64,000 bases of DNA, from NCBI GenBank assembly GCA_017458005.1, contig JAFTGH010000012.1, forward strand, positions 1 through 64,000, read 5' to 3'. Every line of letters starts with the position of its first letter. Position 1 is the first letter of the stretch. Shown here piece after piece: positions 1-64,000 of this stretch. The DNA is from Prevotella sp. (lineage in GTDB: Bacteria > Bacteroidota > Bacteroidia > Bacteroidales > Bacteroidaceae). Under the pieces are notes generated by a model. The model did no database searches, was not told the DNA's origin, and worked only from the letters and a program-made list of their open reading frames with translations. A program made the translations under genes and the position numbers.

Positions 1-1
1 A

Positions 2-292
2 GCCCTGAAACTGCTGCGGACGTACTACACGAAGTACGGTTGCACCACCATCCGACAGATCATCTGCCGATGGGCACCAGAGACGGAGAATCAGGTGGAG
101 GCGTATATCAAGACGGTGTGCAAACTCACCCATCTGACTGCAGACGCCCCGTTACCACCCATGAAGGCAGAGACGAGAATCGTCTGGTGTGACCTCGTCC
201 TTGCCATGGCAAGTGTGGAGTGCGGACTGTCAGCCGACGACAGGGACACCCTTAGGGGCTCCGTCGGAAAGGCTTGGAATATGCTGTGCTAA
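2..292 (+). CDS. structural protein P5-like phage-type protein, C-terminal part (5' truncated)
   Basis: The frame is open from the first base of the window and ends at TAA 290-292, so only the last 96 residues are present. Visible stretches such as IIGRWAP-like 'IRQIICRWAPETENQVEAY' followed by a threonine-leucine segment and 'SVECG' fit the small family named structural protein P5 (after phage PRD1) that is common in Bacteroidales, often in prophage or peptidoglycan-active settings. That family assignment is from memory of its RWAP/ENxxEAYI and xxVECG signatures. A GTG at 95 could be read as a start, but the coding signature upstream of it shows the gene begins outside the window. Function in the cell is unknown. 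Confidence 0.55.
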   Translation, partial: ALKLLRTYYTKYGCTTIRQIICRWAPETENQVEAYIKTVCKLTHLTADAPLPPMKAETRIVWCDLVLAMASVECGLSADDRDTLRGSVGKAWNMLC

Positions 293-295
293 ATC

Positions 296-355
296 AATTG
301 AGAGAATGAAACAAAAAAACCGCTGGATTCACATCCAGCGGCGATTCTCTCAATT
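296..355. terminator. nested double hairpin, bidirectional terminator
   Basis: An outer inverted repeat (296-307 with 344-355, arms AATTGAGAGAAT/ATTCTCTCAATT) encloses a perfect 9-bp stem (320-328 with 333-341, CCGCTGGAT/ATCCAGCGG, loop TCAC). An A-run at 312-319 supplies a U-tract for minus-strand transcripts and TTTTCTTT follows on the plus strand. It sits between the convergent ends of the P5-like gene and the small lipoprotein gene. Confidence 0.75.
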
Positions 356-378
356 TTCTTTGTTCGAATTCTTTCTGA

Positions 379-543
379 TTACTCAGCAGCAACGCTGTCA
401 GCAACAGCAACAGTGTCAGCAACCTCTGCGCTATCAACAACCTCTACAGAGTCGGTGTCAACCTCAGCAGTCTGAGCCTTGTTACCACAAGAAGCGAAAG
501 AAACAGCAACGATGGCTGCGAACATAAATACTAATTTCTTCAT
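379..543 (-). CDS. small acidic lipoprotein, 54 aa
   Basis: This short frame begins at ATG 543 and stops at TAA 379. The N-terminus MKKLVFMFAAIVAVSFASCG is a lipoprotein signal peptide with lipobox FASC and the lipidated cysteine at about position 19. The mature part is low-complexity and acidic, with repeated D-S-V and A-D-T/S-V-A units, which resembles the short Ala/Asp/Val-rich lipoproteins frequent in Bacteroidales. A Bacteroidetes -7 element lies about 50 bases upstream on the same strand and a strong hairpin terminator lies downstream, so it is a monocistronic unit. A plus-strand frame over the same DNA is Gln-rich and is its antisense shadow. Function unknown; probably an envelope-exposed small protein. 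Confidence 0.75.
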   Translation of the reverse strand: MKKLVFMFAAIVAVSFASCGNKAQTAEVDTDSVEVVDSAEVADTVAVADSVAAE

Positions 544-595
544 TTTTCTAAGCTTTTAAAATCTGTAAAACAATCATTTGTTTATTAAAACGCTG

Positions 596-603
596 CAAAG
601 GTA
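596..603 (-). promoter_or_regulatory. -7 element (TACCTTTG) of the small lipoprotein gene
   Basis: On the minus strand the sequence reads TACCTTTG, matching the Bacteroidetes TAnnTTTG -7 box, about 53 bases before the start codon at 543. No clear -33 TTTG was found at the usual 19-21 bp. Confidence 0.5.
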
Positions 604-772
604 GGCATTTTTTTAATACGTTGTACTTTTTTTTGTGATTTTTTTTGCCCTCTTTTTGTAACTTTTTTGCAAACTTCTGTAAATCAAGCGTTTACGAAAT
701 GTTAAAATTCACGTCATTTTTACACTTAATGCAATTAATCTTAAAAATGTGATGTTTTACGATAAAAATGAG

Positions 773-780
773 TACCTTTG
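773..780 (+). promoter_or_regulatory. -7 element (TACCTTTG) of mtaB
   Basis: TACCTTTG matches the TAnnTTTG box. It overlaps the possible ATG at 768, which argues that translation of mtaB starts at 813 instead. Confidence 0.6.
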
Positions 781-812
781 CATCTCGTGATAAACGACAC
801 CTTATTATATAT

Positions 813-2153
813 ATGATAGATACGTCGGCTTTTCAAGGTAAACGGGCTGCCTATTTTACACTGGGCTGCAAACTGAACTTCTCTGAGACATCGACCTTTG
901 CGAAGATGCTTCAGGAGATGGGCGTGGGGACTGCGGCAAAGGGGGAGCAGGCTGATATCTGTCTGATAAACACCTGTTCCGTGACGGAAGTCGCCGACCA
1001 TAAATGTCGTCAGGCAATCCATCGGATGGTGCGTGAGCATCCTGGCGCCTTCGTGGTGGTCACGGGCTGTTATGCGCAGTTGAAGCCAGAGCAGGTGAGC
1101 AAGATAGAGGGTGTCGACCTCGTGCTGGGCGCCAACGAGAAGGCAGACCTCATCCAGTTTCTGTCGGAGGGCTTTGTCAGGCGTGACGCTATCGCATCGT
1201 ACAAGACGGAGAAGACGAAGGACATCAAGACCTTCGCACCCAGTTGCTCCCGTGGCAACCGCACCCGTTATTTCCTGAAGGTGCAGGACGGCTGTGACTA
1301 TTTCTGCACCTACTGTACGATACCCTATGCCCGTGGCTTCAGCCGTAACCCGACGATCGCGTCGCTGGTGGCGCAGGCGGAGGAGGCTGCTCGGGAGGGA
1401 GGCAAGGAGATTGTGCTGACGGGTGTCAATATCGGGGACTTCGGCAAGACGACGGGGGAGCGTTTCCTCGACCTTGTCAAGGCACTGGACGGGGTGGAGG
1501 GTATCCGTCGCTACCGTATCAGCAGTCTGGAGCCCGACCTGATGAGTGACGAACTCATCGACTTCTGCGCTCATAGCCGTGCTTTCATGCCCCATTTCCA
1601 TATTCCCTTGCAGAGTGGCAGTGACACGGTGCTGAAACTGATGCACCGCCATTACGACCGCCAGTTGTTTGCCGACAAGATCCATCGTGTCAAGGAGGTG
1701 ATGCCCGATGCCTTTATCGGTGTCGACGTGATGGTGGGCTGTCGGGGCGAGACACCTGAGTGCTTCGAGGAGACCTATACGTTCCTGCGGGACCTTGACA
1801 TCACCCAGTTGCATGTGTTCCCATACTCGGAGCGTCCCGGTACCTCCGCGCTCTCGATACCCTATGTGGTGAGTGAGCAGGACAAGCGGGAGCGTAGCAA
1901 ACGGTTGCTCGACCTCTCGGACGAGAAGACACATGCCTTCTACCAGCGATATATCGGCAGCGAGGCGGAGGTGCTCTTTGAGAAAGCCCCTCGTGGCAAG
2001 GCGATGCATGGGTTCACGAAGAACTATATCCGTGTGGAACTCCCTGCCGCACAGGCTCGTGAGGATTATGACAACCAACTCATCAACGTCCGCTTGGGCG
2101 ATTTTAATCATGATAAGACAGCACTATGGATAAGGTCGCAATCGTCATATTAA
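813..2153 (+). CDS. mtaB: tRNA (N6-threonylcarbamoyladenosine(37)-C2)-methylthiotransferase MtaB
   Basis: This radical-SAM methylthiotransferase converts t6A37 to ms2t6A37 in tRNAs reading ANN codons. The 446-residue product has the three MTTase parts in order: an N-terminal UPF0004 domain with cluster cysteines in 'FTLGCKLNFSE', 'INTCSVT' and 'VTGCYAQ'; a radical-SAM core with the CxxxCxxC signature in 'GCDYFCTYCTIPYARG'; and a C-terminal TRAM-like segment. The CKLN and CTIPYARG variants are typical of MtaB rather than MiaB or RimO. The start at 813 is chosen because an upstream in-frame ATG at 768 lies on the promoter. It overlaps the next gene by 28 bases, suggesting co-transcription. Confidence 0.9.
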   Translation: MIDTSAFQGKRAAYFTLGCKLNFSETSTFAKMLQEMGVGTAAKGEQADICLINTCSVTEVADHKCRQAIHRMVREHPGAFVVVTGCYAQLKPEQVSKIEGVDLVLGANEKADLIQFLSEGFVRRDAIASYKTEKTKDIKTFAPSCSRGNRTRYFLKVQDGCDYFCTYCTIPYARGFSRNPTIASLVAQAEEAAREGGKEIVLTGVNIGDFGKTTGERFLDLVKALDGVEGIRRYRISSLEPDLMSDELIDFCAHSRAFMPHFHIPLQSGSDTVLKLMHRHYDRQLFADKIHRVKEVMPDAFIGVDVMVGCRGETPECFEETYTFLRDLDITQLHVFPYSERPGTSALSIPYVVSEQDKRERSKRLLDLSDEKTHAFYQRYIGSEAEVLFEKAPRGKAMHGFTKNYIRVELPAAQAREDYDNQLINVRLGDFNHDKTALWIRSQSSY

Positions 2154-3823
2154 ACTGGAACGGGGAGAAGATGCTACACCAGTATCTTCCCAACGTGTTG
2201 CAATACTCAAGGGACGAGGCTGTCGTCTATGTGGCTGACAACGCCTCTACGGACGGCTCCCTCCAGATGCTGGCGAGGGAGTTTCCCGAGTGCAAGGTCA
2301 TCACGCTCGACAAGAACTGGGGCTTCGCCGAGGGCTATAACAAGGCGTTACGGCAGATAGAGGCGGAGTATTACCTGTTGCTGAATAGCGATATCGAGGT
2401 GACACACCACTGGCTTACCCCGCTTATCGAGATGATGGACGTGCACCCTGAGGTGGCGGCATGCCAGCCTAAACTGCTGTCTATCTTCGACAAGGATAAG
2501 TTTGAGTATGCGGGGGCGAGTGGGGGCTTTCTCGACCGCTTGGGCTATCCCTTCTGCCGAGGACGCATCTTCGACACGGTCGAGGATGACAACGGACAGT
2601 ACGACTATGCCACGGAGATCCTGTGGGCAACGGGGGCGGCTCTGATGATCCGCTCCAAGGACTATTGGGATGTCGGCGGTCTTGACGGTCGCTTCTTTGC
2701 CCATAACGAGGAGATAGACCTCTGTTGGCGACTGCGCATCCGTGGTCGTAAGATATACTGTCTGCCAGAGAGTTATGTCTATCATGTGGGAGGCGGTACG
2801 CTGCCCAAGGGTAACCCCATGAAGACCTTCCTTAATTTCCGCAACAATCTCACGATGCTCTATAAGTGTCTGCCAGACTCGGAACTCCGAGGGGTGATGC
2901 GCTGGCGTTGGTTCTTGGACTATCTCGCCGCCTGGCAGACATTGGTGCTCAACCGTAACTGGGGTGACTTCAAGGCAATCTACCGTGCCCGTCGTGCCTT
3001 CTCCCAATGGAAGCATGACTTCGATGCCGACCGTACCGCCATCCAGCAGTCGCGTGTCGCCACGGAAATCCCGGAGCGGCGCAAGTTCTCCATCCTCTGG
3101 CAGTATTATGTCAAGGGCAGGAAGCGTTTCTCTGCGTTAATATGCATGATACTCTTATTAGGAGCCGTCCTGCCGTCGCATGCACAGGGCTATGATGTCC
3201 AGTGTGAGGACACTTGCTCCCATGTGCATGGCATCGACATGAGCCATTACCAGGGCAACGTGTTCTGGGAGACCGTGGGGGATAATACCAAGATGTCCTA
3301 CGTCTACCTGAAGGCGACAGAGGGCGGTGACCGTATTGACGAGATGTTTGAGCGTAACATCAATCTTGCCCATCGCTACGGGTTGAAGGTGGGCAGTTAC
3401 CATTTCTACCGTCCCAAGGTGGAGCAGGTGATGCAGTTGGAGAATTTCAAGACGCAGTGTCTTCCCGGTGAGCAGGACCTCATACCGATGATTGATGTGG
3501 AGACGATGGGAGGCTTGTCGACAGAGGCGTTCTGCGACTCGCTGCTGAAGTTCCTGAGTCTGGTGGAGGAGGCGTATCGCCAGAAGCCATTGGTATATAC
3601 CTACCGTAATTTCTACAACAAGTATCTATTGGGTAAGTTGGACGACTATAAACTGATGATTGCCATGTATACTGACGAGGAGCCAGTGCTTGCCGACGAG
3701 CGTGACATCATCGCCTGGCAGTATACGGGAAAGGGCAAGTTGACAGGTGTCAGCGGCTATGTGGATAAGAGTCGTCTGATGGGACGGCATAAGTTACGGG
3801 AACTCCGTTTCCGCCATCACTGA
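2126..3823 (+). CDS. GT2 glycosyltransferase fused to a GH25 lysozyme domain
   Basis: The N-terminal ~300 residues are a family 2 glycosyltransferase: 'VILNWNGEKML', 'VADNASTDGS', the metal-binding 'LNSDIEV' and 'HNEEIDLCWRLR', resembling rhamnosyl/dTDP-sugar transferases. Residues about 335-352 are hydrophobic and end in 'LPSHAQG', like a signal peptide or membrane anchor. From about residue 366 to the end comes a GH25 muramidase with 'GIDMSHYQG' (Asp) and 'MIDVETMGG' (Asp/Glu), expected to cut the N-acetylmuramic acid-GlcNAc bond. The frame is continuous with no internal stop. If translated as one protein the GT2 half would be cytosolic and the GH25 half periplasmic. A lost stop between two ancestral genes would give the same picture. 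Confidence 0.75.
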   Translation: MDKVAIVILNWNGEKMLHQYLPNVLQYSRDEAVVYVADNASTDGSLQMLAREFPECKVITLDKNWGFAEGYNKALRQIEAEYYLLLNSDIEVTHHWLTPLIEMMDVHPEVAACQPKLLSIFDKDKFEYAGASGGFLDRLGYPFCRGRIFDTVEDDNGQYDYATEILWATGAALMIRSKDYWDVGGLDGRFFAHNEEIDLCWRLRIRGRKIYCLPESYVYHVGGGTLPKGNPMKTFLNFRNNLTMLYKCLPDSELRGVMRWRWFLDYLAAWQTLVLNRNWGDFKAIYRARRAFSQWKHDFDADRTAIQQSRVATEIPERRKFSILWQYYVKGRKRFSALICMILLLGAVLPSHAQGYDVQCEDTCSHVHGIDMSHYQGNVFWETVGDNTKMSYVYLKATEGGDRIDEMFERNINLAHRYGLKVGSYHFYRPKVEQVMQLENFKTQCLPGEQDLIPMIDVETMGGLSTEAFCDSLLKFLSLVEEAYRQKPLVYTYRNFYNKYLLGKLDDYKLMIAMYTDEEPVLADERDIIAWQYTGKGKLTGVSGYVDKSRLMGRHKLRELRFRHH

Positions 3824-4624
3824 TCACTCCTCGATGTGCGAGAGAGAGTGGGCGAAGTTGGCGAGGAAATTCGTGACAGCCTCACTGGGGTAGTAGCCCA
3901 TGTATTTGGCGGAGTGGCGTACATGCCACATCATGGCACCAGAGTTGGTGGTGCTCACAAATACGTTCTTACCTTGTGTGAAATACCATTCGGCAGCCTG
4001 CTCGCTGGAGGTCTTGAGGATATCGTCTGCGACACGGATGGTCGCTTTGCTGATGGTCGCCTCGGTAAACGGAATCTCCTCAGGCTTGAAGTCGAAGAAA
4101 TGGACCAGCAAGGCTGCCTCCAGTTTGACAATCTTCCCCATGCGCAGTCTCTTGATCCATTCCGACAACTGCTGGTAGTCAATCTGGTCTTTCGTCGTTC
4201 GGAGATAGATGCCTAACTCCACCAGATGGCGCATGTTGATGCCCTGGGTGAGGATGAAGCGGGCAAGACGGATGATGTTAAGCAAGAGTTCCAGGGTAGG
4301 AGAGTCGTGCTCCTGCTTGATGAGTTGTTGCAGTTTATGGTTCAGCAACGGGTTGGTCAGATGTTGCTCGTCCTCCTTGGCTATCTCCTTGTCAGCCTCC
4401 GCCACGGACTGTTGCCATACCTGTAGTTGTGACGGGCGTATCCTCAGGAAAAAATCGTCGGAGCACATCTTGATACCATCGTAAGCCCATGGGGTCACAT
4501 CGTGCATCTGGGAGAGTTGGTAGAGCCTGTTCCATTTCCATGGCGACATGGGCTCTATCTTCTCGCGTTGTCCGAAGGCTCCACTTTTGAGCAGTCTGAG
4601 GAAGTTACGTTGTATGATGTCCAT
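3824..4624 (-). CDS. conserved hypothetical protein, nucleotidyltransferase-like N-terminus
   Basis: A 266-residue cytosolic protein without signal peptide or membrane helix. The N-terminal pattern 'FLRLLKSGAFG', 'EPMSPWKWNRLYQLSQMHDV' and 'AYDGI' recalls the start of Bacteroidetes 'uncharacterised nucleotidyltransferase' (NTP_transf_5) proteins. The GSxxx(11)SDxD nucleotidyl-transfer motif is not visible, so catalytic activity is doubtful. The middle is helical ('LLLNIIRLARFILTQGINMRHLVELGIYLR'-type arrangement), with further helices to the C-terminus. It ends directly against the convergent GT2-GH25 gene and shares one base with the start side of the NhaC gene upstream, so it is probably the last gene of the uxaA-nhaC transcript. 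I do not recognise a function. Confidence 0.6.
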   Translation of the reverse strand: MDIIQRNFLRLLKSGAFGQREKIEPMSPWKWNRLYQLSQMHDVTPWAYDGIKMCSDDFFLRIRPSQLQVWQQSVAEADKEIAKEDEQHLTNPLLNHKLQQLIKQEHDSPTLELLLNIIRLARFILTQGINMRHLVELGIYLRTTKDQIDYQQLSEWIKRLRMGKIVKLEAALLVHFFDFKPEEIPFTEATISKATIRVADDILKTSSEQAAEWYFTQGKNVFVSTTNSGAMMWHVRHSAKYMGYYPSEAVTNFLANFAHSLSHIEE

Positions 4625-5898
4625 TAGGAGTATTTTTTAGGATAGCGGACGAGGATGGCAAGTGTTGCCATGATGCCCAAGAGAAAGGGGTAATACAGAT
4701 AGGGGATGATGCTGATGGGGTTGATGGCAGCCAGTCCTCCAGCCATCAGCAGTTGTGCGCCATACGGGAGGATCCCCTGCATCATGCAGGAGAAAGTATC
4801 GAGGATAGAGGCGCATTTCCTATTGTCGACACCATAGCGGTCGCCTATTTTCTTGGCGATGCCACCGACGGTCAATATGGCGACCGTGTTATTCGCGGTA
4901 CAGATGTTGACTAATGAGACCAGCGCCGCTATTGACAGTTCTGCTCCCCGCTTGCTATTGATCCTGCGGGTCATGCGCTGGATGATAAAGTCGAGTCCTC
5001 CATTGTATTTGATGAGTTCCAAGAGTCCTCCAGCCATGATGGTGATGATGATCAGTTCGCCCATCCCCAAGATGCCCTCGCCCATTGCCGTCATCCATCC
5101 GTAGAAATCGAAGGTGCCGTAGCAGAGTCCTATGATGCCAGAAAGCAGGAGCCCCAGAGTGAGGACTGCCATGACGTTCATGCCGAAAATGGCGGTGATG
5201 AGTACAACGAGATAGGGAATCACCTTCAAAAACTCCACCTCACCTGTCTGCTGTGCCAACTGCATGCCGCTACCCATCATGAGATAGACGATGAGCATGA
5301 TGGAGGCGACAGGTATCACGAGGAAGGAGTTGACACGGAATTTGTCGCTGAGACGACACTCCTGCGTCGAGGTTGCCACAATCGTGGTATCAGAGATGAA
5401 TGAGAGATTGTCGCCAAAGAAAGAGCCTCCTACCACCACGGCGATGATCATGGGCAGCGTCATGCCCGTATGCTGGGAGATGCCTGCGGCGATAGGGACG
5501 AGGGCGACAACGGTACCCACACTGGTGCCGATGGAGAGGGAGATAAAGCAGGCTGCCAAGAACAGTCCTGCCAGCAGCATATTGGCAGGTAAGAGCATCA
5601 GGGTGAGGTTGACGGTCGCATCAATAGCCCCCATGACCTTTGCGGTGTGCGCAAAGGCTCCTGCCAGGATGAATATCCAGATCATCAGCATCATCTGACT
5701 CGTTCCCGCCCCTTTGCTGAAGATGTCAATCCTCTTTTTCAGAGGAATCCCCCCAGAGATGATAACAGCATAGATGCTGGACACCATGAAGGCGACGGTG
5801 ATGGGTACTTTGTAAAAGTCACGAGCAATGATGCTCGTGACTAAGTATAGTACTATAAACACCAGAAGCGGTGATAATGCTTTCAGACCTTTCTTCAT
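4624..5898 (-). CDS. nhaC: NhaC-family Na+/H+ antiporter or organic-acid exchanger
   Basis: A 424-residue inner-membrane protein with roughly ten to twelve hydrophobic helices. The family signature is clear in 'ISLSIGTSVGTVVALVPIA' and 'GGSFFGDNLSFISDTTI', where the conserved Asp and Ser residues form the ion site of NhaC/ArsB-type transporters. Relatives exchange Na+ and H+ or swap organic acids (malate/lactate antiporters). It lies 6 bp downstream of uxaA and one base overlaps the following gene, so it is in the uronate operon. That context makes a role linked to sugar-acid metabolism, or to pH and sodium balance during it, plausible; this is inference. Confidence 0.8.
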   Translation of the reverse strand: MKKGLKALSPLLVFIVLYLVTSIIARDFYKVPITVAFMVSSIYAVIISGGIPLKKRIDIFSKGAGTSQMMLMIWIFILAGAFAHTAKVMGAIDATVNLTLMLLPANMLLAGLFLAACFISLSIGTSVGTVVALVPIAAGISQHTGMTLPMIIAVVVGGSFFGDNLSFISDTTIVATSTQECRLSDKFRVNSFLVIPVASIMLIVYLMMGSGMQLAQQTGEVEFLKVIPYLVVLITAIFGMNVMAVLTLGLLLSGIIGLCYGTFDFYGWMTAMGEGILGMGELIIITIMAGGLLELIKYNGGLDFIIQRMTRRINSKRGAELSIAALVSLVNICTANNTVAILTVGGIAKKIGDRYGVDNRKCASILDTFSCMMQGILPYGAQLLMAGGLAAINPISIIPYLYYPFLLGIMATLAILVRYPKKYS

Positions 5899-5904
5899 TC
5901 TTGT

Positions 5905-7401
5905 TTACAGGGTTACGCCGTTCTTGAAGATGGAGATCTCACGATAGGCGTTCTCCTCATTACGTGCCAGTTCGCCAGAGGCGACGGCAAGCACTTTGTC
6001 GATAAACTCGGGGACAATCTCCTGCATGGTGCGTCCCTCTATCAACTGTCCTGCGGAGAAGTCTACCCAGTGTGGCTTGTTTTTCGCCAGGGTGGGGTTC
6101 GTGGCAATCTTCATCGTAGGTACGAAGGTGCCGAAGGGGGTGCCGCGTCCTGTGGTGAAGAGGACGATATGGCAACCGCATGAGGCGAGTGCCGTAGAGG
6201 CTACGAGGTCGTTGCCAGGAGCGGAGAGCAGGTTAAGACCCGTATTCTGAAGACGGTCGCCATACTCCATGACACCACTGACAGGAGCCTTGCCGCACTT
6301 CTGTGTGCAGCCCAGTGCCTTGTCCTCCAACGTGGAGATACCTCCCGCCTTGTTGCCTGGTGAGGGGTTCTCGCCTACAGGCTCACCATGGGAGAGGAAG
6401 TAGTTCTTGAAATTATTAATCATCGAGACCGTCTGGTCGAACAACTGCGGAGTCTCGCAACGGTTCATCAGAATAGTCTCGGCGCCAAACATCTCAGGGA
6501 CCTCAGTCAGTACGCTGGTGCCACCCTGTGCCACGAGCCAGTCGCTGAACTCGCCGACCAGTGGATTGGCGGTGATGCCAGAGAATCCGTCGGAGCCTCC
6601 ACACTTCAGACCCACACGCAACTTAGAGACGGGAACATCCTCACGTTTGTCCTGTTTTGCCTGGGCATAGAGGTCGCGCAGGATCTCCATGCCAGCCTCT
6701 ATCTCATCGCCCTCTACCCGTTGGGTGACGAGCAGTTTGATACGTGACTTGTCATAGTCGCCCAACATTGCCATGAAGTCCTCGGGCTGGTTGTTCTCGC
6801 AGCCAAGGCTGAGTACCAGCACGCCACCAGCGTTGGGGTGCAGGCAGATGTCGCGCAGCACCTTACGGGTGTTCTCGTGGTCCTCGGAGAGTTGTGAGCA
6901 GCCGTAGTTGTGATGCCAAGTCCAGATAGCGTCAATACCCTCCTGCTTGGTCTCCATACTCAACTGGTGGGCAAGTCGCTCGGCGATACCGTTGACGCAT
7001 CCGACGGTAGGCACGATCCATATCTCATTGCGGACTCCCACGTCACCGTTCTTGCGGACATAGCCCTTAAAGGTACGCTTCTCGTCTTTGATGCTAAGTT
7101 TCTCGTTGACAGGGTTGTATGTGTATTCGAGCGTACCACTTAAGTTGGTCTTCAGGTTGTTCTCGTTGACCCAGTCACCAGCCTTCATGTCCTGACGGGC
7201 ATGACCGATGGGGTAGCCGTATTTGATAATGTCCTCACCCTCTTTCACGTCTTTGATCAACACTTTATGACCGGCAGGCGTGTCTTGGTTCACTGTGATT
7301 TGCTTGCCGTCAACGTCAATGATGTCGCCCTTCTTCTTGGGTTGCAGACATACCACGACAGAATCGGCAGGATTAATCTTTAAGTAGGTTCTTAATTCCA
7401 T
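5905..7401 (-). CDS. uxaA: altronate dehydratase (UxaA family)
   Basis: The 498-residue product is a full-length UxaA/GarD-type dehydratase that removes water from D-altronate to give 2-keto-3-deoxygluconate. The N-terminal ~90 residues form the small SAF domain ('INPADSVVVCL', 'VDGKQITV', 'IIKYGYPIGHA'). The large domain carries the family sequences 'TVGCVNGIAE', 'HNYGCSQL', 'LGCENNQ', 'LKCGGSDGFSGI' with conserved Cys, Asn and His residues for Fe/Mn binding, and 'ALGCTQKCGKAPV'. Product feeds KdgK and Eda encoded on the other side of the LacI gene. It is 21 bp downstream of that regulator on the same strand. The uronate isomerase and altronate oxidoreductase are not in the window. Confidence 0.9.
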   Translation of the reverse strand: MELRTYLKINPADSVVVCLQPKKKGDIIDVDGKQITVNQDTPAGHKVLIKDVKEGEDIIKYGYPIGHARQDMKAGDWVNENNLKTNLSGTLEYTYNPVNEKLSIKDEKRTFKGYVRKNGDVGVRNEIWIVPTVGCVNGIAERLAHQLSMETKQEGIDAIWTWHHNYGCSQLSEDHENTRKVLRDICLHPNAGGVLVLSLGCENNQPEDFMAMLGDYDKSRIKLLVTQRVEGDEIEAGMEILRDLYAQAKQDKREDVPVSKLRVGLKCGGSDGFSGITANPLVGEFSDWLVAQGGTSVLTEVPEMFGAETILMNRCETPQLFDQTVSMINNFKNYFLSHGEPVGENPSPGNKAGGISTLEDKALGCTQKCGKAPVSGVMEYGDRLQNTGLNLLSAPGNDLVASTALASCGCHIVLFTTGRGTPFGTFVPTMKIATNPTLAKNKPHWVDFSAGQLIEGRTMQEIVPEFIDKVLAVASGELARNEENAYREISIFKNGVTL

Positions 7402-7422
7402 AGTGTATTTGTATTTAGTAGT

Positions 7423-8499
7423 TTATCCGATATTCTTACGGCGATAGAAGTCGATGTTCTCCTTCGTCAGCAGTTCGATGGGCATGTAATTGATGGGCTC
7501 CACCTCTTTCTTCAATACGATGGCATTGAAGAGGGTCTCAATGCAGGAGTAGCCCTGCATATATCCGTGCTGCGCTATCAGGAAGGAGATACTTCCCTGT
7601 CTCACGCACTCGGCGTTCTTGGGAACCATATCGTAGCCCATGATCTGGATGTTACGGCGATTGGAGCGCAACAGGTATTCCCCAACGATATGCGCCTTGG
7701 AGTTAAAGGTGATGCAATGGTGCGTGTGGGGATGGTGGCTGAAGAAGTCGTCCAGAATGGCGTCGTAGTTCTCACGCTTCTCGTCCAGCGAGAGGTTGAC
7801 CTCATGGATAAGGACCTCGGGGAAGTGGTCGTGCATGTAGTGGCGGAATCCCGTCTCACGGTTCTCCTGCTGCTTGGAGGCGACGACTCCGTTACGCATC
7901 TGCTTCATCAGCATGATCTCCGTCTCATGGGGAGCCAGCATCATCAACATACGTGCAGCGAAATAGCCGCTGGAGAAAGAGTCCTGTCCGTAGAACGACA
8001 GGGGCTTGAGATCTGGCATGTAGGAGTCGAGCAAGATAAAAGGTATTCCCTGTTCGTGCAACTGGTCGGTGAACTTGCGTGTCACGTCCAACTTGGAGGG
8101 GACGACGATGACACCGTCGGGCTTCATTCTCAGGCACTCGTTGGTGACCTTCGTGAAGGTCTCTGTCGAGAAACGGTTGTAGTACATCATCTTCTGACTG
8201 ACGCGGAAGTCACGGCGACGCTCACAAGCGTCGAGGACTCCTTCCTCCACCTCTTCCCAATAAGCCTCGGACTCATGTTTGGGGATGATGCAATAGAAGG
8301 TGTACGACTTGTTATAGGCAAGTGCCGACGCATACATGTTTGGCTTGTAGTCCATCTCCTTTAATGCCTTCTCGACTTTCTCAAGAGCACTTTTAGAGAC
8401 GTTTGGACGCTTGTGTAACACACGGTCCACAGTGCCGACACTCACCCCAGCGCGTTCTGCGATGTCTTTGATCCTTATTTTGCCAGTATCCATGTTCAT
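7423..8499 (-). CDS. LacI-family transcriptional regulator of the uronate locus
   Basis: A 358-residue LacI/GalR protein. The N-terminal HTH reads 'IRIKDIAERAGVSVGTVDRVL', followed by the hinge helix and a periplasmic-binding-protein-like effector domain from about residue 65. Divergent position to kdgK-eda and same-strand position to uxaA suggest it represses both units and responds to a uronate-derived sugar acid. The frame is open upstream to 8547, but the first 16 residues would be read through the promoter, so I place the start at ATG 8499 (or the second ATG at 8493), only about 10 bases from the predicted transcription start. Effector is not deducible from sequence. Confidence 0.85.
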   Translation of the reverse strand: MNMDTGKIRIKDIAERAGVSVGTVDRVLHKRPNVSKSALEKVEKALKEMDYKPNMYASALAYNKSYTFYCIIPKHESEAYWEEVEEGVLDACERRRDFRVSQKMMYYNRFSTETFTKVTNECLRMKPDGVIVVPSKLDVTRKFTDQLHEQGIPFILLDSYMPDLKPLSFYGQDSFSSGYFAARMLMMLAPHETEIMLMKQMRNGVVASKQQENRETGFRHYMHDHFPEVLIHEVNLSLDEKRENYDAILDDFFSHHPHTHHCITFNSKAHIVGEYLLRSNRRNIQIMGYDMVPKNAECVRQGSISFLIAQHGYMQGYSCIETLFNAIVLKKEVEPINYMPIELLTKENIDFYRRKNIG

Positions 8500-8513
8500 T
8501 TGTATTTTGAATG

Positions 8514-8538
8514 CAAAGATAAAGAAAAAAAAACGTTT
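8514..8538 (-). promoter_or_regulatory. LacI-gene promoter with a possible LacI-type operator
   Basis: Minus-strand TATCTTTG (8514-8521) is a good -7 box. Directly upstream lies AAACGTTT (8531-8538), an even palindrome with central CG, the usual core of LacI-family operators. It could serve autoregulation and repression of kdgK. The operator role is inference. Confidence 0.5.
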
Positions 8539-8571
8539 ACGGAACAAATTAGGAATATTTTTGGTGATAAT

Positions 8572-8603
8572 TTTGGTATTTGGACTTTTTTGTGCTAACT
8601 TTG
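8572..8603 (+). promoter_or_regulatory. kdgK-eda promoter
   Basis: TTTG at 8572-8575 and TAACTTTG at 8596-8603 are separated by 20 bp, a full match to the Bacteroidetes -33/-7 consensus. The leader to the kdgK ATG is about 35 bases. Confidence 0.75.
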
Positions 8604-8644
8604 CAACTGAAAGTTAACATCATTATTTATAAATACTAAAACAA

Positions 8645-9667
8645 ATGGCTAAAATTGTAACCCTGGGCGAGATTATGCTCCGCCTTTCTCCAAACGGTAA
8701 CGACCGTTTCATTCAGAGTGAATCATTCCGTATCATCCCTGGTGGTGGTGAGGCTAATGTGGCTGTGTCTGTCGCCAACTACGGACACGAGGCTTATTTC
8801 GTGTCTAAACTTCCTAAGCATGAGATTGGTCAGATCGCTGTCAACGCTCTGCGTCGCTATGGCGTGAATACAGAGTTCATCGCCCGTGGCGGTGACCGTG
8901 TAGGACTCTACTATGCTGAGACAGGTGCCTCCATGCGTCCTTCCAAGGTGATTTACGACCGTGCCCATTCCTCTATCGCAGAGGCTGATGCTGCTGATTT
9001 TGACTTTGATAAGATCATGGAGGGTGCTCAGTGGTTCCACTGGTCTGGTATCACCCCAGCCATCAGTGACAAGGCTGCCGAGTTGACAAAACTTGCCTGT
9101 GAGGCTGCCAAGCGTCATGGCGTGACCGTATCCGTAGACCTGAACTTCCGTAAGAAGTTATGGACCTCAGAGAAGGCGATCTCTATCATGCGTCCTCTGA
9201 TGAAGTACGTTGATGTATGTATCGGCAATGAGGAAGACGCAGAACTCTGTCTTGGCTTCAAGCCCGATGCTGACGTAGAGGGTGGTGTGACCGACGCTTC
9301 TGGTTACGAGAAGATCTTCAAGCAGATGAAGGAGGAGTTTGGCTTCAAGTATGTGGTATCTACCCTGCGTGAGTCATTCAGTGCCACCTTCAATGGCTGG
9401 AAGGCTCTGATCTATGATGGTAAGGAGTTCTATCAGTCAAAGCGTTATGAGATCAATCCTATCATCGACCGTGTGGGTGGTGGTGACTCTTTCTCAGGTG
9501 GTCTGATCCATGGTCTGCTGACGAAGCCGACTCAGGGTGAGGCTCTGGAGTTCGCTGTTGCCGCTTCAGCCCTGAAGCACACCATCAATGGCGACTTCAA
9601 CTTAGTAGGTGTTGACGAGGTTGAGTCTCTCGCTGGCGGTAATGCCAATGGACGCGTACAGCGTTAA
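8645..9667 (+). CDS. kdgK: 2-keto-3-deoxygluconate kinase (PfkB family)
   Basis: A 340-residue ribokinase-fold sugar kinase that phosphorylates KDG to KDPG with ATP. Visible PfkB features are the N-terminal '[10 protein letters not shown]' and '[15 protein letters not shown]' and the C-terminal catalytic/ATP signature '[17 protein letters not shown]' with the base Asp. The '[20 protein letters not shown]' segment is characteristic of KDG kinases rather than fructokinases. It stands in front of eda (KDPG aldolase) and opposite uxaA, so the three encode consecutive steps from altronate to pyruvate plus glyceraldehyde-3-phosphate. An octamer tandem repeat begins on its stop codon. Confidence 0.92.
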
Positions 9668-9696
9668 TATCGTTATATCGCAATATCGTTATATCG
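9665..9696 (+). repeat. period-8 tandem repeat (NNATATCG x4) between kdgK and eda
   Basis: Four consecutive 8-bp units (TAATATCG, TTATATCG, CAATATCG, TTATATCG) begin at the kdgK stop codon and end 17 bases before the eda ATG. A near-identical set occurs at 17932-17963 and a degenerate one at 26246-26276. Confidence 0.85.
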
Positions 9697-9713
9697 CAAA
9701 AAATAATAGAATA

Positions 9714-10382
9714 ATGGCAAAGTTTGATAAGATAGCCGTACTGAAGAAAATCGGCGAGACGGGCATGGTTCCCGTATTCTATCACAAGGATTTAGAGACT
9801 TGTAAGAATGTCGTAAAGGCTTGTTATGAGGGTGGTGTTCGTGCCTTTGAGTTTACCAACCGTGGTGATTTCGCTCAGGAGATTTTCGGTGAGTTGGTAA
9901 AGTGGGCAGACAAAGAGTGTCCGGAACTTGCTCTGGGTATTGGCTCTATCGTCGACGCTCCCACAGCAGCCATGTACATCCAGTTGGGTGCCTGCTTCGT
10001 GGTAGGTCCACTGTTGAACCCTGACATCGCTCCCGTCTGCAACCGTCGCCTTGTTCCTTACTGCCCAGGCTGTATGACAGTCAGTGAGATCGGTAAGGCT
10101 CAGGAGTTGGGATGCGACCTGACAAAGGTATTCCCAGGTGATGTTGTAGGTCCTAACATGGTGAAGGGTCTGAAGGCTCCGATGCCTTGGTCGAAGATCA
10201 TGGTAACGGGTGGCGTGGCTCCAGAGGAGGAGAACCTCAAGGGCTGGTTCAAGGCTGGTGTCTACTGTGTGGGTATGGGTTCAAAACTCTTCCCCTCAGA
10301 CAAGGTAAAGGCTGGCGACTGGCAGTATGTAACCGACAAGTGCAAGGAGGCACTCGGTTATGTGGCTAAGGCTCGCGCTTAA
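9714..10382 (+). CDS. eda: KDPG / 4-hydroxy-2-oxoglutarate aldolase
   Basis: The 222-residue product is a class I aldolase of the KDPG/KHG family that splits KDPG to pyruvate and glyceraldehyde-3-phosphate. The Schiff-base lysine is in '[10 protein letters not shown]'; the phosphate-binding 'MVTGGV' and the '[18 protein letters not shown]' segment align with the usual PG-T-TE region. The start at 9714 (MAKFDK) is chosen because upstream in-frame codons lie in the kdgK tail and in the octamer repeat. Its last 23 bases overlap the start of the sensor-kinase gene, which could couple expression of that regulator to uronate catabolism. Confidence 0.92.
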
Positions 10383-13300
10383 TCTTGCGATAGTCTTTCT
10401 AATCTCAGCATGTTCACCGTCAGATAAGGCAGCGGTGGACATGCTGAATTCTCTTTCCTATGCCTATCACTATCGTCATATTGATTCTACTGCCTATTAT
10501 GCCCAGCAGGCTTTCGACTTGTCGGAGAACTATGCCGACGGAAGGGCGGAGGCACTCAACCATATGGCATTCGTCAGTATGGTGCGGATGGACTATGACC
10601 ATGCCGAGCAGCAACTGAGGGAAGCCATATCGTTGACTGACAACCAGATAGAACTTTTTGTGGCAGAGGTGCAGCAGATGCGTCTCTGTCAGCGTCGTTC
10701 CCGTAATCGGGAGTTCTACGAGCATCGAGAGCGTGCCATTGAGTGCAGGAAACGAATCAATGAGGAGCGTGCTGCGTTATCGGAGCGTATGCTGCTTCGT
10801 CTCATCTATGCGGAGAGTGAGTATGCCATCGTCAATTCCACCTATTATTATTATGTCGGACTTGAGCGGCAGTCCATCCAGGCTTTGATGGAGGTCAATC
10901 CCGATGAGTTGCGACGTGACACGGCGCAGTACCTGAATTATCTGTATAACGTAGGGGCTGGCGGTATCATCACAGAGGGCACCGATGATGAGGTCTATCA
11001 AGAGGAGGTGGAGTACTTGAACCGTTGTCTGACCATCTCCCAACGATATTCATATCCCTATTTCGAGGCGAATGCCAAAGAGGCTCTTGCTGACCATTTG
11101 GGTGACGTGCCACTTGCCGAGGAGGCTTTGGAGGGCTTTAAGGAGTATGGCGATGTCTATCAGATCGCGGGTGCCTATCGTACACTTGCCTCCTGCTACC
11201 ATGCCATGGGGGAAGACCGTCGTGCCTTGGAGTATCTGCAGGATGCCTTGTCGGATCAGCGCATCAATCAAGCCCCTGACTTGGTGGCGAGCATTCGGGA
11301 GCAGATGAGTGTTGCCTATTCTGCGGTGGACGACAAGCAGAACAGCGACCTGAACCGTAACATCTATATCGACCTGCAAGAGCAGACTCGTCAGGACCGT
11401 GAACTGGAGGCGCGTGCCGCCATGTATGAGCAGTCGACGACACAACTGAACTGGATGATGATAGCGGTGATGATCGCCATCCTTCTCTTGGTGTGTCTCT
11501 TGTGGCTTTTCAATCGGATGCATAAGCGGGAGAAACAGAGCAGTAAACTGGACGATCTGCTGGAGCAGAAGAGCGAGGAAATCAGTGAGGCACGTCTGCG
11601 GGTGGAGAAAAACGAACGCCGCCATCTGGAGCAGCGTGCGAAAGTGTCGATGGTGGTAGGTATCACTCCACTGATCGACCGTATCATTCACGAGGTCAAG
11701 CACCTGGATGCCACTGGAACGACAGAGCGGCAGGAACGCTTGAACTATATCCGTGAACTGACAGACCAGATTAACCAGCAGAACGATATCCTGACACACT
11801 GGATACAATTACGGCAAGGTGAGTTGAGCCTTCATATCGAGAGTTTCCCCGTGCAACCCTTGTTTGAGATTATTGCCCGTCGCAAGACGGAGTTCAACAT
11901 GAAGGGTATCACGCTGGAGGTGCGACCCACGGAGGCTGTCGTAAAGGCGGATCGGGTACTGACCCTCTTTATGTTGAATACCCTTGCCGACAATGCGAGG
12001 AAGTTTACGGAACAAGGAGGAGAGGTGCGTATTGCCGCTAGTGAGTCGGCTGACTATGTGGAACTCTCCGTAGAGGACACAGGAAAGGGGATGGGGCAGG
12101 AGGAACTCTCCCAGGTGTTCAGCCATCAGGTGAAGGGAGGTCATGGCTTTGGACTGATGAACTGTAAGGGTATTATCGAGAAATACCGCAAGATCAGTCA
12201 GATATTCCAAGTATGCCAACTCTCCGCAGAGAGCGAGGAGGGGAAAGGTAGCCGTTTCTTCTTCCGTTTACCGAAGGGAGTGGCTCGGCTCTTGGCTTTA
12301 GGCTTTTGGCTGTTAGGTGTTGGCTCCCTGTCCGCTAATAGCCAACCGCCAATCGCCAATATTGACCGTGCCCATATCTTTGCCGACTCCGCCTATTTCT
12401 CCAATATTAACGGCACCTATGCCCGTACCTTGGAGTTTGCGGACTCCTGTCGCCATTATCTCAATGCGCATTACCAGACACAGCATCCAAAGGGAAACCT
12501 GCTGATGCACCGCATAGGCAACGCCGCCCTGATGGCACCAGAGATACAGTGGTTGCACGACAGTGTTGCCACCAACTATCAGATTATTCTCGACATCCGA
12601 AACGAGAGTGCCGTGGCGGCACTCGCTCTCCATGAGTGGGAACTCTACCATTATAATAATAAGGTGTACACCCAACTCTTCAAGGAACTCTCTGCCGACA
12701 ACACCCTTGCCGACTATTGCAGGATGATGCAGCAGTCGCAGACCAACAAGCGCATTGCCGTCATCCTGTTGATACTGATCCTCCTGTTGATCATCCCAGC
12801 CTATTATGTGCTTTACTACCGTCATCGTCTTTACAACCGTTTCCGCAAGGAGCGCATGCAGCAGTCTAATCTGGAGATGGCGGAGGACGAGTTGCGTAGG
12901 GTAGAGTTGGAGGATAGCAACCTGCATGTCTCGAATGCGGTGTTGGACAACTGTCTCTCCACCCTGAAGCACGAGACGATGTATTATCCCAGTCGCATCC
13001 GACAACTGGCGGATAAAGGCGATACCCAGTCGATGCTGGAGGTCGCCGCCTATTATCGGGAACTCTATGGACTGCTTAGCGAGCAGGCTATCCGACAGGT
13101 GGACCGTGTGAAACTCCATATCAAGAGGGTGGAGTGCTACGGACATGCCGTCTTAGGCGACGAGGAGATGCTGCGCTATCTTTTTGAACTGCTCAAGGGG
13201 GAGGTCACGACAGAGGTGAAGGACCAGCAGTATCTGCTATATACCGTTCGACGTGATGACCTGAGGATGGATGAGGAGCAGGCTGCCAATCTCTTTACCC

Positions 13301-13452
13301 CACAGTCGGACACCATTCCCTATCTGCTCTGTCGACAGATCGTTCGTGACCACGGCGAGGCGACCAACCGTCGTGGCTGTGGCATCTGGGCGGAAGTGGC
13401 AGACAATATCACATGGATTAAAATAACACTACCAAGATATGGAAAACTTTAA
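10360..13452 (+). CDS. lipoprotein-anchored TPR sensor histidine kinase with a second, DUF5112/DUF5113-like half
   Basis: This 1030-residue protein starts with a lipoprotein signal ([18 protein letters not shown], Cys18). Residues ~25-350 are helical TPR-like repeats, ~363-384 a membrane helix, then a coiled coil and a kinase core: H-box 'IIHEVKHLD' (~444), N-box '[10 protein letters not shown]' (~539), G1 'VEDTGKGMG' (~570), G2 'GGHGFGLMN' (~593). From ~641 a second hydrophobic segment like a signal peptide begins a further extracytoplasmic domain, a second membrane helix (~797-818) and a histidine-containing segment '[12 protein letters not shown]' without recognisable ATP-binding boxes. 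I believe this half matches DUF5112/DUF5113 of Bacteroidetes kinases. It overlaps the response regulator gene by 14 bases. Confidence 0.75.
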
Positions 13453-14155
13453 GTTGATTATCGTAGAGGACGTGCCCCTTGAGTTGAAAGGCACAGAGGG
13501 TATCGTCCGTCATGAGATTCCTGAGGCGGAGGTGATAGGCACAGCCTCTAACGAGATTGAATACTGGAAACTGATCAAGCAGCAACAGCCAGACCTGGTG
13601 TTGCTCGACCTCGGACTGGGAGGCTCTACCACTATCGGCGTGGAGATTTGCCGTCATACCAAAGAGCAGTATCCACAGGTGAAGGTGCTTATCTTCACGG
13701 GTGAGATATTGAATGAGAAATTGTGGGTCGATGTGCTGGATGCTGGTGCCGATGGCATCATCCTCAAGAGCGGTGAACTGCTGACCCGTGCTGATGTCCG
13801 TGCCGTGATGGAGGGTAAGCAGTTGGTGTTCAACGAGCCTATCCTGCAGAAGATTGTGGAGCGTTTCAAGCATGCCGTGTCCTCCCAGTTGGCTCGACAG
13901 GAAGCCTTGATCAATTATGAGATTGACGAGTATGACGAGCGTTTCCTCCGTCACCTCGCTCTGGGCTATACCAAGGAGCAAATCACCAATCTGCGTGGCA
14001 TGCCCTTTGGCGTGAAGAGCCTGGAGAAGCGACAGAACGAACTGGTGCGTAAGTTGTTCCCTGGTGGCGAGAGTGTCAACGCCACCCGTCTGGTGGTACG
14101 TGCCCTTGAACTTCGTATCCTCGACATTGACAACTTAGAGCCTGATACCGATTAA
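13439..14155 (+). CDS. response regulator transcription factor
   Basis: The 238-residue protein has an N-terminal receiver domain: acidic pair in 'IIVEDVPLE', phospho-acceptor Asp in 'DLVLLDLGLGG', Thr in 'LIFTGE' and Lys in 'GIILKSGE'. The C-terminal ~100 residues ('YDERFLRHLALGYTKEQITNL' then 'KSLEKRQNELVRKLFPGG') look like a LuxR/NarL-like helix-turn-helix; Bacteroidetes members are annotated DUF5932. Start overlaps the end of the sensor-kinase gene, so the two form a two-component system, presumably regulating envelope or carbohydrate functions. Target genes cannot be read from the window. Confidence 0.85.
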   Translation: MENFKLIIVEDVPLELKGTEGIVRHEIPEAEVIGTASNEIEYWKLIKQQQPDLVLLDLGLGGSTTIGVEICRHTKEQYPQVKVLIFTGEILNEKLWVDVLDAGADGIILKSGELLTRADVRAVMEGKQLVFNEPILQKIVERFKHAVSSQLARQEALINYEIDEYDERFLRHLALGYTKEQITNLRGMPFGVKSLEKRQNELVRKLFPGGESVNATRLVVRALELRILDIDNLEPDTD

Positions 14156-14166
14156 ACCTGTTGCTG

Positions 14167-14754
14167 ATGAAACGAGTCTGGTCCTATATCGCACTGGTGC
14201 TTGCCCTTGCCGAGGTCGTACTGATATTCTTGTCATGGCTGTTGAGTGCCGCCCTGCCGAACAGTGGGGTGCGCTCGATGTTGTCAGGTGAGGGGCTCCG
14301 TTGGTTCATGGGGCATTTCGGAGATATATTGGCAACCCCCTTGTTGTCGTGGCTCTTGCTGATGGTCATCGCTGTGGGATGCCTGATGCGGTCGGGTGTC
14401 TTCTCACGCAGTACACCATCGTCATACCGTGAGCGTCGTGCCTTGTTGATGGGGGGTGGTGTGCTCTGCCTCTGCGTGGCGGTACTCCTGTTGCTGACGA
14501 TGATGCCTCATGCCGCTCTGCTCAGTGCGACAGGTAGTCTGTTTCCTTCTCCATTCTCGTATAGTCTGATACCCTTTGCCTCCTATGCCATCTGCGCTTT
14601 CAGTATCGTCTATGGCGTGGTGGCTGGCACCTACCAGTCGTTGACGGATGTCTACGACTCATTATTATATGGTATCCGTCAGGCGGCTCCGCTCTTTTTC
14701 TTCTATATCTTGTTAATTCAATTTTATGAGTCGTTGATCTTCGTTTTCCACTAA
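14167..14754 (+). CDS. short membrane protein resembling the N-terminus of AbgT transporters
   Basis: A 195-residue integral membrane protein with about five hydrophobic segments. The stretch 'ISWLLS..GVRSMLSGEGLRWF'-like, here 'SGVRSMLSGEGLRWFMGHF', closely recalls the AbgT (aminobenzoyl-glutamate transporter) N-terminal region 'VRSLLSPEGIRW', but the protein ends after less than half the usual ~500 residues and the later transporter motifs are absent. It may be a shortened paralogue with its own role rather than decay, since the frame is intact and the reading starts 11 bases after the response regulator stop. ATG 14167 is preferred to the TTG at 14161. Confidence 0.6.
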   Translation: MKRVWSYIALVLALAEVVLIFLSWLLSAALPNSGVRSMLSGEGLRWFMGHFGDILATPLLSWLLLMVIAVGCLMRSGVFSRSTPSSYRERRALLMGGGVLCLCVAVLLLLTMMPHAALLSATGSLFPSPFSYSLIPFASYAICAFSIVYGVVAGTYQSLTDVYDSLLYGIRQAAPLFFFYILLIQFYESLIFVFH

Positions 14755-14772
14755 AACACTAACTTTTAGGTA

Positions 14773-14803
14773 TTGCGTCCCCTTATTTTTCTGTCTACCT
14801 TTG
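14773..14803 (+). promoter_or_regulatory. flavodoxin promoter
   Basis: TTG at 14773-14775 and TACCTTTG at 14796-14803, spaced 20 bp; transcript leader about 30 bases before fldA. Confidence 0.7.
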
Positions 14804-14839
14804 CAAACGGAAAATTAACCATCAAAGATAAATAGAAAA

Positions 14840-15334
14840 ATGAGTAAGACAATTGTAGTATTTGGTTCATCCACTGGCACCTGCGAGTCTATCGCGGAGA
14901 AGATTGCCACTAAGTTAGGTGTAGAGTCGCTGAATGTTCAGGATCTCACGTCAGATGTCGTTGCCGCCAACGATAACCTGATTCTTGGTACCTCCACATG
15001 GGGTGCAGGAGAGATGCAGGACGACTGGTACGACGGTGTGAAGGTATTGCAGGGAGCCGACCTGAAAGGCAAGACCATTGCCTTTTTCGGTTGTGGTGAT
15101 GCCGAGTCGTATGGCGACACCTTCGTAGGTGGCATCGGTGAACTATATAATGCCATCAAGGACAGTGGTGCCAAGTTCATCGGTTCCGTGTCTACTGACG
15201 GCTATACCTTTAGTGATTCAGATGCTGTCGTCGACGGCAAGTTCATCGGACTGCCTCTGGATGATGTGAATGAGGACGACAAGACCGATGGTCGTATCGA
15301 CGCATGGGTTGCCGCCATATCTCCTAATCTTTAA
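14840..15334 (+). CDS. fldA: flavodoxin
   Basis: A 164-residue long-chain flavodoxin, an FMN-carrying low-potential electron carrier in the cytosol. The phosphate loop is '[12 protein letters not shown]', with FMN ring contacts expected around '[16 protein letters not shown]' and '[16 protein letters not shown]'. The length and the inserted loop in the C-terminal third fit long-chain flavodoxins. It has its own promoter and is followed at 13 bp by a DUF2023 gene, a pairing that recurs in Bacteroidales. No iron-responsive site was recognised. Confidence 0.95.
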
Positions 15335-15347
15335 TCAACCATTGACT

Positions 15348-15713
15348 ATGACTCAGACGGAACAAATGCCCATCGACCTCAAGGTCCTGATGAACCACAT
15401 CTATGAGTATAAGAAAGGGGTGCGTCAGATGATACTCTTCACCATGAACAAGCGATACGAGCAGTTTGCCACGCAACGGCTGGAGCGACAGAACATCCCG
15501 TATGTGCTACAGCCGGCAGGCAAGAACACGCTTAATCTCTATTTCGGAAAGAAGGAGTGTCTGGAGGCTATCCGTCTGATCGTGACTCGACCTCTCAACG
15601 AGTTGACACCAGAGGAAGACTTTATTCTCGGAGCGATGCTGGGATATGACATCTGTGCTCAGTGTGAGCGTTTCTGCGAGCGCAAGTGTCGTACCTGTCA
15701 GTCCGTTCAGTAG
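15348..15713 (+). CDS. DUF2023-family protein, flavodoxin partner
   Basis: A 121-residue cytosolic protein. The core '[20 protein letters not shown]' and '[17 protein letters not shown]' match what I recall of DUF2023 (small helical proteins encoded next to flavodoxin). The C-terminus carries a cysteine cluster, [16 protein letters not shown], with C-x2-C-x3-C-x3-C-x2-C spacing, which could bind a metal or Fe-S centre. I start it at ATG 15348 because the upstream frame runs inside fldA. The pairing suggests a role with reduced flavodoxin; biochemical function is unknown. Confidence 0.7.
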
Positions 15714-15766
15714 AGTTCCACTTTCAATAAGGTTTAGATCATAAAGTATTTGTTTAGTTTAGTGTG

Positions 15767-15798
15767 AGACAGGACATGCCGTGAGGTATGTCCTGTCT
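15767..15798. terminator. bidirectional terminator between DUF2023 gene and lipoprotein gene
   Basis: A 14-bp stem with one mismatch (15767-15780 with 15785-15798, loop GTGA), flanked by T-rich DNA, lies between two convergent transcription units. Confidence 0.8.
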
Positions 15799-15801
15799 TA
15801 T

Positions 15802-16173
15802 TTAGTTCTCCTTAAAGGCAACGACGCGGGTGAGGTCCATATCCAGGTAATAGGTGTCGCTGTACTCCTGGTCGTCAAGTTCATAGCGCACTCGTGTGAC
15901 GATGAGTTTCTTGAAAGGCTCATCAGGGGCGTATCTGATAGTGCCTTGATAGCGAGTGCCCTGTTTTGCCAACTGGCGCAGGCTGACAATGGCGGAGTCT
16001 GTCATGGCATGAGTAGAGTCGATGTCCGTAAAATGAAGGGACGACGGCTCCAGTCCTTCCCGCATGTTCTGCTCCATAAACTGCTCTACCAGTTCCTCTG
16101 CCTCCGCCTGCGGTCCACACGAGGTGAACAGCAGGAGAGACATACCTATTATAATATATAATGTGTTCCTCAT
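15802..16173 (-). CDS. lipoprotein, 123 aa
   Basis: The N-terminus MRNTLYIIIGMSLLLFTSC is a lipoprotein signal with lipobox LFTSC. The mature region of about 100 residues has no family I recognise; it is mixed alpha/beta with a predicted strand-rich C-terminal half ending 'YYLDMDLTRVVAFKEN'. Its start overlaps the pepD stop by 4 bases, so it is the second gene of the pepD transcript and ends at a bidirectional hairpin. An envelope protein of unknown role. Confidence 0.75.
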   Translation of the reverse strand: MRNTLYIIIGMSLLLFTSCGPQAEAEELVEQFMEQNMREGLEPSSLHFTDIDSTHAMTDSAIVSLRQLAKQGTRYQGTIRYAPDEPFKKLIVTRVRYELDDQEYSDTYYLDMDLTRVVAFKEN

Positions 16174-17630
16174 TTCTGTGGGATATTCTTTAGGACATCA
16201 AGCAAGTGGTCCCATACCATCTGAACGGTGGGAATCAGCAGGCGCTCGTCAGGAGTATGCACGTCACGGAGTGTCGGTCCGAAACTGACCATGTCGAGGT
16301 TGGGGTAGCGTTCAGAGAACAGTCCGCACTCCAGTCCCGCATGGATGCCGCGTACTACAGGCTCCTTGCCGAACAGTTTGACATAAGAGTCCTTGACGAT
16401 TCTCTGCAGGTCGCTGTTGGAGCGCATCTTCCAGGCGGGGTAGCCATCGCTATGCCTTACCTCTGCACCAGCCAGTTGGAAGCAGGCACCAATGGTGTCA
16501 CACATATTGTCGAGGTTGCTCATGACGTTAGAGCGTTGTGATGAGACGATTGTGATCGCGTTCTCCTTCGTCTCGATGCTGGCGATATTACTGGAGGTCT
16601 CCACCATCCCGTTAAGGGCAGGATCCTGACAGATGGCGTAGATGCCGTTGTCGACAGCCTGAAGGGCAAAGACGAAGTTCTTCGCCACAGCAGCCTCGAT
16701 GACGGGCTCTGCCTCTGTGCTCTCCATCGTCCACACCATATTGGTGTCGGTCACATGGAACTCCTCCTCCACATCGCTGGCGAAGATATTCCAGTCGGCT
16801 TTGATATTCTCCTTGACAGCATTGGGGACGGCAATGACAAACTGACCGTCACGAGGGATGGCGTTGTGCATCTTACCAGAGTTGAACTGTGCGAGACGGA
16901 TACCCTCGTACTTCTTCATCTCTGCAAAGAGGAAGCGACCAAGCAGTTTGATGGCATTGGCGCGTTTCTTGTTGATGTCGTCGCCGGAGTGTCCTCCTGT
17001 GAGTCCCTTGAGTTGGGCACGCATGAAGAAAGAGCCGGCAGGAGCCTCCTCACGCTGGAAAGAGAAAACGGCTGTGGTGTTACGACCTCCTGCGCACGAC
17101 ACGAAAATCTCACCCTCGTCCTCGGAATCGAGGTTGATGAGATAGTCGCCAGTCATGAAACCAGCCTTCATGCCCTCAGCCCCTGTCAGTCCAGTCTCCT
17201 CGTCACGGGTGAAGACACACTCGATAGGACCATGTGCCACGTCATCACTGTCTAGCAGCGCGAGTTCCATGGCACAGCCGATACCGTCGTCAGCACCAAG
17301 GGTAGTTCCCTTGGCACGCATCCATTCCCCGTCGATATAGGTCTGGATTGCGTCATGGTCGAAGTCAAAGTCCACATCGACGAGTTTGTCGCAAACCATG
17401 TCCATGTGACTCTGTAGGATGACTGTCTTACGGTTCTCGTAACCAGGGGTGGCTCCCTTGCGGATGATGACATTGCCTGTCTCGTCGACTTTCGTCTCCA
17501 GTCCATGGCTCTCACCCCAGTTTCTCAGATACTCAATCATCTTCTCCTCACGCTTCGAAGGGCGTGGAATTTCGTTAATCTTCGCGAATTGTTCGAAGAC
17601 AGCGATAGGTTTTAACTCTCTTTTACTCAT
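16170..17630 (-). CDS. pepD: aminoacyl-histidine dipeptidase (M20 family)
   Basis: The 486-residue product is a PepD-type cytosolic zinc dipeptidase that hydrolyses Xaa-His and other dipeptides. Metal and catalytic residues are visible in order: 'QSHMDMVCDK' (His and Asp), 'LGADDGIGCAMELALL' (bridging Asp), 'FTRDEETGLTGA' (catalytic and metal Glu), 'NLDSEDEGE' (Asp) and 'GIHAGLECGLF' (His/Glu) near the C-terminus. Length matches the family. No signal peptide. It is co-transcribed with the downstream lipoprotein gene through a 4-base overlap. Confidence 0.92.
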   Translation of the reverse strand: MSKRELKPIAVFEQFAKINEIPRPSKREEKMIEYLRNWGESHGLETKVDETGNVIIRKGATPGYENRKTVILQSHMDMVCDKLVDVDFDFDHDAIQTYIDGEWMRAKGTTLGADDGIGCAMELALLDSDDVAHGPIECVFTRDEETGLTGAEGMKAGFMTGDYLINLDSEDEGEIFVSCAGGRNTTAVFSFQREEAPAGSFFMRAQLKGLTGGHSGDDINKKRANAIKLLGRFLFAEMKKYEGIRLAQFNSGKMHNAIPRDGQFVIAVPNAVKENIKADWNIFASDVEEEFHVTDTNMVWTMESTEAEPVIEAAVAKNFVFALQAVDNGIYAICQDPALNGMVETSSNIASIETKENAITIVSSQRSNVMSNLDNMCDTIGACFQLAGAEVRHSDGYPAWKMRSNSDLQRIVKDSYVKLFGKEPVVRGIHAGLECGLFSERYPNLDMVSFGPTLRDVHTPDERLLIPTVQMVWDHLLDVLKNIPQK

Positions 17631-17670
17631 TATTAATGTTTATTTTATCGGTTTTCTAAATTTTATTGTT

Positions 17671-17678
17671 TACCTTTG
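17671..17678 (+). promoter_or_regulatory. -7 element (TACCTTTG) before the small membrane protein gene
   Basis: TACCTTTG lies 32 bases upstream of ATG 17711; probable promoter for the 17711-19928 gene group. Confidence 0.6.
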
Positions 17679-17710
17679 CAGACGATTTGTAAGTGCAAAA
17701 TTAATCATTT

Positions 17711-17920
17711 ATGGTGAGAATCCTGCTAATAAGCACGTTAATAATTGCTATTGGGATGGCTTTTTTCTTGATAAAAGTCCTTTCCAGCAAGAACGGAACC
17801 TTCTCGTCGCAGCATATCCACGACAGTGAGGCGATGAGGGAACGGGGCATCCACTGCGTGATGGACCAAGACCGTGAGATGCGGCGCAAGAGCAGGTTTG
17901 CCGTGAAAGAAAAGTCATGA
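17711..17920 (+). CDS. small single-pass membrane protein, 69 aa
   Basis: One N-terminal membrane helix (residues ~3-24) is followed by a short soluble part containing 'HIHDSEAMRERGIHCVMDQDRE'-type sequence. I recall similar small Bacteroidetes proteins sharing 'N/S-x-x-MRxRGIxCVxxQDR', so it is a conserved but unnamed family. It has its own -7 box and precedes the Skp-like lipoprotein gene by 62 bp that contain an octamer repeat. Function unknown. Confidence 0.65.
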   Translation: MVRILLISTLIIAIGMAFFLIKVLSSKNGTFSSQHIHDSEAMRERGIHCVMDQDREMRRKSRFAVKEKS

Positions 17921-17931
17921 CTCGCCCTCTC

Positions 17932-17963
17932 GAATATCGAAATATCGTTATATCGCAATATCG
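17932..17963 (+). repeat. period-8 tandem repeat (NNATATCG x4) before the Skp-like gene
   Basis: Units GAATATCG, AAATATCG, TTATATCG, CAATATCG run without gaps and end 19 bases before ATG 17983. The last two units plus flanks repeat the kdgK-eda spacer. Confidence 0.85.
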
Positions 17964-17982
17964 AATCAATAAAATAAAAGAA

Positions 17983-18600
17983 ATGAAGAAGAACATTATT
18001 GGCACTATGGCTGTTGCCGCCATCGTAGCACTCGCATCTTGTAATAACGCAAGTCCTAAGATGGACGAGCAGCCGGCTTCCGCCGACTCTACAAGTGCAG
18101 GACTGAAAATCGCTTATGTAGAGGTTGACTCACTGATGACCCAGTATGAGTATTGTAAGGACTTCACGCTGGTGCTCCAGAAGAAGAGCAACAATGCCCG
18201 CAACACCCTGACCCAGAAGGGACAGCAGTTGCAGAATGCGATGAACAATTTCCAGCAGAAGTTGAACAACAACGGATTCACCAGTCGTGAGCAGGCTGAG
18301 AGCCAGCAGGCTGCCATCCAGCGTCAGCAGAACGACTTGCAGCAGTTGCAGGCTCGCTTGGAGAATGAACTTGCCAACGAGACAAATACCTATAATGAGG
18401 GTCTGCGTGATAGTCTGCAGCATTTCCTTGCTGTATATAATAAGGATAAGAAATACGATATGATCCTGACCAAGCAGGGTGACAATATTCTGTATGCGGC
18501 AAAGCGCTTCGACATTACGGCTGATATCATCAACGGACTGAACAAGCGTTATAAGTCGACCTTCAACAAACCCGCTGAGAAGAAAGAAGAAAAGAAATAA
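17983..18600 (+). CDS. OmpH/Skp-like periplasmic lipoprotein
   Basis: A 205-residue lipoprotein: signal MKKNIIGTMAVAAIVALASC, then 'LKIAYVEVDSLMTQYEYCKDF', the standard OmpH/Skp opening strand, a long Gln-rich coiled coil (residues ~75-150, 'QQLQ', 'QRQQNDLQQLQARLENE') and the closing 'KKYDMILTKQGDNILYA' segment. Skp-like proteins chaperone outer-membrane proteins in the periplasm. The start at ATG 17983 is set by the signal peptide; the frame upstream reads through the octamer repeat. The lipid anchor is a variation on the soluble E. coli Skp. Confidence 0.85.
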   Translation: MKKNIIGTMAVAAIVALASCNNASPKMDEQPASADSTSAGLKIAYVEVDSLMTQYEYCKDFTLVLQKKSNNARNTLTQKGQQLQNAMNNFQQKLNNNGFTSREQAESQQAAIQRQQNDLQQLQARLENELANETNTYNEGLRDSLQHFLAVYNKDKKYDMILTKQGDNILYAAKRFDITADIINGLNKRYKSTFNKPAEKKEEKK

Positions 18601-18602
18601 GA

Positions 18603-19928
18603 GTGGATATCCAGAAAATCCTGAAGAAACTACGCATCGAACAACTCAATGAGATGCAGCAACACGCCGCCGAAGCCATCCTACGCTCCGACGGTGATGT
18701 TGTTTTACTCTCCCCAACAGGTACGGGTAAGACGCTTGCCTACCTGTTGCCATTGGTGCAGCAGTTGGACGCCTCGTCGGATGCGGTGCAGGCATTGGTC
18801 GTAGTACCAGGACGTGAACTCGCCTTGCAGTCTGATACGGTGCTTCGGGATATGGGCTCTGGTATCCGTTCCGCCAGTTGCTATGGTGGACGTACAGCCA
18901 TGGATGAGCATCGGCGACTGAAGGAGGTCAAGCCTCAGATTATCTTTGGGACACCCGGGCGACTGAACGACCATCTGGATAAGGATAATATCTCACGCTA
19001 TGGCATCCGATGGCTGATTATCGACGAGTTTGACAAATGTCTGGAGATGGGCTTCCATCACGAGATGGAGAAACTCATCAAGAGCCTGCCGGGGCTGCAA
19101 CGCCGTGTCTTGCTCTCCGCTACGAACGCGGAGCAGATTCCGCAGTTTGTCAATATGGCGAAGAAGGGTACGGTGGTGAATTTCCTCTCTGACGACGAGC
19201 AGACCTCGGAACGGGTGACGCTCTACGAGGTGAAAAGTTCCCAGAAGGATAAGTTGGAGACGCTGCGTACCCTGTTGCTGGGGTTTGGCGATGCCAGCAG
19301 CATCGTCTTCCTGAACTACCGTGACTCGGTGGAGCGTGTGAACCGTTATCTCACAGAGCAAGGATTTACGACCAGTTTCTTCCATGGAGGACTTGAGCAG
19401 AGACAGCGTGAGGCTGCCCTGTACCGTTTCTCCAACGGGTCCGTCAATGTGATGGTGAGTACCGACCTCGCCTCCCGCGGTCTCGACATTCCCGATATCG
19501 CCAATATCGTGCATTACCACATGCCGGAGAGCGAGGAGGGCTATATCCATCGGGTAGGGCGTACCGCCCGTTGGGACAAACAGGGTAGGGCGTTCTTCAT
19601 CACAGGTCCTGAGGAGCATATCCCTGAGTATGTGGAGGGAGAGGTTGTTCCCTATGCTTTGACGATGTCACAGATAGACCAACCTTCTGCCCCCAAAATG
19701 GCGACCCTCTATATTGGGAAGGGTAAGAAAGACAAGGTGAGCAAGGGCGACATCGTGGGTTTCCTCTGTAAGAAAGGTGGTCTGCAGTCTGACGAGATAG
19801 GGCGTATTGATGTCAACGACCGTTATGCCTATGTCGCTGTGAGACGAGAGAAACTCGATCAGATTATCCGTCAGACACAGGGTGAGAAGATCAAGGGCAT
19901 TAAGACTTTAGTGGAGCCTGTGAGATAG
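18603..19928 (+). CDS. DEAD-box RNA helicase with DbpA-like RNA-binding domain
   Basis: The 441-residue helicase has motif I 'SPTGTGKT', Ia 'VVPGRELALQ', II 'IIDEFDK', III 'LSATN', V 'STDLASRGLDI' and VI 'HRVGRTAR'. Motif II is DEFD, not DEAD, and motif III is SAT, so the ATPase is expected to be active but divergent. The C-terminal ~75 residues ('GKGKKDKVSKGDIVGFLCKKGGL', 'IDVNDRYAYVAV') resemble the DbpA RNA-binding domain that recognises a 23S rRNA hairpin, suggesting a ribosome-assembly role. The GTG start at 18603 is 2 bases after the previous stop, so translation is probably coupled. Confidence 0.85.
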   Translation: MDIQKILKKLRIEQLNEMQQHAAEAILRSDGDVVLLSPTGTGKTLAYLLPLVQQLDASSDAVQALVVVPGRELALQSDTVLRDMGSGIRSASCYGGRTAMDEHRRLKEVKPQIIFGTPGRLNDHLDKDNISRYGIRWLIIDEFDKCLEMGFHHEMEKLIKSLPGLQRRVLLSATNAEQIPQFVNMAKKGTVVNFLSDDEQTSERVTLYEVKSSQKDKLETLRTLLLGFGDASSIVFLNYRDSVERVNRYLTEQGFTTSFFHGGLEQRQREAALYRFSNGSVNVMVSTDLASRGLDIPDIANIVHYHMPESEEGYIHRVGRTARWDKQGRAFFITGPEEHIPEYVEGEVVPYALTMSQIDQPSAPKMATLYIGKGKKDKVSKGDIVGFLCKKGGLQSDEIGRIDVNDRYAYVAVRREKLDQIIRQTQGEKIKGIKTLVEPVR

Positions 19929-19995
19929 AGAATTGCAACGCAGACTTGGCAAAACGTAAGAAAATTGCGTAAAATGCTTAATTCTTGCTCAAATA

Positions 19996-20027
19996 TTTGC
20001 CTAATTGAAATAAAAAGTGTAATTTCG
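19996..20027 (+). promoter_or_regulatory. serC-serA promoter
   Basis: TTTG at 19996-19999 and TAATTTCG at 20020-20027, spaced 20 bp; the -7 box has C for T at its seventh position. Leader about 55 bases. Confidence 0.65.
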
Positions 20028-20086
20028 CATCGTTTTTACGAAACAGATAATAAAAAGTATAACAAATAATTAAATTCACAATCAAA

Positions 20087-21154
20087 ATGAAGAAGTACAA
20101 CTTTAACGCAGGTCCTTCGATGCTTCCCCGCGAAGTGATAGAGAAGACTGCACAGCAGTGTTTAGACTTCAATGGCTCTGGTCTCTCTCTGATGGAGATC
20201 AGCCATCGTGCCAAGGATTTCCAGCCCGTTGTTGACGAGGCAGTGGCTCTGGTTAAGGAGTTGCTCCAGATTCCTGAGGGTTATTCTGTCATCTTCCTCG
20301 GTGGCGGTGCTTCTCTGGAGTTCTGCATGATTCCTTACAACTTCCTGATTAAGAAGGCTGCTTACCTGAACACCGGTGTTTGGGCAAAGAAGGCTATGAA
20401 GGAGGCAAAACTGTTTGGTGAGGTAGTAGAGGTGGCTTCTTCCGCTGATGCCAACTATACCTTCATTCCAAAGGGATGGAGCGTTCCTGCTGACGCAGAC
20501 TATCTGCACATCACAACCAACAACACCATCTATGGTACTGAGATCCGCAAGGACCTCGACGTTAATGTTCCCCTGATTGCCGATATGTCATCAGATATCT
20601 TCAGCCGTCCTATCGACGTGAAGAAATACGATGCTATCTATGCTGGTGCTCAGAAGAACCTCGCCATGGCTGGTGTCACCATCATCATCGTGAAGGATGA
20701 GAAACTGGGTAAGGCTCCTCGTGAGATTCCTACCATGCTCGACTATCGTACTCATGTTGATAAAGGCTCTATGTTCAATACTCCTCCTGTTGTTCCTATC
20801 TATTCCGCATTGGAGACACTCCGTTGGATCAAGAAGAGCGGTGGTGTTGAGGCGATGGACAAACTCGCCCAACAGCGTGCAGAAATCGTCTATGGTGAGA
20901 TCGACCGCAACAAGATGTTCAAGGGTACTGCCGTTGAGGAGGATCGCTCACTGATGAACATCTGCTTCGTAATGGCTGACGAGTATAAGGAGTTGGAGAA
21001 AGACTTCCTCGACTTCGCTACCTCTAAGGGTATGGTTGGCGTGAAGGGTCACCGCTCTGTAGGTGGTTTCCGTGCTTCTTGCTACAATGCCCAGACCATT
21101 GAGGGTGTCAACGCGCTCGTTGCTTGCATGAAGGAATTTGAGGCTAATCATTAA
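20087..21154 (+). CDS. serC: phosphoserine aminotransferase
   Basis: A 355-residue class V PLP aminotransferase that makes 3-phosphoserine from phosphohydroxypyruvate and glutamate (second serine step; also pyridoxal phosphate synthesis). Signature pieces: '[13 protein letters not shown]', 'EISHRAKDF', '[10 protein letters not shown]', and the PLP lysine in '[13 protein letters not shown]'. C-terminal '[15 protein letters not shown]' carries substrate-binding Arg and His. It is the first gene of a serC-serA operon behind a good promoter. SerB is not encoded nearby. Confidence 0.96.
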
Positions 21155-21182
21155 TACATTAAACATTAAAGATTAAACATTG
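21152..21182 (+). repeat. short tandem repeat between serC and serA
   Basis: From the serC stop codon the spacer is built of ACATTAA/AGATTAA units at 7-8 bp period up to 2 bases before the serA ATG. It belongs to the same class of stop-codon-to-start-codon micro-repeats seen elsewhere in the window but with a different unit. Confidence 0.65.
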
Positions 21183-21184
21183 AG

Positions 21185-22102
21185 ATGAAGATTCTTGTAG
21201 CAACAGAAAAACCATTTGCAAGTGCTGCTGTTGAGGGCATTCGCAAGGAGGTAGAGGCAGCAGGCAATGAGTTGGTGCTGCTGGAGAAATATACAGAGAA
21301 GGCACAGTTGCTGGATGCCGTGAAGGATGCCGATGCGATGATTATCCGTTCGGATAAGGTGGACGCTGAGGTACTGGATGCCGCTAAGCAGTTGAAGATC
21401 GTGGTTCGCGCTGGTGCTGGTTATGATAATATCGACCTCGCTGCCGCTACCGCTCATAACGTAGTCGCAGAGAACACTCCAGGTCAGAACGCCAATGCCG
21501 TTGCCGAGTTGGTATTCGGTCTGTTGGTGATGGCTGTCCGTGGTTTCTATAACGGTAAGAGCGGCTCTGAGTTGTTGGGTAAGAAACTGGGTATCCTTGC
21601 TTTCGGTAATGTAGGTCGCAACGTGGCTCGCATCGCCAAAGGCTTTGGCATGGATGTTTACGCTTATGATGCATTCTGCCCTGCAGAGGTTATCGAGAAG
21701 GCTGGTGTACATGCTGTCGCTAATCAGGATGCGCTCTTCGAGACCTGCGACGTGGTATCTCTCCATATCCCCGCTACTCCTGAGACCAAGCAGAGCATCA
21801 ACTATGCGTTGGTTGGTAAACTGAAGAAGGGTGGTGTCCTCGTGAACACTGCTCGTAAGGAGGTTATCAACGAGCCTGAGTTGATCAAACTGATGCAGGA
21901 GCGTGAAGACCTGAAGTTCGTGACCGACATCATGCCCGATGCCAACGACGAGTTCCAGAAGTTCGAGGGACGTTATTTCTCTACTCCTAAGAAGATGGGT
22001 GCCCAGACTGCAGAGGCTAATATCAATGCAGGTATTGCCGCTGCCAAGCAGATCAACGCCTTCTTCAAAGATGGTGACACCAAGTTCCAGGTGAACAAGT
22101 AA
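21185..22102 (+). CDS. serA: D-3-phosphoglycerate dehydrogenase, short type IIIK
   Basis: The 305-residue enzyme oxidises 3-phosphoglycerate to phosphohydroxypyruvate with NAD, the first serine step. It has the D-2-hydroxyacid dehydrogenase layout: substrate domain, Rossmann motif 'GILAFGNVGRNVARIAKGFG', catalytic Arg in 'VNTARKEVI' and an acidic residue nearby. The usual catalytic histidine (TPHxG) is replaced by lysine in 'STPKKMGAQTAEAN' (about residue 268). No C-terminal ACT or ASB domain follows, so no serine feedback by ACT binding. This matches type IIIK PGDHs known from Bacteroides and Entamoeba. Operon partner of serC. Confidence 0.93.
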   Translation: MKILVATEKPFASAAVEGIRKEVEAAGNELVLLEKYTEKAQLLDAVKDADAMIIRSDKVDAEVLDAAKQLKIVVRAGAGYDNIDLAAATAHNVVAENTPGQNANAVAELVFGLLVMAVRGFYNGKSGSELLGKKLGILAFGNVGRNVARIAKGFGMDVYAYDAFCPAEVIEKAGVHAVANQDALFETCDVVSLHIPATPETKQSINYALVGKLKKGGVLVNTARKEVINEPELIKLMQEREDLKFVTDIMPDANDEFQKFEGRYFSTPKKMGAQTAEANINAGIAAAKQINAFFKDGDTKFQVNK

Positions 22103-22123
22103 TCCAGATTACTATAGGATATG

Positions 22124-22154
22124 AAAAAGGAGAGGACACGTTCCTCTCTTTTTT
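22124..22154 (+). terminator. serA terminator
   Basis: Hairpin AAAGGAGAGGA / TTCCTCTCTTT around loop CACG with one mismatch, followed by a T-run ending at 22154. Confidence 0.75.
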
Positions 22155-22216
22155 CGTTTAGTATAGATTCATGGTGTACAACAATAAAACCCATTTGCCC
22201 TGCGTTTATGATATAA

Positions 22217-22870
22217 ATGCAAAATGTGATGACAAGAAAAATCATGGTAGTTGCTTTCCTCTGCCTTTCTCTGGGTATGAAGGCACAACAAGAGAGTGGT
22301 TCGTGGACATTGACTCCACGTGTAGGTGTGAACTCCTCCAATGTGGCAGTAGAGGACCTTTGGGTGATGCCCGATAAGGCTTTCTGCGCCAAGCGTAAAT
22401 GGGGTTTCGTAGGTGGTTTTGACGCTGAGTATCAGGCATGGCAGCAGGTTGGAATCTCTGTGGGCGTCTTCTATTCTAACGAGGGCTACACCTATGGTGA
22501 CATTCCTGATATGGGCAGGGTGACACAGACACTCCATTATCTCAATATCCCTGTATTAGCAAACTTCTATATAGAGCCGAATATCCTGCCGGGCTTGGCA
22601 CTCAAAGCAGGCTTCCAGTTAGGATATCTGATGAAGGCGAAGATGAAAGACGGCTTGGGCAACTATAGTCGAGGAGACAATACCAGCGACTACAAGCATA
22701 TTAACATCTCTATTCCTGCTGGCATTTCCTATAGTTACAAGAATTTCGTTGCCGACCTACGTTATAATATAGGTGTTATGAATATCTGTAATACCCAATT
22801 AGAGATTGACGACTCCTGGAAAACCAATTCCCTCTGGTTTACCCTTGGCTACCAATTCAGGTTGAGGTAA
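22217..22870 (+). CDS. outer-membrane beta-barrel protein (porin family)
   Basis: A ~213-residue protein with signal peptide 'MTRKIMVVAFLCLSLGMKAQ' (if started at ATG 22229) and alternating aromatic/polar strands typical of an eight-stranded OMP_b-brl_2-type barrel: 'WTLTPRVGVNSSNVAV', 'KWGFVGGFDAEYQ', 'GLALKAGFQLGYL', ending 'SLWFTLGYQFRLR' with a basic tail rather than the usual terminal Phe. Three in-frame ATGs (22217, 22229, 22244) are possible starts; 22229 gives the best signal peptide. It stands alone, with an unusual repeat region after it. Confidence 0.75.
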   Translation: MQNVMTRKIMVVAFLCLSLGMKAQQESGSWTLTPRVGVNSSNVAVEDLWVMPDKAFCAKRKWGFVGGFDAEYQAWQQVGISVGVFYSNEGYTYGDIPDMGRVTQTLHYLNIPVLANFYIEPNILPGLALKAGFQLGYLMKAKMKDGLGNYSRGDNTSDYKHINISIPAGISYSYKNFVADLRYNIGVMNICNTQLEIDDSWKTNSLWFTLGYQFRLR

Positions 22871-22897
22871 TCTCATTTTTTTAATTTTTGCTAAAAG

Positions 22898-22969
22898 AAC
22901 ATCGCAAACATCACTCCTCTTGATTATCAGATAGTTAGGGGTGATATTAGTGGTGATGTTTGTGATGTT
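22898..22969. repeat. imperfect inverted repeat around core TGATTATCAGATAGTTA
   Basis: Arms AACATCGCAAACATCAC (22898-22914) and GTGATGTTTGTGATGTT (22953-22969) pair at 16 of 17 positions. The centre holds TGATTATCAGATAGTTA (22921-22937). A closely related core (one base different) is at 31040-31056 in the mobile element, where the arms are GTTAC-based instead. Confidence 0.7.
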
Positions 22970-23049
22970 TCCCACGTTGGGAATAATGCATTCCCACGCT
23001 GGGAATAAATCATTCCCACGGTGGGAAAGATACATTCCCATGGTGGGAA
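22969..23049. repeat. four palindromes TTCCCA-NNN-TGGGAA at exact 22-bp period
   Basis: Copies start at 22969, 22991, 23013 and 23035. The 6-bp arms are invariant; the three central bases are CGT, CGC, CGG, TGG; the three 7-base spacers differ. The period equals two helical turns and is not a multiple of three. It lies between the 3' ends of the convergent porin and GH5 genes. Function unknown. Confidence 0.9.
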
Positions 23050-23097
23050 TGATTTGTCTACCAAGAACAAAGTGGGAAGAAAAGTTTGTCAGATGTC

Positions 23098-24438
23098 TTA
23101 TCTCACCACGTATTTCTTCCCGTTCTGGATGAAGATACCGTGCTGTGGTTTTTGGACTTGTTGACCGTGGAGGTTGTAGATGCGAGGGTTGTTTTGATAC
23201 GGGTTAGCCTTTATTTTGGCGATGGCAGTGATTCCCAGTTCCTCCATCGCCTCCTTGATTCCTTCCATCATATACGGATTGTAGATGGCGAGGTTGGAGC
23301 GATTGATGATGGTCATCTGGTTGTTACCAGTGCTATTGGTGTCCCATGCGAGAGGAACGATTCCTCGTTCCATACAGAGTTTGTTCATCGTCTTGTAATA
23401 AGCCTTGATAGAGGCATTATGTTTCTCCTGACTCTCATTTACACCAGAGATATTCGTACGCCAGATAACCCCATACTCCCCGTTGATGACAGGAATGCCT
23501 TTGTCTACAAAGCATGTTTTTAATCTGTCTGCCAAGGCTTTCATGTCGCTTTCCTCACCGTATGTAGCATTATGTGTAGAGCCTGATACGTGATTCCCGC
23601 TACCCCAATAGTAGAACATGTTGCCCCAACTTTCATCTTTTGTCATTCCCCAGAAATTCCAAGGATAGTAGAAATGGATCTCGATGGCGAGTTTATTGCC
23701 TATAGGGTCATTAGGCATCTTGTTCGTCATCCAGTTGCAGGTCTTCTCCGTATCCGTTGATGGACCTTGTACCACGAGTAAGCGTTTGGCATTGTTGCCT
23801 CCCGTAGCACGTACGGCATCGATGAATACCTGTTCGTATTCAACGAGGCTTGTAACAACAGATTGTTGCTCGACATTCGGCTCATTCAGTCCTGCGAAGA
23901 CAAGATGCTCGTCATAGTCTTTGAACTCAGTGGCTATCTGGGTCCAGATGCTTTTCAGCACCTCTTTGTTCTTCGTCTTTGTAGTCCCTGTGGCATTGAT
24001 ATGCTCTTCCAGCCATCCTCCGTCCCAGTGGTCGTTTAGTATGACGTATAGACCATCATTGATGCAGTAGTCAACTATCTGCTTGACACGTGCCATCCAA
24101 GTGGCGTCAATCGTATAGTTTGTGGCATTACTGATATGACCGTAAACCCAGGCACAAGGTATTCTGACAGAACGAAATCCTTGAGCCTTTACAAAGTCTA
24201 TAATCTGTTGGGTCGTCTTTGTTCCCTGCCATGCTGTCTCTGAGGCAAGTCCACCGTTATTGTTAAATACAGCGGCGGGATTGCTTCCCCAATTAATAGC
24301 AGCCTCCATCGTATTGCCAAGATTCCATCCAGGCATCATCTCTTTTGCTATCTCTGTGGCGCTTTTGTCCAATCCGGATTGTGCATGGAGTATGCATGCC
24401 GATGTGATAAGGATACAGATTGTTAATAGTCTTTTCAT
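23098..24438 (-). CDS. secreted GH5 endoglucanase
   Basis: A 446-residue family 5 glycoside hydrolase with signal peptide MKRLLTICILITSACILHAQ. Opening 'EMMPGWNLGNTMEA' and 'FRSVRIPCAWVYG' are typical of GH5 cellulases (GH5_4-like). The acid/base Glu is in 'FAGLNEPNV' and the nucleophile Glu in 'VINGEYGVIW'; 'LNDHWDGGW' and 'EIHFYYPWNF' give the conserved His/Tyr. Substrate is probably beta-1,4-glucan, xyloglucan or mixed-linkage glucan. The C-terminal tail 'IYNLHGQQVQKPQHGIFI' is the short Prevotella-type C-terminal segment, seen also in the CotH protein of this window, and probably acts in secretion or surface attachment. Confidence 0.88.
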   Translation of the reverse strand: MKRLLTICILITSACILHAQSGLDKSATEIAKEMMPGWNLGNTMEAAINWGSNPAAVFNNNGGLASETAWQGTKTTQQIIDFVKAQGFRSVRIPCAWVYGHISNATNYTIDATWMARVKQIVDYCINDGLYVILNDHWDGGWLEEHINATGTTKTKNKEVLKSIWTQIATEFKDYDEHLVFAGLNEPNVEQQSVVTSLVEYEQVFIDAVRATGGNNAKRLLVVQGPSTDTEKTCNWMTNKMPNDPIGNKLAIEIHFYYPWNFWGMTKDESWGNMFYYWGSGNHVSGSTHNATYGEESDMKALADRLKTCFVDKGIPVINGEYGVIWRTNISGVNESQEKHNASIKAYYKTMNKLCMERGIVPLAWDTNSTGNNQMTIINRSNLAIYNPYMMEGIKEAMEELGITAIAKIKANPYQNNPRIYNLHGQQVQKPQHGIFIQNGKKYVVR

Positions 24439-24465
24439 TTTCGCTTATAGTTTAAGTTTCTGACT

Positions 24466-24505
24466 GCAAAGTTACTGATAATTCAGAAATTATCAGTAAC
24501 TTTGC
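24466..24505. promoter_or_regulatory. palindromic divergent promoter of the GH5 and HIT genes
   Basis: Perfect 18-bp arms (24466-24483 with 24488-24505) around loop CAGA. Each arm ends in TAACTTTG read outwards: 24467-24474 on the minus strand and 24497-24504 on the plus strand. Both genes therefore share one symmetric promoter element. Confidence 0.75.
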
Positions 24506-24536
24506 ATCAGAATTAACTCTAAAACATCTTTTTATT

Positions 24537-24962
24537 ATGCAAAGTGATCCTAAACAGTGCCTTTACTGCACTAACAATCAGACACTGCACGACTTGATGA
24601 TTGAGATTTGCGAGTTGTCAGTGTCTCGTGCATTCCTTTTCAAAGAACAGACTTATCGTGGTCGTTGTCTCGTTGCCTATAAAGACCATGTGAACGACCT
24701 CAACGAACTCTCCGACGAGGACCGTAACGCTTTTATGGCTGACGTGGCTCGTGTAACCCGTGCCATGCAGAAGGCATTCAACCCCGAGAAGATTAACTAT
24801 GGTGCCTATAGTGATAAACTCTCGCACCTGCATTTCCATCTTGCCCCGAAGTATGTGGATGGTCCAGACTATGGTGGTACCTTCCAGATGAATCCAGGCA
24901 AGGTGTATCTGTCGGATGCTGAGTATCAGGAACTGATTGACCAAATCAAAGCCAATCTTTAA
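24537..24962 (+). CDS. HIT-family hydrolase
   Basis: A 141-residue protein with the histidine triad 'LSHLHFHLAPK' (HxHxH), the catalytic motif of nucleotide hydrolases/transferases acting on adenosine-phosphoramidates or dinucleoside polyphosphates. An N-terminal CxxC (CLYCTNN) may bind zinc, as in several HIT proteins. 'YRGRCLVAYKDHVNDLNELSDED' is the typical middle helix-strand segment. It shares a symmetric divergent promoter with the GH5 gene and is followed by DUF1015 after a period-8 spacer. Exact substrate unknown. Confidence 0.88.
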   Translation: MQSDPKQCLYCTNNQTLHDLMIEICELSVSRAFLFKEQTYRGRCLVAYKDHVNDLNELSDEDRNAFMADVARVTRAMQKAFNPEKINYGAYSDKLSHLHFHLAPKYVDGPDYGGTFQMNPGKVYLSDAEYQELIDQIKANL

Positions 24963-24992
24963 AAGGTAAAAAAGTAAAAAGGTAAAAAATAA
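24960..24992 (+). repeat. period-8 tandem repeat (GTAAAAAR) between HIT and DUF1015 genes
   Basis: Starting at the HIT stop codon, units of TAAAAAGG/TAAAAAAG type repeat about four times up to 9 bases before ATG 25001. Confidence 0.75.
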
Positions 24993-25000
24993 AATTAATC

Positions 25001-26248
25001 ATGGCAATCGTAAAACCATTTAAGGGAATACGTCCACCAAAGGAGTTGGTGGAACAGGTGGAGAGTCGCCCCTATGACGTGCTCGACTCAGAGGAGGCAC
25101 GTGCCGAGGCAGGCGATAATGAGAAGAGTCTGTATCATATCATCAAGCCGGAGATTGATTTCCCCGTTGGCACTTCCGAGTATGACCCTCGTGTCTATGA
25201 GAAGGCTGCGGAGAACTTCCAGAAGTTCCAGGATAAGGGCTGGCTCATTCAGGACTCGTGCGAACATTATTATATATATGCCCAGACCATGAACGGCAAG
25301 ACGCAATATGGACTGGTGGTAGGTGCCCATACGGATGACTACATGAAGGGCAATATCAAGAAGCACGAACTGACGCGTCGTGACAAGGAGGAAGACCGTA
25401 TGAAGCATGTCCGTGTGAACAATGCGAATATCGAGCCTGTCTTCTTCGCTTATCCTGATAACGCAGTCCTCGACCAGTTGATCATGCGCTATGCCGCTAC
25501 TGAGCCAGCGTATGACTTCATTGCTCCTATTGACGGTTTCCGCCATCAGTTCTGGATTATCAGCGACGAGCAGGATATGCAGACCATCACCGCAGAGTTT
25601 GCCAAGATGCCCAGTCTATATATTGCCGATGGTCACCATCGATCTGCCGCTGCCGCCTTGGTGGGTGCAGAGAAACAGAAGCAGAATCCCAACCATACAG
25701 GTACGGAGGAGTATAACTACTTCATGGCTGTTTGCTTCCAGGCAAGTCAACTGACGATTCTCGACTATAACCGTGTGGTGAAGGACCTGAACGGTATGTC
25801 GTCCGAGGAGTTCCTGGCTGCCTTGCAGGTGAACTTCATTGTAGAGGATAAGGGTACGGAGATCTATAAACCCGCAAAACTCCATGAGTTCTCTCTCTAT
25901 CTTGACCAGCACTGGTATAGTCTGACCGCCAAAGAAGGAACTTATGACAATACCGATCCGATAGGTGTCTTGGACGTGGATATCAGTAGTCGTCTGATTC
26001 TCGATGAGATACTGAACATTGGCGACCTCCGCTCCTCGAAGCGTATTGACTTCGTGGGTGGACTGCGTGGCTTGGGTGAGTTGAAGCGTCGTGTGGACAG
26101 CGGTGAGATGCGTGCCGCCCTTGCCCTCTATCCTGTCACCATGCAGCAGATCATGGATATTGCCGACAGTGGTAAGATCATGCCACCAAAGGCTACCTGG
26201 TTTGAGCCGAAACTGCGTTCAGGGCTGGTAATTCATAAACTGTCGTAA
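25001..26248 (+). CDS. DUF1015-family protein
   Basis: The 415-residue protein opens with 'IVKPFKGIRPPKELVEQVESRPYDVLDSEEAR', the DUF1015 signature, and has 'LYIADGHHRSAAA' in the middle. DGHHR resembles the catalytic motif of the ParB/sulfiredoxin-like superfamily, which includes the free-serine kinases SerK and SbnI. In Bacteroidetes the gene commonly lies near serA and serC, as here (2.9 kb away). A role in serine or phosphoserine metabolism is therefore plausible but inferred. Cytosolic, no signal peptide. It may be co-transcribed with HIT and yigZ. Confidence 0.75.
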   Translation: MAIVKPFKGIRPPKELVEQVESRPYDVLDSEEARAEAGDNEKSLYHIIKPEIDFPVGTSEYDPRVYEKAAENFQKFQDKGWLIQDSCEHYYIYAQTMNGKTQYGLVVGAHTDDYMKGNIKKHELTRRDKEEDRMKHVRVNNANIEPVFFAYPDNAVLDQLIMRYAATEPAYDFIAPIDGFRHQFWIISDEQDMQTITAEFAKMPSLYIADGHHRSAAAALVGAEKQKQNPNHTGTEEYNYFMAVCFQASQLTILDYNRVVKDLNGMSSEEFLAALQVNFIVEDKGTEIYKPAKLHEFSLYLDQHWYSLTAKEGTYDNTDPIGVLDVDISSRLILDEILNIGDLRSSKRIDFVGGLRGLGELKRRVDSGEMRAALALYPVTMQQIMDIADSGKIMPPKATWFEPKLRSGLVIHKLS

Positions 26249-26276
26249 TATCGTTTCTCGTTATATCGAAAATCGA
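26246..26276 (+). repeat. degenerate ATATCG repeat between DUF1015 and yigZ
   Basis: From the DUF1015 stop codon: TAATATCG, TTTCTCG, TTATATCG, AAAATCG, ending 4 bases before ATG 26281. A decayed version of the repeats at 9665 and 17932. Confidence 0.65.
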
Positions 26277-26280
26277 GATA

Positions 26281-26859
26281 ATGACTGACGAGTTCAAGAC
26301 CATCAAGGAAGTGGCTGAGGGCTACTATACCGAGAAACGTAGTAAGTTTTTTGCGTTTGCCCACCATGTAGAGACGGTCGATGAAGTCAAGGATATATTG
26401 GTGGGTTATCGTAAGAAATATTACGATGCCCGCCATGTATGTTATGCCTATATGTTAGGGGCGGGTAGGGAAGAGTTCCGTGCCAATGATGATGGAGAAC
26501 CATCGTCGACGGCAGGCAAGCCGATTCTCGGACAGATCAACTCCAATGAGTTAACAGATATCCTCATTGTCGTGGTGCGCTATTATGGAGGTGTGAACCT
26601 TGGTACGAGCGGACTCATTGTTGCCTATCGGGAGGCTGCCGCTGATGCCATAGCCCATGCCACCATAGAGACACGACAGGTAGAGGAGGTCATCACCTAT
26701 ACCTTTGCCTATCCGCAGATGAATGACGTGATGCGGATTGTGAAGGAGATGAGTCCCCGTATTCTCTCCCAGACTTTCGATAATACTTGTGAGATCAAGT
26801 TGTCTATCCGTCAGAGTGAGGCAGAGGAGTTACGCAATCGTCTTGGCAAGTTATTATGA
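26281..26859 (+). CDS. YigZ/IMPACT-family protein
   Basis: A 192-residue YigZ-type protein. 'YYTEKRSKFFAFAHHVETVDEVK' and 'DARHVCYAY', then 'NDDGEPSSTAGKPILGQI' and 'VVVRYYGGVNLGTSGLIVAYREAA' are the defining UPF0029 sequences. The C-terminal part is the EF-G-like DUF1949 domain. The family is linked to translation or stress response by homology to yeast Yih1 and human IMPACT; the bacterial function is not settled. It ends 71 bp before tRNA-Ser. Confidence 0.85.
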   Translation: MTDEFKTIKEVAEGYYTEKRSKFFAFAHHVETVDEVKDILVGYRKKYYDARHVCYAYMLGAGREEFRANDDGEPSSTAGKPILGQINSNELTDILIVVVRYYGGVNLGTSGLIVAYREAAADAIAHATIETRQVEEVITYTFAYPQMNDVMRIVKEMSPRILSQTFDNTCEIKLSIRQSEAEELRNRLGKLL

Positions 26860-26874
26860 TTTGTCCATGATAAA

Positions 26875-26906
26875 TTTGGCAGTTCTCTGAAAAAGTATTA
26901 TCTTTG
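26875..26906 (+). promoter_or_regulatory. tRNA-Ser promoter
   Basis: TTTG 26875-26878, 20-bp spacer, TATCTTTG 26899-26906; about 24 bases before the mature tRNA. Confidence 0.8.
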
Positions 26907-26930
26907 CATCCGAATTTAAGAAGGGCAATA

Positions 26931-27018
26931 GGAAGGTTGGCAGAGTGATCGATCGCGCTGGACTCGAAATCCGGTATACCCCTTTCGGGTATCGGGGGTT
27001 TGAATCCCTCACCTTCCG
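26931..27018 (+). tRNA. tRNA-Ser (anticodon CGA)
   Basis: Acceptor stem GGAAGGT/ACCTTCC pairs fully, with G73 at 27018. The anticodon loop CTCGAAA puts CGA at 26965-26967, reading UCG serine codons. A long variable arm (TATACCCCTTTCGGGTATC) is as expected for a class II tRNA-Ser. CCA is not encoded (GCA follows). The 3' end from 27007 is the attachment site of the adjacent mobile element, which restores the tRNA end after integration. Confidence 0.95.
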
Positions 27019-27021
27019 CAA
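27007..27021 (+). other. attL core (tRNA 3' end)
   Basis: CCTCACCTTCCGCAA covers the T-arm 3' side and acceptor 3' strand of tRNA-Ser and is repeated at 38476-38490. Confidence 0.85.
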
Positions 27022-27027
27022 AAGGAG

Positions 27028-27043
27028 CCTCACTTTCCGCAAG
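27028..27043 (+). other. second att-like copy just inside attL
   Basis: CCTCACTTTCCGCAAG differs by one base from the attR sequence CCTCACCTTCCGCAAG, and keeps the G that attL lacks. It may be left from a previous integration or be a tandem site. Confidence 0.6.
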
Positions 27044-27049
27044 TATCGT

Positions 27050-27076
27050 AAAAGGGAACCCAATCGGTTCCCTTTT
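27050..27076 (+). terminator. terminator carried by the element behind tRNA-Ser
   Basis: Perfect 11-bp stem AAAAGGGAACC/GGTTCCCTTTT, loop CAATC, then more T. It replaces the tRNA's original terminator, which integration moved to 38497-38521. Confidence 0.85.
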
Positions 27077-27092
27077 TTAGTGTCTGATTGTC

Positions 27093-27115
27093 AGCACCTT
27101 ACAATTGTAAGTGCT
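27093..27115. repeat. palindrome near the left end of the element
   Basis: AGCAC-c-TTACAA / TTGTAAGTGCT: 11-bp arms interrupted by a single bulged C. A possible binding site for the integrase or excision factor. Confidence 0.55.
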
Positions 27116-27199
27116 TGAGAATGACCCTAATAGAGGGATGGACACCTCAAAAATGCAATGCCGCATTATGAAGCATCACGCAACATCATGACCAGCAAA

Positions 27200-27252
27200 T
27201 GTATTAGAGCGTGTATTATAGCCCTCCGTAACAAAGGTCTAACTATAATACA
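27200..27252. repeat. left arm-type repeats TGTATTAKAG (three copies)
   Basis: Direct copies at 27200-27209 (TGTATTAGAG) and 27212-27221 (TGTATTATAG), and an inverted copy at 27243-27252, 9 bases before the integrase ATG. Two further copies lie at the right end (38377, 38388). Their distribution is that of arm-type integrase sites. Confidence 0.7.
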
Positions 27253-27261
27253 TTTTAGCGT

Positions 27262-28416
27262 ATGACAGTCAAAACACCGCTTGTCCAGTACGTGTGGAAT
27301 CGTTACGGGAAAGCAACCTCCAAGAAGGAGGCAGTCGTCGAACTTCGTATCACCTACGAACGCAGACAGAAGTACATTTCAACAAACATTTGGCTGTTGC
27401 CCAAGCATTGGCGCAACGGCACAGTAGTTAACCGTGTGGATGCTATCCAACTCAACCAGACGCTCGATAAACTCATTGTTGAGGTCAGGAAAGTCATCTT
27501 TGAGATGATGGAGGAAGACAACATCGACATCTTCTCTATTCCAAATCGGCTCAAACGCCTACGCAGTGGTGGAATCTCGTTTATAGAGTTCTGTCAGAAA
27601 CGAGCTGAGATCAGAAGCTATAACAAGTCATCTGATAGCGCGAAGCGTTACGAGCGATTTATGCGCAAGTTTATCGAATGGGGTGAGATAGAGCACTGGG
27701 AAGATATCAGCGAAGAGAACATCATTGCTTTCGACGGTTATCTTGCTTCTAAAGGTTTCAAACCCTATTCCAAGTGGCAAAACTATCACCGTTTTCTCAA
27801 TTCATTCATCATCGATGCTGTCAATGAAGGTCTTCTCACAAAGAACCCATATAAGTGGGTACAGATTGAGAAAGAGAAGGCCAGAACAGGTATCGGTAAA
27901 TATCTTACTCCAGAAGAGTTTGAGAAGATTCGCTCTGTACGGATGACAACAGAGAGCCTTGAAAGAGTACGTGACCTCTTTGTGTTTCAAACATATACTT
28001 GCATGGCTTATACGGATATGTCAGCATTCGATGCTAATAAAATCCAAGAGGTGAAAGGAATGAAGGTCTATAGTGCCAAGCGTAACAAGACCAAAGAGAC
28101 CTTTACAATTCCCTTACTTTCTCCTGCTCTTGCCATCTTGAAGAAGTACAAGAATAAACTCCCACTTATCAGCAATGTAAAATACAACGAGTATCTGAAA
28201 GTGGTAGCCCAAGCTGCAGGCATCGACAAGCCCGTATCGAGTCACTGGGCCAGACATACAGGCGCGACTTTACTTCTCAACCAAGGTGGCCTTGACATGA
28301 AGATCGTGGCCAAGATATGTGGTCACTCCTCTACCCGCATCACTGAGAAAGTGTATGCCAAGTTGCTCGATGAATCGGTTGTTGATGCTATGGCTGGTGT
28401 AAATGAAATATTATAG
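27262..28416 (+). CDS. int: tyrosine recombinase (integrase of the tRNA-Ser element)
   Basis: A 384-residue integrase with N-terminal arm-binding region, SAM-like core-binding domain (residues ~110-200) and catalytic domain. Box II is complete: 'HWARHTGATLLLNQG' (HxxR), 'GHSSTRITEKVYAKL' (His and nucleophile Tyr). The first catalytic arginine is missing: the usual TGLRxxD segment reads 'YTCMAYTDMSAFD'. Loss of Arg I is known for the CTnDOT integrase IntDOT and its Bacteroidetes relatives, which remain active. It is placed next to attL and transcribed inward, overlapped by arm-type repeats, which could allow autoregulation. Confidence 0.92.
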   Translation: MTVKTPLVQYVWNRYGKATSKKEAVVELRITYERRQKYISTNIWLLPKHWRNGTVVNRVDAIQLNQTLDKLIVEVRKVIFEMMEEDNIDIFSIPNRLKRLRSGGISFIEFCQKRAEIRSYNKSSDSAKRYERFMRKFIEWGEIEHWEDISEENIIAFDGYLASKGFKPYSKWQNYHRFLNSFIIDAVNEGLLTKNPYKWVQIEKEKARTGIGKYLTPEEFEKIRSVRMTTESLERVRDLFVFQTYTCMAYTDMSAFDANKIQEVKGMKVYSAKRNKTKETFTIPLLSPALAILKKYKNKLPLISNVKYNEYLKVVAQAAGIDKPVSSHWARHTGATLLLNQGGLDMKIVAKICGHSSTRITEKVYAKLLDESVVDAMAGVNEIL

Positions 28417-28651
28417 CTTCGCGCGTACATTATTAAATATAAGAATGATAGCAAAAACAATACGTCCTCCCAATGTTCTTAGATGACAGACTTGTTATTG
28501 CACATTCTCTCGTTTTTGTGCAAAAACAGGCTACTTTTCATCCTGTTTAGTCGTAAATGTGTTAAATCAAGACTTTCTCCTTGTTTATTTTTGATATATG
28601 GATGCTTTTGTCTTATTTTGCACGTAAAGAAATAATTTAATTCAAAACATT
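28417..28651. other. intergenic region with tandem hairpins and one copy of a 21-bp direct repeat
   Basis: Two adjacent hairpins (28498-28523 with arms TTGCACA/TGTGCAA; 28524-28548 with arms AAACAGG/CCTGTTT) may end integrase transcription. Just after them, 28556-28576 is a 21-bp sequence beginning AATGTGTTAAATCAAG, repeated exactly at 32459-32479. No open frame was seen. Confidence 0.65.
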
Positions 28652-28909
28652 ATGGACATTTTTCTTAGCGAAAAGCAGATGGAACAAATAGCTGCAAAAA
28701 CGGCAAACATCATCCTTCGTAAGATGAAGGAAGACAAAGAACCACCCACAGAGATGGTAAGTGTCAAAGAAGCCGCTCGCATTCTAAACATCAGTGAGAA
28801 CCACATGCGGCGTATTAAGGATCAGTTCCCACATATCAAAAACGGGAACAACTCCCAAGGGCACATTTTGTTTGTGCGGGAAGCATTATTAAAAACGTAT
28901 GCAAAATGA
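28652..28909 (+). CDS. helix-turn-helix protein, excisionase-like
   Basis: An 85-residue protein whose C-terminal half 'MVSVKEAARILNISENHMRRIKDQFPHIKNG' is a MerR/Xis-type winged HTH (HTH_17). The first 30 residues form a helix. In Bacteroidales elements such genes next to the integrase act as recombination directionality factors or regulators of mobilization genes; which applies here is not visible. Its stop overlaps the following ATG by 4 bases. Confidence 0.75.
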   Translation: MDIFLSEKQMEQIAAKTANIILRKMKEDKEPPTEMVSVKEAARILNISENHMRRIKDQFPHIKNGNNSQGHILFVREALLKTYAK

Positions 28910-29256
28910 CAAAAACAGGATTAAATGTGACTACAGAGCAGGAAATAAAGGAAATATGGAGTGAATTACTTGACTATGCCAAGCAACATGCCACCGACCA
29001 CGGCTGGAACTCCGGCATCAAATGGCTGCAGCAAGCCTTTAACGAATACCTCTCCATGAGCGACGAGGTACCAGGCTATGGCATGGGTGGTGCTCCTGGC
29101 AGCAAACACAATCGTGAGGTACTTGCTGGGCGCATCGTCCTCGAACTCGGCAACGGTGTCGGTGGCCGTCACCTTCTCACAGATCGGCAGGTTGCCCAAT
29201 TGAAAGAATCACTTGATTGGGTCGTTAATGCCCCATCGAGAGGATTACACCTTTAA
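28906..29256 (+). CDS. hypothetical protein, 116 aa
   Basis: I do not recognise this family. The protein is soluble, helical in the first 45 residues ('EQEIKEIWSELLDYAKQHATDHGW'), with a Gly-rich middle 'GYGMGGAPGSKHNREVLAGR' and a final 'LLTDRQVAQLKESLDWV' helix. The 4-base overlap with the HTH gene indicates translational coupling and a shared role in the element's regulation or replication. Composition in this gene is more GC-rich than in the neighbours. Confidence 0.6.
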   Translation: MTKTGLNVTTEQEIKEIWSELLDYAKQHATDHGWNSGIKWLQQAFNEYLSMSDEVPGYGMGGAPGSKHNREVLAGRIVLELGNGVGGRHLLTDRQVAQLKESLDWVVNAPSRGLHL

Positions 29257-29287
29257 CCCAATATAAATGAATATGAAAATAAAACCG

Positions 29288-29362
29288 CTATAAAAAAGAA
29301 AGCCCCGAACATTTCTGCTCGGGGATACGGGTTCGGAAGAACTGCGTTACCTTTCTTCTGTA
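29288..29362 (-). ncRNA. putative minus-strand small RNA, about 75 nt
   Basis: A complete transcription unit without an open frame: promoter at 29369-29399, predicted 5' end near 29362, and an intrinsic terminator whose 9-bp stem CCCCGAGCA/TGTTCGGGG with GAAA tetraloop (29302-29323) is followed by GCTTTCTTTTTTAT. It lies upstream of and opposite to the helicase gene. Targets unknown; regulation of element replication is a guess. Confidence 0.7.
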
Positions 29363-29368
29363 GCGGAG

Positions 29369-29399
29369 GCAAAGTTACGCATTATTTCCGAATCCTACA
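29369..29399 (-). promoter_or_regulatory. promoter of the minus-strand small RNA
   Basis: On the minus strand TTG (29397-29399), 20 bp, TAACTTTG (29369-29376): a full Bacteroidetes promoter pointing away from the helicase gene. Confidence 0.75.
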
Positions 29400-29444
29400 A
29401 GTTTTGTTTTAATTATTTTAGAAATTTACTAAAAAAGGATTGAA

Positions 29445-30995
29445 ATGATGCAATTAGCAAGGTTATATACGCTCACAGAGCAAGGAGTTAACATCATTAA
29501 GTTAGTGTATCCACAGGTAAAGGAATCAGAATTAGAGCGGAGAAAGACTGAGAAGTATGGTGAAGTGTGCTATGTGCGTGGCACAGATAATAAGTGGTAC
29601 AGTCCCATAGAAGCTTACATGGTAAGCCATAAGAAAACACTGGGCAGCAAGGAGGAGTTCAAGTCTGCGATCAATGAGATAGCGCAAACCTTTGGACTTG
29701 ATGGCAGGGGAAAAGAAAAAAAGGAAAGTGTAGTAGATGAAAGCGAGATAGAGGCGATTGCCTCGAAGCTATTACGTATAGGGGGAAGGTGGTATAAGAA
29801 AGCCAAAGACCCACAGACTGGTCAGACCACACTCTATGACATCAACAGTTCGTCGATAGTCAGCGACTACGGCAAAGAAATAGGTAACATGGTGCTGAAG
29901 GTTGCACCAAAGTACCTTGCTAAGACCAATATACCCTCACATACAGACTATCAGGAGAGCATAGACAATGGTGACGGCGAATTGTTCTATAACATATATC
30001 GTCCGCTCTCGCACACTCCAACTGAAGGTGAGTGGCCGCATATAGAGAAACTTCTGCGGCACATATTCCAGGAGCAATATGAGATGGGGTTGGACTACCT
30101 CGAGATACTTTACGAAAAACCTCTACACCCACTGCCAGTAGTGTTGCTTGTCAGCGAGGAGACAGGAACAGGTAAGTCCACGTTTTGCAAATTTCTTAAT
30201 GCCATTTTCTGTGAAAATGCCCTTCCTCTTACTCCTGAGATTGTGGAGTCCCGCTTCAATAGTTATTGGATCGGTAAGTTGTTGGGGTACATCGAGGAAC
30301 AAGCCGATGACAGTAACGACAGGAAAAAGCAGAATGCCAAGGTGAAAAATATAGTGACGGCAGAAACCCTACCGTCTGAGTCGAAGGGAAAAGATCCTAA
30401 GCTTGCATTCAATTTCCTAAAGATAGTCATTTGCAGTAATGACGAATATACCCCAGTTAAGATAGATCCCAATGACACCCGCTACTGGGTTCGAAAAGTT
30501 CCGGCCCTCTCAAGGAAAGAAGAAGGCACAGATATTCTGGATGCGTGCAAGAAAGAAATACCTTTCTTTCTGCACTTTCTGCAGGATAGGCAGATGAGAT
30601 ATGAGCGCAAGAATCGACTATGGTTTGCACCCGAGGAAATACACACAGATGCCTGGCGCACGATAGTACGTCATAGTCAGTCATCATTGGAGCAAGAACT
30701 AAGGGAGATTCTTCTTGACATTATGCGCGAGAAACAAGTAGAAATGTTAAAGTATGACTTTACCACTCTGGTCGAGCTCTGTGATCGACTAAAGCTATCT
30801 GTTAGACTTAAGTGTTCCATCACGCGAAACGATATACGCGAGATACTTCATGGATGGGGTATGGAAGCCTCTAAGAAGGCAGCTCGCTTCACTTACTATT
30901 TGCGCGATTCGGTCAGCGGAGCGTCATATTCTCGCCCAAGAATCGGCAAGGTCATAAAAATCTCCAAGAAAAAACTAAGCGAAAATGATTTCTGA
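29445..30995 (+). CDS. primase-helicase (DUF5906-like P-loop ATPase)
   Basis: A 516-residue protein with an N-terminal ~150-residue region of unknown fold and a central P-loop ATPase: Walker A in 'LLVSEETGTGKSTFCKFL', an acidic strand 'LGYIEEQADD' and sensor-like 'LKIVICSNDEYTPV' with 'DPNDTRYWVRKV'. This order is that of superfamily 3-like helicases of Bacteroidales elements (annotated primase-helicase, DUF5906, or VapE-like). It probably unwinds the element's origin, next to the GTTAC cluster that follows it. ATG 29445 is followed by a second ATG. Confidence 0.82.
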   Translation: MMQLARLYTLTEQGVNIIKLVYPQVKESELERRKTEKYGEVCYVRGTDNKWYSPIEAYMVSHKKTLGSKEEFKSAINEIAQTFGLDGRGKEKKESVVDESEIEAIASKLLRIGGRWYKKAKDPQTGQTTLYDINSSSIVSDYGKEIGNMVLKVAPKYLAKTNIPSHTDYQESIDNGDGELFYNIYRPLSHTPTEGEWPHIEKLLRHIFQEQYEMGLDYLEILYEKPLHPLPVVLLVSEETGTGKSTFCKFLNAIFCENALPLTPEIVESRFNSYWIGKLLGYIEEQADDSNDRKKQNAKVKNIVTAETLPSESKGKDPKLAFNFLKIVICSNDEYTPVKIDPNDTRYWVRKVPALSRKEEGTDILDACKKEIPFFLHFLQDRQMRYERKNRLWFAPEEIHTDAWRTIVRHSQSSLEQELREILLDIMREKQVEMLKYDFTTLVELCDRLKLSVRLKCSITRNDIREILHGWGMEASKKAARFTYYLRDSVSGASYSRPRIGKVIKISKKKLSENDF

Positions 30996-31020
30996 GGAAA
31001 TAGAAAAAACGGTCACAAAA

Positions 31021-31185
31021 GTTACAACGTTACACATGCTGATTATCAGAGAGTTAAGCGTAACACCCGTAGCAACGAAATTTAAAATTGTTACAGAAGT
31101 TACAAAAGATACAGAAAAGTTACATGCAAAAGCCCTTTATTTATCGGGGTATGAAGGCTGTTTGTAACTTTGTAACTTTTGTAAC
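31021..31185. repeat. GTTAC iteron-like cluster, candidate replication origin
   Basis: Nine GTTAC/GTAAC pentamers lie at 31021, 31029, 31060, 31090, 31099, 31119, 31164, 31172 and 31181, with core TGATTATCAGAGAGTTA at 31040-31056. The cluster sits between helicase and primase genes. The last copies also form a TAACTTTG -7 box (31165-31172) for the primase gene. Confidence 0.65.
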
Positions 31186-31206
31186 CGACTTTTGAAAAAT
31201 GAAATT

Positions 31207-32070
31207 ATGAACATTAAGCAAATCAAAGAAATCGTTACCTGTCTGGATTATCTGGGTGACAGAGTTGTGAAGAAGGTGGCCAATGGCTACCTGGCTCGCG
31301 CCCCATGGAGGGAGGATAACAACCCTTCCCTGACAATCACCCCTAACGGCAGGGGATGGCATGACATGGCGACTGGTGCACACGGCAGCGTCATTGATCT
31401 TGTTATGCTGCATCTTAGTTGTGACCTGCAACGTGCCTGTGAGGAACTGGAGTGTGCCAATCCTTCTTTTTCTTTTCCCCAGCCCAAATCAGAGTATGGC
31501 GGGGGAAGAGAAAAAGAAACTTTCACACGGTTCGACGTGGTACCGTTGCAGTCCAGAGGGTTGTTTGCTTATCTCCATCAGCGACGTGTGAACATTGAGA
31601 TCGCTAAACAGTTCCTGAAGGAGGCGCACTATTCCACCAAGCAGCCAGACGATGGTACGTATATCTACTCGCTGGCATACGGCAATGACAAAGGTGGTTA
31701 TGAACTCAGGAACTCACTCCAAGTTGGGGGTAAACTATCTAAATCGCCCAAAGGCATAACAACCCACTTTGATTGTGGGAATGCGCCTACGGTCGTTTTT
31801 GAGGGCTTCTTTGACATGCTGTCGTTCGCCACCCTGTGCGGAGGGGTGAAGCACAACTATGTCGTGTTAAACAGCATCGTCAACAAAGAGGCCGCATTGG
31901 ACGCTTTGAAAACGTCACAGAATCAATTGTACCTATGCCTGGACAACGACAAGGGAGGTGAAGACACCACCGCATGGTTCCTGAAGCAGTTTTCATCGGC
32001 CATCGACATTAGGTGCAGGTTTGCCCCTCATAAGGACGTAAACGAGTATTTATGTAGTACTACTCGATGA
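31207..32070 (+). CDS. toprim-domain DNA primase of the element
   Basis: A 287-residue DnaG-like protein. The N-terminal ~60 residues follow the CHC2 zinc-ribbon pattern, but the cysteines are gone: 'APWREDNNPSLTI' and 'WHDMATGAHGSVIDLV' stand where CPFH and CFxCGxGGD are expected. The toprim part shows 'TVVFEGFFDMLSF' (Glu) and 'LYLCLDNDKGG' (DxD). Such zinc-less primases are usual in Bacteroidales mobile elements. ATG 31207 is chosen over TTG 31192. With the preceding helicase it would start replication of the excised circle. Confidence 0.85.
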   Translation: MNIKQIKEIVTCLDYLGDRVVKKVANGYLARAPWREDNNPSLTITPNGRGWHDMATGAHGSVIDLVMLHLSCDLQRACEELECANPSFSFPQPKSEYGGGREKETFTRFDVVPLQSRGLFAYLHQRRVNIEIAKQFLKEAHYSTKQPDDGTYIYSLAYGNDKGGYELRNSLQVGGKLSKSPKGITTHFDCGNAPTVVFEGFFDMLSFATLCGGVKHNYVVLNSIVNKEAALDALKTSQNQLYLCLDNDKGGEDTTAWFLKQFSSAIDIRCRFAPHKDVNEYLCSTTR

Positions 32071-32535
32071 TAGAAGTACCTTTGTAGTTAACGAGAAATT
32101 TCCTTACATTCTTATGATTGGACGGTTTGACATATAAGGGATGACTATACTATGTTCCGTACACTCCACATGAAGACACTTCGTGCTGCTCTCTACAAAG
32201 TCCCCAGAAGTATGTCATTTCTTTCGGGATTTATTGCATGCCTAATTCGGTAAGCATGCAATTTATATAGCGGTAAGTCCGAATGATTTTTATCGGTGAA
32301 TTACGCCAATCTATTTCGGCTATCTCTGCACACCATTATCTTGTGATGCTGTAGTGACTTTCTATCACCATTAGTCGTTTTCATCTGACAGTCATTCTAA
32401 CCGATATTTTATCACTCCGATCTTCTTTTCAAGGTGTTTTTCTTGCTAATAAGTCATCAATGTGTTAAATCAAGACTTTTCTTCGCAGATGTCATGCAAC
32501 TAATGGCGGATTTCGTAACTTCGCGGCAGACGGAG
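32071..32535. other. non-coding region upstream of oriT
   Basis: No open frame is convincing. It holds a -7 box TACCTTTG (32077-32084), a hairpin with 9-bp arms ATTGCATGC/GCATGCAAT (32233-32262) and the second copy of the 21-bp repeat (32459-32479). Confidence 0.6.
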
Positions 32536-32722
32536 GTCTATTTTTATAAATAGACTAAACCTAATTAGGGATTTTCCAGAAATTGCCCTTTGGGACAACT
32601 CCCCAAAATCCCCGAATTAGGCCAAGGGAGCACCCCTTGGAACCCTTGAAGGGCTGCTTGCCCTTAGACCCAGACAGGGGGTGACCCTCCCCCTGTACCC
32701 TCCGCTCAGAGGCACGGCCTCT
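32536..32722. other. oriT-like hairpin cluster upstream of the relaxase
   Basis: Six inverted repeats in 187 bp: GTCTATTT/AAATAGAC (32536-32555); a long stem with one small internal loop, CCTAATT-A-GGGATTTT / AAAATCCC-CG-AATTAGG (32560-32621); CCAAGGG/CCCTTGG (32622-32640); AAGGGC/GCCCTT (32649-32665); CAGGGGG/CCCCCTG (32675-32695); AGAGGC/GCCTCT (32708-32722). Position 44 bp before a MobV gene and GC-rich hairpins suit a transfer origin. The nick site is not identified. Confidence 0.7.
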
Positions 32723-32765
32723 AAGAACTCTGTAAAGAAGATGTGTAACTTAATAGATGATAACA

Positions 32766-34898
32766 ATGGCGAAAGGAGTTGTACACGCTGGAAAGAAGTT
32801 AGGACTTTCATCCGGCAACGCTGACGAGAACGAAAGAAAGATAAACGATAAGGAAAGGAAGGGCGAAAAGAAAGCCTGGGACGAAAAAACCTATCGAAAC
32901 AAAAACAAGATTCCCTGGAATAACTATGATTGGTCGCGTCATAGTCTGAACTTCGAGATAGCAAGGAGTAAAGACGGCAAACCGACGGTTATTCCCCTCG
33001 GTAGCCAAGATGTTACTTTGTATAGACGTTATCAGAAAATTATACAAGATGTTGGGTTCAAACAGTACAAAGTTGGGGCATCTAATCAGCAGCTTACCTA
33101 CATGGAACTGATACTTTCGGGTAGTACGAAGAAAATGCAGAAACTGGCCTTTGGAGACCAAAACGTAGATTTTACCCGTAACCCTCAGCAGTGGAAGAAC
33201 TGGGGTGTTACACGAACAAGGGAAATCGAGCAGTGGGCATTAGACTGTTATGAGTTCATGTGCAAGAAGTATGGCGAAGAAAATATCATCGGTTTCGAGG
33301 TTCATCTGGATGAAACGGAGCCACATATTCACGTAAACATCGTGCCGACGGCCATCATGCAGCAGCGTGGCCGCAATGGTGGATATCATAAAGTGGATGC
33401 CGACGGAAATCCAGTAACCTACACAAAAGGCAAGCACATTGGTGAAGTCATCAAGATATCCGAATCGAAATACAACGCCCTGTCTGAAGATAAGAAAGCG
33501 GAGTATCGCCCGAATGAGCGCGGAACCGTTCACACGATTAGTTATGCATATCATTTCGGAGGGAATAAACCGGAAAGGAGCGCGAAGATGTTCCAACTTC
33601 ACAACGAGTTCCATGAGCATGTGGGCAGTAAATGGGGATTTGATCGTGGTGATATCTGGGCAGAACTGCCGGAAGAAGAGAGAAGAAGAAGAAAACGGCG
33701 TACTAAGCAACAGGCCTACGAGGAAGAGGAAGCAAAGAAGGCTAAGGATAAAGTTCTCGAAGAAACCAATACTGCCACTGAGAAACTTAAAGAAGTGGAA
33801 GAAAAACTTGATGCAAAAGAAAAAGACCTGGAGGCCGCACAAAAAGACCTCGGACTTATTAAGAAGGTTCAGAATCTCATGGAAGAGAATTTAGAAGATT
33901 ATATCCACGCCCTTCCTGATGTCGAAATATCAGTAACTAAGGATATTCGAGCAAAACTGGCTTCTCCGATGAAAGAACATACGAGGATATTAACCTCCAT
34001 AAATCCGCCAATGTCACTTCAGGAATTGGAAAGGGTACTGAAGGAAGTATTGGAAGCTGTTATTATGGATAAGGGCATTTTCCTATCCAAAGAAGATAGA
34101 AATAGGAGAATGAGAGATATTGTAACGGATATGACAACCATCATGATCGAGGCTGCAGGTGGAAAACAAAAGAAGGAAATAACCGCTGTAGGGAGAAAAC
34201 TCTATTTGTCTATTCGAAGTGAAATGGCTGATGCCGTCAGCAAGGCACTTAAATACGATAGTCTGAAGAAAGAAGGATTCGCTGATGTCAATCAGGCAAA
34301 AAGAATGAAAGAAGCAGCCAGCAGAACGAAAGCAACAGAAGATATGTTGGAGTTCTCATGGCCAGGAGTCACAAAAGCAAAAGAGATACTGATCAACCCG
34401 GAACTGGATCAAAAATACATGTCCAAAGAAGAGCGGAATGAGGTTCTTGGCATTCTCCGAAATGACAAGAATCACCCTGAAGACCGTATTGCCGACATGT
34501 TCCGACTGCTGAAGTACGCCTGTGAATTCCGAAACATCCCCCTTGCTACACAGGTTGAGGCACTAATGCTCTCAACTGAAAAGGCGATTACGTATATCAA
34601 AGAAAATACCGGGTGTGATTTCATAGGTGGTGCGAATAACATGATGGCCACCATCTGGGAGCAAATAGAAAAGCCTGCAGAGGCGGTTAATCAGATTGCG
34701 GCATCAGCAGCTTGTCTGTTCTTTGGTTTTGCTGATGCGGCCACTACAATCTCCACAGGTAGCGGTGGCGGCGGTGGAGGTGACAGCGAACTACCGAAGA
34801 AAAAAGACGATGAGAACGATATGCAGTTTGCTGTTAGATGCCTGGTTAGCGCGGCGCAAATGCGACTCCCGACACGTAGATTGAAGAAAGGTAGATAA
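32766..34898 (+). CDS. mobV: MobV-family relaxase
   Basis: A 710-residue Mob/Pre relaxase that should nick oriT and lead the strand in conjugal transfer. The N-terminal catalytic domain has the metal triad motif 'VHLDETEPHIHVNIVP' (HxDE..PHxH, about residue 180). Then comes a long charged coiled coil (~315-390, 'EEEAKKAKDKVLEE'), a helical region, and a Gly-rich C-terminal linker 'GSGGGGGGDSE'. Start at ATG 32766 or ATG 32757. MobV elements such as NBUs and Tn4555 are mobilized by helper conjugative elements. Confidence 0.9.
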   Translation: MAKGVVHAGKKLGLSSGNADENERKINDKERKGEKKAWDEKTYRNKNKIPWNNYDWSRHSLNFEIARSKDGKPTVIPLGSQDVTLYRRYQKIIQDVGFKQYKVGASNQQLTYMELILSGSTKKMQKLAFGDQNVDFTRNPQQWKNWGVTRTREIEQWALDCYEFMCKKYGEENIIGFEVHLDETEPHIHVNIVPTAIMQQRGRNGGYHKVDADGNPVTYTKGKHIGEVIKISESKYNALSEDKKAEYRPNERGTVHTISYAYHFGGNKPERSAKMFQLHNEFHEHVGSKWGFDRGDIWAELPEEERRRRKRRTKQQAYEEEEAKKAKDKVLEETNTATEKLKEVEEKLDAKEKDLEAAQKDLGLIKKVQNLMEENLEDYIHALPDVEISVTKDIRAKLASPMKEHTRILTSINPPMSLQELERVLKEVLEAVIMDKGIFLSKEDRNRRMRDIVTDMTTIMIEAAGGKQKKEITAVGRKLYLSIRSEMADAVSKALKYDSLKKEGFADVNQAKRMKEAASRTKATEDMLEFSWPGVTKAKEILINPELDQKYMSKEERNEVLGILRNDKNHPEDRIADMFRLLKYACEFRNIPLATQVEALMLSTEKAITYIKENTGCDFIGGANNMMATIWEQIEKPAEAVNQIAASAACLFFGFADAATTISTGSGGGGGGDSELPKKKDDENDMQFAVRCLVSAAQMRLPTRRLKKGR

Positions 34899-34899
34899 G

Positions 34900-34971
34900 C
34901 AGATTTGATATGAAAGTAATCAGATTTGCTAAGTTTTTAGCAAATTTTCACCAAAAGTTAGCAGATTTGAT
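34900..34971. repeat. three CAGATTTGMT repeats spaced 21 and 41 bp
   Basis: Copies start at 34900, 34921 and 34962, i.e. about two and four helical turns apart, directly upstream of the promoter at 34982. Between them is hairpin TTTGCTAA/TTAGCAAA (34925-34944). They look like operator sites. Confidence 0.55.
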
Positions 34972-34981
34972 TATTTCTTCG

Positions 34982-35131
34982 TATCTTTGCAGCAGAATTA
35001 AGGTCTTGCTTGGCGATTTCCTGCCGAACCGGTTGTGACGCTGAGGAGCGCTGCGAGACCTTTCACAATAGTCCAGGCCAAGTGACTAACCTCAGCGCGA
35101 TTGGTGCGCTGTTCGGATGGCAGTTCTTTTT
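34982..35131 (+). ncRNA. putative structured RNA with own promoter
   Basis: TATCTTTG (34982-34989) is a -7 box. The following ~135 bases have no open frame of note but four strong complementary pairs: AAGGTCT/AGACCTT (35000-35006, 35056-35062), GCTTGGC/GCCAAGT (35008-35014, 35077-35083), CTGCC-GAAC/GTTC-GGCAG (35021-35029, 35111-35123) and CGCTGAGG/CCTCAGCG (35039-35046, 35090-35097). The pairs cross, so they imply pseudoknots or alternative folds. TTCTTTTTT after the outer stem (to 35132) looks like a termination tract. I do not recognise the RNA class. Confidence 0.55.
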
Positions 35132-35581
35132 TAGGATTGAAGTTTTAGGGATTCCCCTAATTATCTTTAGGAAAAATCCGTTTCATAAATGTAATATAAT
35201 GCCTAATTTTGCATCATAATTGATGGCAAATGTCACAATTCTGAGTAGATTTAGCTCTAAAAAGGCTGAAAAAATTCACTTTCCTTGGCTAATTGGGATA
35301 AAATTCCTAATTTTGTCACGGAATTAACCCGAAAGGGTGCGTTCTTAACATTAAGGGTTATATATAGAGGCGTTATACTCGACATGTCGCTGAAAACGTA
35401 GGAAACTTTCATCGATGTACATGAAGAGGTAGCGAATCTCACGCATATGCGTGGGACTGTTCGTGCTACTTATCTGTACATCATTGGTTTTCCTACGACC
35501 ATCAGCGAAAGAGAGTGGTGCTTTCAGAACCACGCTTCTTTTGTGCTCTTTACAAAAGAAAATAACTAAAAGATTAAAAAT
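35132..35581. other. 450-bp AT-rich non-coding region
   Basis: No plausible gene. It has two TAATTTTG -7-like boxes (35203-35210 and near 35311), several CCTAATT motifs, and the 101-bp interrupted palindrome at 35397-35497 listed separately. Confidence 0.55.
35397..35497. repeat. 101-bp interrupted palindrome
   Basis: Matching arms from the outside inward: CGTAGGAAA/TTTCCTACG, GATGTACA/TGTACATC, GTAGC/GCTAC, with the perfect centre CACGCATATGCGTG (35440-35453). All share one centre near 35447 within 2 bases. It could extrude as a cruciform or fold as RNA. Confidence 0.75.
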
Positions 35582-36298
35582 ATGAAAAAGTTATGTATCA
35601 TACTAACGTTTGCAAGTATACTATTTACTTCTTGTCAAACAATGAATAATATTATGGCTAATCCTGATTACAACTTGCTGGATTTGGCAAAAAGTAAAAA
35701 ATCATTCACGTTAAATGAGCCTTTTCCAGAAAAAGGTTACAAATTAAGGGGATCACTTTATTATGAAATAGAAGTTCAACGATTTACGGATAATGACACT
35801 TTGTATTATTTGAAATACAATCCAAAACGTGAAGCAAGGAATTTCTACTTCACTGTTATAGACAAGCAGACGGTTGATACATTACTCGTCAATACTCTGA
35901 GCAAAAAGGAAACATCATCAGCCTTCCAAAGAAGAATTTGGTTAGACAAGGCTCTTATCGAACTCGGAATAGAAGACTACCAACAAAAGAAAGGCCAATG
36001 GACTTATTTTGTACCCAAATACAAAATGGTTAAAGGTAATCTCCCGACAGACATAGTAAAGTCTGGATTTCATCGCGAATATGAGAAATTCAACTATAAT
36101 ACAGCATTGACTAAGTATTATGAACAACGACATCCGCAGGAAAAGTTATCAGGAATGGAAGTGTTAGGTGCCTTAGTCATTATAAACATGCTATCAGGTT
36201 CTTCAGGTGACAGCCATAGATATTCATGTCGATCATGTCCTGCATCCTTTAGCAACCAGGCCGACTTGCTTACTCACCAGAATGCATATGATCATTAA
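35582..36298 (+). CDS. lipoprotein with a C-terminal C2H2 zinc-finger-like motif
   Basis: A 238-residue protein of the mobile element. MKKLCIILTFASILFTSC is a lipoprotein signal, so the protein is outside the cytoplasm. The body has no family I know; it is rich in Tyr, Lys and Asn and AT-biased, as expected for recently acquired cargo. The last 25 residues, from 'YSCRSCPASF' to 'LTHQNAYDH', have the spacing C-x2-C-x12-H-x5-H of a classical zinc finger, preceded by a hydrophobic patch 'VLGALVIINMLSG'. That motif is usually nuclear or cytosolic, so its presence on a lipoprotein is odd. Clustered with the next secreted protein gene. Confidence 0.65.
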   Translation: MKKLCIILTFASILFTSCQTMNNIMANPDYNLLDLAKSKKSFTLNEPFPEKGYKLRGSLYYEIEVQRFTDNDTLYYLKYNPKREARNFYFTVIDKQTVDTLLVNTLSKKETSSAFQRRIWLDKALIELGIEDYQQKKGQWTYFVPKYKMVKGNLPTDIVKSGFHREYEKFNYNTALTKYYEQRHPQEKLSGMEVLGALVIINMLSGSSGDSHRYSCRSCPASFSNQADLLTHQNAYDH

Positions 36299-36334
36299 TT
36301 CTTAATTTGCACATAGAATAAAACTACTTTGAAG

Positions 36335-37726
36335 ATGAAAAAGGTATTATCAATTCTGTTCGTATTGACATCGTGCATCGCACCATGTAATGCACAATTC
36401 GGAACTTTGGGCAAAATCCTCAAAGGAGCCAAAACTGCCAAAGAAGTAAAAAAGGCCCGCGATAACTGGGGAAACCAGAAAGTCAAGGACATCCACAAAG
36501 ATGTGTCTGTTGATACTACCAGTGCCGAGTACAAGAAAGCAATGGCAGAAGCTCAACAGAGAATGTATGAGAGTAATCCACAACTCAAAAAAATGATGGA
36601 GTTGCAAGGTGACACTGCTGCAATGAGAAAGTATATGGAAGAGCAGTATGGCGGTATGTCACAGGAGGAAATGACCCAAAAGATGATGAAAGACGCTGGT
36701 GTGGATTACGGCAGTAAAGATTTTCAAGATGCCCACGCAAAAGTCCAGAAAATGTCTGGGTTTAGTGATGATCCCGTTTTCAAGAAGATTATGGCAGAGC
36801 AACGCCAGCCAACGATGGAAGAAGCAACCTATCTAAATGAAAAGTATGGAACAACCTTTGAATACAAAGGTATGGAAGCGCTTAATGACTCTATTGGTGT
36901 ATTTGCCCATCTTGCCAGTGGCATGAAACCAATGGGTATAACAAAAATAAAGACCATTTCTGATGAAAAGCCCATACCAGATTTTGGACAGGATGCTATA
37001 AAACAGTATGTGCAGGACTATATTGGCTTCCTTAAGAATCCTCTTGCAGACCGGGAAATCATCGATAGCGTCCAAAACTACATGATATACGATGGCAGGC
37101 ACGCTGACGAGCAGTTTAAGGGTACGGCAAAGTTTACACTTTATTCAAACCTTGAAACAAACATACAGGAATCAAAAGTCAATGAGTTCCTGTCTCGCAA
37201 GATTTCAGACTTTACAGAGCCTATCGACCCCAAGAACATCTTCGTGTTCAAAGTACATAAAGGTATTGGCTGCCGATATATGGAGTACATGTATTCAAAG
37301 ATCAGTTACAAGCAGAGTGAGTTAATGGATTATACCTGCAAGCGTCTGGTCAATGAAGGATACATTGATGCAAACATTAATCAGAAACTTTCTGATGATG
37401 AACTATTTAAGGCTATTGACAAGATGGAATTTCAATTTAAGATAGAGAAATTTCTAAAGATTCGCCAGAATAATGAGAAGTTCATGTACACGAATACTAT
37501 TCCTGCTGCAAAGAATGTGAAGTTAACATCCAACACGCGCAAAATCGGTCATGTGACGGCTCTTGATGTTTACATAGAAGCAGAGCCAGGAGAATATGCA
37601 TTCGTTATCCGAAATCCAGAGGTGGAACAATATATCAAAGAGTTAGATGCTTCAAAGGATAACGGGTTCTATGACTTCGACATTTCAGTCTTGACGGAAG
37701 GGGCATTCTTCTTTACCATCAAATAG
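36335..37726 (+). CDS. secreted hypothetical protein, 463 aa
   Basis: The N-terminus MKKVLSILFVLTSCIAPCNAQ is a signal peptide (possibly a lipoprotein signal, with LTSC). The mature protein is soluble and Lys/Met-rich, with a helical first half (residues ~30-150, many KKM/MEEQYG repeats of amphipathic type) and a mixed second half ending 'DISVLTEGAFFFTIK'. No catalytic motif or family is recognised. Start set at ATG 36335; a TTG 6 bases upstream is possible. It follows the zinc-finger lipoprotein gene by 36 bp, so the two likely work together at the cell envelope as cargo of the element. Confidence 0.6.
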   Translation: MKKVLSILFVLTSCIAPCNAQFGTLGKILKGAKTAKEVKKARDNWGNQKVKDIHKDVSVDTTSAEYKKAMAEAQQRMYESNPQLKKMMELQGDTAAMRKYMEEQYGGMSQEEMTQKMMKDAGVDYGSKDFQDAHAKVQKMSGFSDDPVFKKIMAEQRQPTMEEATYLNEKYGTTFEYKGMEALNDSIGVFAHLASGMKPMGITKIKTISDEKPIPDFGQDAIKQYVQDYIGFLKNPLADREIIDSVQNYMIYDGRHADEQFKGTAKFTLYSNLETNIQESKVNEFLSRKISDFTEPIDPKNIFVFKVHKGIGCRYMEYMYSKISYKQSELMDYTCKRLVNEGYIDANINQKLSDDELFKAIDKMEFQFKIEKFLKIRQNNEKFMYTNTIPAAKNVKLTSNTRKIGHVTALDVYIEAEPGEYAFVIRNPEVEQYIKELDASKDNGFYDFDISVLTEGAFFFTIK

Positions 37727-37766
37727 ATGAATTTTTCACAGAGATGCAAAATAATTGCTGAAAAAC

Positions 37767-37842
37767 TTGCTGATATGCCAAACTTTCCTTATCTTTGCAC
37801 CGCAAAGTGCAATACAAGTGCATTAAAGATACAATACAATTG
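37767..37842 (+). promoter_or_regulatory. toxin-antitoxin promoter with repeated operator
   Basis: TTG 37767-37769, 20 bp, TATCTTTG 37790-37797. Downstream, CAATACAAKTG occurs at 37810-37820 and 37832-37842, 22 bp apart, between promoter and antitoxin ATG: a likely site for antitoxin autorepression. Confidence 0.65.
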
Positions 37843-37846
37843 AGAT

Positions 37847-38116
37847 ATGGCAACAACAATTAAACGCAAAGCAGCATCTTTCCGTCTTCCAAGTTATCTG
37901 CTTGAAGGACTGAAGACTGAGGCCAGGAGGCAGCATCGCAGTGTGAACAACCTCGTAGAAGTTGTTCTGTTGAAGTCGCTGTATAATGAGCCCAATGCAG
38001 AAATGCTGGCTGCAATGAAAGAATGTCAGTCTGGTGTAGAACTGGAGGACTTTGATCCGAACGAACTGGATAAGTACATCTATGCGGAAACAGCTGAAGA
38101 AGTCCACTCAGTTTAA
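37847..38116 (+). CDS. antitoxin of a type II toxin-antitoxin system
   Basis: An 89-residue protein. The N-terminal 'TIKRKAASFRLPSYLLEGLKTEARRQHRSVNNLVEVVLLKSL' is a ribbon-helix-helix DNA-binding domain (strand ASFRLP, then two helices). The acidic C-terminal tail ('ELEDFDPNELDKYIYAE') would wrap the toxin. It is encoded upstream of and overlapping the toxin gene by 35 bases, the usual order. Repeated operator-like motifs precede it. The module probably stabilises the mobile element. Confidence 0.8.
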   Translation: MATTIKRKAASFRLPSYLLEGLKTEARRQHRSVNNLVEVVLLKSLYNEPNAEMLAAMKECQSGVELEDFDPNELDKYIYAETAEEVHSV

Positions 38117-38360
38117 GAAGGACTTGAAACGATACCTCCATCAGCCATCCAAGCTGTTGGCACTAAAGACAGTGACTCTTTCCCTTCAAGAGACAGGTCA
38201 TGTGCCGCAGGAATACCAGCCACATATGCTGTCGGGCAACTATAAGGGCTTTATGGAGTGTCATGTAGAGGACAACTTTCTGTTGATCTGGATTGACGAG
38301 ACTTCAGATATCATCAAACTGGTTCGTCTCGGCACCCACCACGAACTATTCGGGAAATAA
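38082..38360 (+). CDS. YafQ/RelE-type mRNA interferase toxin
   Basis: The 92-residue product reads 'KKSTQFKKDLKRYLHQPSKLLALKTVTLSL', then 'PHMLSGNYKGFMECHVEDNFLLIWID' and ends 'LVRLGTHHELFGK', the YafQ family pattern: H-x-L-x-G, H-V-x-x-[ND]-x-L-L-I-W, and the final 'GTHxELF' with catalytic His. These toxins cut mRNA in the ribosome A site. I start at ATG 38082 rather than the longer frame from 38052, giving a family-length protein. Confidence 0.88.
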   Translation: MRKQLKKSTQFKKDLKRYLHQPSKLLALKTVTLSLQETGHVPQEYQPHMLSGNYKGFMECHVEDNFLLIWIDETSDIIKLVRLGTHHELFGK

Positions 38361-38376
38361 CCGATAGTTTCAATAG

Positions 38377-38397
38377 TGTATTATATATGTATTAGAG
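38377..38397 (+). repeat. right arm-type repeats (TGTATTATAT, TGTATTAGAG)
   Basis: Copies at 38377-38386 and 38388-38397 match the decamers near the integrase gene, 79 bp inside attR. Confidence 0.65.
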
Positions 38398-38475
38398 GGT
38401 ACATATTACTAAGGATTCTTGAGATAACGTAAGGTGTTGGTTCCCAACACGATTACTTGCAATAAGGAGAGGGAA

Positions 38476-38490
38476 CCTCACCTTCCGCAA
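38476..38490 (+). other. attR core
   Basis: CCTCACCTTCCGCAA identical to 27007-27021. To its right the sequence is host DNA that once followed tRNA-Ser. Confidence 0.85.
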
Positions 38491-38496
38491 GAAAGA

Positions 38497-38521
38497 AAAG
38501 GCATCCGATGAGGATGCCTTT
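38497..38521 (+). terminator. original tRNA-Ser terminator, displaced by the element
   Basis: Perfect 10-bp stem AAAGGCATCC/GGATGCCTTT, loop GATGA, T-rich tail. It starts 6 bases after attR, as a tRNA terminator would before integration; it can also end the convergent CotH gene. Confidence 0.75.
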
Positions 38522-38542
38522 CTCTTTGTTTATCGTTGCTCT

Positions 38543-40921
38543 TTATTTTATCACCTTTTTGATCGTACCATCATTCATGCGGACGATGTTGATACCATGT
38601 TGAGGTTGGCTGAGGCTTTTGCCGTCGATGCTATAGTATTGAGCATCTTGGACTTTGCCTTGTTTGATGGTATTGATGGCGGTAGTGCCGATGACAGCCT
38701 TGATGGCAAGACTCTTGCAGGTTGGCATGGTGAAGGTGTATAGCGCACCGTCCACATGGCTGGTTGTAGTGGTGCCGTTGGTCGCTGTGGTAGTGATATC
38801 CCAGCCAGTTACTTGCTTGCCATCCGCTGGCGTTGCCTCAAGGGTGATGCTACGATTGGCGAAGAACTTGCCATCAAAGATGCCCTCGCTTAGTTTAATG
38901 TCATTGATGCTGACTTGAATGTCCCCTAAGTCTGTCATGTCCTTATTGACAGTCAGAGGGGTGGGAGTGCCCAGATGGTAATAGTCGGCAAGTTGTTGGT
39001 AGAAATAGTTAGTACGCTGACTGATCCATGTATGTGCACTATTGAGTTCATTGTTGTATGTGTCAGTCACACTCCAAACCCACCATGGCTTATACTTTTC
39101 CTTGTGTTTCATCAACTCCGTTTTGACGAGGTTGTACATGGGATCCCATACAGCACGTGTCCCTTTCTCGTTGAGGAAGTCGCCCATATAAACGGCACAG
39201 CGGTCGATAAAAAGATCGAAGAAGTCCTGATCCTCCATCAAACGACGGAACAGACGGGTATGCTCGTATTGGTTTGCCCAGTTTCTATCTGCGTCATAAT
39301 CGGGGTTATACAGCCAATTGATGGTCTTATAAGAAGCAGAAGAGCCATAGAGTCCCAGTCCGAAGTCTGTGTCCTTGGCAATCCAGCGCCATCTGCCGCC
39401 CTCAGTCTTGGGACGCCACATAACGATATTGTTGCCGGGGAAGTCCTGGTTGTTATAATAGAGGTTCATAATCATGAGGTTGGCAAACTCGCTGCAGTCC
39501 ATCCACTGCTCGTATTCGGCAAGTGTATGTCCATGCTCTGCATAGAAAGCCTGGAAGGCATTGTAGTTGTCCCAGTCACCTTCCTTCAGTTCCCACCAGT
39601 TCTCAAACATGTCAAGGTCTTCCAATCCGTCGTAATAGGTGTAGACATTATCCTCGTTGGAGCGGTCACGCACATTGAGCATCCCCTTATACTCACCATT
39701 AATATAGAAGACGATGGGGCGCCATGACTGCCAGTCGAGGTCCACATGCTGTGCCATGTTACGTTGGATGATGGCATCACGCATATAAAGATAGTCGAAG
39801 TCATTACCTGCATTGCGGAGGGCTATCGACTTGAAGTCGGTAACGCCTGGGCGTTGGTCTGGGAAGAACTCGTACTCCAGTCGCTTAGTGCCAAAGCGTT
39901 TGTTGGCATAAACGGCTAATGACTTCAGGGCATTGTTGCGGGTGGCTCCTCCCATGATGCGGGTCTCGCAGAGTTGGTTGAGTTTACTCTCCTCATTACC
40001 ATTCTCGAAAAACTCGAAATTGATGGGACGACGCCAGTCGAATTCATAGTTTTTCTTGTCGCTTTGATAGGTGCCGTCTACGTAGATACCTATTTTATTG
40101 TCGTTCAGATATTTGTTGTCTGTTACGATAGAGACAACGGATAATGTGGGGGCGCGATCCGTGAAGAAGATATATGACTGGACGGTAGAGCGTGGTGACA
40201 TATAGCCGTCGCAGAAGATCTTGGCACGTATGACGCGGTTGCTGCTGAAGGTGATAGGGTTGCTATAGAGCGTACTTGTCTTTGTCGGCTCTGAGCCGTT
40301 AGTGGTATAGCGAATCTCAGCCCCATCAGGAGTGCCTTCTGGCAAGGAGAGTGTCAGTGTGTGACTACCAGAGGTGGTGAACACACTACCTGGAATGCTG
40401 AAGACGGGTTCACCCAACAGGTCCTTTACCGTTTTGCCACAGTTTGCCGCATTGGGAGTCGGTTCTGCCTGATATCCCCAAGTGTCACTGCCATCGGTCT
40501 TTCGTCCGTAGGCGATATTGGGAGCAGGCATCTTTTTCATCTCCGTCACTTGGTCGACAATCTCACCTCCTTTAAAGAGGTATACCTCGCCTCCCTTTCC
40601 TGACTCCAGACGGAAATCGGTATGCAGACCAGTTTCCTCTTTGTCGCAATAGATGAGGACATACTGTTTGGCAGCGACCGTCTGGCTGGGCAGTTGCCAT
40701 GCCTTGTTCTCCTTGTTGTTCTTGCCTAGTTTGTAATCACCTAGGTTGACGGCAGTAGTACCGCTGTTGTAGAGTTCTACCCACGAGTCAGGAAACTCGT
40801 TGAGGTCATCCATGATACAATCGATGTTCGACTGCATCAACTCGTTAATCACTAATTGTGCATGGGCTGGGGCTGTCATTGACAGCAGACATCCTGCAAA
40901 GATGGTTGATATAAGTCTCAT
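38543..40921 (-). CDS. secreted CotH-kinase-like protein with lamin-tail domain
   Basis: A 792-residue exported protein: signal peptide MRLISTIFAGCLLSMTAPAHAQ; lamin-tail domain (about 22-165, 'LVINELMQSN', 'DSWVELYNSG', 'YGRKTDGSDTWG'); a chitobiase/FN3-like beta domain (~175-250, 'AEIRYTTNGSEPT'); and a CotH domain (~280-640) with 'YINGEYKGMLNVRDR' and the kinase-like 'RWRWIAKDTDFGLGL'. The C-terminus 'YYSIDGKSLSQPQHGINIV' is the same type of tail as in the GH5 enzyme. CotH proteins include protein kinases of spore coats; the role in Bacteroidales is unknown but they often accompany polysaccharide-handling proteins. Confidence 0.88.
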   Translation of the reverse strand: MRLISTIFAGCLLSMTAPAHAQLVINELMQSNIDCIMDDLNEFPDSWVELYNSGTTAVNLGDYKLGKNNKENKAWQLPSQTVAAKQYVLIYCDKEETGLHTDFRLESGKGGEVYLFKGGEIVDQVTEMKKMPAPNIAYGRKTDGSDTWGYQAEPTPNAANCGKTVKDLLGEPVFSIPGSVFTTSGSHTLTLSLPEGTPDGAEIRYTTNGSEPTKTSTLYSNPITFSSNRVIRAKIFCDGYMSPRSTVQSYIFFTDRAPTLSVVSIVTDNKYLNDNKIGIYVDGTYQSDKKNYEFDWRRPINFEFFENGNEESKLNQLCETRIMGGATRNNALKSLAVYANKRFGTKRLEYEFFPDQRPGVTDFKSIALRNAGNDFDYLYMRDAIIQRNMAQHVDLDWQSWRPIVFYINGEYKGMLNVRDRSNEDNVYTYYDGLEDLDMFENWWELKEGDWDNYNAFQAFYAEHGHTLAEYEQWMDCSEFANLMIMNLYYNNQDFPGNNIVMWRPKTEGGRWRWIAKDTDFGLGLYGSSASYKTINWLYNPDYDADRNWANQYEHTRLFRRLMEDQDFFDLFIDRCAVYMGDFLNEKGTRAVWDPMYNLVKTELMKHKEKYKPWWVWSVTDTYNNELNSAHTWISQRTNYFYQQLADYYHLGTPTPLTVNKDMTDLGDIQVSINDIKLSEGIFDGKFFANRSITLEATPADGKQVTGWDITTTATNGTTTTSHVDGALYTFTMPTCKSLAIKAVIGTTAINTIKQGKVQDAQYYSIDGKSLSQPQHGINIVRMNDGTIKKVIK

Positions 40922-40949
40922 GTATTTTGGTTTTTATTTATTTGGGTGA

Positions 40950-41026
40950 CAAAGTTACGAAAAGTTTAGTAAATATCAAAATAATAAGTCGTTCTTTTGT
41001 CTTTAGGAAAATATTGATTACTTTTG
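40950..41026. promoter_or_regulatory. divergent promoters of the CotH and RluA genes
   Basis: Minus strand: TTTG (complement 40976-40979), 19-bp spacer, TAACTTTG (40950-40957). Plus strand: TTTG 40996-40999, 19 bp, TACTTTTG 41019-41026. They are back to back and do not overlap. Confidence 0.7.
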
Positions 41027-41047
41027 CAGGCAAATTGAAAATGAAGC

Positions 41048-41941
41048 ATGAGATATAATCCATACAACCAACAAGGGGAGTACGACCATTTCGTGGTCTC
41101 GAAGGAGCAACCGTTGCTGGAGTTCCTGCTGGAGAATGTCAAGCAAAGTCGTAATAAGGTCAAACTGACATTACAGGGCAGAGGTATCCGTGTGAACGGT
41201 AAGACGGTGAGCCAGTTTGATTTCCTCCTAAAGCCTGGTATGAAAGTTGCTGTGAGCAAGACGAAGCGTAACCAGACACAGTTCAAGAGTCGCTGGTTGA
41301 AAATCGTATATGAGGACCGTTGGCTGATTGTCGTGGAGAAACAACCGGGAATCCTGTCGATGGCGGCAGGTCACTCCTCACTGAATGTGAAAGCGGTGTT
41401 GGACGACTATTTCAAGAAGTCGCACCAGAAGTGTACGGCGCATGTGGTGCATCGTCTGGACCGTGACACTTCAGGATTGATGGTCTATGCAAAGGATATT
41501 GACACAGAGCAGACGTTGGAGCATTATTGGCATGACATCGTCTATGACCGTCGTTATGTGGCGGTGCTTAGTGGCGAGATGGAAAAAGACGAGGGAACTA
41601 TCGCTAACTGGCTAAAGGATAACAAGGCGTATGTGACCTATTCTTCCCCCGTCGACAATGGTGGTAAGTATGCCGTTACCCACTTCCATGTGCTGGATCG
41701 TACGACAGACCATTCGCTGGTTGAGTTTAAGTTAGAGACAGGGCGTAAGAACCAGATTCGTGTGCATGCCGCAGATATGGGGCATCCCGTTTGTGGCGAT
41801 GTGAAATACGGTGACGGCAATGATCCCCTGCACCGTCTTTGTCTGCATGCTTTCCTATTGTGTATGGAGCATCCTGTGACCCATGAGCGGATGGAGTTTG
41901 AGACCCCAATCCCTGTGGCGTTCCGACAACTGTTTAAGTAG
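41048..41941 (+). CDS. RluA-family RNA pseudouridine synthase
   Basis: A 297-residue protein with an N-terminal S4-like RNA-binding region (residues ~20-75, 'LLEFLLENVKQSRNKVKLTLQGRGIRVNG') and the RluA catalytic domain: 'HVVHRLDRDTSGLMVYAK' with the catalytic Asp, and the late 'TGRKNQIRVHAADMGHPVCGDVKYG'. It isomerises uridine to pseudouridine in rRNA or tRNA. Which site cannot be told from the sequence. Good promoter upstream; a period-8 repeat starts on its stop codon. Confidence 0.88.
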   Translation: MRYNPYNQQGEYDHFVVSKEQPLLEFLLENVKQSRNKVKLTLQGRGIRVNGKTVSQFDFLLKPGMKVAVSKTKRNQTQFKSRWLKIVYEDRWLIVVEKQPGILSMAAGHSSLNVKAVLDDYFKKSHQKCTAHVVHRLDRDTSGLMVYAKDIDTEQTLEHYWHDIVYDRRYVAVLSGEMEKDEGTIANWLKDNKAYVTYSSPVDNGGKYAVTHFHVLDRTTDHSLVEFKLETGRKNQIRVHAADMGHPVCGDVKYGDGNDPLHRLCLHAFLLCMEHPVTHERMEFETPIPVAFRQLFK

Positions 41942-41964
41942 TAATGGAGTTAAGAAGTTAAGTA
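41939..41964 (+). repeat. period-8 repeat (AGTTAAGW) after the RluA gene
   Basis: The spacer runs from the stop codon as GAGTTAAG, AAGTTAAG, TAGG and ends 2 bases before ATG 41967. Confidence 0.65.
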
Positions 41965-41966
41965 GG

Positions 41967-42143
41967 ATGGAGAATTTGACCTATTATATCGTATTATTGT
42001 TGATGGTGATCATCGGCTTCTTTGTTGTGAAGAAGGTGGTGGGCTGTTTGATGAAGAGCATCATCACAATCATATTGATTATCGTGATGATAGCCCTGTG
42101 GTATTTCTTCCTCAGAGAAGGAGCAACCCCGCCGACACTGTAA
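41967..42143 (+). CDS. small two-helix membrane protein, 58 aa
   Basis: Residues ~5-27 ('YYIVLLLMVIIGFFVVKKVVG') and ~30-49 are hydrophobic helices, followed by a short tail 'REGATPPTL'. The gene begins 25 bases after the RluA stop. Its last 32 bases overlap the end of the convergent menA gene. Similar tiny proteins with a VKKVxGC turn exist in Bacteroidales to my recollection. Function unknown. Confidence 0.6.
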   Translation: MENLTYYIVLLLMVIIGFFVVKKVVGCLMKSIITIILIIVMIALWYFFLREGATPPTL

Positions 42144-43023
42144 GTCCGTAGATGAGGATGTTGCGGGCCGTCTCGCCCAGACACTCGTTGAGTTGCTTGC
42201 CTTGGTGGATGCGCCTCATCTTCAGCCATGTGAAGACATGCAATACCAGATAGATGAGAGGTAAGATGAAGGCAAGCACATGCTGGTTTGTCCAGAAGAC
42301 TATCCCCATCAGGCAGGCGATGACACCGATACTGAGGTAGAGGTGCTCGGTGGCTTTCTCGCCGATATGCACCACGAGGGTGTTCTTGCCATCCCGCTTG
42401 TCGTTGTCACGGTCACGGTAATTGTTGACAATCAAGAGCGCGTCAATCACTAGTCCACAGGCAATGGATGCGATAAGCACCTCGTAAGTGATGGTATGGA
42501 GTTGTATATAATAGGTGATACAAACAGGTACGATGCCGAAGAACAATAGCACGAGGACATCGCCCATGCCGAGATAGGAGAGATGGGTGGTGTATAGGAA
42601 ACAGAACGCGACACAGAGCGCCCCGACGAGTATCATCTCCAATCCTCCGAAATACACCAAGGGTAGTCCGATGACACATGCCGCACAGGTGGTGGCGGCA
42701 ATGGCGCGCTTCATCGCATCTGTTGTGACCCATCCCTGTGTACAGGCACGCAATGGTCCCAGACGGGTCGCCGTGTCGTCATTACCACGGGCGTAGTCGA
42801 AGAAGTCGTTGATAAAGTTAGCGTCAATCTGCATGACAAGGGCGAAGAGCATGCACAGCAGTGCTGCCGTCCAACTGAAGACATCGTCACCATAGAGGAA
42901 GGCGTCTGTATAGGCGAGTGAGAGTCCTATCAATACTGGTACAGCAGCACCAGATAGTGTCTTGGGACGTGCTGCAAGCACCCATGCCTTGAGAGAGTTT
43001 TGCTTGATGGTTGTATCGTTCAT
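42112..43023 (-). CDS. menA: 1,4-dihydroxy-2-naphthoate polyprenyltransferase
   Basis: A 303-residue UbiA-superfamily membrane enzyme that prenylates DHNA in menaquinone synthesis. 'WVLAARPKTLSGAAVPVLIG' is the MenA opening; the Mg-diphosphate motifs are 'DANFINDFFDYARGNDD' (first Asp-rich) and 'NNYRDRDNDKRDGKNTL' (second). Eight to nine membrane helices. Start ATG 43023 is chosen since the frame upstream crosses the promoter. menG, the last menaquinone step, is at 54664 in a different operon. Confidence 0.92.
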   Translation of the reverse strand: MNDTTIKQNSLKAWVLAARPKTLSGAAVPVLIGLSLAYTDAFLYGDDVFSWTAALLCMLFALVMQIDANFINDFFDYARGNDDTATRLGPLRACTQGWVTTDAMKRAIAATTCAACVIGLPLVYFGGLEMILVGALCVAFCFLYTTHLSYLGMGDVLVLLFFGIVPVCITYYIQLHTITYEVLIASIACGLVIDALLIVNNYRDRDNDKRDGKNTLVVHIGEKATEHLYLSIGVIACLMGIVFWTNQHVLAFILPLIYLVLHVFTWLKMRRIHQGKQLNECLGETARNILIYGLTVSAGLLLL

Positions 43024-43046
43024 TTGTTTTTTTTGCTTGAATCTTC

Positions 43047-43081
43047 TTGCAAAAGTAAGGAATATTACGTATATTTGCAAA
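43047..43081. promoter_or_regulatory. interlocked divergent promoters of menA and the HD gene
   Basis: Plus strand: TTG 43047-43049, 20 bp, TATATTTG 43070-43077. Minus strand: TTTG (complement 43078-43081), 20 bp, TACTTTTG (complement 43050-43057). The two promoters occupy the same 35 bp, so they should exclude each other. Confidence 0.7.
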
Positions 43082-43099
43082 AATTTTAACCACTTTCTG

Positions 43100-43741
43100 A
43101 TGATTAACAATACGGCAAGTCTTGATTTGGTGGAGTTTGTGGAGACACAGATATTGCCTCGCTATGCTGATTTTGACAAGGCTCATAACCTGAGTCATGT
43201 CACTCGGGTAATACGTCGTTCTATTGATTTGGCGAGACAGACGGGGGCGGATATGAACATGGTATATGTGATAGCCGCCTATCATGACTTGGGACTGAGT
43301 GGTCCCCGTGCCATCCACCATCTGACCAGTGGGAAGATACTGATACAGGACGCACGATTGAAACGGTGGTTCTCGCCAGAGCAGTTAAAGGTTATGAAAG
43401 AGGCTGTGGAGGATCATCGTGCCTCTGCCTCGCATACTCCTCGTAGTATTTATGGCAAGATAGTGGCTGAGGCAGACCGTGACCTTCATCCGGAAACCGT
43501 GATTCGCCGTACTATCCAGTTTGGACTTGCCAACTATCCCGAGATGGATAAGGAGGGGCATTGGAGACGATTCTGTCAGCATATGGCGGAGAAATATGCG
43601 GTCAACGGCTATATCCGCCTGTGGATACAAGGGTCGGAGAACGAGCGCAATCTGAATGAGTTACGCTCATTGATTGTTAATCCCACAGAGATGCGGAAAG
43701 TTTTTGATAAAATCTTTCTAGAGGAGTCTGGGGCGATTTGA
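43100..43741 (+). CDS. HD-domain phosphohydrolase
   Basis: A 213-residue protein of the HD superfamily: first metal His in 'HNLSHVTRVIRRS', the HD pair in 'IAAYHDLGLSG', and further ligands 'VEDHRASA' and 'AEADRDL'. Related proteins hydrolyse nucleotides or phosphate esters with a divalent metal. The frame upstream of 43100 lies in menA and its promoter, so the start is ATG 43100. Substrate not known. It ends just before the convergent porin gene. Confidence 0.85.
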   Translation: MINNTASLDLVEFVETQILPRYADFDKAHNLSHVTRVIRRSIDLARQTGADMNMVYVIAAYHDLGLSGPRAIHHLTSGKILIQDARLKRWFSPEQLKVMKEAVEDHRASASHTPRSIYGKIVAEADRDLHPETVIRRTIQFGLANYPEMDKEGHWRRFCQHMAEKYAVNGYIRLWIQGSENERNLNELRSLIVNPTEMRKVFDKIFLEESGAI

Positions 43742-43762
43742 ACTTTCTAGGGCTTTTGCGCC

Positions 43763-46120
43763 TTAGTTGTAGAAATTCCAAGAGACTCCAAAACGGAAGA
43801 CGCTGCCATTGGTTGGATGATGAGGGGTCAGGAACATCATCTTATTGCCTGACGCATTGTTGACATGACTCATCATCACAAAGAAACGAGCACGCTTCAA
43901 ATGGAAATTCGCATAGACATCCACGAAAGGATAACCTCCTAATTCCACACGGCTGTCGCTATTCTGCTGAATGGCAAACTGTCCGATAAGCGGGAGATAG
44001 TCTGGGGCATTGTATTTCGTGAAGAAGGTAACGTCACCACCGAGTTCAACACTCAGCACTTTAGCGATCTTGAATTTCAGATATAGGTTGCTGAAGATAT
44101 TCAAGGCGGGAAGTGGCAACACCTCCTTGTTGCTGGAGTTCTGGTAGGTGATGACATTCTCCCAGTTGAGAATGCCTAATTGGAAATCCTGTCGCAGTTG
44201 GGCGGTCATGACGTTGATGTTTCCACTCTCCTGATAGACATCTCCTGTCAAGTTTGAGCGACCGTAGGTGTCTGTCATGGTGTAACTCATACCGAAATAG
44301 GTGTAGTTCTGTATCTCCTCAATGGCAACACGCAACTGGGTGCGGGTCTTAGGATAGGTGAGGAGTCCCTCTATACGGGTACGGGTCTCCTTGTCGTAAT
44401 CGGAATGATCCCACCAAAGATGTTTGGAATGATAGTTTGTCTTGAAGAAGGTGGGATTGAAACGGTAAAAGGATGCCTTTGCCGCTAATTGCAGGGTGTC
44501 TCCAAAGAGCGGGAAATTGAGGTCGGTGGAGAAATCGACATTCAGGGAGCCCGCATCAGGTCCAACCACCCACGCCTCAGCAAGCAGATTGTAGTGAAGG
44601 GTCTTACCTTGCGTCTTTGACATTTGCCCTCCTACACTCAGATGTCCTTCCGACCACGAATTCATGAAATAGGTATCAGCATCCTCATCCAAGTCTGGCA
44701 TCTGGAATTTGCGGTGCTCATAACTGATGAATCCCTTCAGTCCAGCCTTGGCGTATTTGTTGAATCCCTCCAGCAAGGCTATGGCAAATGTGTTCTTGAT
44801 AGATAGGTGTTTATACTGGTCGTAGATAGAGTCATTGCCATATTCCCCTTTCTCATTATAGTTATAGAAGGTATCCATATAGTAGTCGCTGGGGGAGGAA
44901 TATGCTTGATAGATACGACTGTGCCTATTGATGTCAAGGGTATGGATGAAACTGGTGACAGGGACATATTCCAGTTTCATAGTGGCATCAATGGAGTCCT
45001 GTCGTGCCTGTTCCGCCATCAGACTGTCCATCTTTTCAGGAGAGTCTACCTTAATACGGGTGGAGTCAACCATCTCCGTGGGTTTCTCGCCATTCATGGG
45101 AAGGTCACCCGCAATACGGGCGTTGTCAGGTCTACCCGTAGGAGCGTTGTTGGCTATCTTTCCGCCCTTGCGCCCAAGATTCATATTCTCCTCTTTTCCC
45201 TTGTTCTCCCGTGCCAACTTCTCTTTGGCGGAGGCTGCGGCAAACTGTCGTGCCTTGATTTCCTCGTCAGTCATCTTCACCTTTCGATAGAATCCAAGGT
45301 TATAGCGATGAGTGAGGAAGAAATGGATGGAGTTATTACGGTTCCAGTTCTTAGAGAGTATGGTGGGAATCTCCTCCTCGCTAAACTGGTCGTCGAAACT
45401 CTCAGGGTGGGTGATATAGTTGTCGTTGGTGATACCACCATTCTCTGTCGCCTTCCGATGATAGGTCGAGAAGAGGGCATGCATCTGGTAGCGGTTACCA
45501 ATATAGGAGGCGAAGAGTGATGCTCTGAAATGCGAGTTGCTTTGGTTTTGGTAATAGCCACGGGCATAATGGTAGTCTAAATCGAATCCCAACCCTAACC
45601 GCTTGTTGGCATTGATAGCAAACTTGGCATCAATATGATCCTCACCATTCTGCTTATTACCACAGTCATCATAACTGATATTGGTATAGGGCGACAGGGT
45701 ATTCACAAACAAGAAGTCCTCAGGCTGCTTCGTCGTATAGTCGTAGGGCTGTGTGAAGAAGAACTCACTCGCCAGAGGACGGTCGATGAAGATACGGCTT
45801 AGGCGTGGGGTATAGTTGCTGCCCGTGGTGTTGTACTCTCCATAGACTCCCGTGTTGAAGATCGTGTTCTGGAAAAGATGTGGCATTGTGTCAACCTCGG
45901 CAGGGCGGATGTCCCCAAAATGACGGTCGACAGTCCATACGCGAACACCACGAGGAATCTCCTTGTTTTGGACAGAGTCACGGCGGTTGGGATTGAAATT
46001 GCCGTTACTCTCATCCCTTTGGGTGATGAAGCCGTCCTCGTCGATTTGGTTATAAACCTGTGCATGCATAGCAGATGCCATACATGCCAAGAGTGTCAGC
46101 GTATATAGATGTTTCTTCAA
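43763..46120 (-). CDS. putative outer-membrane porin (Porin_10-like)
   Basis: A 785-residue outer-membrane protein with signal peptide 'KKHLYTLTLLACMASAMHAQ'. Early 'RRDSVQNKEIPRGVRVWTVD' and 'FTQPYDYTTKQPEDFLFVNTLSPYTN'-like segments are those of the Bacteroidetes 'putative porin' family (PF14121). The rest is a large beta barrel ending in Phe-Tyr-Asn ('SVFRFGVSWNFYN'). A Lys/Glu/Met-rich loop lies at about residues 290-390. The start codon is TTG (46118-46120), overlapping the stop of the small gene upstream (TTGA), so initiation is probably coupled. Confidence 0.82.
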   Translation of the reverse strand: MKKHLYTLTLLACMASAMHAQVYNQIDEDGFITQRDESNGNFNPNRRDSVQNKEIPRGVRVWTVDRHFGDIRPAEVDTMPHLFQNTIFNTGVYGEYNTTGSNYTPRLSRIFIDRPLASEFFFTQPYDYTTKQPEDFLFVNTLSPYTNISYDDCGNKQNGEDHIDAKFAINANKRLGLGFDLDYHYARGYYQNQSNSHFRASLFASYIGNRYQMHALFSTYHRKATENGGITNDNYITHPESFDDQFSEEEIPTILSKNWNRNNSIHFFLTHRYNLGFYRKVKMTDEEIKARQFAAASAKEKLARENKGKEENMNLGRKGGKIANNAPTGRPDNARIAGDLPMNGEKPTEMVDSTRIKVDSPEKMDSLMAEQARQDSIDATMKLEYVPVTSFIHTLDINRHSRIYQAYSSPSDYYMDTFYNYNEKGEYGNDSIYDQYKHLSIKNTFAIALLEGFNKYAKAGLKGFISYEHRKFQMPDLDEDADTYFMNSWSEGHLSVGGQMSKTQGKTLHYNLLAEAWVVGPDAGSLNVDFSTDLNFPLFGDTLQLAAKASFYRFNPTFFKTNYHSKHLWWDHSDYDKETRTRIEGLLTYPKTRTQLRVAIEEIQNYTYFGMSYTMTDTYGRSNLTGDVYQESGNINVMTAQLRQDFQLGILNWENVITYQNSSNKEVLPLPALNIFSNLYLKFKIAKVLSVELGGDVTFFTKYNAPDYLPLIGQFAIQQNSDSRVELGGYPFVDVYANFHLKRARFFVMMSHVNNASGNKMMFLTPHHPTNGSVFRFGVSWNFYN

Positions 46121-46290
46121 TTCTTGTCTTCAAGTTTAAGTAGACGCACGACGACCTCGATAAACTTGAACGCCATAGCGACAATGATAATATAGGTACC
46201 CGTCTCTTTATTGCCCCAATAATATGTGGCCATTCCAGCAGCGGCACCAATGACGAAAATGGTGTTGAGGATATTACGAAGGAGTCTCAT
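46117..46290 (-). CDS. small membrane protein, 57 aa, between DUF4468 and porin genes
   Basis: A short frame with ATG at 46290 and TGA ending at 46117. The product MRLLRNILNTIFVIGAAAGM... has two hydrophobic segments (residues ~8-24 and ~32-47) separated by 'YYWGNKETGT'. Its ATG overlaps the DUF4468 stop by 4 bases and its TGA overlaps the porin TTG start. This double coupling is strong evidence that it is a real gene of a three-gene operon. Function unknown; perhaps assists envelope insertion of the porin. Confidence 0.75.
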   Translation of the reverse strand: MRLLRNILNTIFVIGAAAGMATYYWGNKETGTYIIIVAMAFKFIEVVVRLLKLEDKN

Positions 46291-46913
46291 TTCAGCAACC
46301 CCTCAATTTTATTGAACAGGTAGTCCTTGCGGTCAATGGTCTTACGGCGGAACTTACCAGTCAATGGCAATAACTTGGTGTTCTTCTTGTTGACAGCCAC
46401 TTTATCCGTGATCCAATCCTCTGCCTTATATCGTTGTGCCTTACGCTGCTCCTCATAGAGATACTTGATGTGCGACATCTCCACGACGACTTTTCCATCC
46501 TGACAGGAAGCCTTCAGCACATAGTAGAAACGGGTGCGGTCGAGGGATATGACATTACTCTGGAATACCAACCATTCCTCATAACGGGCTCCCAACTCAT
46601 AGTCTGTTGTATCTGCCTTCACTATCTCGCTGTTGAGTTGGTTAGACTCCTTGGTCATATCTTGCAGAAACTTGCCGATGATATTGTATAACTCAAAAGC
46701 CGTCTTGCCAGGGGCTTCGAAGGTTCTGGAGAATACCACTTTGCCATCTACTACAGGTACTGCGCCTTGCAAATACTTCTGATTAGGGTCGGGCTTTGCG
46801 ACAACCGCCTTTGCGGCTTCTTCCTGTTTCTTCTCGGGTTGCTCCCAAGTGTTCTGGGCAAACCCCGTCATAGGTATGCTTGCTATAAGCACTGTCCATA
46901 CAAAATGTCTCAT
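46287..46913 (-). CDS. DUF4468-type secreted protein
   Basis: A 208-residue periplasmic or outer-membrane-associated protein with signal peptide MRHFVWTVLIASIPMTGFAQ. 'VPVVDGKVVFSRTFEAPGKTAFELYNIIGKFL' is the N-terminal strand-turn-helix of DUF4468 (TBP-like fold), followed by 'VFQSNVISLDRTRFYYVLKA' and 'VVVEMSHIKYLYEEQR'. First gene of the operon with the 57-residue protein and the porin. Function of the family is unknown. Confidence 0.78.
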   Translation of the reverse strand: MRHFVWTVLIASIPMTGFAQNTWEQPEKKQEEAAKAVVAKPDPNQKYLQGAVPVVDGKVVFSRTFEAPGKTAFELYNIIGKFLQDMTKESNQLNSEIVKADTTDYELGARYEEWLVFQSNVISLDRTRFYYVLKASCQDGKVVVEMSHIKYLYEEQRKAQRYKAEDWITDKVAVNKKNTKLLPLTGKFRRKTIDRKDYLFNKIEGLLK

Positions 46914-46941
46914 TATCGTAGCGTTTTGTTGTTTTTGAGTG

Positions 46942-46949
46942 CAAAAATA
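46942..46949 (-). promoter_or_regulatory. -7 element (TATTTTTG) of the DUF4468-porin operon
   Basis: On the minus strand TATTTTTG fits TAnnTTTG, 29 bases before ATG 46913. Confidence 0.5.
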
Positions 46950-46987
46950 CGAATAATCAGCATAACAGCCTAATAAATTATGATAAT

Positions 46988-49018
46988 TTATTTTAATTCC
47001 AGTTCTTTCTGTAGTCTGACGATCTCGTCACGATACTGCGCGGCCTGCAGGAAGTCGAGTTTCTTTGCCGCCTCCTTCATGAGTCTTGTCGTCTCGGCAA
47101 TACTCTTCTCCAGTTGTGGACGGGTCATGCGCTGCACGATAGGATCGGCGGCGAAGGCACCTTGCTCCATCGGACTGATGTAGACGGTCTGAGCCTGTCT
47201 CTCCGTATCCTCTCCTTCAGTCGTCTGTCGCAGGTCACTCTGTTTGATGGCTTTCTCAATCTGTTTGGGTGTAATGCCGTGCTCCTCGTTGTAGCGCATC
47301 TGTTTCATCCTACGACGTGCCGTCTCGTCGATAGTCAGTTGCATCGATGCTGTGATGGTATCAGCATACATGATAACTTTGCCATTCACATTACGGGCGG
47401 CACGTCCTGCCGTCTGGGTCAGTGAGCGGTGGGAACGAAGGAAACCTTCCTTGTCAGCATCAAGGATAGCGACCAACGACACCTCTGGCAGGTCAAGTCC
47501 CTCGCGCAACAGGTTAACACCGACCAGTACGTCGAACGTGCCGTTGCGCAGATTCTCCAGAATCTTTACCCTTTCGAGAGTCGTCACTTCACTATGGATG
47601 TAGGCTGTCTGAATACCGTTATTTAATAGGTATTCACTCAGTTCCTCCGCCATGCGTTTGGTGAGTGTCGTCACCAATACACGTTCCTTGCGATGGACAC
47701 GGGTGAGTATCTCGTCCATGAGGTCGTCAATCTGGTTCTCAGTCGGACGAACCTCAATCTCGGGATCGAGCAGTCCTGTGGGGCGTATCAGTTGTTCTAC
47801 CACGACACCCTCAGCCTCGTTGAGTTCGTAGTCAGCAGGTGTGGCACTGACGTAGATAATCTGATTCGTCATTTGCTGAAACTCGTCGAAAGTCAACGGT
47901 CGGTTGTCGAAGGCGGCAGGCAGGCGGAATCCGAACTCCACCAGATTGGTCTTGCGGGCTCGGTCACCTCCATACATCGCCCCGATCTGAGGGACACTGA
48001 CATGACTCTCGTCAATCATCATCAGATAGTCGTCAGGGAAAAAGTCGAGCAGGCAATAAGGGCGTTCTCCTGCCAGTCTGCCGTCAAAGTAGCGAGAATA
48101 ATTCTCTATTCCTGAGCAGTGTCCTAATTCCTTGATCATCTCCATGTCATACTCTACACGCTCCTTGATGCGCTGTGCCTTGATGCCGTCGCCCATCTCC
48201 TCGAAAAACGCAACCTGTTTCACCAAGTCGTCTTGTATCTGGCGGATAGCGATGTTAGTCTGTTCCTGTGAGGTCATAAAGAGGTTAGCAGGGTAGAGTT
48301 TATACTCCTCAAAACTATTGAGGCGGTCCATCGTCATACTGTCCAGTTCCTCAATGGCATCTATCTCATCATCCCAGAAGGTGATGCGTAAGATGACCTC
48401 ATTATATGCCATGGCGATGTCGACAGTGTCGCCCTTTACACGGAAACAGCCACGTTTCAGTTCAATATCATTCCTGACATAAAGGGCTGCGACTAATTTT
48501 CTTAACAAAGCGTTACGGTCTAGGATTTGTCCCTTATGCAACTCGATGACATTCTCATGTAGGGCGACAGGACTTCCCATACCGTATATGCAACTAATGG
48601 ATGATACGACGATAACGTCTTTTCTTCCTGAGAGCAAGGCACTTACGGCGCGAAGTCTTAAGCGGTCTATCTCTTCATTGATGGCAAGGTCTTTCTCTAT
48701 ATAGGTGTCAGTCGTGGGTAAGTATGCCTCAGGCTGATAGTAGTCATAATAACTGACATAATATTCGACGGCATTCTCAGGGAAGAACCCTCGCATCTCC
48801 TCATAGAGTTGGGCGGCAAGTGTTTTGTTATGGGAGAGAATAAGGGTAGGGCGGTTGATATTTGCGATGACATTCGCCATCGTGAAAGTCTTGCCCGATC
48901 CTGTCACACCCAGCAACACTTGTGCCTTGTCGCCTCTCTCCACTCCATCCGTCAGTTGGCGGATAGCCTCTGGTTGGTCACCTGTCGGCTTGTATTTAGA
49001 TGTCAATTGAAAGTTCAT
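46988..49018 (-). CDS. uvrB: UvrABC system protein B
   Basis: A 676-residue excision-repair helicase-like protein that with UvrA finds DNA damage and with UvrC cuts it. Walker A 'LGVTGSGKTFTMANVI', the beta-hairpin region 'EYYVSYYDYYQPEAYLP', Walker B 'MMIDESHVSVPQ', motifs V/VI 'LREGLDLPEVSLVAILDADKEGFLRS' and 'QTAGRAARN', and the C-terminal UVR/UvrC-binding segment ('AAKKLDFLQAAQYRDEIVRLQKEL'). The start is ATG 49018 (MNFQLTSKYKPTGDQPEAI); the longer frame is upstream of the promoter. The transcript may have no leader. Confidence 0.96.
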   Translation of the reverse strand: MNFQLTSKYKPTGDQPEAIRQLTDGVERGDKAQVLLGVTGSGKTFTMANVIANINRPTLILSHNKTLAAQLYEEMRGFFPENAVEYYVSYYDYYQPEAYLPTTDTYIEKDLAINEEIDRLRLRAVSALLSGRKDVIVVSSISCIYGMGSPVALHENVIELHKGQILDRNALLRKLVAALYVRNDIELKRGCFRVKGDTVDIAMAYNEVILRITFWDDEIDAIEELDSMTMDRLNSFEEYKLYPANLFMTSQEQTNIAIRQIQDDLVKQVAFFEEMGDGIKAQRIKERVEYDMEMIKELGHCSGIENYSRYFDGRLAGERPYCLLDFFPDDYLMMIDESHVSVPQIGAMYGGDRARKTNLVEFGFRLPAAFDNRPLTFDEFQQMTNQIIYVSATPADYELNEAEGVVVEQLIRPTGLLDPEIEVRPTENQIDDLMDEILTRVHRKERVLVTTLTKRMAEELSEYLLNNGIQTAYIHSEVTTLERVKILENLRNGTFDVLVGVNLLREGLDLPEVSLVAILDADKEGFLRSHRSLTQTAGRAARNVNGKVIMYADTITASMQLTIDETARRRMKQMRYNEEHGITPKQIEKAIKQSDLRQTTEGEDTERQAQTVYISPMEQGAFAADPIVQRMTRPQLEKSIAETTRLMKEAAKKLDFLQAAQYRDEIVRLQKELELK

Positions 49019-49024
49019 AAGGTA

Positions 49025-49032
49025 CAAAGGTA
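49025..49032 (-). promoter_or_regulatory. uvrB -7 element (TACCTTTG) next to the start codon
   Basis: Minus-strand TACCTTTG ends only 6 bases before the uvrB ATG, so transcription should begin at or within a few bases of the start codon. No SOS-box-like palindrome was seen. Confidence 0.6.
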
Positions 49033-49124
49033 CAAAAAAAATGGTGAAGTGCGAACAAATTACAAGTTTTCTTCGTAACAAACGTTATAATCCAGCGATA
49101 ATTGCTAAAATTCGTTCCTTTTCC

Positions 49125-49155
49125 TTTGGAATTAACGGAAAAATGACTACTTTTG
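49125..49155 (+). promoter_or_regulatory. bamD-rpoZ promoter
   Basis: TTTG 49125-49128, 19 bp, TACTTTTG 49148-49155, 20 bases before ATG 49176. Confidence 0.7.
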
Positions 49156-49175
49156 CACGTCAAATTTGATAAAGG

Positions 49176-50003
49176 ATGAAAAAAGGCAATCTTTTGATAC
49201 TCTGTATGGCTGTTCTTTTGAGCAGTTGTGCCTCGGAGTTTAATAAAGTCTATAAGACTGCGGATAACGACTATAAGTACGAGTTTGCCAAGCAGTGTTT
49301 TGCGATGGGGAAATACCAGCAGGCAAGTACGTTACTCCAAGATTTGGTCTTGATTCAGAAAGGACGTGACAATGCCCAGGAGTGTCTCTACTTGTTGGGT
49401 ATGGCTCAATATGGTAATCGTGACTATGAGTCGGCGAGTGCCACTTTTAAGAAATATTACTCCAGTTATCCGAAAGGTACTTTTGCCGAACAGGCAAGTT
49501 TCTATGTCGGACAGTCGCTTTATCAGAGTGCCCCAGAGCCTCGACTTGACCAGACTCCTACCGTGGGTGCCATCAATGCCTATCAGCAGTTCCTCGACCT
49601 CTTTCCCGATTCCGAGTTACGACCGATAGCCCAGCAACGTCTGTTTGACTTGCAGGACAACCTGGTACAGAAGGAATACCTCTCTGCAGAACTTTATTAT
49701 AACCTCGGTGGCTATTTTGGTAATATCAATGCCAATACCGAGAGTAATTATGAGGCATGTATCATCACCGCTCAGAATGCGTTGAAAACTTATCCGTTCA
49801 CTAAGATTCGTGAGAAGTTCTCTGTGCTGATTATGAAGAGCAAGTTCGAACTTGCCGAGAACAGTTCTGAGGAGAAGAAACTGGATCGCTATCGCGATGC
49901 GGAAGATGAATGCTATGGTTTCCTCAACGAGTACCCAGAGTCAAAGGAATGTGCCACAGCGGAGAAGTTTATCGCTAAATGTAAGAAAATAACAAAGGAT
50001 TAA
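49176..50003 (+). CDS. bamD: outer-membrane assembly lipoprotein BamD
   Basis: A 275-residue lipoprotein: signal MKKGNLLILCMAVLLSSC, then 'SEFNKVYKTADNDYKYEFAKQCF', a BamD opening conserved in Bacteroidetes, and five TPR repeats ('YLLGMAQYGNRDYESASATFKKYYSSYPKG', 'AINAYQQFLDLFPDSE', 'CIITAQNALKTYP', 'ECYGFLNEYPESKE'). BamD is part of the BAM complex that inserts beta-barrel proteins. First gene of a bamD-rpoZ-DUF4293 operon with 3- and 2-base gaps, which ties envelope assembly to RNA polymerase subunit supply. Confidence 0.9.
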   Translation: MKKGNLLILCMAVLLSSCASEFNKVYKTADNDYKYEFAKQCFAMGKYQQASTLLQDLVLIQKGRDNAQECLYLLGMAQYGNRDYESASATFKKYYSSYPKGTFAEQASFYVGQSLYQSAPEPRLDQTPTVGAINAYQQFLDLFPDSELRPIAQQRLFDLQDNLVQKEYLSAELYYNLGGYFGNINANTESNYEACIITAQNALKTYPFTKIREKFSVLIMKSKFELAENSSEEKKLDRYRDAEDECYGFLNEYPESKECATAEKFIAKCKKITKD

Positions 50004-50006
50004 AAT

Positions 50007-50354
50007 ATGGATTATAAGAAATCAAAAGCACCAGTGAACACAGTGACCCGTAATATCATGGATCTCTGTGAGGAAACAGGAAACATCTACGAGAGTGTTG
50101 CAATTATCTCTAAGCGTGCCAATCAGATCAGTGTGCAGATCAAAGAGGACCTGAGCAAGAAGTTGGCGGAGTTCGCTTCCTATAACGACTCTTTGGAGGA
50201 AGTCTTCGAGAATCGTGAGCAGATTGAGATATCCCGTTATTACGAGAAACTTCCCAAACCCTCCCTGCTTGCCACTCAGGAGTTTGTGGAGGACAAGGTA
50301 TATTGGCGTGATCCTGCCCGTGAGCAGGCTTTGGCACAAGAGGAGCATCTTTAA
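50007..50354 (+). CDS. rpoZ: RNA polymerase omega subunit (Bacteroidetes type)
   Basis: A 115-residue protein: 'KAPVNTVTRNIMDLCEETGNIYESVAIISKRANQI' is the conserved Rpb6/omega core, with the stretch 'KEDLSKKLAEFASYNDSLEEVFENREQIEISRYYEKLPKP' specific to the Bacteroidetes form. Omega binds and helps fold the beta-prime subunit. It follows bamD by 3 bases and precedes the DUF4293 gene by 2, an order usual in Bacteroidales. Confidence 0.9.
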   Translation: MDYKKSKAPVNTVTRNIMDLCEETGNIYESVAIISKRANQISVQIKEDLSKKLAEFASYNDSLEEVFENREQIEISRYYEKLPKPSLLATQEFVEDKVYWRDPAREQALAQEEHL

Positions 50355-50356
50355 TC

Positions 50357-50809
50357 ATGATACAGCGTAAGCAAACGGTATTCCTCTTTCTTGCCGCAGT
50401 TTTTGGCGTACTCGCTTTGTGTATGCAACTGGCGACAGTGAGTTATGAGGGACTGACAACCTACCGTATCTTCAGTCTTTGGGCAATAGGGCAGAGCGGA
50501 GCGCGTTCTTTCGTTCCCTGTCCCTTGTTTATCCTGATGCTGTTGTCAACCACGTTGAGTGTCTGCACCATATTTATATATAAGCGTCGTCCTTTGCAGG
50601 CGAAGTTGTGTATGGTCAATATCTTCGTGATCCTGTTATGGTATATCTCGATGATAGTGGTTAGCAAGCAGTTATCCCCCGATGCGATGAACTTCCAGAT
50701 GGAGATAGCATCCTCTTTCCCTGCCGTCATGGCGATTCTTCTCTTTATGGCTCGCAAGGGCATCCTTGCTGACGAGAAGTTAGTTCGTGCCGCCGACAGA
50801 ATAAGGTAA
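50357..50809 (+). CDS. DUF4293 membrane protein
   Basis: A 150-residue integral membrane protein with four helices (about 8-27, 52-75, 86-104, 112-132). 'MIQRKQTVFLFLAAVFGVLALCM' is the DUF4293 N-terminus (MIQRIQT-type), and a hydrophilic loop follows the first helix. Found downstream of rpoZ in this lineage. Function unknown. The transcript ends at the strong hairpin 50826-50863. Confidence 0.82.
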   Translation: MIQRKQTVFLFLAAVFGVLALCMQLATVSYEGLTTYRIFSLWAIGQSGARSFVPCPLFILMLLSTTLSVCTIFIYKRRPLQAKLCMVNIFVILLWYISMIVVSKQLSPDAMNFQMEIASSFPAVMAILLFMARKGILADEKLVRAADRIR

Positions 50810-50825
50810 AAGCATATTTATTATA

Positions 50826-50863
50826 AAAAGGGGCATTGATGTGTTATTGTCAATGCCCCTTTT
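50826..50863. terminator. bidirectional terminator between the rpoZ and purM operons
   Basis: Perfect 14-bp arms AAAAGGGGCATTGA/TCAATGCCCCTTTT with a 10-base loop, flanked by T/A runs on both strands. Confidence 0.92.
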
Positions 50864-50876
50864 CTGTTTATACTCA

Positions 50877-52064
50877 TTAGTATTCGAATGTTCCGAATTC
50901 ACTATGAATGGTCAGGCTCTTCTTGCCTTCCTCGATATGTCCGATGACTTGAGCGTCGATGTTGAAGGACTTCGAGAGACTGATGACCTTGTCGGCAACC
51001 TCAGGACGAACATATATCTCCATACGATGTCCCATGTTGAAAACCTGGTACATCTCACGCCAGTCGGTGCCAGAGCACTCGTGGATGGCACGGAAGAGTG
51101 GAGGAACAGGGAACATGTTGTCCTTGACGACTTTGCAGTTGTCGTTCACGAAATGCAGCACCTTTGTCTGGGCACCGCCAGTACAGTGTACCATGCCATG
51201 AATCTCTGGACGCAGTTCGTCCAATAGTTTCTTGATGACAGGGGCATAGGTGCGGGTAGGAGAGAGCACGAGTTGCCCCATGTCTGGCAGTATTGCTTGT
51301 TGATGTGCCACATCAACATGTGGAACCGCATCCGTCAGTTTATACTTACCACTATATACCAACTCGTCAGGTACGGCATGGTCGTAACTCTCTGGATATT
51401 TCTCTGCGAGATACTTAGCGAAGACATCATGGCGGGCGGAGGTCAGTCCATTGCTGCCCATGCCACCGTTATAGCGCTTCTCGTAAGTTGCCTGTCCCGT
51501 GGAAGAGAGACCTACGATGACATCACCAGGACGGATGTTCGCATTATCGATCACGTCACTGCGTTTCATGCGACATGTGACGGTAGAGTCGACAATGATG
51601 GTGCGGACGAGGTCGCCCACGTCTGCCGTCTCACCACCAGTAGGATAGATGCCAATACCCATCTCTCGCAGTTCGGCAAGCAGTTCGTCGGTGCCGTTGA
51701 TGATAGCAGAGATGATCTCCCCGGGAACGAGCATCTTGTTACGTCCGATGGTCGAACTGACAAGGATATTGTCCACAGCGCCCACACAGAGCAGGTCGTC
51801 GGTATTCATCACGATGGCATCCTGTGCGATCCCTTTCCATACGGAGAGGTCGCCCGTCTCCTTCCAGTACATATAGGCGAGGCTTGACTTCGTGCCTGCT
51901 CCATCGGCATGCATGATGTTGCAATACTCTGGGTCGCCTCCAAGGATATCTGGGATAATCTTACAGAAAGCCTGTGGGAAGATTCCCTTGTCGATGTTCT
52001 TGATGGCGTTATGTACGTCTTCTTTGGCGGCACTGACACCGCGCATCATATATCTGTTATCCAT
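50877..52064 (-). CDS. purM: phosphoribosylformylglycinamidine cyclo-ligase (AIR synthase)
   Basis: The 395-residue enzyme closes the imidazole ring of AIR using ATP in purine synthesis. Features: 'HADGAGTKSSLAYMYW' (glycine-rich substrate loop), 'DLLCVGAVDNILVSSTIGRN', 'PTGGETADVGD', 'DVIVGLSSTGQATYEKRYNGGMGSNGLTSAR', and C-terminal 'HCTGGAQTKVLHF' and 'FNMGHRMEIYV'. The length (395) is the Bacteroidetes form, longer than E. coli PurM. Last gene of a seven-gene operon from phoH that also contains purC. Confidence 0.93.
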   Translation of the reverse strand: MDNRYMMRGVSAAKEDVHNAIKNIDKGIFPQAFCKIIPDILGGDPEYCNIMHADGAGTKSSLAYMYWKETGDLSVWKGIAQDAIVMNTDDLLCVGAVDNILVSSTIGRNKMLVPGEIISAIINGTDELLAELREMGIGIYPTGGETADVGDLVRTIIVDSTVTCRMKRSDVIDNANIRPGDVIVGLSSTGQATYEKRYNGGMGSNGLTSARHDVFAKYLAEKYPESYDHAVPDELVYSGKYKLTDAVPHVDVAHQQAILPDMGQLVLSPTRTYAPVIKKLLDELRPEIHGMVHCTGGAQTKVLHFVNDNCKVVKDNMFPVPPLFRAIHECSGTDWREMYQVFNMGHRMEIYVRPEVADKVISLSKSFNIDAQVIGHIEEGKKSLTIHSEFGTFEY

Positions 52065-52072
52065 TTTCTTTC

Positions 52073-52660
52073 TTAGAATTTAACTTGTGGTGCTTTCTCT
52101 GCTCCAGCCTCAGCCTCGAACTTTGTCATCTGGTGGAAGCCAAAGATACCGGCGAAGATGTTCTTGGGGAAAGAACGAATCTCCACATTGTATTGCTGAA
52201 CAGCCTGGTTGAACTTGTTGCGAGCCTCGTTGATGCGGTTCTCGGTTCCCTCCAACTGTACTTGCAGGTCACGGAAGTTCTCGTTAGCCTTCAGGTCGGG
52301 ATAGTTCTCCTGAATGGCGATCAGACGACCGAGGGCACTGCCCAGTTCTCCCTGAGCCTGCTGGAACTCCTTCAGTTTCTCAGGAGTCAGGTTCTCCGCG
52401 TCGAGGTTGATAGAGGTAGCCTTCGTGCGGGCATTGACAACATCCTCCAAGGTCTGCTTCTCATGAGCGGCATAGCCTTTGACGGTCTCAACCAGATTGG
52501 GGATCAGGTCTGCACGACGCTGGTACGTCGACTGTACATTGGCAAGGGCTGTGGTTGCCTGCTCTTGTACGCTAACCATTGAGTTGTAAGCACTGGCAGC
52601 CCATGCGCCAAGGATGACGACGACTGCAATAATTGCGATAAGTCCTTTACTGAGTTTCAT
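52073..52660 (-). CDS. lemA: LemA-family protein
   Basis: A 195-residue protein with one N-terminal membrane anchor (residues ~5-27) and a long helical bundle. 'AYNSMVSVQEQATTALANVQSTYQRRADLIPNLVETVKGYA' is the LemA signature and 'ENYPDLKANENFRDLQVQLEGTENRINEARNKFN' the second. 'FPKNIFAGIFGFHQMTKFEAE' is the conserved C-terminal region. The family nearly always sits next to a TPM-domain gene, as here (32 bp apart). Cellular role not defined, membrane-associated. Confidence 0.92.
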   Translation of the reverse strand: MKLSKGLIAIIAVVVILGAWAASAYNSMVSVQEQATTALANVQSTYQRRADLIPNLVETVKGYAAHEKQTLEDVVNARTKATSINLDAENLTPEKLKEFQQAQGELGSALGRLIAIQENYPDLKANENFRDLQVQLEGTENRINEARNKFNQAVQQYNVEIRSFPKNIFAGIFGFHQMTKFEAEAGAEKAPQVKF

Positions 52661-52692
52661 AATCCTATTATTTTAGTTGTTTAATATTTCCA

Positions 52693-53895
52693 TTACCATC
52701 GTGAGGTGGCACCACCGCCACCAAAACTTCCTCCGCCGAAACTGCCTCCGCTGCTACCACTGCTGAAGCCACTCCCGCCAAAGCCTCCGCCATATCCTCC
52801 ACCAGAGGATTCCGCCTCATAGAAAGGATTGGAAAGGAGCGTGCTGGTGGCACCAGTAATACCCAACCAATGATATTTCTGGTTAAGGCGTATAAAGATG
52901 ATGCTCCATACAATAAGGAAAAATATATATAGCCCAATCATTATCGCCGTCTCATCATCAATCTCGTCTTGCTGACTGGTTAAGGACGACATCTCTGGAA
53001 GATCTTTCTTCTGCATGGTCGCAAAGATCGCCTCCGTTAGGTAGAGCATCGCACTGTCAGGCATTTCCGCACGCATTGCCGGCACGACATACCGCTGTTG
53101 CAAACGGTAACATTCGGCATCTGTCAAATCACCTTCCAGACTTCTGCCCGGTGAGATATTGATGCTGTGGTCTTGATAGCCGACGACAACCATCAGTCCA
53201 CGGTCGTTTCTGCCGACACCATATTTATTACCCACATCTTGGGCAAAACGGAATGGGTCATCGTTCTCTATATGGTTGACGACGATGACGACCGACTCGA
53301 TGTATAACTCTTTGTCCAGTCGTTGTAAGGTGTGGTTCATTTCATCTACCGTGCTTTGGGCTAATACCTTATCAGGATTAGACACATATTGACTGGCATC
53401 CTGCAAATGGGGAATGGGGATGTTGTCCGCATTCCAGTAGCGCTCCTCCGTGCTACTCATGACAGTTGTCGGAGAGGACACTCTCTCGAAATGGAGGGAA
53501 CTCGAGCAACATACCATCGCACTGATAACACCGATTACATAGACCCAACCCCATGCCTTTCGTGCCTTACACCAAGCAGGGTTCATCTGTTCCCAGGCAT
53601 ATAGCATCGCACGCCGTTTCCTTTGGTACTCGCGCTCTAATGCGGTATATCGTTTGGAATACTGCCGTTTGTTGTAAGATGAGGTGAGGTTCCACCCTGA
53701 CTGGGTGTTCTCCATGTCATAGGCGTCCTCCAACGCACGGATCGCATCGTTGTATTGGTTTGTTAGTCTGTTAATGTCCGACGCCTTCTTGGTCAATGCC
53801 GTAGTGGGGGTATAGTCCCACTTTCGGGTCACGACATAACCTCCTCCCAATAGGAGGGCGATATAGCCGAGGAAAAAGATGAAAGTCGTCGTCAT
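52693..53895 (-). CDS. TPM-domain membrane protein with Gly/Ser tail
   Basis: A 400-residue protein with N-terminal membrane helix, a coiled-coil segment (~35-95), a second helix (~115-135) and a TPM domain (~180-290; 'DEMNHTLQRLDKELYIESVVIVVNHIENDDPFRFAQDVGNKYGVG' region and 'RGLMVVVGYQDHSINISPGRSLEGDLTD'). A third helix (~320-338) follows, and the end is a Gly/Ser-rich tail, as is common in TPM/YgcG proteins. Start ATG 53895 (MTTTFIFF) is taken because the longer frame overlaps aroE. Partner of LemA; suspected membrane-quality or assembly function. Confidence 0.82.
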   Translation of the reverse strand: MTTTFIFFLGYIALLLGGGYVVTRKWDYTPTTALTKKASDINRLTNQYNDAIRALEDAYDMENTQSGWNLTSSYNKRQYSKRYTALEREYQRKRRAMLYAWEQMNPAWCKARKAWGWVYVIGVISAMVCCSSSLHFERVSSPTTVMSSTEERYWNADNIPIPHLQDASQYVSNPDKVLAQSTVDEMNHTLQRLDKELYIESVVIVVNHIENDDPFRFAQDVGNKYGVGRNDRGLMVVVGYQDHSINISPGRSLEGDLTDAECYRLQQRYVVPAMRAEMPDSAMLYLTEAIFATMQKKDLPEMSSLTSQQDEIDDETAIMIGLYIFFLIVWSIIFIRLNQKYHWLGITGATSTLLSNPFYEAESSGGGYGGGFGGSGFSSGSSGGSFGGGSFGGGGATSRW

Positions 53896-53903
53896 ATCTT
53901 GTT

Positions 53904-54650
53904 TTATTTCTCGTGCCAGAACTCCCAAGAGGCAAAAGCCTGTAATAGCAGCATCTCCAGTCCGTTCTTCACGTTGGCTCCATATTCGGCACCACGTTTC
54001 ATGAACAGCGTCTCATCGGGATTATAGATAAGGTCATAGAGGATGGTGTGGCTGTCCATCGCCTCATAGGGCAGTTCTGGACAGAATTCCGTCTTGGGAT
54101 ACATCCCCACGGGGGTGCAGTTGACAATTACGTTATACTCCTTCACCACCTCAGGAGTGATACTTTTATATTGGATGGTGTCGGGTTTCTCGTAGCGGCT
54201 GACATAGATGGTCTCCAGTCCGAGGCTGCGCAAACCGTAGTTGATAGCCTTGGAGGCACCTCCCGTACCCAGGATTAATGCTTTCTGATGCCATTTCTTG
54301 TCAAGCATGGGCTCAATGCTCTTAGTGAATCCGATGACATCGGAGTTGAAACCTTTCAGTTCGGTCTTATTCCCTCGATGGGTGATACGGATCACATTTA
54401 CCGCACCGATGGCAAGCGCCTCTGGTGAGATGTTGTCAAGAAAGGGTAGCACCTTCTCCTTATAGGGGATGGTCACGTTGAGTCCTTTCAGTTCGGGATT
54501 AGAACTGAGCACCTCAGGGAGTGCGTCGATACTGGGAATCTCATAGTTCTCGTAAACGGCATCGATGTCCTCATCCTGAAACTTCTGATTGAAGTAACTG
54601 ATGGAGAACGAGTGCCCGAGGGGGTAGCCAATAAGTCCGTACTTGTCCAT
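53904..54650 (-). CDS. aroE: shikimate dehydrogenase
   Basis: The 248-residue enzyme reduces 3-dehydroshikimate with NADPH (aromatic amino acid pathway). 'YGLIGYPLGHSFSISYFN' binds shikimate; 'LKGLNVTIPYKEKVLPFLD' has the catalytic Lys; 'LILGTGGASKAINYGL' is the NADP loop, with 'VSR' and 'NCTPVGMYP' downstream. Asp in 'GFNSDVIGF' completes the site. Start ATG 54650. In the phoH-purC-menG-aroE operon with gaps of 8-13 bases. Confidence 0.95.
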   Translation of the reverse strand: MDKYGLIGYPLGHSFSISYFNQKFQDEDIDAVYENYEIPSIDALPEVLSSNPELKGLNVTIPYKEKVLPFLDNISPEALAIGAVNVIRITHRGNKTELKGFNSDVIGFTKSIEPMLDKKWHQKALILGTGGASKAINYGLRSLGLETIYVSRYEKPDTIQYKSITPEVVKEYNVIVNCTPVGMYPKTEFCPELPYEAMDSHTILYDLIYNPDETLFMKRGAEYGANVKNGLEMLLLQAFASWEFWHEK

Positions 54651-54663
54651 AATTTCTTTTCCT

Positions 54664-55395
54664 TTATTTAGTTGCAAAATAGATCGTGCAGATACCGAAG
54701 GTCAGTCGCTGGAACCTTGCCTCACTGAACCCTGCGCCTTTCAGAATCTCCATCATCTGCTCTCCTTGCGGGAATGCCTCAATGGTCTTGGTGAGATACG
54801 AGTAGGCGGCAGTGTCCTTGGATATCAGTCTGCCATAGACGGGCAGTACAGTGTGGGAGTAGATATGAAAGAGTTGCCTCATCGGGAAGCCCACGGGGTT
54901 CGTCAACTCGGCGATGCTCAGATGTCCCCCCTTCTTCAGGACACGGCACATCTCTCTCAGTCCCTGGTCGAGGTCAGAGAAGTTGCGGATGCCAAAGGCG
55001 GCAGTCACGGCATCGAAGGTGTCACTGGCGTATGAGAGGTGCAGGCAGTCTTCCTTCTCGAAGGAGATGATGTCCTGCAATCCCTTATCAGCAACCTTCT
55101 GACATCCTATCTCCATCATACCCTCGCTGATGTCGGCCCCGATGAGGTGTGACGGCTTGAGCATCTCTGCGGCGAGGATGGCGAAGTCGCCTGTTCCTGT
55201 CGCCATGTCAAGGATGCACTGTGGTTGGTAGGGCGCCAGTTGGCGGATCGCTTTCTTTCGCCAGCCACGGTCGATGTCCCATGAGAGACGATGGTTGAGC
55301 GTGTCATAGGTGGGAGCGATGTTGTCGAACATCTGCTCCACCTGTGAGGTCTTCTCTCCCTTATGGTAGGGGTTTATCGTCTCTTGCTGGTACAT
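54664..55395 (-). CDS. menG: demethylmenaquinone methyltransferase
   Basis: A 243-residue class I SAM methyltransferase (UbiE/MenG): '[25 protein letters not shown]' is the family N-terminus, '[15 protein letters not shown]' the SAM loop, '[12 protein letters not shown]', '[40 protein letters not shown]' the core, and '[16 protein letters not shown]' the late motif. It makes menaquinone from demethylmenaquinone, following MenA encoded at 42.1 kb. Confidence 0.94.
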
Positions 55396-55408
55396 ATTCC
55401 TAGGTTGC

Positions 55409-56362
55409 TTAGGAGTTCCTGGATTTTAGATAATCACTTACGTTCTTCTCGATGCGGGCGGCGATATCGTCGTTGTCACTTGCCTTCTCGAACTTCTCAC
55501 CGATGATGTGCTCATAGAGTTCGATATAGCGGTCAGATACACTCTCCGCATACTCGTCTGTGATCTCGGGCATCACCTGTCCGGGCTCGTTCATGAAGTT
55601 ATGCTCGATAAGCCACTGGCGCACAAACTCCTTGGAGAGTTGCTTCTGAGGCTCGCCCTTGGCGAGTTTCTCCTCATAGCCGTCAGCATAGAAATAGCGG
55701 CTGGAGTCTGGGGTGTGGATCTCGTCAATGAGGTAAACCTTCCCGTCGCGCTTGCCAAACTCGTACTTGGTGTCTACGAGGATGAGTCCTTGTTTCTTGG
55801 CAATCTCCTGACCACGGGCAAAGAGTTTGCGGGTGTAGTCTTCCATCACGGCATAGTCCTCGGCACTGACGATGCCCTGTGCGATGATCTCCTCTTTGGA
55901 GATATTCAGGTCATGACCCTCGTCAGCCTTTGTTGTAGGAGTGATGATAGGCTCAGGGAAACGCTCGTTCTCCTTCATGCCCTCAGGCAGTTTCACACCA
56001 CACAACTCACGGCATCCGTTCTTATACTCACGCCAAGCAGAACCTGTCAGGATGCTGCGGATAATCATCTCCACACGGAAGCCCTCGCATTTCAGACCGA
56101 CCGTCACCATGGGGTCGGGAGTGGCGAGTTTCCAGTTCGGGCAGATGTCGCTGGTGGCATCCAGAAACTTAGCGGCAATCTGGTTAAGCACCTGTCCCTT
56201 GAAAGGAATACCCTTTGGCAGGATGACATCGAATGCCGAGATACGGTCTGTTGCCACCATCACCATCAGGTCGTCGTTGATGTTATACACGTCACGGACT
56301 TTTCCGTGGTAAACGCTCTTTTGTCCTTCGAAATTGAAGTCAGTCTTTGTTAATGCTTTCAT
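55409..56362 (-). CDS. purC: phosphoribosylaminoimidazole-succinocarboxamide (SAICAR) synthase
   Basis: A 317-residue SAICAR synthase of purine synthesis. '[16 protein letters not shown]' is the ATP-binding start, '[21 protein letters not shown]' the central signature, '[12 protein letters not shown]', '[15 protein letters not shown]' and '[29 protein letters not shown]' the catalytic region. The size is the longer eukaryote/Bacteroidetes-like form. ATG 56362 lies inside the end of phoH (23-base overlap). Confidence 0.95.
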
Positions 56363-57317
56363 TGTTATCTTTGTTTTGTTTCTCTTTGTCGAATCGTTCG
56401 TAGGCATTGACGATACGGGTCACCAGTTTGTGGCGTACGATGTCCTTGCGATCCAGTTCCACCACACCGATACCCTCGATGTCCTTTAATATGCGCAATG
56501 CCTCCACCAGTCCACTCCTCTGCTCACGGGGCAGGTCTATTTGTGTCATGTCTCCCGTGATGATCATCTTCGTGTTCCATCCCATACGGGTCAGGAACAT
56601 GCGGATCTGCTGGGGAGTAGTGTTCTGTGCCTCGTCGAGGATGACGACAGCGTCACTCAGTGTCCTGCCTCGCATAAAGGCGAGTGGGGCAATCTGGATG
56701 ACATGTTTCTCCATCATGTCCTGCAGTTTCACCTGTGGCAGCATGTCCTCCAATGCGTCATACAGTGGCTGGAGATACGGATCAATCTTGTCCTTCATGT
56801 CACCAGGCAGGAATCCCAGTTTCTCTCCGGCCTCCACAGCGGGGCGGGAGAGGATGATCTTCTTCGCTGTCTTGTCCTTCAGCGCCTTCACGGCAAGGGC
56901 GATAGAGAGGTAGGTCTTTCCCGTTCCCGCAGGACCGACGGCGAACACCATGTCGTTCTGCTCGTAGGCGTCAATCAGTTTCTGCTGGTTCTCCGACCTC
57001 GCCTTGATGGCACGTCCTGACATGGAGTAGCATACCACTCCCTCAGGCACCTCGTCTTTCGTGCGGTGTCCCTTGATGATGTCCAGGATGTCCTCCTCCT
57101 TCAGCGAGTTGAAGCGCAGCACATGCTGGCGCATCTTCTCGGCACTCTCCTCGAAGGCTGCCATCTGCTCCTCATCGCCCAGGATGCGGATGACATTGTC
57201 GCGAGCCACAATCCTCAGTTTGGGATACAAGGCACGCATCATCTGCAAATGGGCATTCCCCGTTCCATAGAAAACGACGGGGTCTATATCCTCTAATACA
57301 ATATGCTTCTCTATCAA
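56340..57317 (-). CDS. phoH: PhoH-family ATPase
   Basis: A 325-residue PhoH-like protein: an N-terminal KH-like region, then Walker A '[19 protein letters not shown]', '[34 protein letters not shown]' and Walker B '[26 protein letters not shown]'. The family is linked to RNA metabolism and phosphate stress. The longest frame starts at 57374, but the promoter (57344-57351) lies inside it. Starting with TTG at 57317 gives [18 protein letters not shown], matching the N-terminus of Bacteroidetes relatives. First gene of the seven-gene operon down to purM. Confidence 0.88.
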
Positions 57318-57343
57318 AATAACGTTATTTCTTAATGAGATTG

Positions 57344-57374
57344 CAAAGTTACGAAAAAAGCTTGTAAAGAACAA
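57344..57374 (-). promoter_or_regulatory. promoter of the phoH-purM operon
   Basis: Minus strand: TTG (complement 57372-57374), 20 bp, TAACTTTG (complement 57344-57351). It decides the TTG start of phoH. Confidence 0.75.
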
Positions 57375-57679
57375 CGGATTATGGAGAATTAACGCAATTC
57401 AACCTAAAATAAAGGTAAAACGGGGAAGAACGAGGAAGTCGGAAAGTCGGGGTAATGCAAAATAGGGAGGATTGATGAAGGAGTTAGGTTTCTAAATCGT
57501 AACCCTGAAATGGCCTTGAAGACGTGGTTAAAGCTCAATAATTGACTACGAAAATCGGGGCAGAATGACGCACTCTTCACCGCCCGTTTCTTATTCCGCA
57601 AACTGCTACATTTTGCATAATGATGGATAACCCAAAAGACAGTAGTTTCGCAGCCCAAAATTAAAAAGGAATAAGAAAC
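57375..57679. other. region between phoH promoter and integrase, likely holding the left att site
   Basis: No gene seen. Contains the tandem octamers GAAGTCGG/AAAGTCGG (57435-57450) and a -7-like box TAGTTTCG (57643-57650) for the integrase. No repeat marking attL could be defined without the right end. Confidence 0.5.
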
Positions 57680-58900
57680 ATGAGAAGTACATTCAACATT
57701 TTGTTCTACGTGAACAAGAGTAAGGAGAAGAACGGTGTGGTGCCTGTGATGGGACGTGTGACTATTAACGGCACTCAGAGCCAATTCAGTTGCAAGAAGT
57801 CCATCCCGCTTGATATGTGGGACGTGAAGGGCAACTGTGCCAAGGGACGAAGCAAGGAGGCTTTGCAGATTAACCGTGAGTTGGATAACATCAAGGCGCA
57901 AATCATCAAGCACTATCAGCGTCTGTCAGACCGCGAGGCTTTTGTGACGGCAGAGATGGTGCGCAACTCCTATCAAGGCTTTGGCAGCGAGTATGAGACA
58001 CTGTTGAGTGCTTTCGACAAGGACATTGCCAACCAGAAGAAACGTGTGGGCAAGGACAGGGCTGCAAGTACGCTTTGGGCTATGGAACGTTCGCGGAAGG
58101 ATGTGGCTGATTTCATCCAATCGCACTACCGTCGCACTGATATGTCGATGCTTGAACTGACACCTGAATTCATCAAGGACTTCGCCACCTATCTCAGTAC
58201 TGACCGAGGATTGGCCAATGGAACTATCTGGCAGAGATGCATGTGGCTGAAAGGCGTTGTACTGAGGGCGCACTACAACGGCAAGATTCCCCGTAACCCG
58301 TTCGCGCAGTTCCACATCAGCCCGAACTGCAAGGAAAGGGAGTTCCTGACCGAAGACGAACTGAAAGCTGTCGTGACGCATGAGTTTGAGGACGACAACC
58401 TCGCCTTCGTGCGTGACATCTTCGTCTTTGTCTGCTTCACCGCCCTCTCGTTCATCGACGTGAAGAACCTGACCACGGATAACATCGTGAACGTCAATGG
58501 CGACAAGTGGATTATCAGCAAGCGGCACAAGACTAATATCCCTTTCCAGGTGAAGCTGATGGACGTTCCCTTGCAGATTATCAACCGCTATAAACACCTA
58601 CAGGAAGACAAGTTGGTGTTCGGCAAGATGAACTACTGGTCGATGTGCAAGAAACTGAAAACGGTGATGACAGCCTGCGGCATTGAGAAAGCCATATCCT
58701 ACCATTGTGGCCGGCACTCGTTCGCCACGTTGGCGCTTTCAAAAGGAATACCCATCGAGAGCGTGAGCCGTGTATTGGGACACACTAACATCGTGACCAC
58801 CCAGATTTACGCCAAAATCACAAGTCAGAAACTTGACAACGATCTGACAATGCTCGGCAATAAACTCAATGCATCGTTCAAGGACATAAAGAGAGCATAA
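57680..58900 (+). CDS. int: tyrosine recombinase, IntDOT-like
   Basis: A 406-residue integrase of the Bacteroidetes conjugative-element type. N-terminal arm-binding domain ('STFNILFYVNKSKEKNGVVPVMGRVTINGT' region), SAM-like core-binding domain (~110-215) and catalytic domain with 'ISYHCGRHSFATLALSKG' (HxxR) and 'LGHTNIVTTQIYAKI' (His, nucleophile Tyr). The Arg I position reads 'FVCFTALSFIDVKNL': Ser instead of Arg, as known for IntDOT. It differs strongly from the tRNA-Ser element integrase. Confidence 0.92.
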   Translation: MRSTFNILFYVNKSKEKNGVVPVMGRVTINGTQSQFSCKKSIPLDMWDVKGNCAKGRSKEALQINRELDNIKAQIIKHYQRLSDREAFVTAEMVRNSYQGFGSEYETLLSAFDKDIANQKKRVGKDRAASTLWAMERSRKDVADFIQSHYRRTDMSMLELTPEFIKDFATYLSTDRGLANGTIWQRCMWLKGVVLRAHYNGKIPRNPFAQFHISPNCKEREFLTEDELKAVVTHEFEDDNLAFVRDIFVFVCFTALSFIDVKNLTTDNIVNVNGDKWIISKRHKTNIPFQVKLMDVPLQIINRYKHLQEDKLVFGKMNYWSMCKKLKTVMTACGIEKAISYHCGRHSFATLALSKGIPIESVSRVLGHTNIVTTQIYAKITSQKLDNDLTMLGNKLNASFKDIKRA

Positions 58901-59006
58901 CCACTAACGGCGCATAAATACTCCAAAGCAGAAAGACGAATGATTAGCGTTGTCTGTCATCCGTCTTTCTGCGTTATAATCCCACAGCACACGAACCACT
59001 AACGGC
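58899..59006. repeat. 13-bp direct repeats bracketing a hairpin
   Basis: AACCACTAACGGC occurs at 58899-58911 and 58994-59006. Between them is a hairpin with 11-bp perfect arms GCAGAAAGACG/CGTCTTTCTGC (58928-58938 and 58962-58972), probably the terminator shared by the integrase and the convergent HTH gene. Confidence 0.75.
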
Positions 59007-59019
59007 TCTTTCTTTTTCC

Positions 59020-59322
59020 CTATCGTTTATATGCAGGATGATAGCAACTTTCCAGAACTCTTGCCAAATCACTTTCACGATAAAGTACCTTGCCACCTAA
59101 TAATATATATGGTAGCATGCTATCATTTCGGTATTCCTGTAGTGTTCGTCTGCTGACTTTTAGAATACTGGCTACCTCCCTGTCTGTTAAGTAGCGCTCA
59201 CCATCAAGCAATGGACGATAATTGCCTATTACCTTCTTGTATATGGCAAGCACCTCCTTCATGTTCTCTAGTGCATTCTTCACACCAACGTTATGCGGCA
59301 TTATCAATTCGTTCATAGGCAC
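59020..59322 (-). CDS. helix-turn-helix DNA-binding protein (HTH_17)
   Basis: A 100-residue protein. A helical N-terminal half (residues ~15-40) precedes 'LTDREVASILKVSRRTLQEYRNDSMLPYILLGGKVLYRESDLARVL', a MerR/Xis-type winged helix. It overlaps the upstream HTH gene by 10 bases. Such pairs are standard near integrases of Bacteroidales elements and act in excision or mobilization control. ATG 59316 is an alternative start. Confidence 0.8.
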   Translation of the reverse strand: MPMNELIMPHNVGVKNALENMKEVLAIYKKVIGNYRPLLDGERYLTDREVASILKVSRRTLQEYRNDSMLPYILLGGKVLYRESDLARVLESCYHPAYKR

Positions 59323-59633
59323 TCAGTTTTGAGGTTACACATTTTGCTATCTTTATCCTTATCAGTCACAATAAAAAGAATACTCTCCACATCCTCTGGC
59401 TTATAATATACCTTGCGGTTAATTTGAGAATACGCTAACGTTCCATTGTCACGAAGCGTTTGTAATGTTCTTGGACTAATGTTTAGAATCTGGCACACAT
59501 CTTGGTTGTCAAGCCAATCGCCCAACTTTTTGTCATTGCCTCTACTTGCCATCTCCTTCATCTTTGTGACGAAACTATTGAAGCTCGTCAGCAGCTCCTC
59601 GTAGGTACTGCGCTCAATTGATACTACTTCCAT
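59313..59633 (-). CDS. helix-turn-helix DNA-binding protein (HTH_17)
   Basis: A 106-residue relative of the following gene: N-terminal helix 'STYEELLTSFNSFVTKMKEM', then 'WLDNQDVCQILNISPRTLQTLRDNGTLAYSQINRKVYYKPEDVESIL', the winged HTH. The C-terminal ~15 residues are Lys/Asp-rich. A -7 box lies 28 bases upstream on the same strand. Likely co-regulator of excision. Confidence 0.8.
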   Translation of the reverse strand: MEVVSIERSTYEELLTSFNSFVTKMKEMASRGNDKKLGDWLDNQDVCQILNISPRTLQTLRDNGTLAYSQINRKVYYKPEDVESILFIVTDKDKDSKMCNLKTECL

Positions 59634-59660
59634 GTCTGTTTAGTTTTTGTAATTTGCGGA

Positions 59661-59668
59661 CAAAGGTA
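59661..59668 (-). promoter_or_regulatory. -7 element (TACCTTTG) of the HTH pair
   Basis: On the minus strand TACCTTTG lies 27 bases before ATG 59633. No clear -33 box. Confidence 0.55.
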
Positions 59669-60015
59669 CACCATAATCTCCAAATAGGCTTATTATGAAA
59701 ATTCCTTGTTGTGAAATAACAATTCAGGGAAATAAAAACCTAATGTCTGCCGAGCTTGCTCATCTGAAAATGGACAAGCATCTTTGTGTGGCACTTCACA
59801 GAAAAGTGCGTATTAGGCTACACCCTTCTACGGCATCTATGTATGGTATTGCGAGCAATTGGTGTGTGTATACCTACTTTTATTGTGGTATAATACAAGA
59901 AAAAACAGTTCGGCTTTTGGAAATGATGATGATTATACTTATATTTTATTAATTACATGATAATGAATTAAAATTTATGTGTATCTTTGCATCGGTAAAA
60001 CAAAAATGTAGCAAA
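59669..60015. other. AT-rich gap with the promoter of the accessory operon
   Basis: No convincing gene (a plus-strand frame at 59695-59952 lacks any family likeness). TATCTTTG at 59982-59989 is the -7 box of the operon starting at 60016. Confidence 0.6.
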
Positions 60016-60801
60016 ATGAAAATGCAGAAAGTACTGGAATTTAATGGAATGTCTTTTGAATTGCTATTAGCAGATAGAGACAAGGAAGATTTTCCTCGTG
60101 AACGTTTTAGGGCAATTCTCAGAATAAAAAACATAAGTATTTCTAAGAAAAAAATTGCTATTAAGGAAGACGGAACAAAGTACATTTCAATAAAGCATGG
60201 TTTGGAATATGCATATCATATTAAGCCATACCAGTTTGCATTAACAGACGGTACATTCATACTTCCAGATTCATTTGCTGATGTGACAATACAATTTGAT
60301 GTTGTCAAGGAGGCTCAAAACGGGGATAGAATGGAAATAGAGGTAAGAGATTTGGCATTATTACCCCTTGTCAAATGGGATGGTCAATGGTATTGGGGTA
60401 TCGACGAAATTGAGGATAAGAGGATTTCTTCGAATTCAAATAGAGAATTGACCTATGAAGAAAAGAAATCCCTAAAAAAACAGCTTAAGAGCAAAATAGA
60501 ACACTTTGAATCCATTGATGAGAAGTTCGGTTTGTCTCTCCAAAATTTCTCTTTTGACATTCTTGATAACTCTACATTGAAATTGTTCTGCGAAGTATTA
60601 GCTTTAAACGGTGAAGTTCCGAAAGAAGGATTTAATGTTGAAGTGGCTATTTACGACACGGACAATGATATTATCTGCTTAAAGAGTATATCCAAATATG
60701 ACAATGAATTCAAAGGATTTGAGGTCTTTGGATTTGGGCCAATAAAGTTGGACATTCCAGTTGATGAAATAGGAAAAATTAGATTTTATCCGACAAGATG
60801 A
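60016..60801 (+). CDS. unknown protein, first gene of the candidate defence operon
   Basis: A 261-residue soluble protein that I do not recognise. The first half is beta-rich ('VLEFNGMSFELLLADRD', 'RAILRIKNISISKKKIAI', 'VTIQFDVVKE', 'MEIEVRDLALLPLVKWDGQWYWG'), suggesting a sandwich-type domain. A charged helical linker follows (~150-175), then a second beta-rich domain ('LKLFCEVLALNGEVPKEGFNVEVAIYDTDNDII'). It may be a sensor or scaffold. Start ATG 60016 lies downstream of the -7 box; an ATG at 59977 overlaps it. Its stop overlaps the next ATG by 4 bases, so the two proteins are made together. AT-rich relative to the chromosome. Confidence 0.65.
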   Translation: MKMQKVLEFNGMSFELLLADRDKEDFPRERFRAILRIKNISISKKKIAIKEDGTKYISIKHGLEYAYHIKPYQFALTDGTFILPDSFADVTIQFDVVKEAQNGDRMEIEVRDLALLPLVKWDGQWYWGIDEIEDKRISSNSNRELTYEEKKSLKKQLKSKIEHFESIDEKFGLSLQNFSFDILDNSTLKLFCEVLALNGEVPKEGFNVEVAIYDTDNDIICLKSISKYDNEFKGFEVFGFGPIKLDIPVDEIGKIRFYPTR

Positions 60802-62834
60802 ACGTGAGTATAAATGAATTAAGGGATTCTCTCATAAGGGAGGCAAAGAGTTCTCCTATGTTGCTTTCTGATCTTGCAGGCTTAGAGGCATACGTTTCTG
60901 AAAGCTATAATAGTCGCTCATTCATAGAACTGTTGCAAAATGCTGATGATGCAGGCTCGACGAGATTTTATGTAAAGCGCTATGGTAATTACCTTTTCGT
61001 TGCAAATGATGGACGACCTTTCAATATAATGGACTTAGAAAGCCTGTGTCGCAGCGCTTCTTCCAATAAAGCGAGAGGAACTTCTATCGGTTATCGAGGA
61101 ATAGGCTTTAAGTCGGTAGTCAGTTTTGCTAAAGAGGTCCATCTTATAAGTGGTGAATTTGAAATAACTTTTTCAAAGGAGTTGACAAAGACTATTATTG
61201 ATAAGGCAAATAAAGTTCCGCTAATCAGGATCCCTCATGAACTACAACAGAATGTCAAGCAAGAACTTGATACGGAAATATCCAAGATTCAGAAAGATGG
61301 CTATAATACGATCTTCATTTTCTCAGGTGTGACTGCAAATCAAATAGACGAAGAATACACTTCATTTGCTTATACAACCTTGATGTTCTTGAACAACGTG
61401 AGAAACATTAAAATCAGTTTGAATAAAGAAGTAAATGCAAGTATCAATGTTTTAGAACAAAATGGAAGTAAAAAAAAGATAAGAATCGCAACCAATGAGA
61501 AGATCACGGAGTGGCTTGTTTGTTCTAATGATAGTTGTAGTATCGCATTTGCAATTAAGAATGGTAAGATAAACAGATTAGCAAGGGAAGAAGCTGTGAT
61601 TCATGCCTTCTTGCCAACAGATGATTGTTGTGGACTAGGTTTTATTGTTAATGGTGATTTTAGTACTGACCCATCACGCAGACATCTCATATTTGACGAA
61701 ACAACAAAAAAAGTTATTACTGATATAACCAAATTGTATTGTAAGATTCTACAACAAGGCCTGCAAGAAGACAATGAAGGTTTATTAAATGCCATGATGC
61801 CCTACTTTGATGTTAAGCTCATCCAGTTAATGAAGCAATCTTTTGAAAGGGAGTTCGCAAATCTACTGAAAACTAATTGTAGTACCCTGTTCTCAAAGTT
61901 CAGACTCTCACCGTCATGGTTCAATGCTTCTGATTTCCATATTATTATGTCATCTGCAGCCAAGCCCTGTATAAGTCCTGAATGCGCCGAAGTAATTTAC
62001 TTAGATGGTATGTTAAAATTTTTAGGGAGCAAGACATGTGACATAGACACAATATTATCCTTAGTAAACTCTGCTGATATATCGCTAAATGGTTGTGCTC
62101 AATTAGCTGCTTATAGTATGAAACAAATCTTGATGAATCACAAGGTCAGTGCGTTTACTAAGACGCCTATTTTTGTCAGTGGAAGTGAACTACGCAGTAT
62201 AAATGATATCAATGATAACGAGAATGAGATTGATGACTGTTTTTTGCAACTGATGATTGACAATGGCATATCAAATAAGGACATTGGCATATGCCTAAAA
62301 AAATTGGGAATGAATGATTTGTTTGACTTACAATTCAATGAAGAGATTCCCGATGAATCAGATACTGATGACTGTGACTCTGCCAGATCTTCTTCCAGTA
62401 TAAGAGATTGGTTCAAAGCCAGTTCATCTTCATCGTCTGTACCTACATCGTCAAGTGTTCAGAAATGGAGAAGTGCAGAGGAAAATACGCTTGCTGCACT
62501 TAATGAAAATGGCTTTAATTTATCTGATGTCAGCATGCAAAATGTTGGATATGATTTATCGGGGATTGATCCTAATGGAAACAAAATCTATATCGAAGTA
62601 AAATCTATTGATTACGCTGGACAGAAATTCAGAATGACAAACAATGAGTTTGCTGCTGCACAATATAATCAGGATAACTACTATATTGCTATAGTTCATC
62701 AGACAAAGGAAGCATTGGAAATAAGTCTTGTGAAAAATCCTATTCGAAATCTTAATATGAACAGACAATGTGTCCAATGGGTCTGGGAATGTTCTGGCTA
62801 TGAATACAACCCGATGAAATTCGAGTTGAAATAA
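60798..62834 (+). CDS. GHKL (sacsin/Hsp90-like) ATPase fused to a DUF3883 nuclease-like domain
   Basis: A 678-residue two-domain protein. The N-terminal GHKL ATPase has all boxes: N-box 'SFIELLQNADDAG' (Glu44, Asn48, Asp51), G1 'FVANDGRPF' (Asp71), G2 'SIGYRGIGFKSVVSF' (98-104), in the form used by sacsin and NO VEIN proteins. A helical middle of unknown fold and a Ser-rich linker (about 530-555) lead to a C-terminal DUF3883 domain: 'GYDLSGIDPNGNKIYIEVKSI' has Asp586 and Glu600-x-Lys602, the PD-(D/E)xK arrangement. This suggests a nucleic-acid-cleaving effector controlled by ATP-driven closure. Four-base overlap with the gene before; 29 bp to the next. Confidence 0.78.
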   Translation: MNVSINELRDSLIREAKSSPMLLSDLAGLEAYVSESYNSRSFIELLQNADDAGSTRFYVKRYGNYLFVANDGRPFNIMDLESLCRSASSNKARGTSIGYRGIGFKSVVSFAKEVHLISGEFEITFSKELTKTIIDKANKVPLIRIPHELQQNVKQELDTEISKIQKDGYNTIFIFSGVTANQIDEEYTSFAYTTLMFLNNVRNIKISLNKEVNASINVLEQNGSKKKIRIATNEKITEWLVCSNDSCSIAFAIKNGKINRLAREEAVIHAFLPTDDCCGLGFIVNGDFSTDPSRRHLIFDETTKKVITDITKLYCKILQQGLQEDNEGLLNAMMPYFDVKLIQLMKQSFEREFANLLKTNCSTLFSKFRLSPSWFNASDFHIIMSSAAKPCISPECAEVIYLDGMLKFLGSKTCDIDTILSLVNSADISLNGCAQLAAYSMKQILMNHKVSAFTKTPIFVSGSELRSINDINDNENEIDDCFLQLMIDNGISNKDIGICLKKLGMNDLFDLQFNEEIPDESDTDDCDSARSSSSIRDWFKASSSSSSVPTSSSVQKWRSAEENTLAALNENGFNLSDVSMQNVGYDLSGIDPNGNKIYIEVKSIDYAGQKFRMTNNEFAAAQYNQDNYYIAIVHQTKEALEISLVKNPIRNLNMNRQCVQWVWECSGYEYNPMKFELK

Positions 62835-62863
62835 ATGGAGGATAACAAAACACGGCATGAATT

Positions 62864-64000
62864 ATGAAATTACATATCTTAGGAAAAAATAAGAAAGATA
62901 AGGGAGGCCAGTTGGAGACCTTGACCAAGCTCATATTGGCAAATCAAGGTTATACAAATATAACTTTAAATTACATCGGAACTGGAGGACATGAAATTGA
63001 TGTTTATGCTATAAGGAGACAAACCGTCGGTATTAAAGAAGTAGAGTACCCTGTAATTTGCGAATGTAAGGCTCATGAAAAAATGATTTCAATGCCTGAT
63101 TATGACAAGTTCAAGGGAAAAGTCACAACTGCAAAAGAAAAGAATAAGAATACATCAGGTTTACTTATTGCTCTTTCTGGAGCTATGGGAACTGTTATAG
63201 GAGCTAATGATGCAAATAAGAGTGATATACAATTAATTGCTAATGACGATATTACAAGACTAATATCTCAATTATACTCTTTGCCATCCCCATTTGAAGT
63301 TAGAAACTATATAAGAGGTATAACCCATAGAGTTGTTGTTAATGTTGATATTGTATATTATAATAATGAGGTATATTGGCTCATAATATTTAGCAAAGGC
63401 AATTATATCCTATTTGATAGGTCTTTTAGCACAATAGAAGCCTCCTTATTAGTTGAAATCCAGCATTTGTTAGTCAAAGTTGCCCCTGTATCTGAATATA
63501 TAGACATATTTCAGGAACAAAAGGCTTTCATGAGGAAAACTTTTATTGAAAGTTCTATTATAATGTACCTAATGTCAGATAGAGTCGGCATCGATGATCT
63601 ACTTACAAAAGTGAAAGACTCATCAATTATTACGACGAAAAAAGAAATAAGAAATCTTATCAAGGAAATACCATTTGTTGTAGAAATATCTAAAGACTAT
63701 TACGAACTACTTCCAGAAGAAGAGATTTCTTATATTGACTTTTACGAGTTTGTGCTAAGAGGAAGTGTTGATCTTCAGATGTTTTCTCATTGTTATTATA
63801 CAGATCATATTGACGAGAGTCTCCTTGAAAAGATAAAAGAAAGACAACACTATATTGTCATTCCAAAAGAAAAGGAAGATGAAGTGCTGTTTTTGTTAAA
63901 ACATTCTCCTTCTGCTTTAGCATATGCTATTGAGGAAGATAAAAATATTACAAGATATCGCGGCAAAGATGGTAAGTGCATGTCTGAAAGAATTGACAAG
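62864..64000 (+). CDS. Mrr-like restriction endonuclease (3' end beyond the window)
   Basis: The frame from ATG 62864 stays open to the last base (about 379 codons). Residues ~12-100 form a restriction-endonuclease-like domain: 'KGGQLETLTKLILANQGY' helix, 'GTGGHEIDVYAI' (Asp46) and 'YPVICECKAHEK' (Glu67-x-Lys69), then a long helix 'YDKFKGKVTTAKEK'. This is the Mrr_cat pattern of enzymes that cut modified or foreign DNA. The rest (from ~150) is a helical region with no recognised family, possibly for DNA or partner binding. It probably belongs to the operon of the two preceding genes. Confidence 0.75.
   Translation, partial: MKLHILGKNKKDKGGQLETLTKLILANQGYTNITLNYIGTGGHEIDVYAIRRQTVGIKEVEYPVICECKAHEKMISMPDYDKFKGKVTTAKEKNKNTSGLLIALSGAMGTVIGANDANKSDIQLIANDDITRLISQLYSLPSPFEVRNYIRGITHRVVVNVDIVYYNNEVYWLIIFSKGNYILFDRSFSTIEASLLVEIQHLLVKVAPVSEYIDIFQEQKAFMRKTFIESSIIMYLMSDRVGIDDLLTKVKDSSIITTKKEIRNLIKEIPFVVEISKDYYELLPEEEISYIDFYEFVLRGSVDLQMFSHCYYTDHIDESLLEKIKERQHYIVIPKEKEDEVLFLLKHSPSALAYAIEEDKNITRYRGKDGKCMSERIDK

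Follow-up and report, generated by a model that had tools for sequence, protein, structure and literature searches.

At the end of the window (the whole stretch of DNA analysed, 64,000 nucleotides) lie three reading frames on one strand, here called g1, g2 and g3, carried by an integrative element. The features are as follows.

57347..57358, no strand: left end of the element, a 12-bp direct repeat (other copy at C46 66226-66237, outside the window)
57680..58900, plus strand: tyrosine recombinase, 406 aa (Arm-DNA-bind_5 PF17293, Phage_int_SAM_5 PF13102, Phage_integrase PF00589)
59020..59322, minus strand: small HTH_17 protein (PF12728, E 4.9e-11)
59313..59633, minus strand: second small HTH_17 protein (PF12728, E 3.7e-11)
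59982..59989, plus strand: TATCTTTG, weakly supported candidate Bacteroides -7 box, read from the sequence
60016..60801, plus strand: g1, partner protein, 261 aa, with a variable N-domain (residues about 1-156) and a conserved C-domain (about 157-261)
60798..62834, plus strand: g2, sacsin-type GHKL ATPase with a NOV_C/DUF3883 PD-(D/E)xK domain, 678 aa
62864..64000 (part within the window), plus strand: g3, Mrr_cat-type protein (PF04471), read as accessory cargo

g1 and g2 share a 4-base overlap and g2 is separated from g3 by 29 bases; the two final 2-kb bins of the window have a G+C of 0.356 and 0.337, versus 0.40-0.54 in the remaining bins. An earlier note on this DNA had described these three tightly coupled frames, their AT-rich composition and their placement behind an integrase, and all of this was borne out. 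The element is 8.9 kb long, encodes the tyrosine recombinase and has exactly matching 12-bp repeats (repeat family D9) at its ends, and its empty site is present in a sister genome (G692, L146). The HTH_17 protein at 59020..59322 we take to be excisionase/regulator-like. Outside the window g3 continues to C46 64246, for 460 aa in full, and is followed by a fourth gene encoding a 520-aa protein with SLFN_AlbA_2 and HATPase_c_4 domains; we read g3 and this latter gene as cargo distinct from g1-g2. If translation began at an in-frame ATG at 59977, g1 would be 274 aa long. TATCTTTG fits TAnnTTTG, the Bacteroides -7 consensus, and no clear -33 box was seen upstream of it; if TATCTTTG is a -7 element, 60016 would be favoured over 59977 as the g1 start codon.

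The fusion of a GHKL ATPase to a PD-(D/E)xK-type DUF3883 domain that the earlier note saw in g2 was supported by domain searches and by residue conservation. The sacsin/GHKL region matched PF25794 (E 1e-9) and NCBIfam NF047352 (E 3.4e-20, residues 40-116), and the NOV_C/DUF3883 region matched PF13020 (E 3.1e-14, residues 566-638). g2 has the N-box E/N/D and two glycine motifs of the GHKL superfamily: E44, N48 and D51 are conserved in 67 of 68 aligned homologues, the other having a gap, and N70, G72, G98, G101, G103 and K105 in all 68. The D ... ExK arrangement of a PD-(D/E)xK enzyme is also present, making g2 a predicted nuclease, with D586 conserved in 64, E600 in 62, and K602 and E617 in all 68 of these homologues. 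The residues singled out earlier for mutation, Glu44 and Lys602 in g2 and Lys69 in g3 (where ECK starts at residue 67), were correctly placed. From family knowledge and this motif, the DUF3883 domain is probably a nuclease; passages of PMC3710099 call DUF3883 a novel REase domain.

A genome collection was scanned for g2 with two peptide patterns, giving 195 stretches, of which 94 were confirmed and the best 80 kept, so that the resulting loci are neither a complete nor a random sample. With the locus on a Planococcus plasmid and our own, the set comprised 82 loci. As upstream gene we took the longest frame whose end lay close to the start of g2, and 73 of the 82 loci had one to cluster; a partner was called when it lay on the same strand within 450 bp of g2 with E <= 1e-8. 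Because the genes used to build the partner profiles had been picked for their position next to g2, adjacency in the counts that follow is partly by construction. By profile, 38 of the 82 loci, spanning eight phyla, have a g1-type C-domain next to g2; by tblastn, 22 of the 81 other loci have a g1 homologue immediately upstream of g2. Another 28 loci have a different partner, namely a helical protein of ~210 aa (17), a 154-aa protein (6) or a ~1100-aa protein (5), and g2 had no recognised partner in 16, five of them with an incomplete g2. No locus had two partner families within 450 bp. Profile comparison showed no relation between the families bar one: the helical ~210-aa family matches the N-terminal region of the ~1100-aa family. 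What recurs as a unit is g1-g2.

Partner family tracks the g2 tree, which was built from 68 of the 82 proteins (8 incomplete ones and 6 near-copies being left out): 12 label changes were needed, versus 33.2 in shuffles, and none of 200 shuffles was as low. Among the 28 g1-type loci present in both alignments, g2 distances and g1 C-domain distances were correlated (r 0.88; 0/2000 permutations as high); the correlation was weaker in Bacteroidales alone (r 0.56, 12 loci, 10/2000 permutations as high). g1 itself has no Pfam or NCBIfam match, and attempts to name it through Pfam, NCBIfam, PADLOC or PDB sequences gave nothing usable; the best Pfam match among 33 g1-type members was DUF5067, at 1.4e-4 in a single member. 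Some g1 forms are short, ~110 aa, and lack the N-domain. The g1-type profile, with at most seven first-look candidates scored per genome, matched one of 395 genomes of the phylum, our own. A g1 search of 395 phylum genomes likewise turned up ours alone, and searches of plasmids and phages for g1 found none. Searches with g2 across 295 genomes of the order and 395 of the phylum returned our own genome and partial-g2 matches; phages gave one partial match, and viral contigs searched with two peptide patterns gave none.

Most strikingly, in some Bacteroidales loci g2 proteins that are 95-96% identical stand beside g1 proteins whose N-domains share only 26-52%. Among the 40 closest of 120 pairs, seven distinct pairs have g2 proteins 93-97% identical; these pairs are drawn from six loci and so are not independent. 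In six of the seven the g1 N-domain is only 26-52% identical, and in the seventh the N-domain is 92% and the C-domain 73% identical. In two further pairs, g2 is identical and g1 is identical too. (L131 was left out of the identity table, and g1 of L058 was entered minus its first residues.) At the DNA level, five of eight pairs showed a jump in identity of 0.17-0.35 from one 150-base window to the next where g2 begins, the largest steps being from 0.57 to 0.92 (L064/L072) and from 0.60 to 0.90 (L060/L065), and there was little or no step in the other three. In 14 further pairs covering all four partner families, the partner was less conserved than g2 in 10 and about equally conserved in 4. The g1 that adjoins g2 in L065 is the closest to the g1 of the window (N-domain identity 0.65), even though the g2 proteins of these two loci are 60% identical. 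Some Bacteroidales loci have mosaic g1 genes, and nine loci carry two g1-type copies that are just 30-63% alike.

With moderate confidence, we take g1-g2 to be a two-gene module, most likely anti-phage and borne as cargo by the small element, in which g1 acts as an exchangeable detector or adaptor gating the ATP-dependent nuclease g2. In this proposal g2 would be the effector: its GHKL module would bind ATP, presumably dimerise, and control the C-terminal DUF3883 PD-(D/E)xK domain, which would cut nucleic acid. The conserved C-domain of g1 would dock on g2 in a physical complex, and the fast-changing N-domain would recognise an infection-specific feature, such as a phage protein or a nucleic-acid state, the trigger that would switch on the ATPase-nuclease. 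The earlier suggestion that g1 is a scaffold or sensor holds as to its link with g2; a variable detector or adaptor reads better than a scaffold. In other g2 lineages the unrelated partner families may do the job of g1. A broader and more tentative version is that this is a widespread bacterial immune module with one ATP-gated nuclease and interchangeable detectors, the four partner families serving it in different lineages. The recognition domain of the detector would then be exchanged by recombination between loci within one lineage while the effector stays almost unchanged, and specificity would evolve by swapping a separate small gene.

A toxin-antitoxin-like pair, with g2 a self-harmful nuclease that is held by g1 as inhibitor and freed by infection or by loss of g1, would fit the small gene coming first, the 4-base overlap, the tight pairing and the single partner family per effector. 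We nevertheless consider it unlikely, as an inhibitor of a near-constant effector would be expected to be conserved, and g1 is not in six of the seven close pairs described above. The two divergent g1-type copies in each of nine loci also speak against it, and GHKL gating would give g2 a control of its own.

In type I restriction, HsdS is a fast-changing, swapped recognition module beside a conserved enzyme, and the way in which the g1 N-domain varies as a module is reminiscent of the swapping of type I target-recognition domains. g1 might accordingly be an HsdS-like DNA-recognition subunit that guides g2, with its REase-type DUF3883 domain, to DNA sequences or modified bases. Unlike HsdS systems, the element has no recognised methyltransferase or motor subunit. 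The seven recognised element genes gave no Pfam methyltransferase match up to E 1, which removes a type I-like restriction-modification system with a cognate methyltransferase, and a restriction-type enzyme would need to be modification-dependent. Given also that no convincing DNA-binding family appeared among the 33 g1-type members and that the short g1 forms dispense with the N-domain, we regard a restriction-type role as quite improbable.

A function outside defence, in maintenance or in competition with plasmids or rival elements, would suit the location of g1-g2 on an integrative element and of one relative on the Planococcus plasmid. The neighbours of g2 point, indirectly, to defence instead, and we rate such a role very unlikely. 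At 1e-5 in PADLOC, 139 near neighbours of g2 matched 277 models and 63 control genes matched 20, these tallies being of models and not of proteins. The neighbours were 139 of 267 listed genes, without those of L057, L066, L070, L092, L130 and L131 (the last because its g2 is cut) and without two genes >1200 aa, and included our own g3 and one of our own HTH genes; the controls were 63 of 106 candidate genes from one core region, where the recurrent matches were mad8 (6/63) and Nhi (4/63). Ten neighbours scanned singly gave four with matches to defence-type models, one with a match to a TPR model and five without a match.

Last, the earlier proposal that g1, g2 and g3 form one system with two nucleases, to which the shared strand, close spacing and common element lend some appearance, is highly improbable and was dropped on co-occurrence, as g3 was found in none of the 81 other g2 loci (by tblastn at E 1e-3 in flanks of up to 7 kb, a number of them truncated where a contig ended) and a sample of 395 genomes of the phylum yielded our own and two weak N-terminal matches. 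In the relatives scanned, the place behind g2 is taken by different genes, by AbiGi in L056, by DUF2971 in L064 and by a gene with a below-cut-off deoxyribosyltransferase match in L065. A full-length g3 search of plasmids found none. The Mrr_cat match of g3 is itself weak (E 2.2e-5 with the 379-aa window part, 3e-6 with the first 150 aa) and was absent in a scan of the full 460 aa. The Mrr-like gene has to be placed outside the recurrent unit.

As the earlier note had supposed, no named system was matched in full, the Tiamat model failing on coverage and the Shedu model on nuclease family. A related sacsin-type GHKL region is that of TmtA in PADLOC, which we take to be Tiamat (best E 1.3e-57); the TmtA profiles span 1063-1782 positions, and the 678-aa g2 covers only 12-384 of the 1538 positions of the best one, so that Tiamat was rejected. 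The g2 nuclease region weakly matched PD-T4-1 (E 4.9e-7, residues 580-646), PDC-S36 (1.6e-6) and HmaA (1.7e-5), matches confined to the C-terminal region, with no GHKL part and no g1. The closest validated analogue of g2 is VcSduA, a Shedu type I-D protein that, according to passages of PMC12137116, is anti-phage, loses protection on inactivation and joins an N-terminal GHKL ATPase to a C-terminal PD-(D/E)xK nuclease in one protein, as g2 does. In those passages its nuclease is DUF4263, versus DUF3883 in g2, and it is a single-gene system with no small partner mentioned, whereas g2 pairs with g1. Shedu itself was rejected: with a limit of E 1, g2 has four Pfam matches, NOV_C and sacsin among them but not DUF4263, and 13 PADLOC matches, none of them to a Shedu model. 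Extracts of PMC2292703 describe MORC and paraMORC proteins, GHKL+S5 ATPases that are linked to nucleases at conflict or restriction-modification loci; in the g2 element no methyltransferase was recognised, and the library matches of g2 favour sacsin. No description of the g1-g2 pair was found in those parts of the openly licensed PMC literature seen (bioRxiv lying outside it), and a prior description is possible.

If the proposed reading is right, g1-g2 would add a multi-phylum, two-gene system to the nucleases gated by a GHKL module, among which VcSduA is a validated case. With the detector separate from the effector, the trigger could be mapped through natural g1 alleles beside near-identical g2 genes. 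Plant NO VEIN, a eukaryotic protein far larger than g2 from which the Pfam name NOV_C derives, combines the NOV_C domain it shares with g2 with an Hsp90-like ATPase, and g1-g2 would give this ATPase and NOV_C architecture a bacterial setting.

The three open frames described in the earlier note, and their coupling, are present as it gave them. The window belongs to a contig of 83.7 kb in a draft genome of 3.05 Mb, and the third gene, truncated at the window end, encodes 460 aa at full length. The genes are as follows, L002 being this locus.

60016..60801, + strand: g1, partner protein, 261 aa, with a variable N-domain and a conserved C-domain
60798..62834, + strand: g2, sacsin-type GHKL ATPase fused to a NOV_C/DUF3883 PD-(D/E)xK domain, 678 aa
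62864-64000 (L002:7865-9247), + strand: g3, Mrr_cat match
contig 64340-65902 (L002:9341-10903), just past the window: fourth cargo gene, 520 aa, with SLFN_AlbA_2, HATPase_c_4 and HTH/winged-helix matches

The fourth gene follows g3 after a gap of 93 bases and contains an in-frame 12-base repeat region (L002:10636-10719). Among the next genes are one for a DUF5715 protein and, by reading of its sequence, a putative threonine synthase gene. The Mrr_cat match of g3 was lost when the full-length protein was scanned and regained with the first 150 aa only. The loss is probably a filter effect, and such an effect could hide Mrr_cat-type nucleases from automatic annotation.

The four listed genes lie in a small mobile element bounded by direct repeats, identical over 12 bases (89% over 18), at window 57347-57358 and contig 66226-66237, spaced 8879 bases apart. 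Besides these four the element carries a tyrosine recombinase gene and two small HTH_17 genes, and its low G+C (0.34-0.36) is consistent with a mobile element. An empty site was found in a genome of the same genus (G692, locus L146), where the left flank runs to the repeat and the right flank begins immediately after it (identity 73% over 971 bases and 89% over 57 bases, respectively). In a second genome of the genus (G690, locus L142), what comes after the left flank matches a part farther along the right flank. These are two of the 11 relatives' loci compared; in the others the right flank was not found at that place, and one of them, L149, gave partial matches. Past the element's right end, and before the next core gene, are tandem repeats with 22-base spacing (L002:11367-11460; contig 66366-66459). 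Elsewhere, G+C is also low (0.40) across window 34001-38000, where the AT skew is strong (0.12-0.16).

A Planococcus plasmid protein aligns with g2 end to end at 30% identity. With these two proteins as queries, a single genome was scanned for each species; 94 loci were confirmed, the best 80 of which were kept. The g2 protein is 600-830 aa long in 74 of 82 loci and incomplete in the other eight. Of 68 aligned proteins, between 62 and all 68 retain the catalytic residues of the two domains. The g2 tree spans Bacteroidota, Planctomycetota, Hydrogenedentota, Verrucomicrobiota, Pseudomonadota, Actinomycetota, Bacillota, Cyanobacteriota, Chloroflexota, together with one archaeon. At E 0.01 the family profile matched four solved sequences, every one of them sacsin.

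The earlier note had proposed a three-gene unit that included g3. This was not borne out, as tblastn found a g3 homologue in none of the 81 other loci. The fourth gene gave one short strong match and four weaker ones in the same loci, and a g1 homologue stood directly upstream of g2 in 22. Clustering of 73 upstream genes yielded one large cluster of 35, g1 among them, with a common C-terminal domain of ~100 aa; many members are ~110 aa and hardly more than this domain, and others, like g1, have an added N-terminal domain. Profiles of four partner families were then searched in six-frame ORFs of the 82 loci. A same-strand partner within 450 bp of g2 was g1-type in 38 loci, of the helical ~210-aa family in 17, of the 154-aa family in six and of the ~1100-aa family in five, with none in 16; the profiles were built from genes picked as g2 neighbours, and the adjacency is partly by construction. 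Two families never occurred within that distance of one g2 (0/82), and in L080, L086 and L123 the g1-type gene is only downstream. Partner family tracks the g2 tree, with 12 changes versus 33.2 under shuffling; none of 200 shuffles gave so few. As a counter-check, the g1-type profile matched one of 395 phylum-sample genomes, namely g1's own; in that sample the g2 family too, own genome aside, was found only in part. We are highly confident that g1 and g2 make up a genuine two-gene unit.

The longest partners are represented as follows.

L096:2843-6976: member of the ~1100-aa partner family (~770-1380 aa), with further members upstream of g2 in L097, L099, L108 and L135

Pfam searches with two members gave nothing except one weak PPR repeat; close to its N-terminus the family has a stretch with a relationship to the helical ~210-aa partner, at an hhalign probability of 95.8.

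Six loci in different species yield seven distinct Bacteroidales pairs in which g2 is 93-97% identical. Six of these pairs have g1 N-domains only 26-52% and C-domains 59-75% identical, and the seventh has 92% and 73%; in two more pairs both g1 and g2 are identical. Read between neighbouring 150-base windows, DNA identity at the g2 start steps from 0.57 to 0.92 (L064/L072), 0.60 to 0.90 (L060/L065), 0.59 to 0.86 (L061/L062), 0.61 to 0.81 (L060/L071) and 0.66 to 0.83 (L071/L114), with little or no step in L061/L060, L002/L065 and L002/L056. The reverse mosaic occurs in L061/L060 (g1 N-domain 47%, C-domain 94%). L065 has two g1 genes: the copy adjoining g2 is closest to the window's g1 (N-domain 65%, C-domain 74%), and the other is closest to those of L114 and L063, even though the L065 g2 shares 93% identity with the L114 g2 and 60% with the window's. 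Across 66 g1 pairs from 12 loci, the N-domain is the less conserved in 62. Such a pattern is what one would expect after exchange of a recognition module. Among 14 further pairs, spanning all four partner families, the partner is less conserved than g2 in ten and about equally conserved in four. Two g1-type copies occur in nine loci and two 154-aa copies in three (L087, L088 and L132, downstream of g2), the copies being 30-63% alike. By eye, the g1-type alignment points to a helix preceding a beta-rich C-domain. Two g1-type proteins (L061:1421-2770 and L065:4208-5482) carry an in-frame N-terminal extension of ~430 aa, 65% identical between them and seen nowhere else among the 82 loci, which by eye resembles two copies of a helical domain.

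We found no description of the g1-g2 pair in the openly licensed papers searched. Among PADLOC models, TmtA is matched by g2 over the ATPase part only, and PD-T4-1, PDC-S36 and HmaA match the nuclease part weakly; g2 lacks the Shedu nuclease domain. DUF3883 is termed a novel REase domain (PMC3710099) and is placed presumptively among type II REase groups (PMC10609329). In logic, VcSduA (PMC12137116) is the validated protein nearest to g2. The hypothesis, reported in PMC12904381, that Shedu N-terminal clamps are specificity determinants resembles the putative detector role for g1, but inside a single protein.

The 139 near-neighbour proteins of g2 matched 277 PADLOC models at E 1e-5, the strongest among the 25 models listed being PglZ and PDC-S05 (two proteins each). 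When ten neighbours were scanned one at a time, the matches were a type IV restriction enzyme (L102), HerA (L122), AbiGi (L056), PDC-S31 (L064) and one TPR match (L085), with five lacking a match. A control set, 63 genes taken in relatives from the core region next to the element, matched 20 models (best 1.5e-40; mad8 in six genes, Nhi in four). Given the redundancy of the model counts and so narrow a control, the excess among neighbours is support, not proof. In sum, g1-g2 probably serves defence, and we lean slightly towards a putative complex in which g1 would be the detector gating an ATP-dependent nuclease, with predicted ATP hydrolysis and cleavage.
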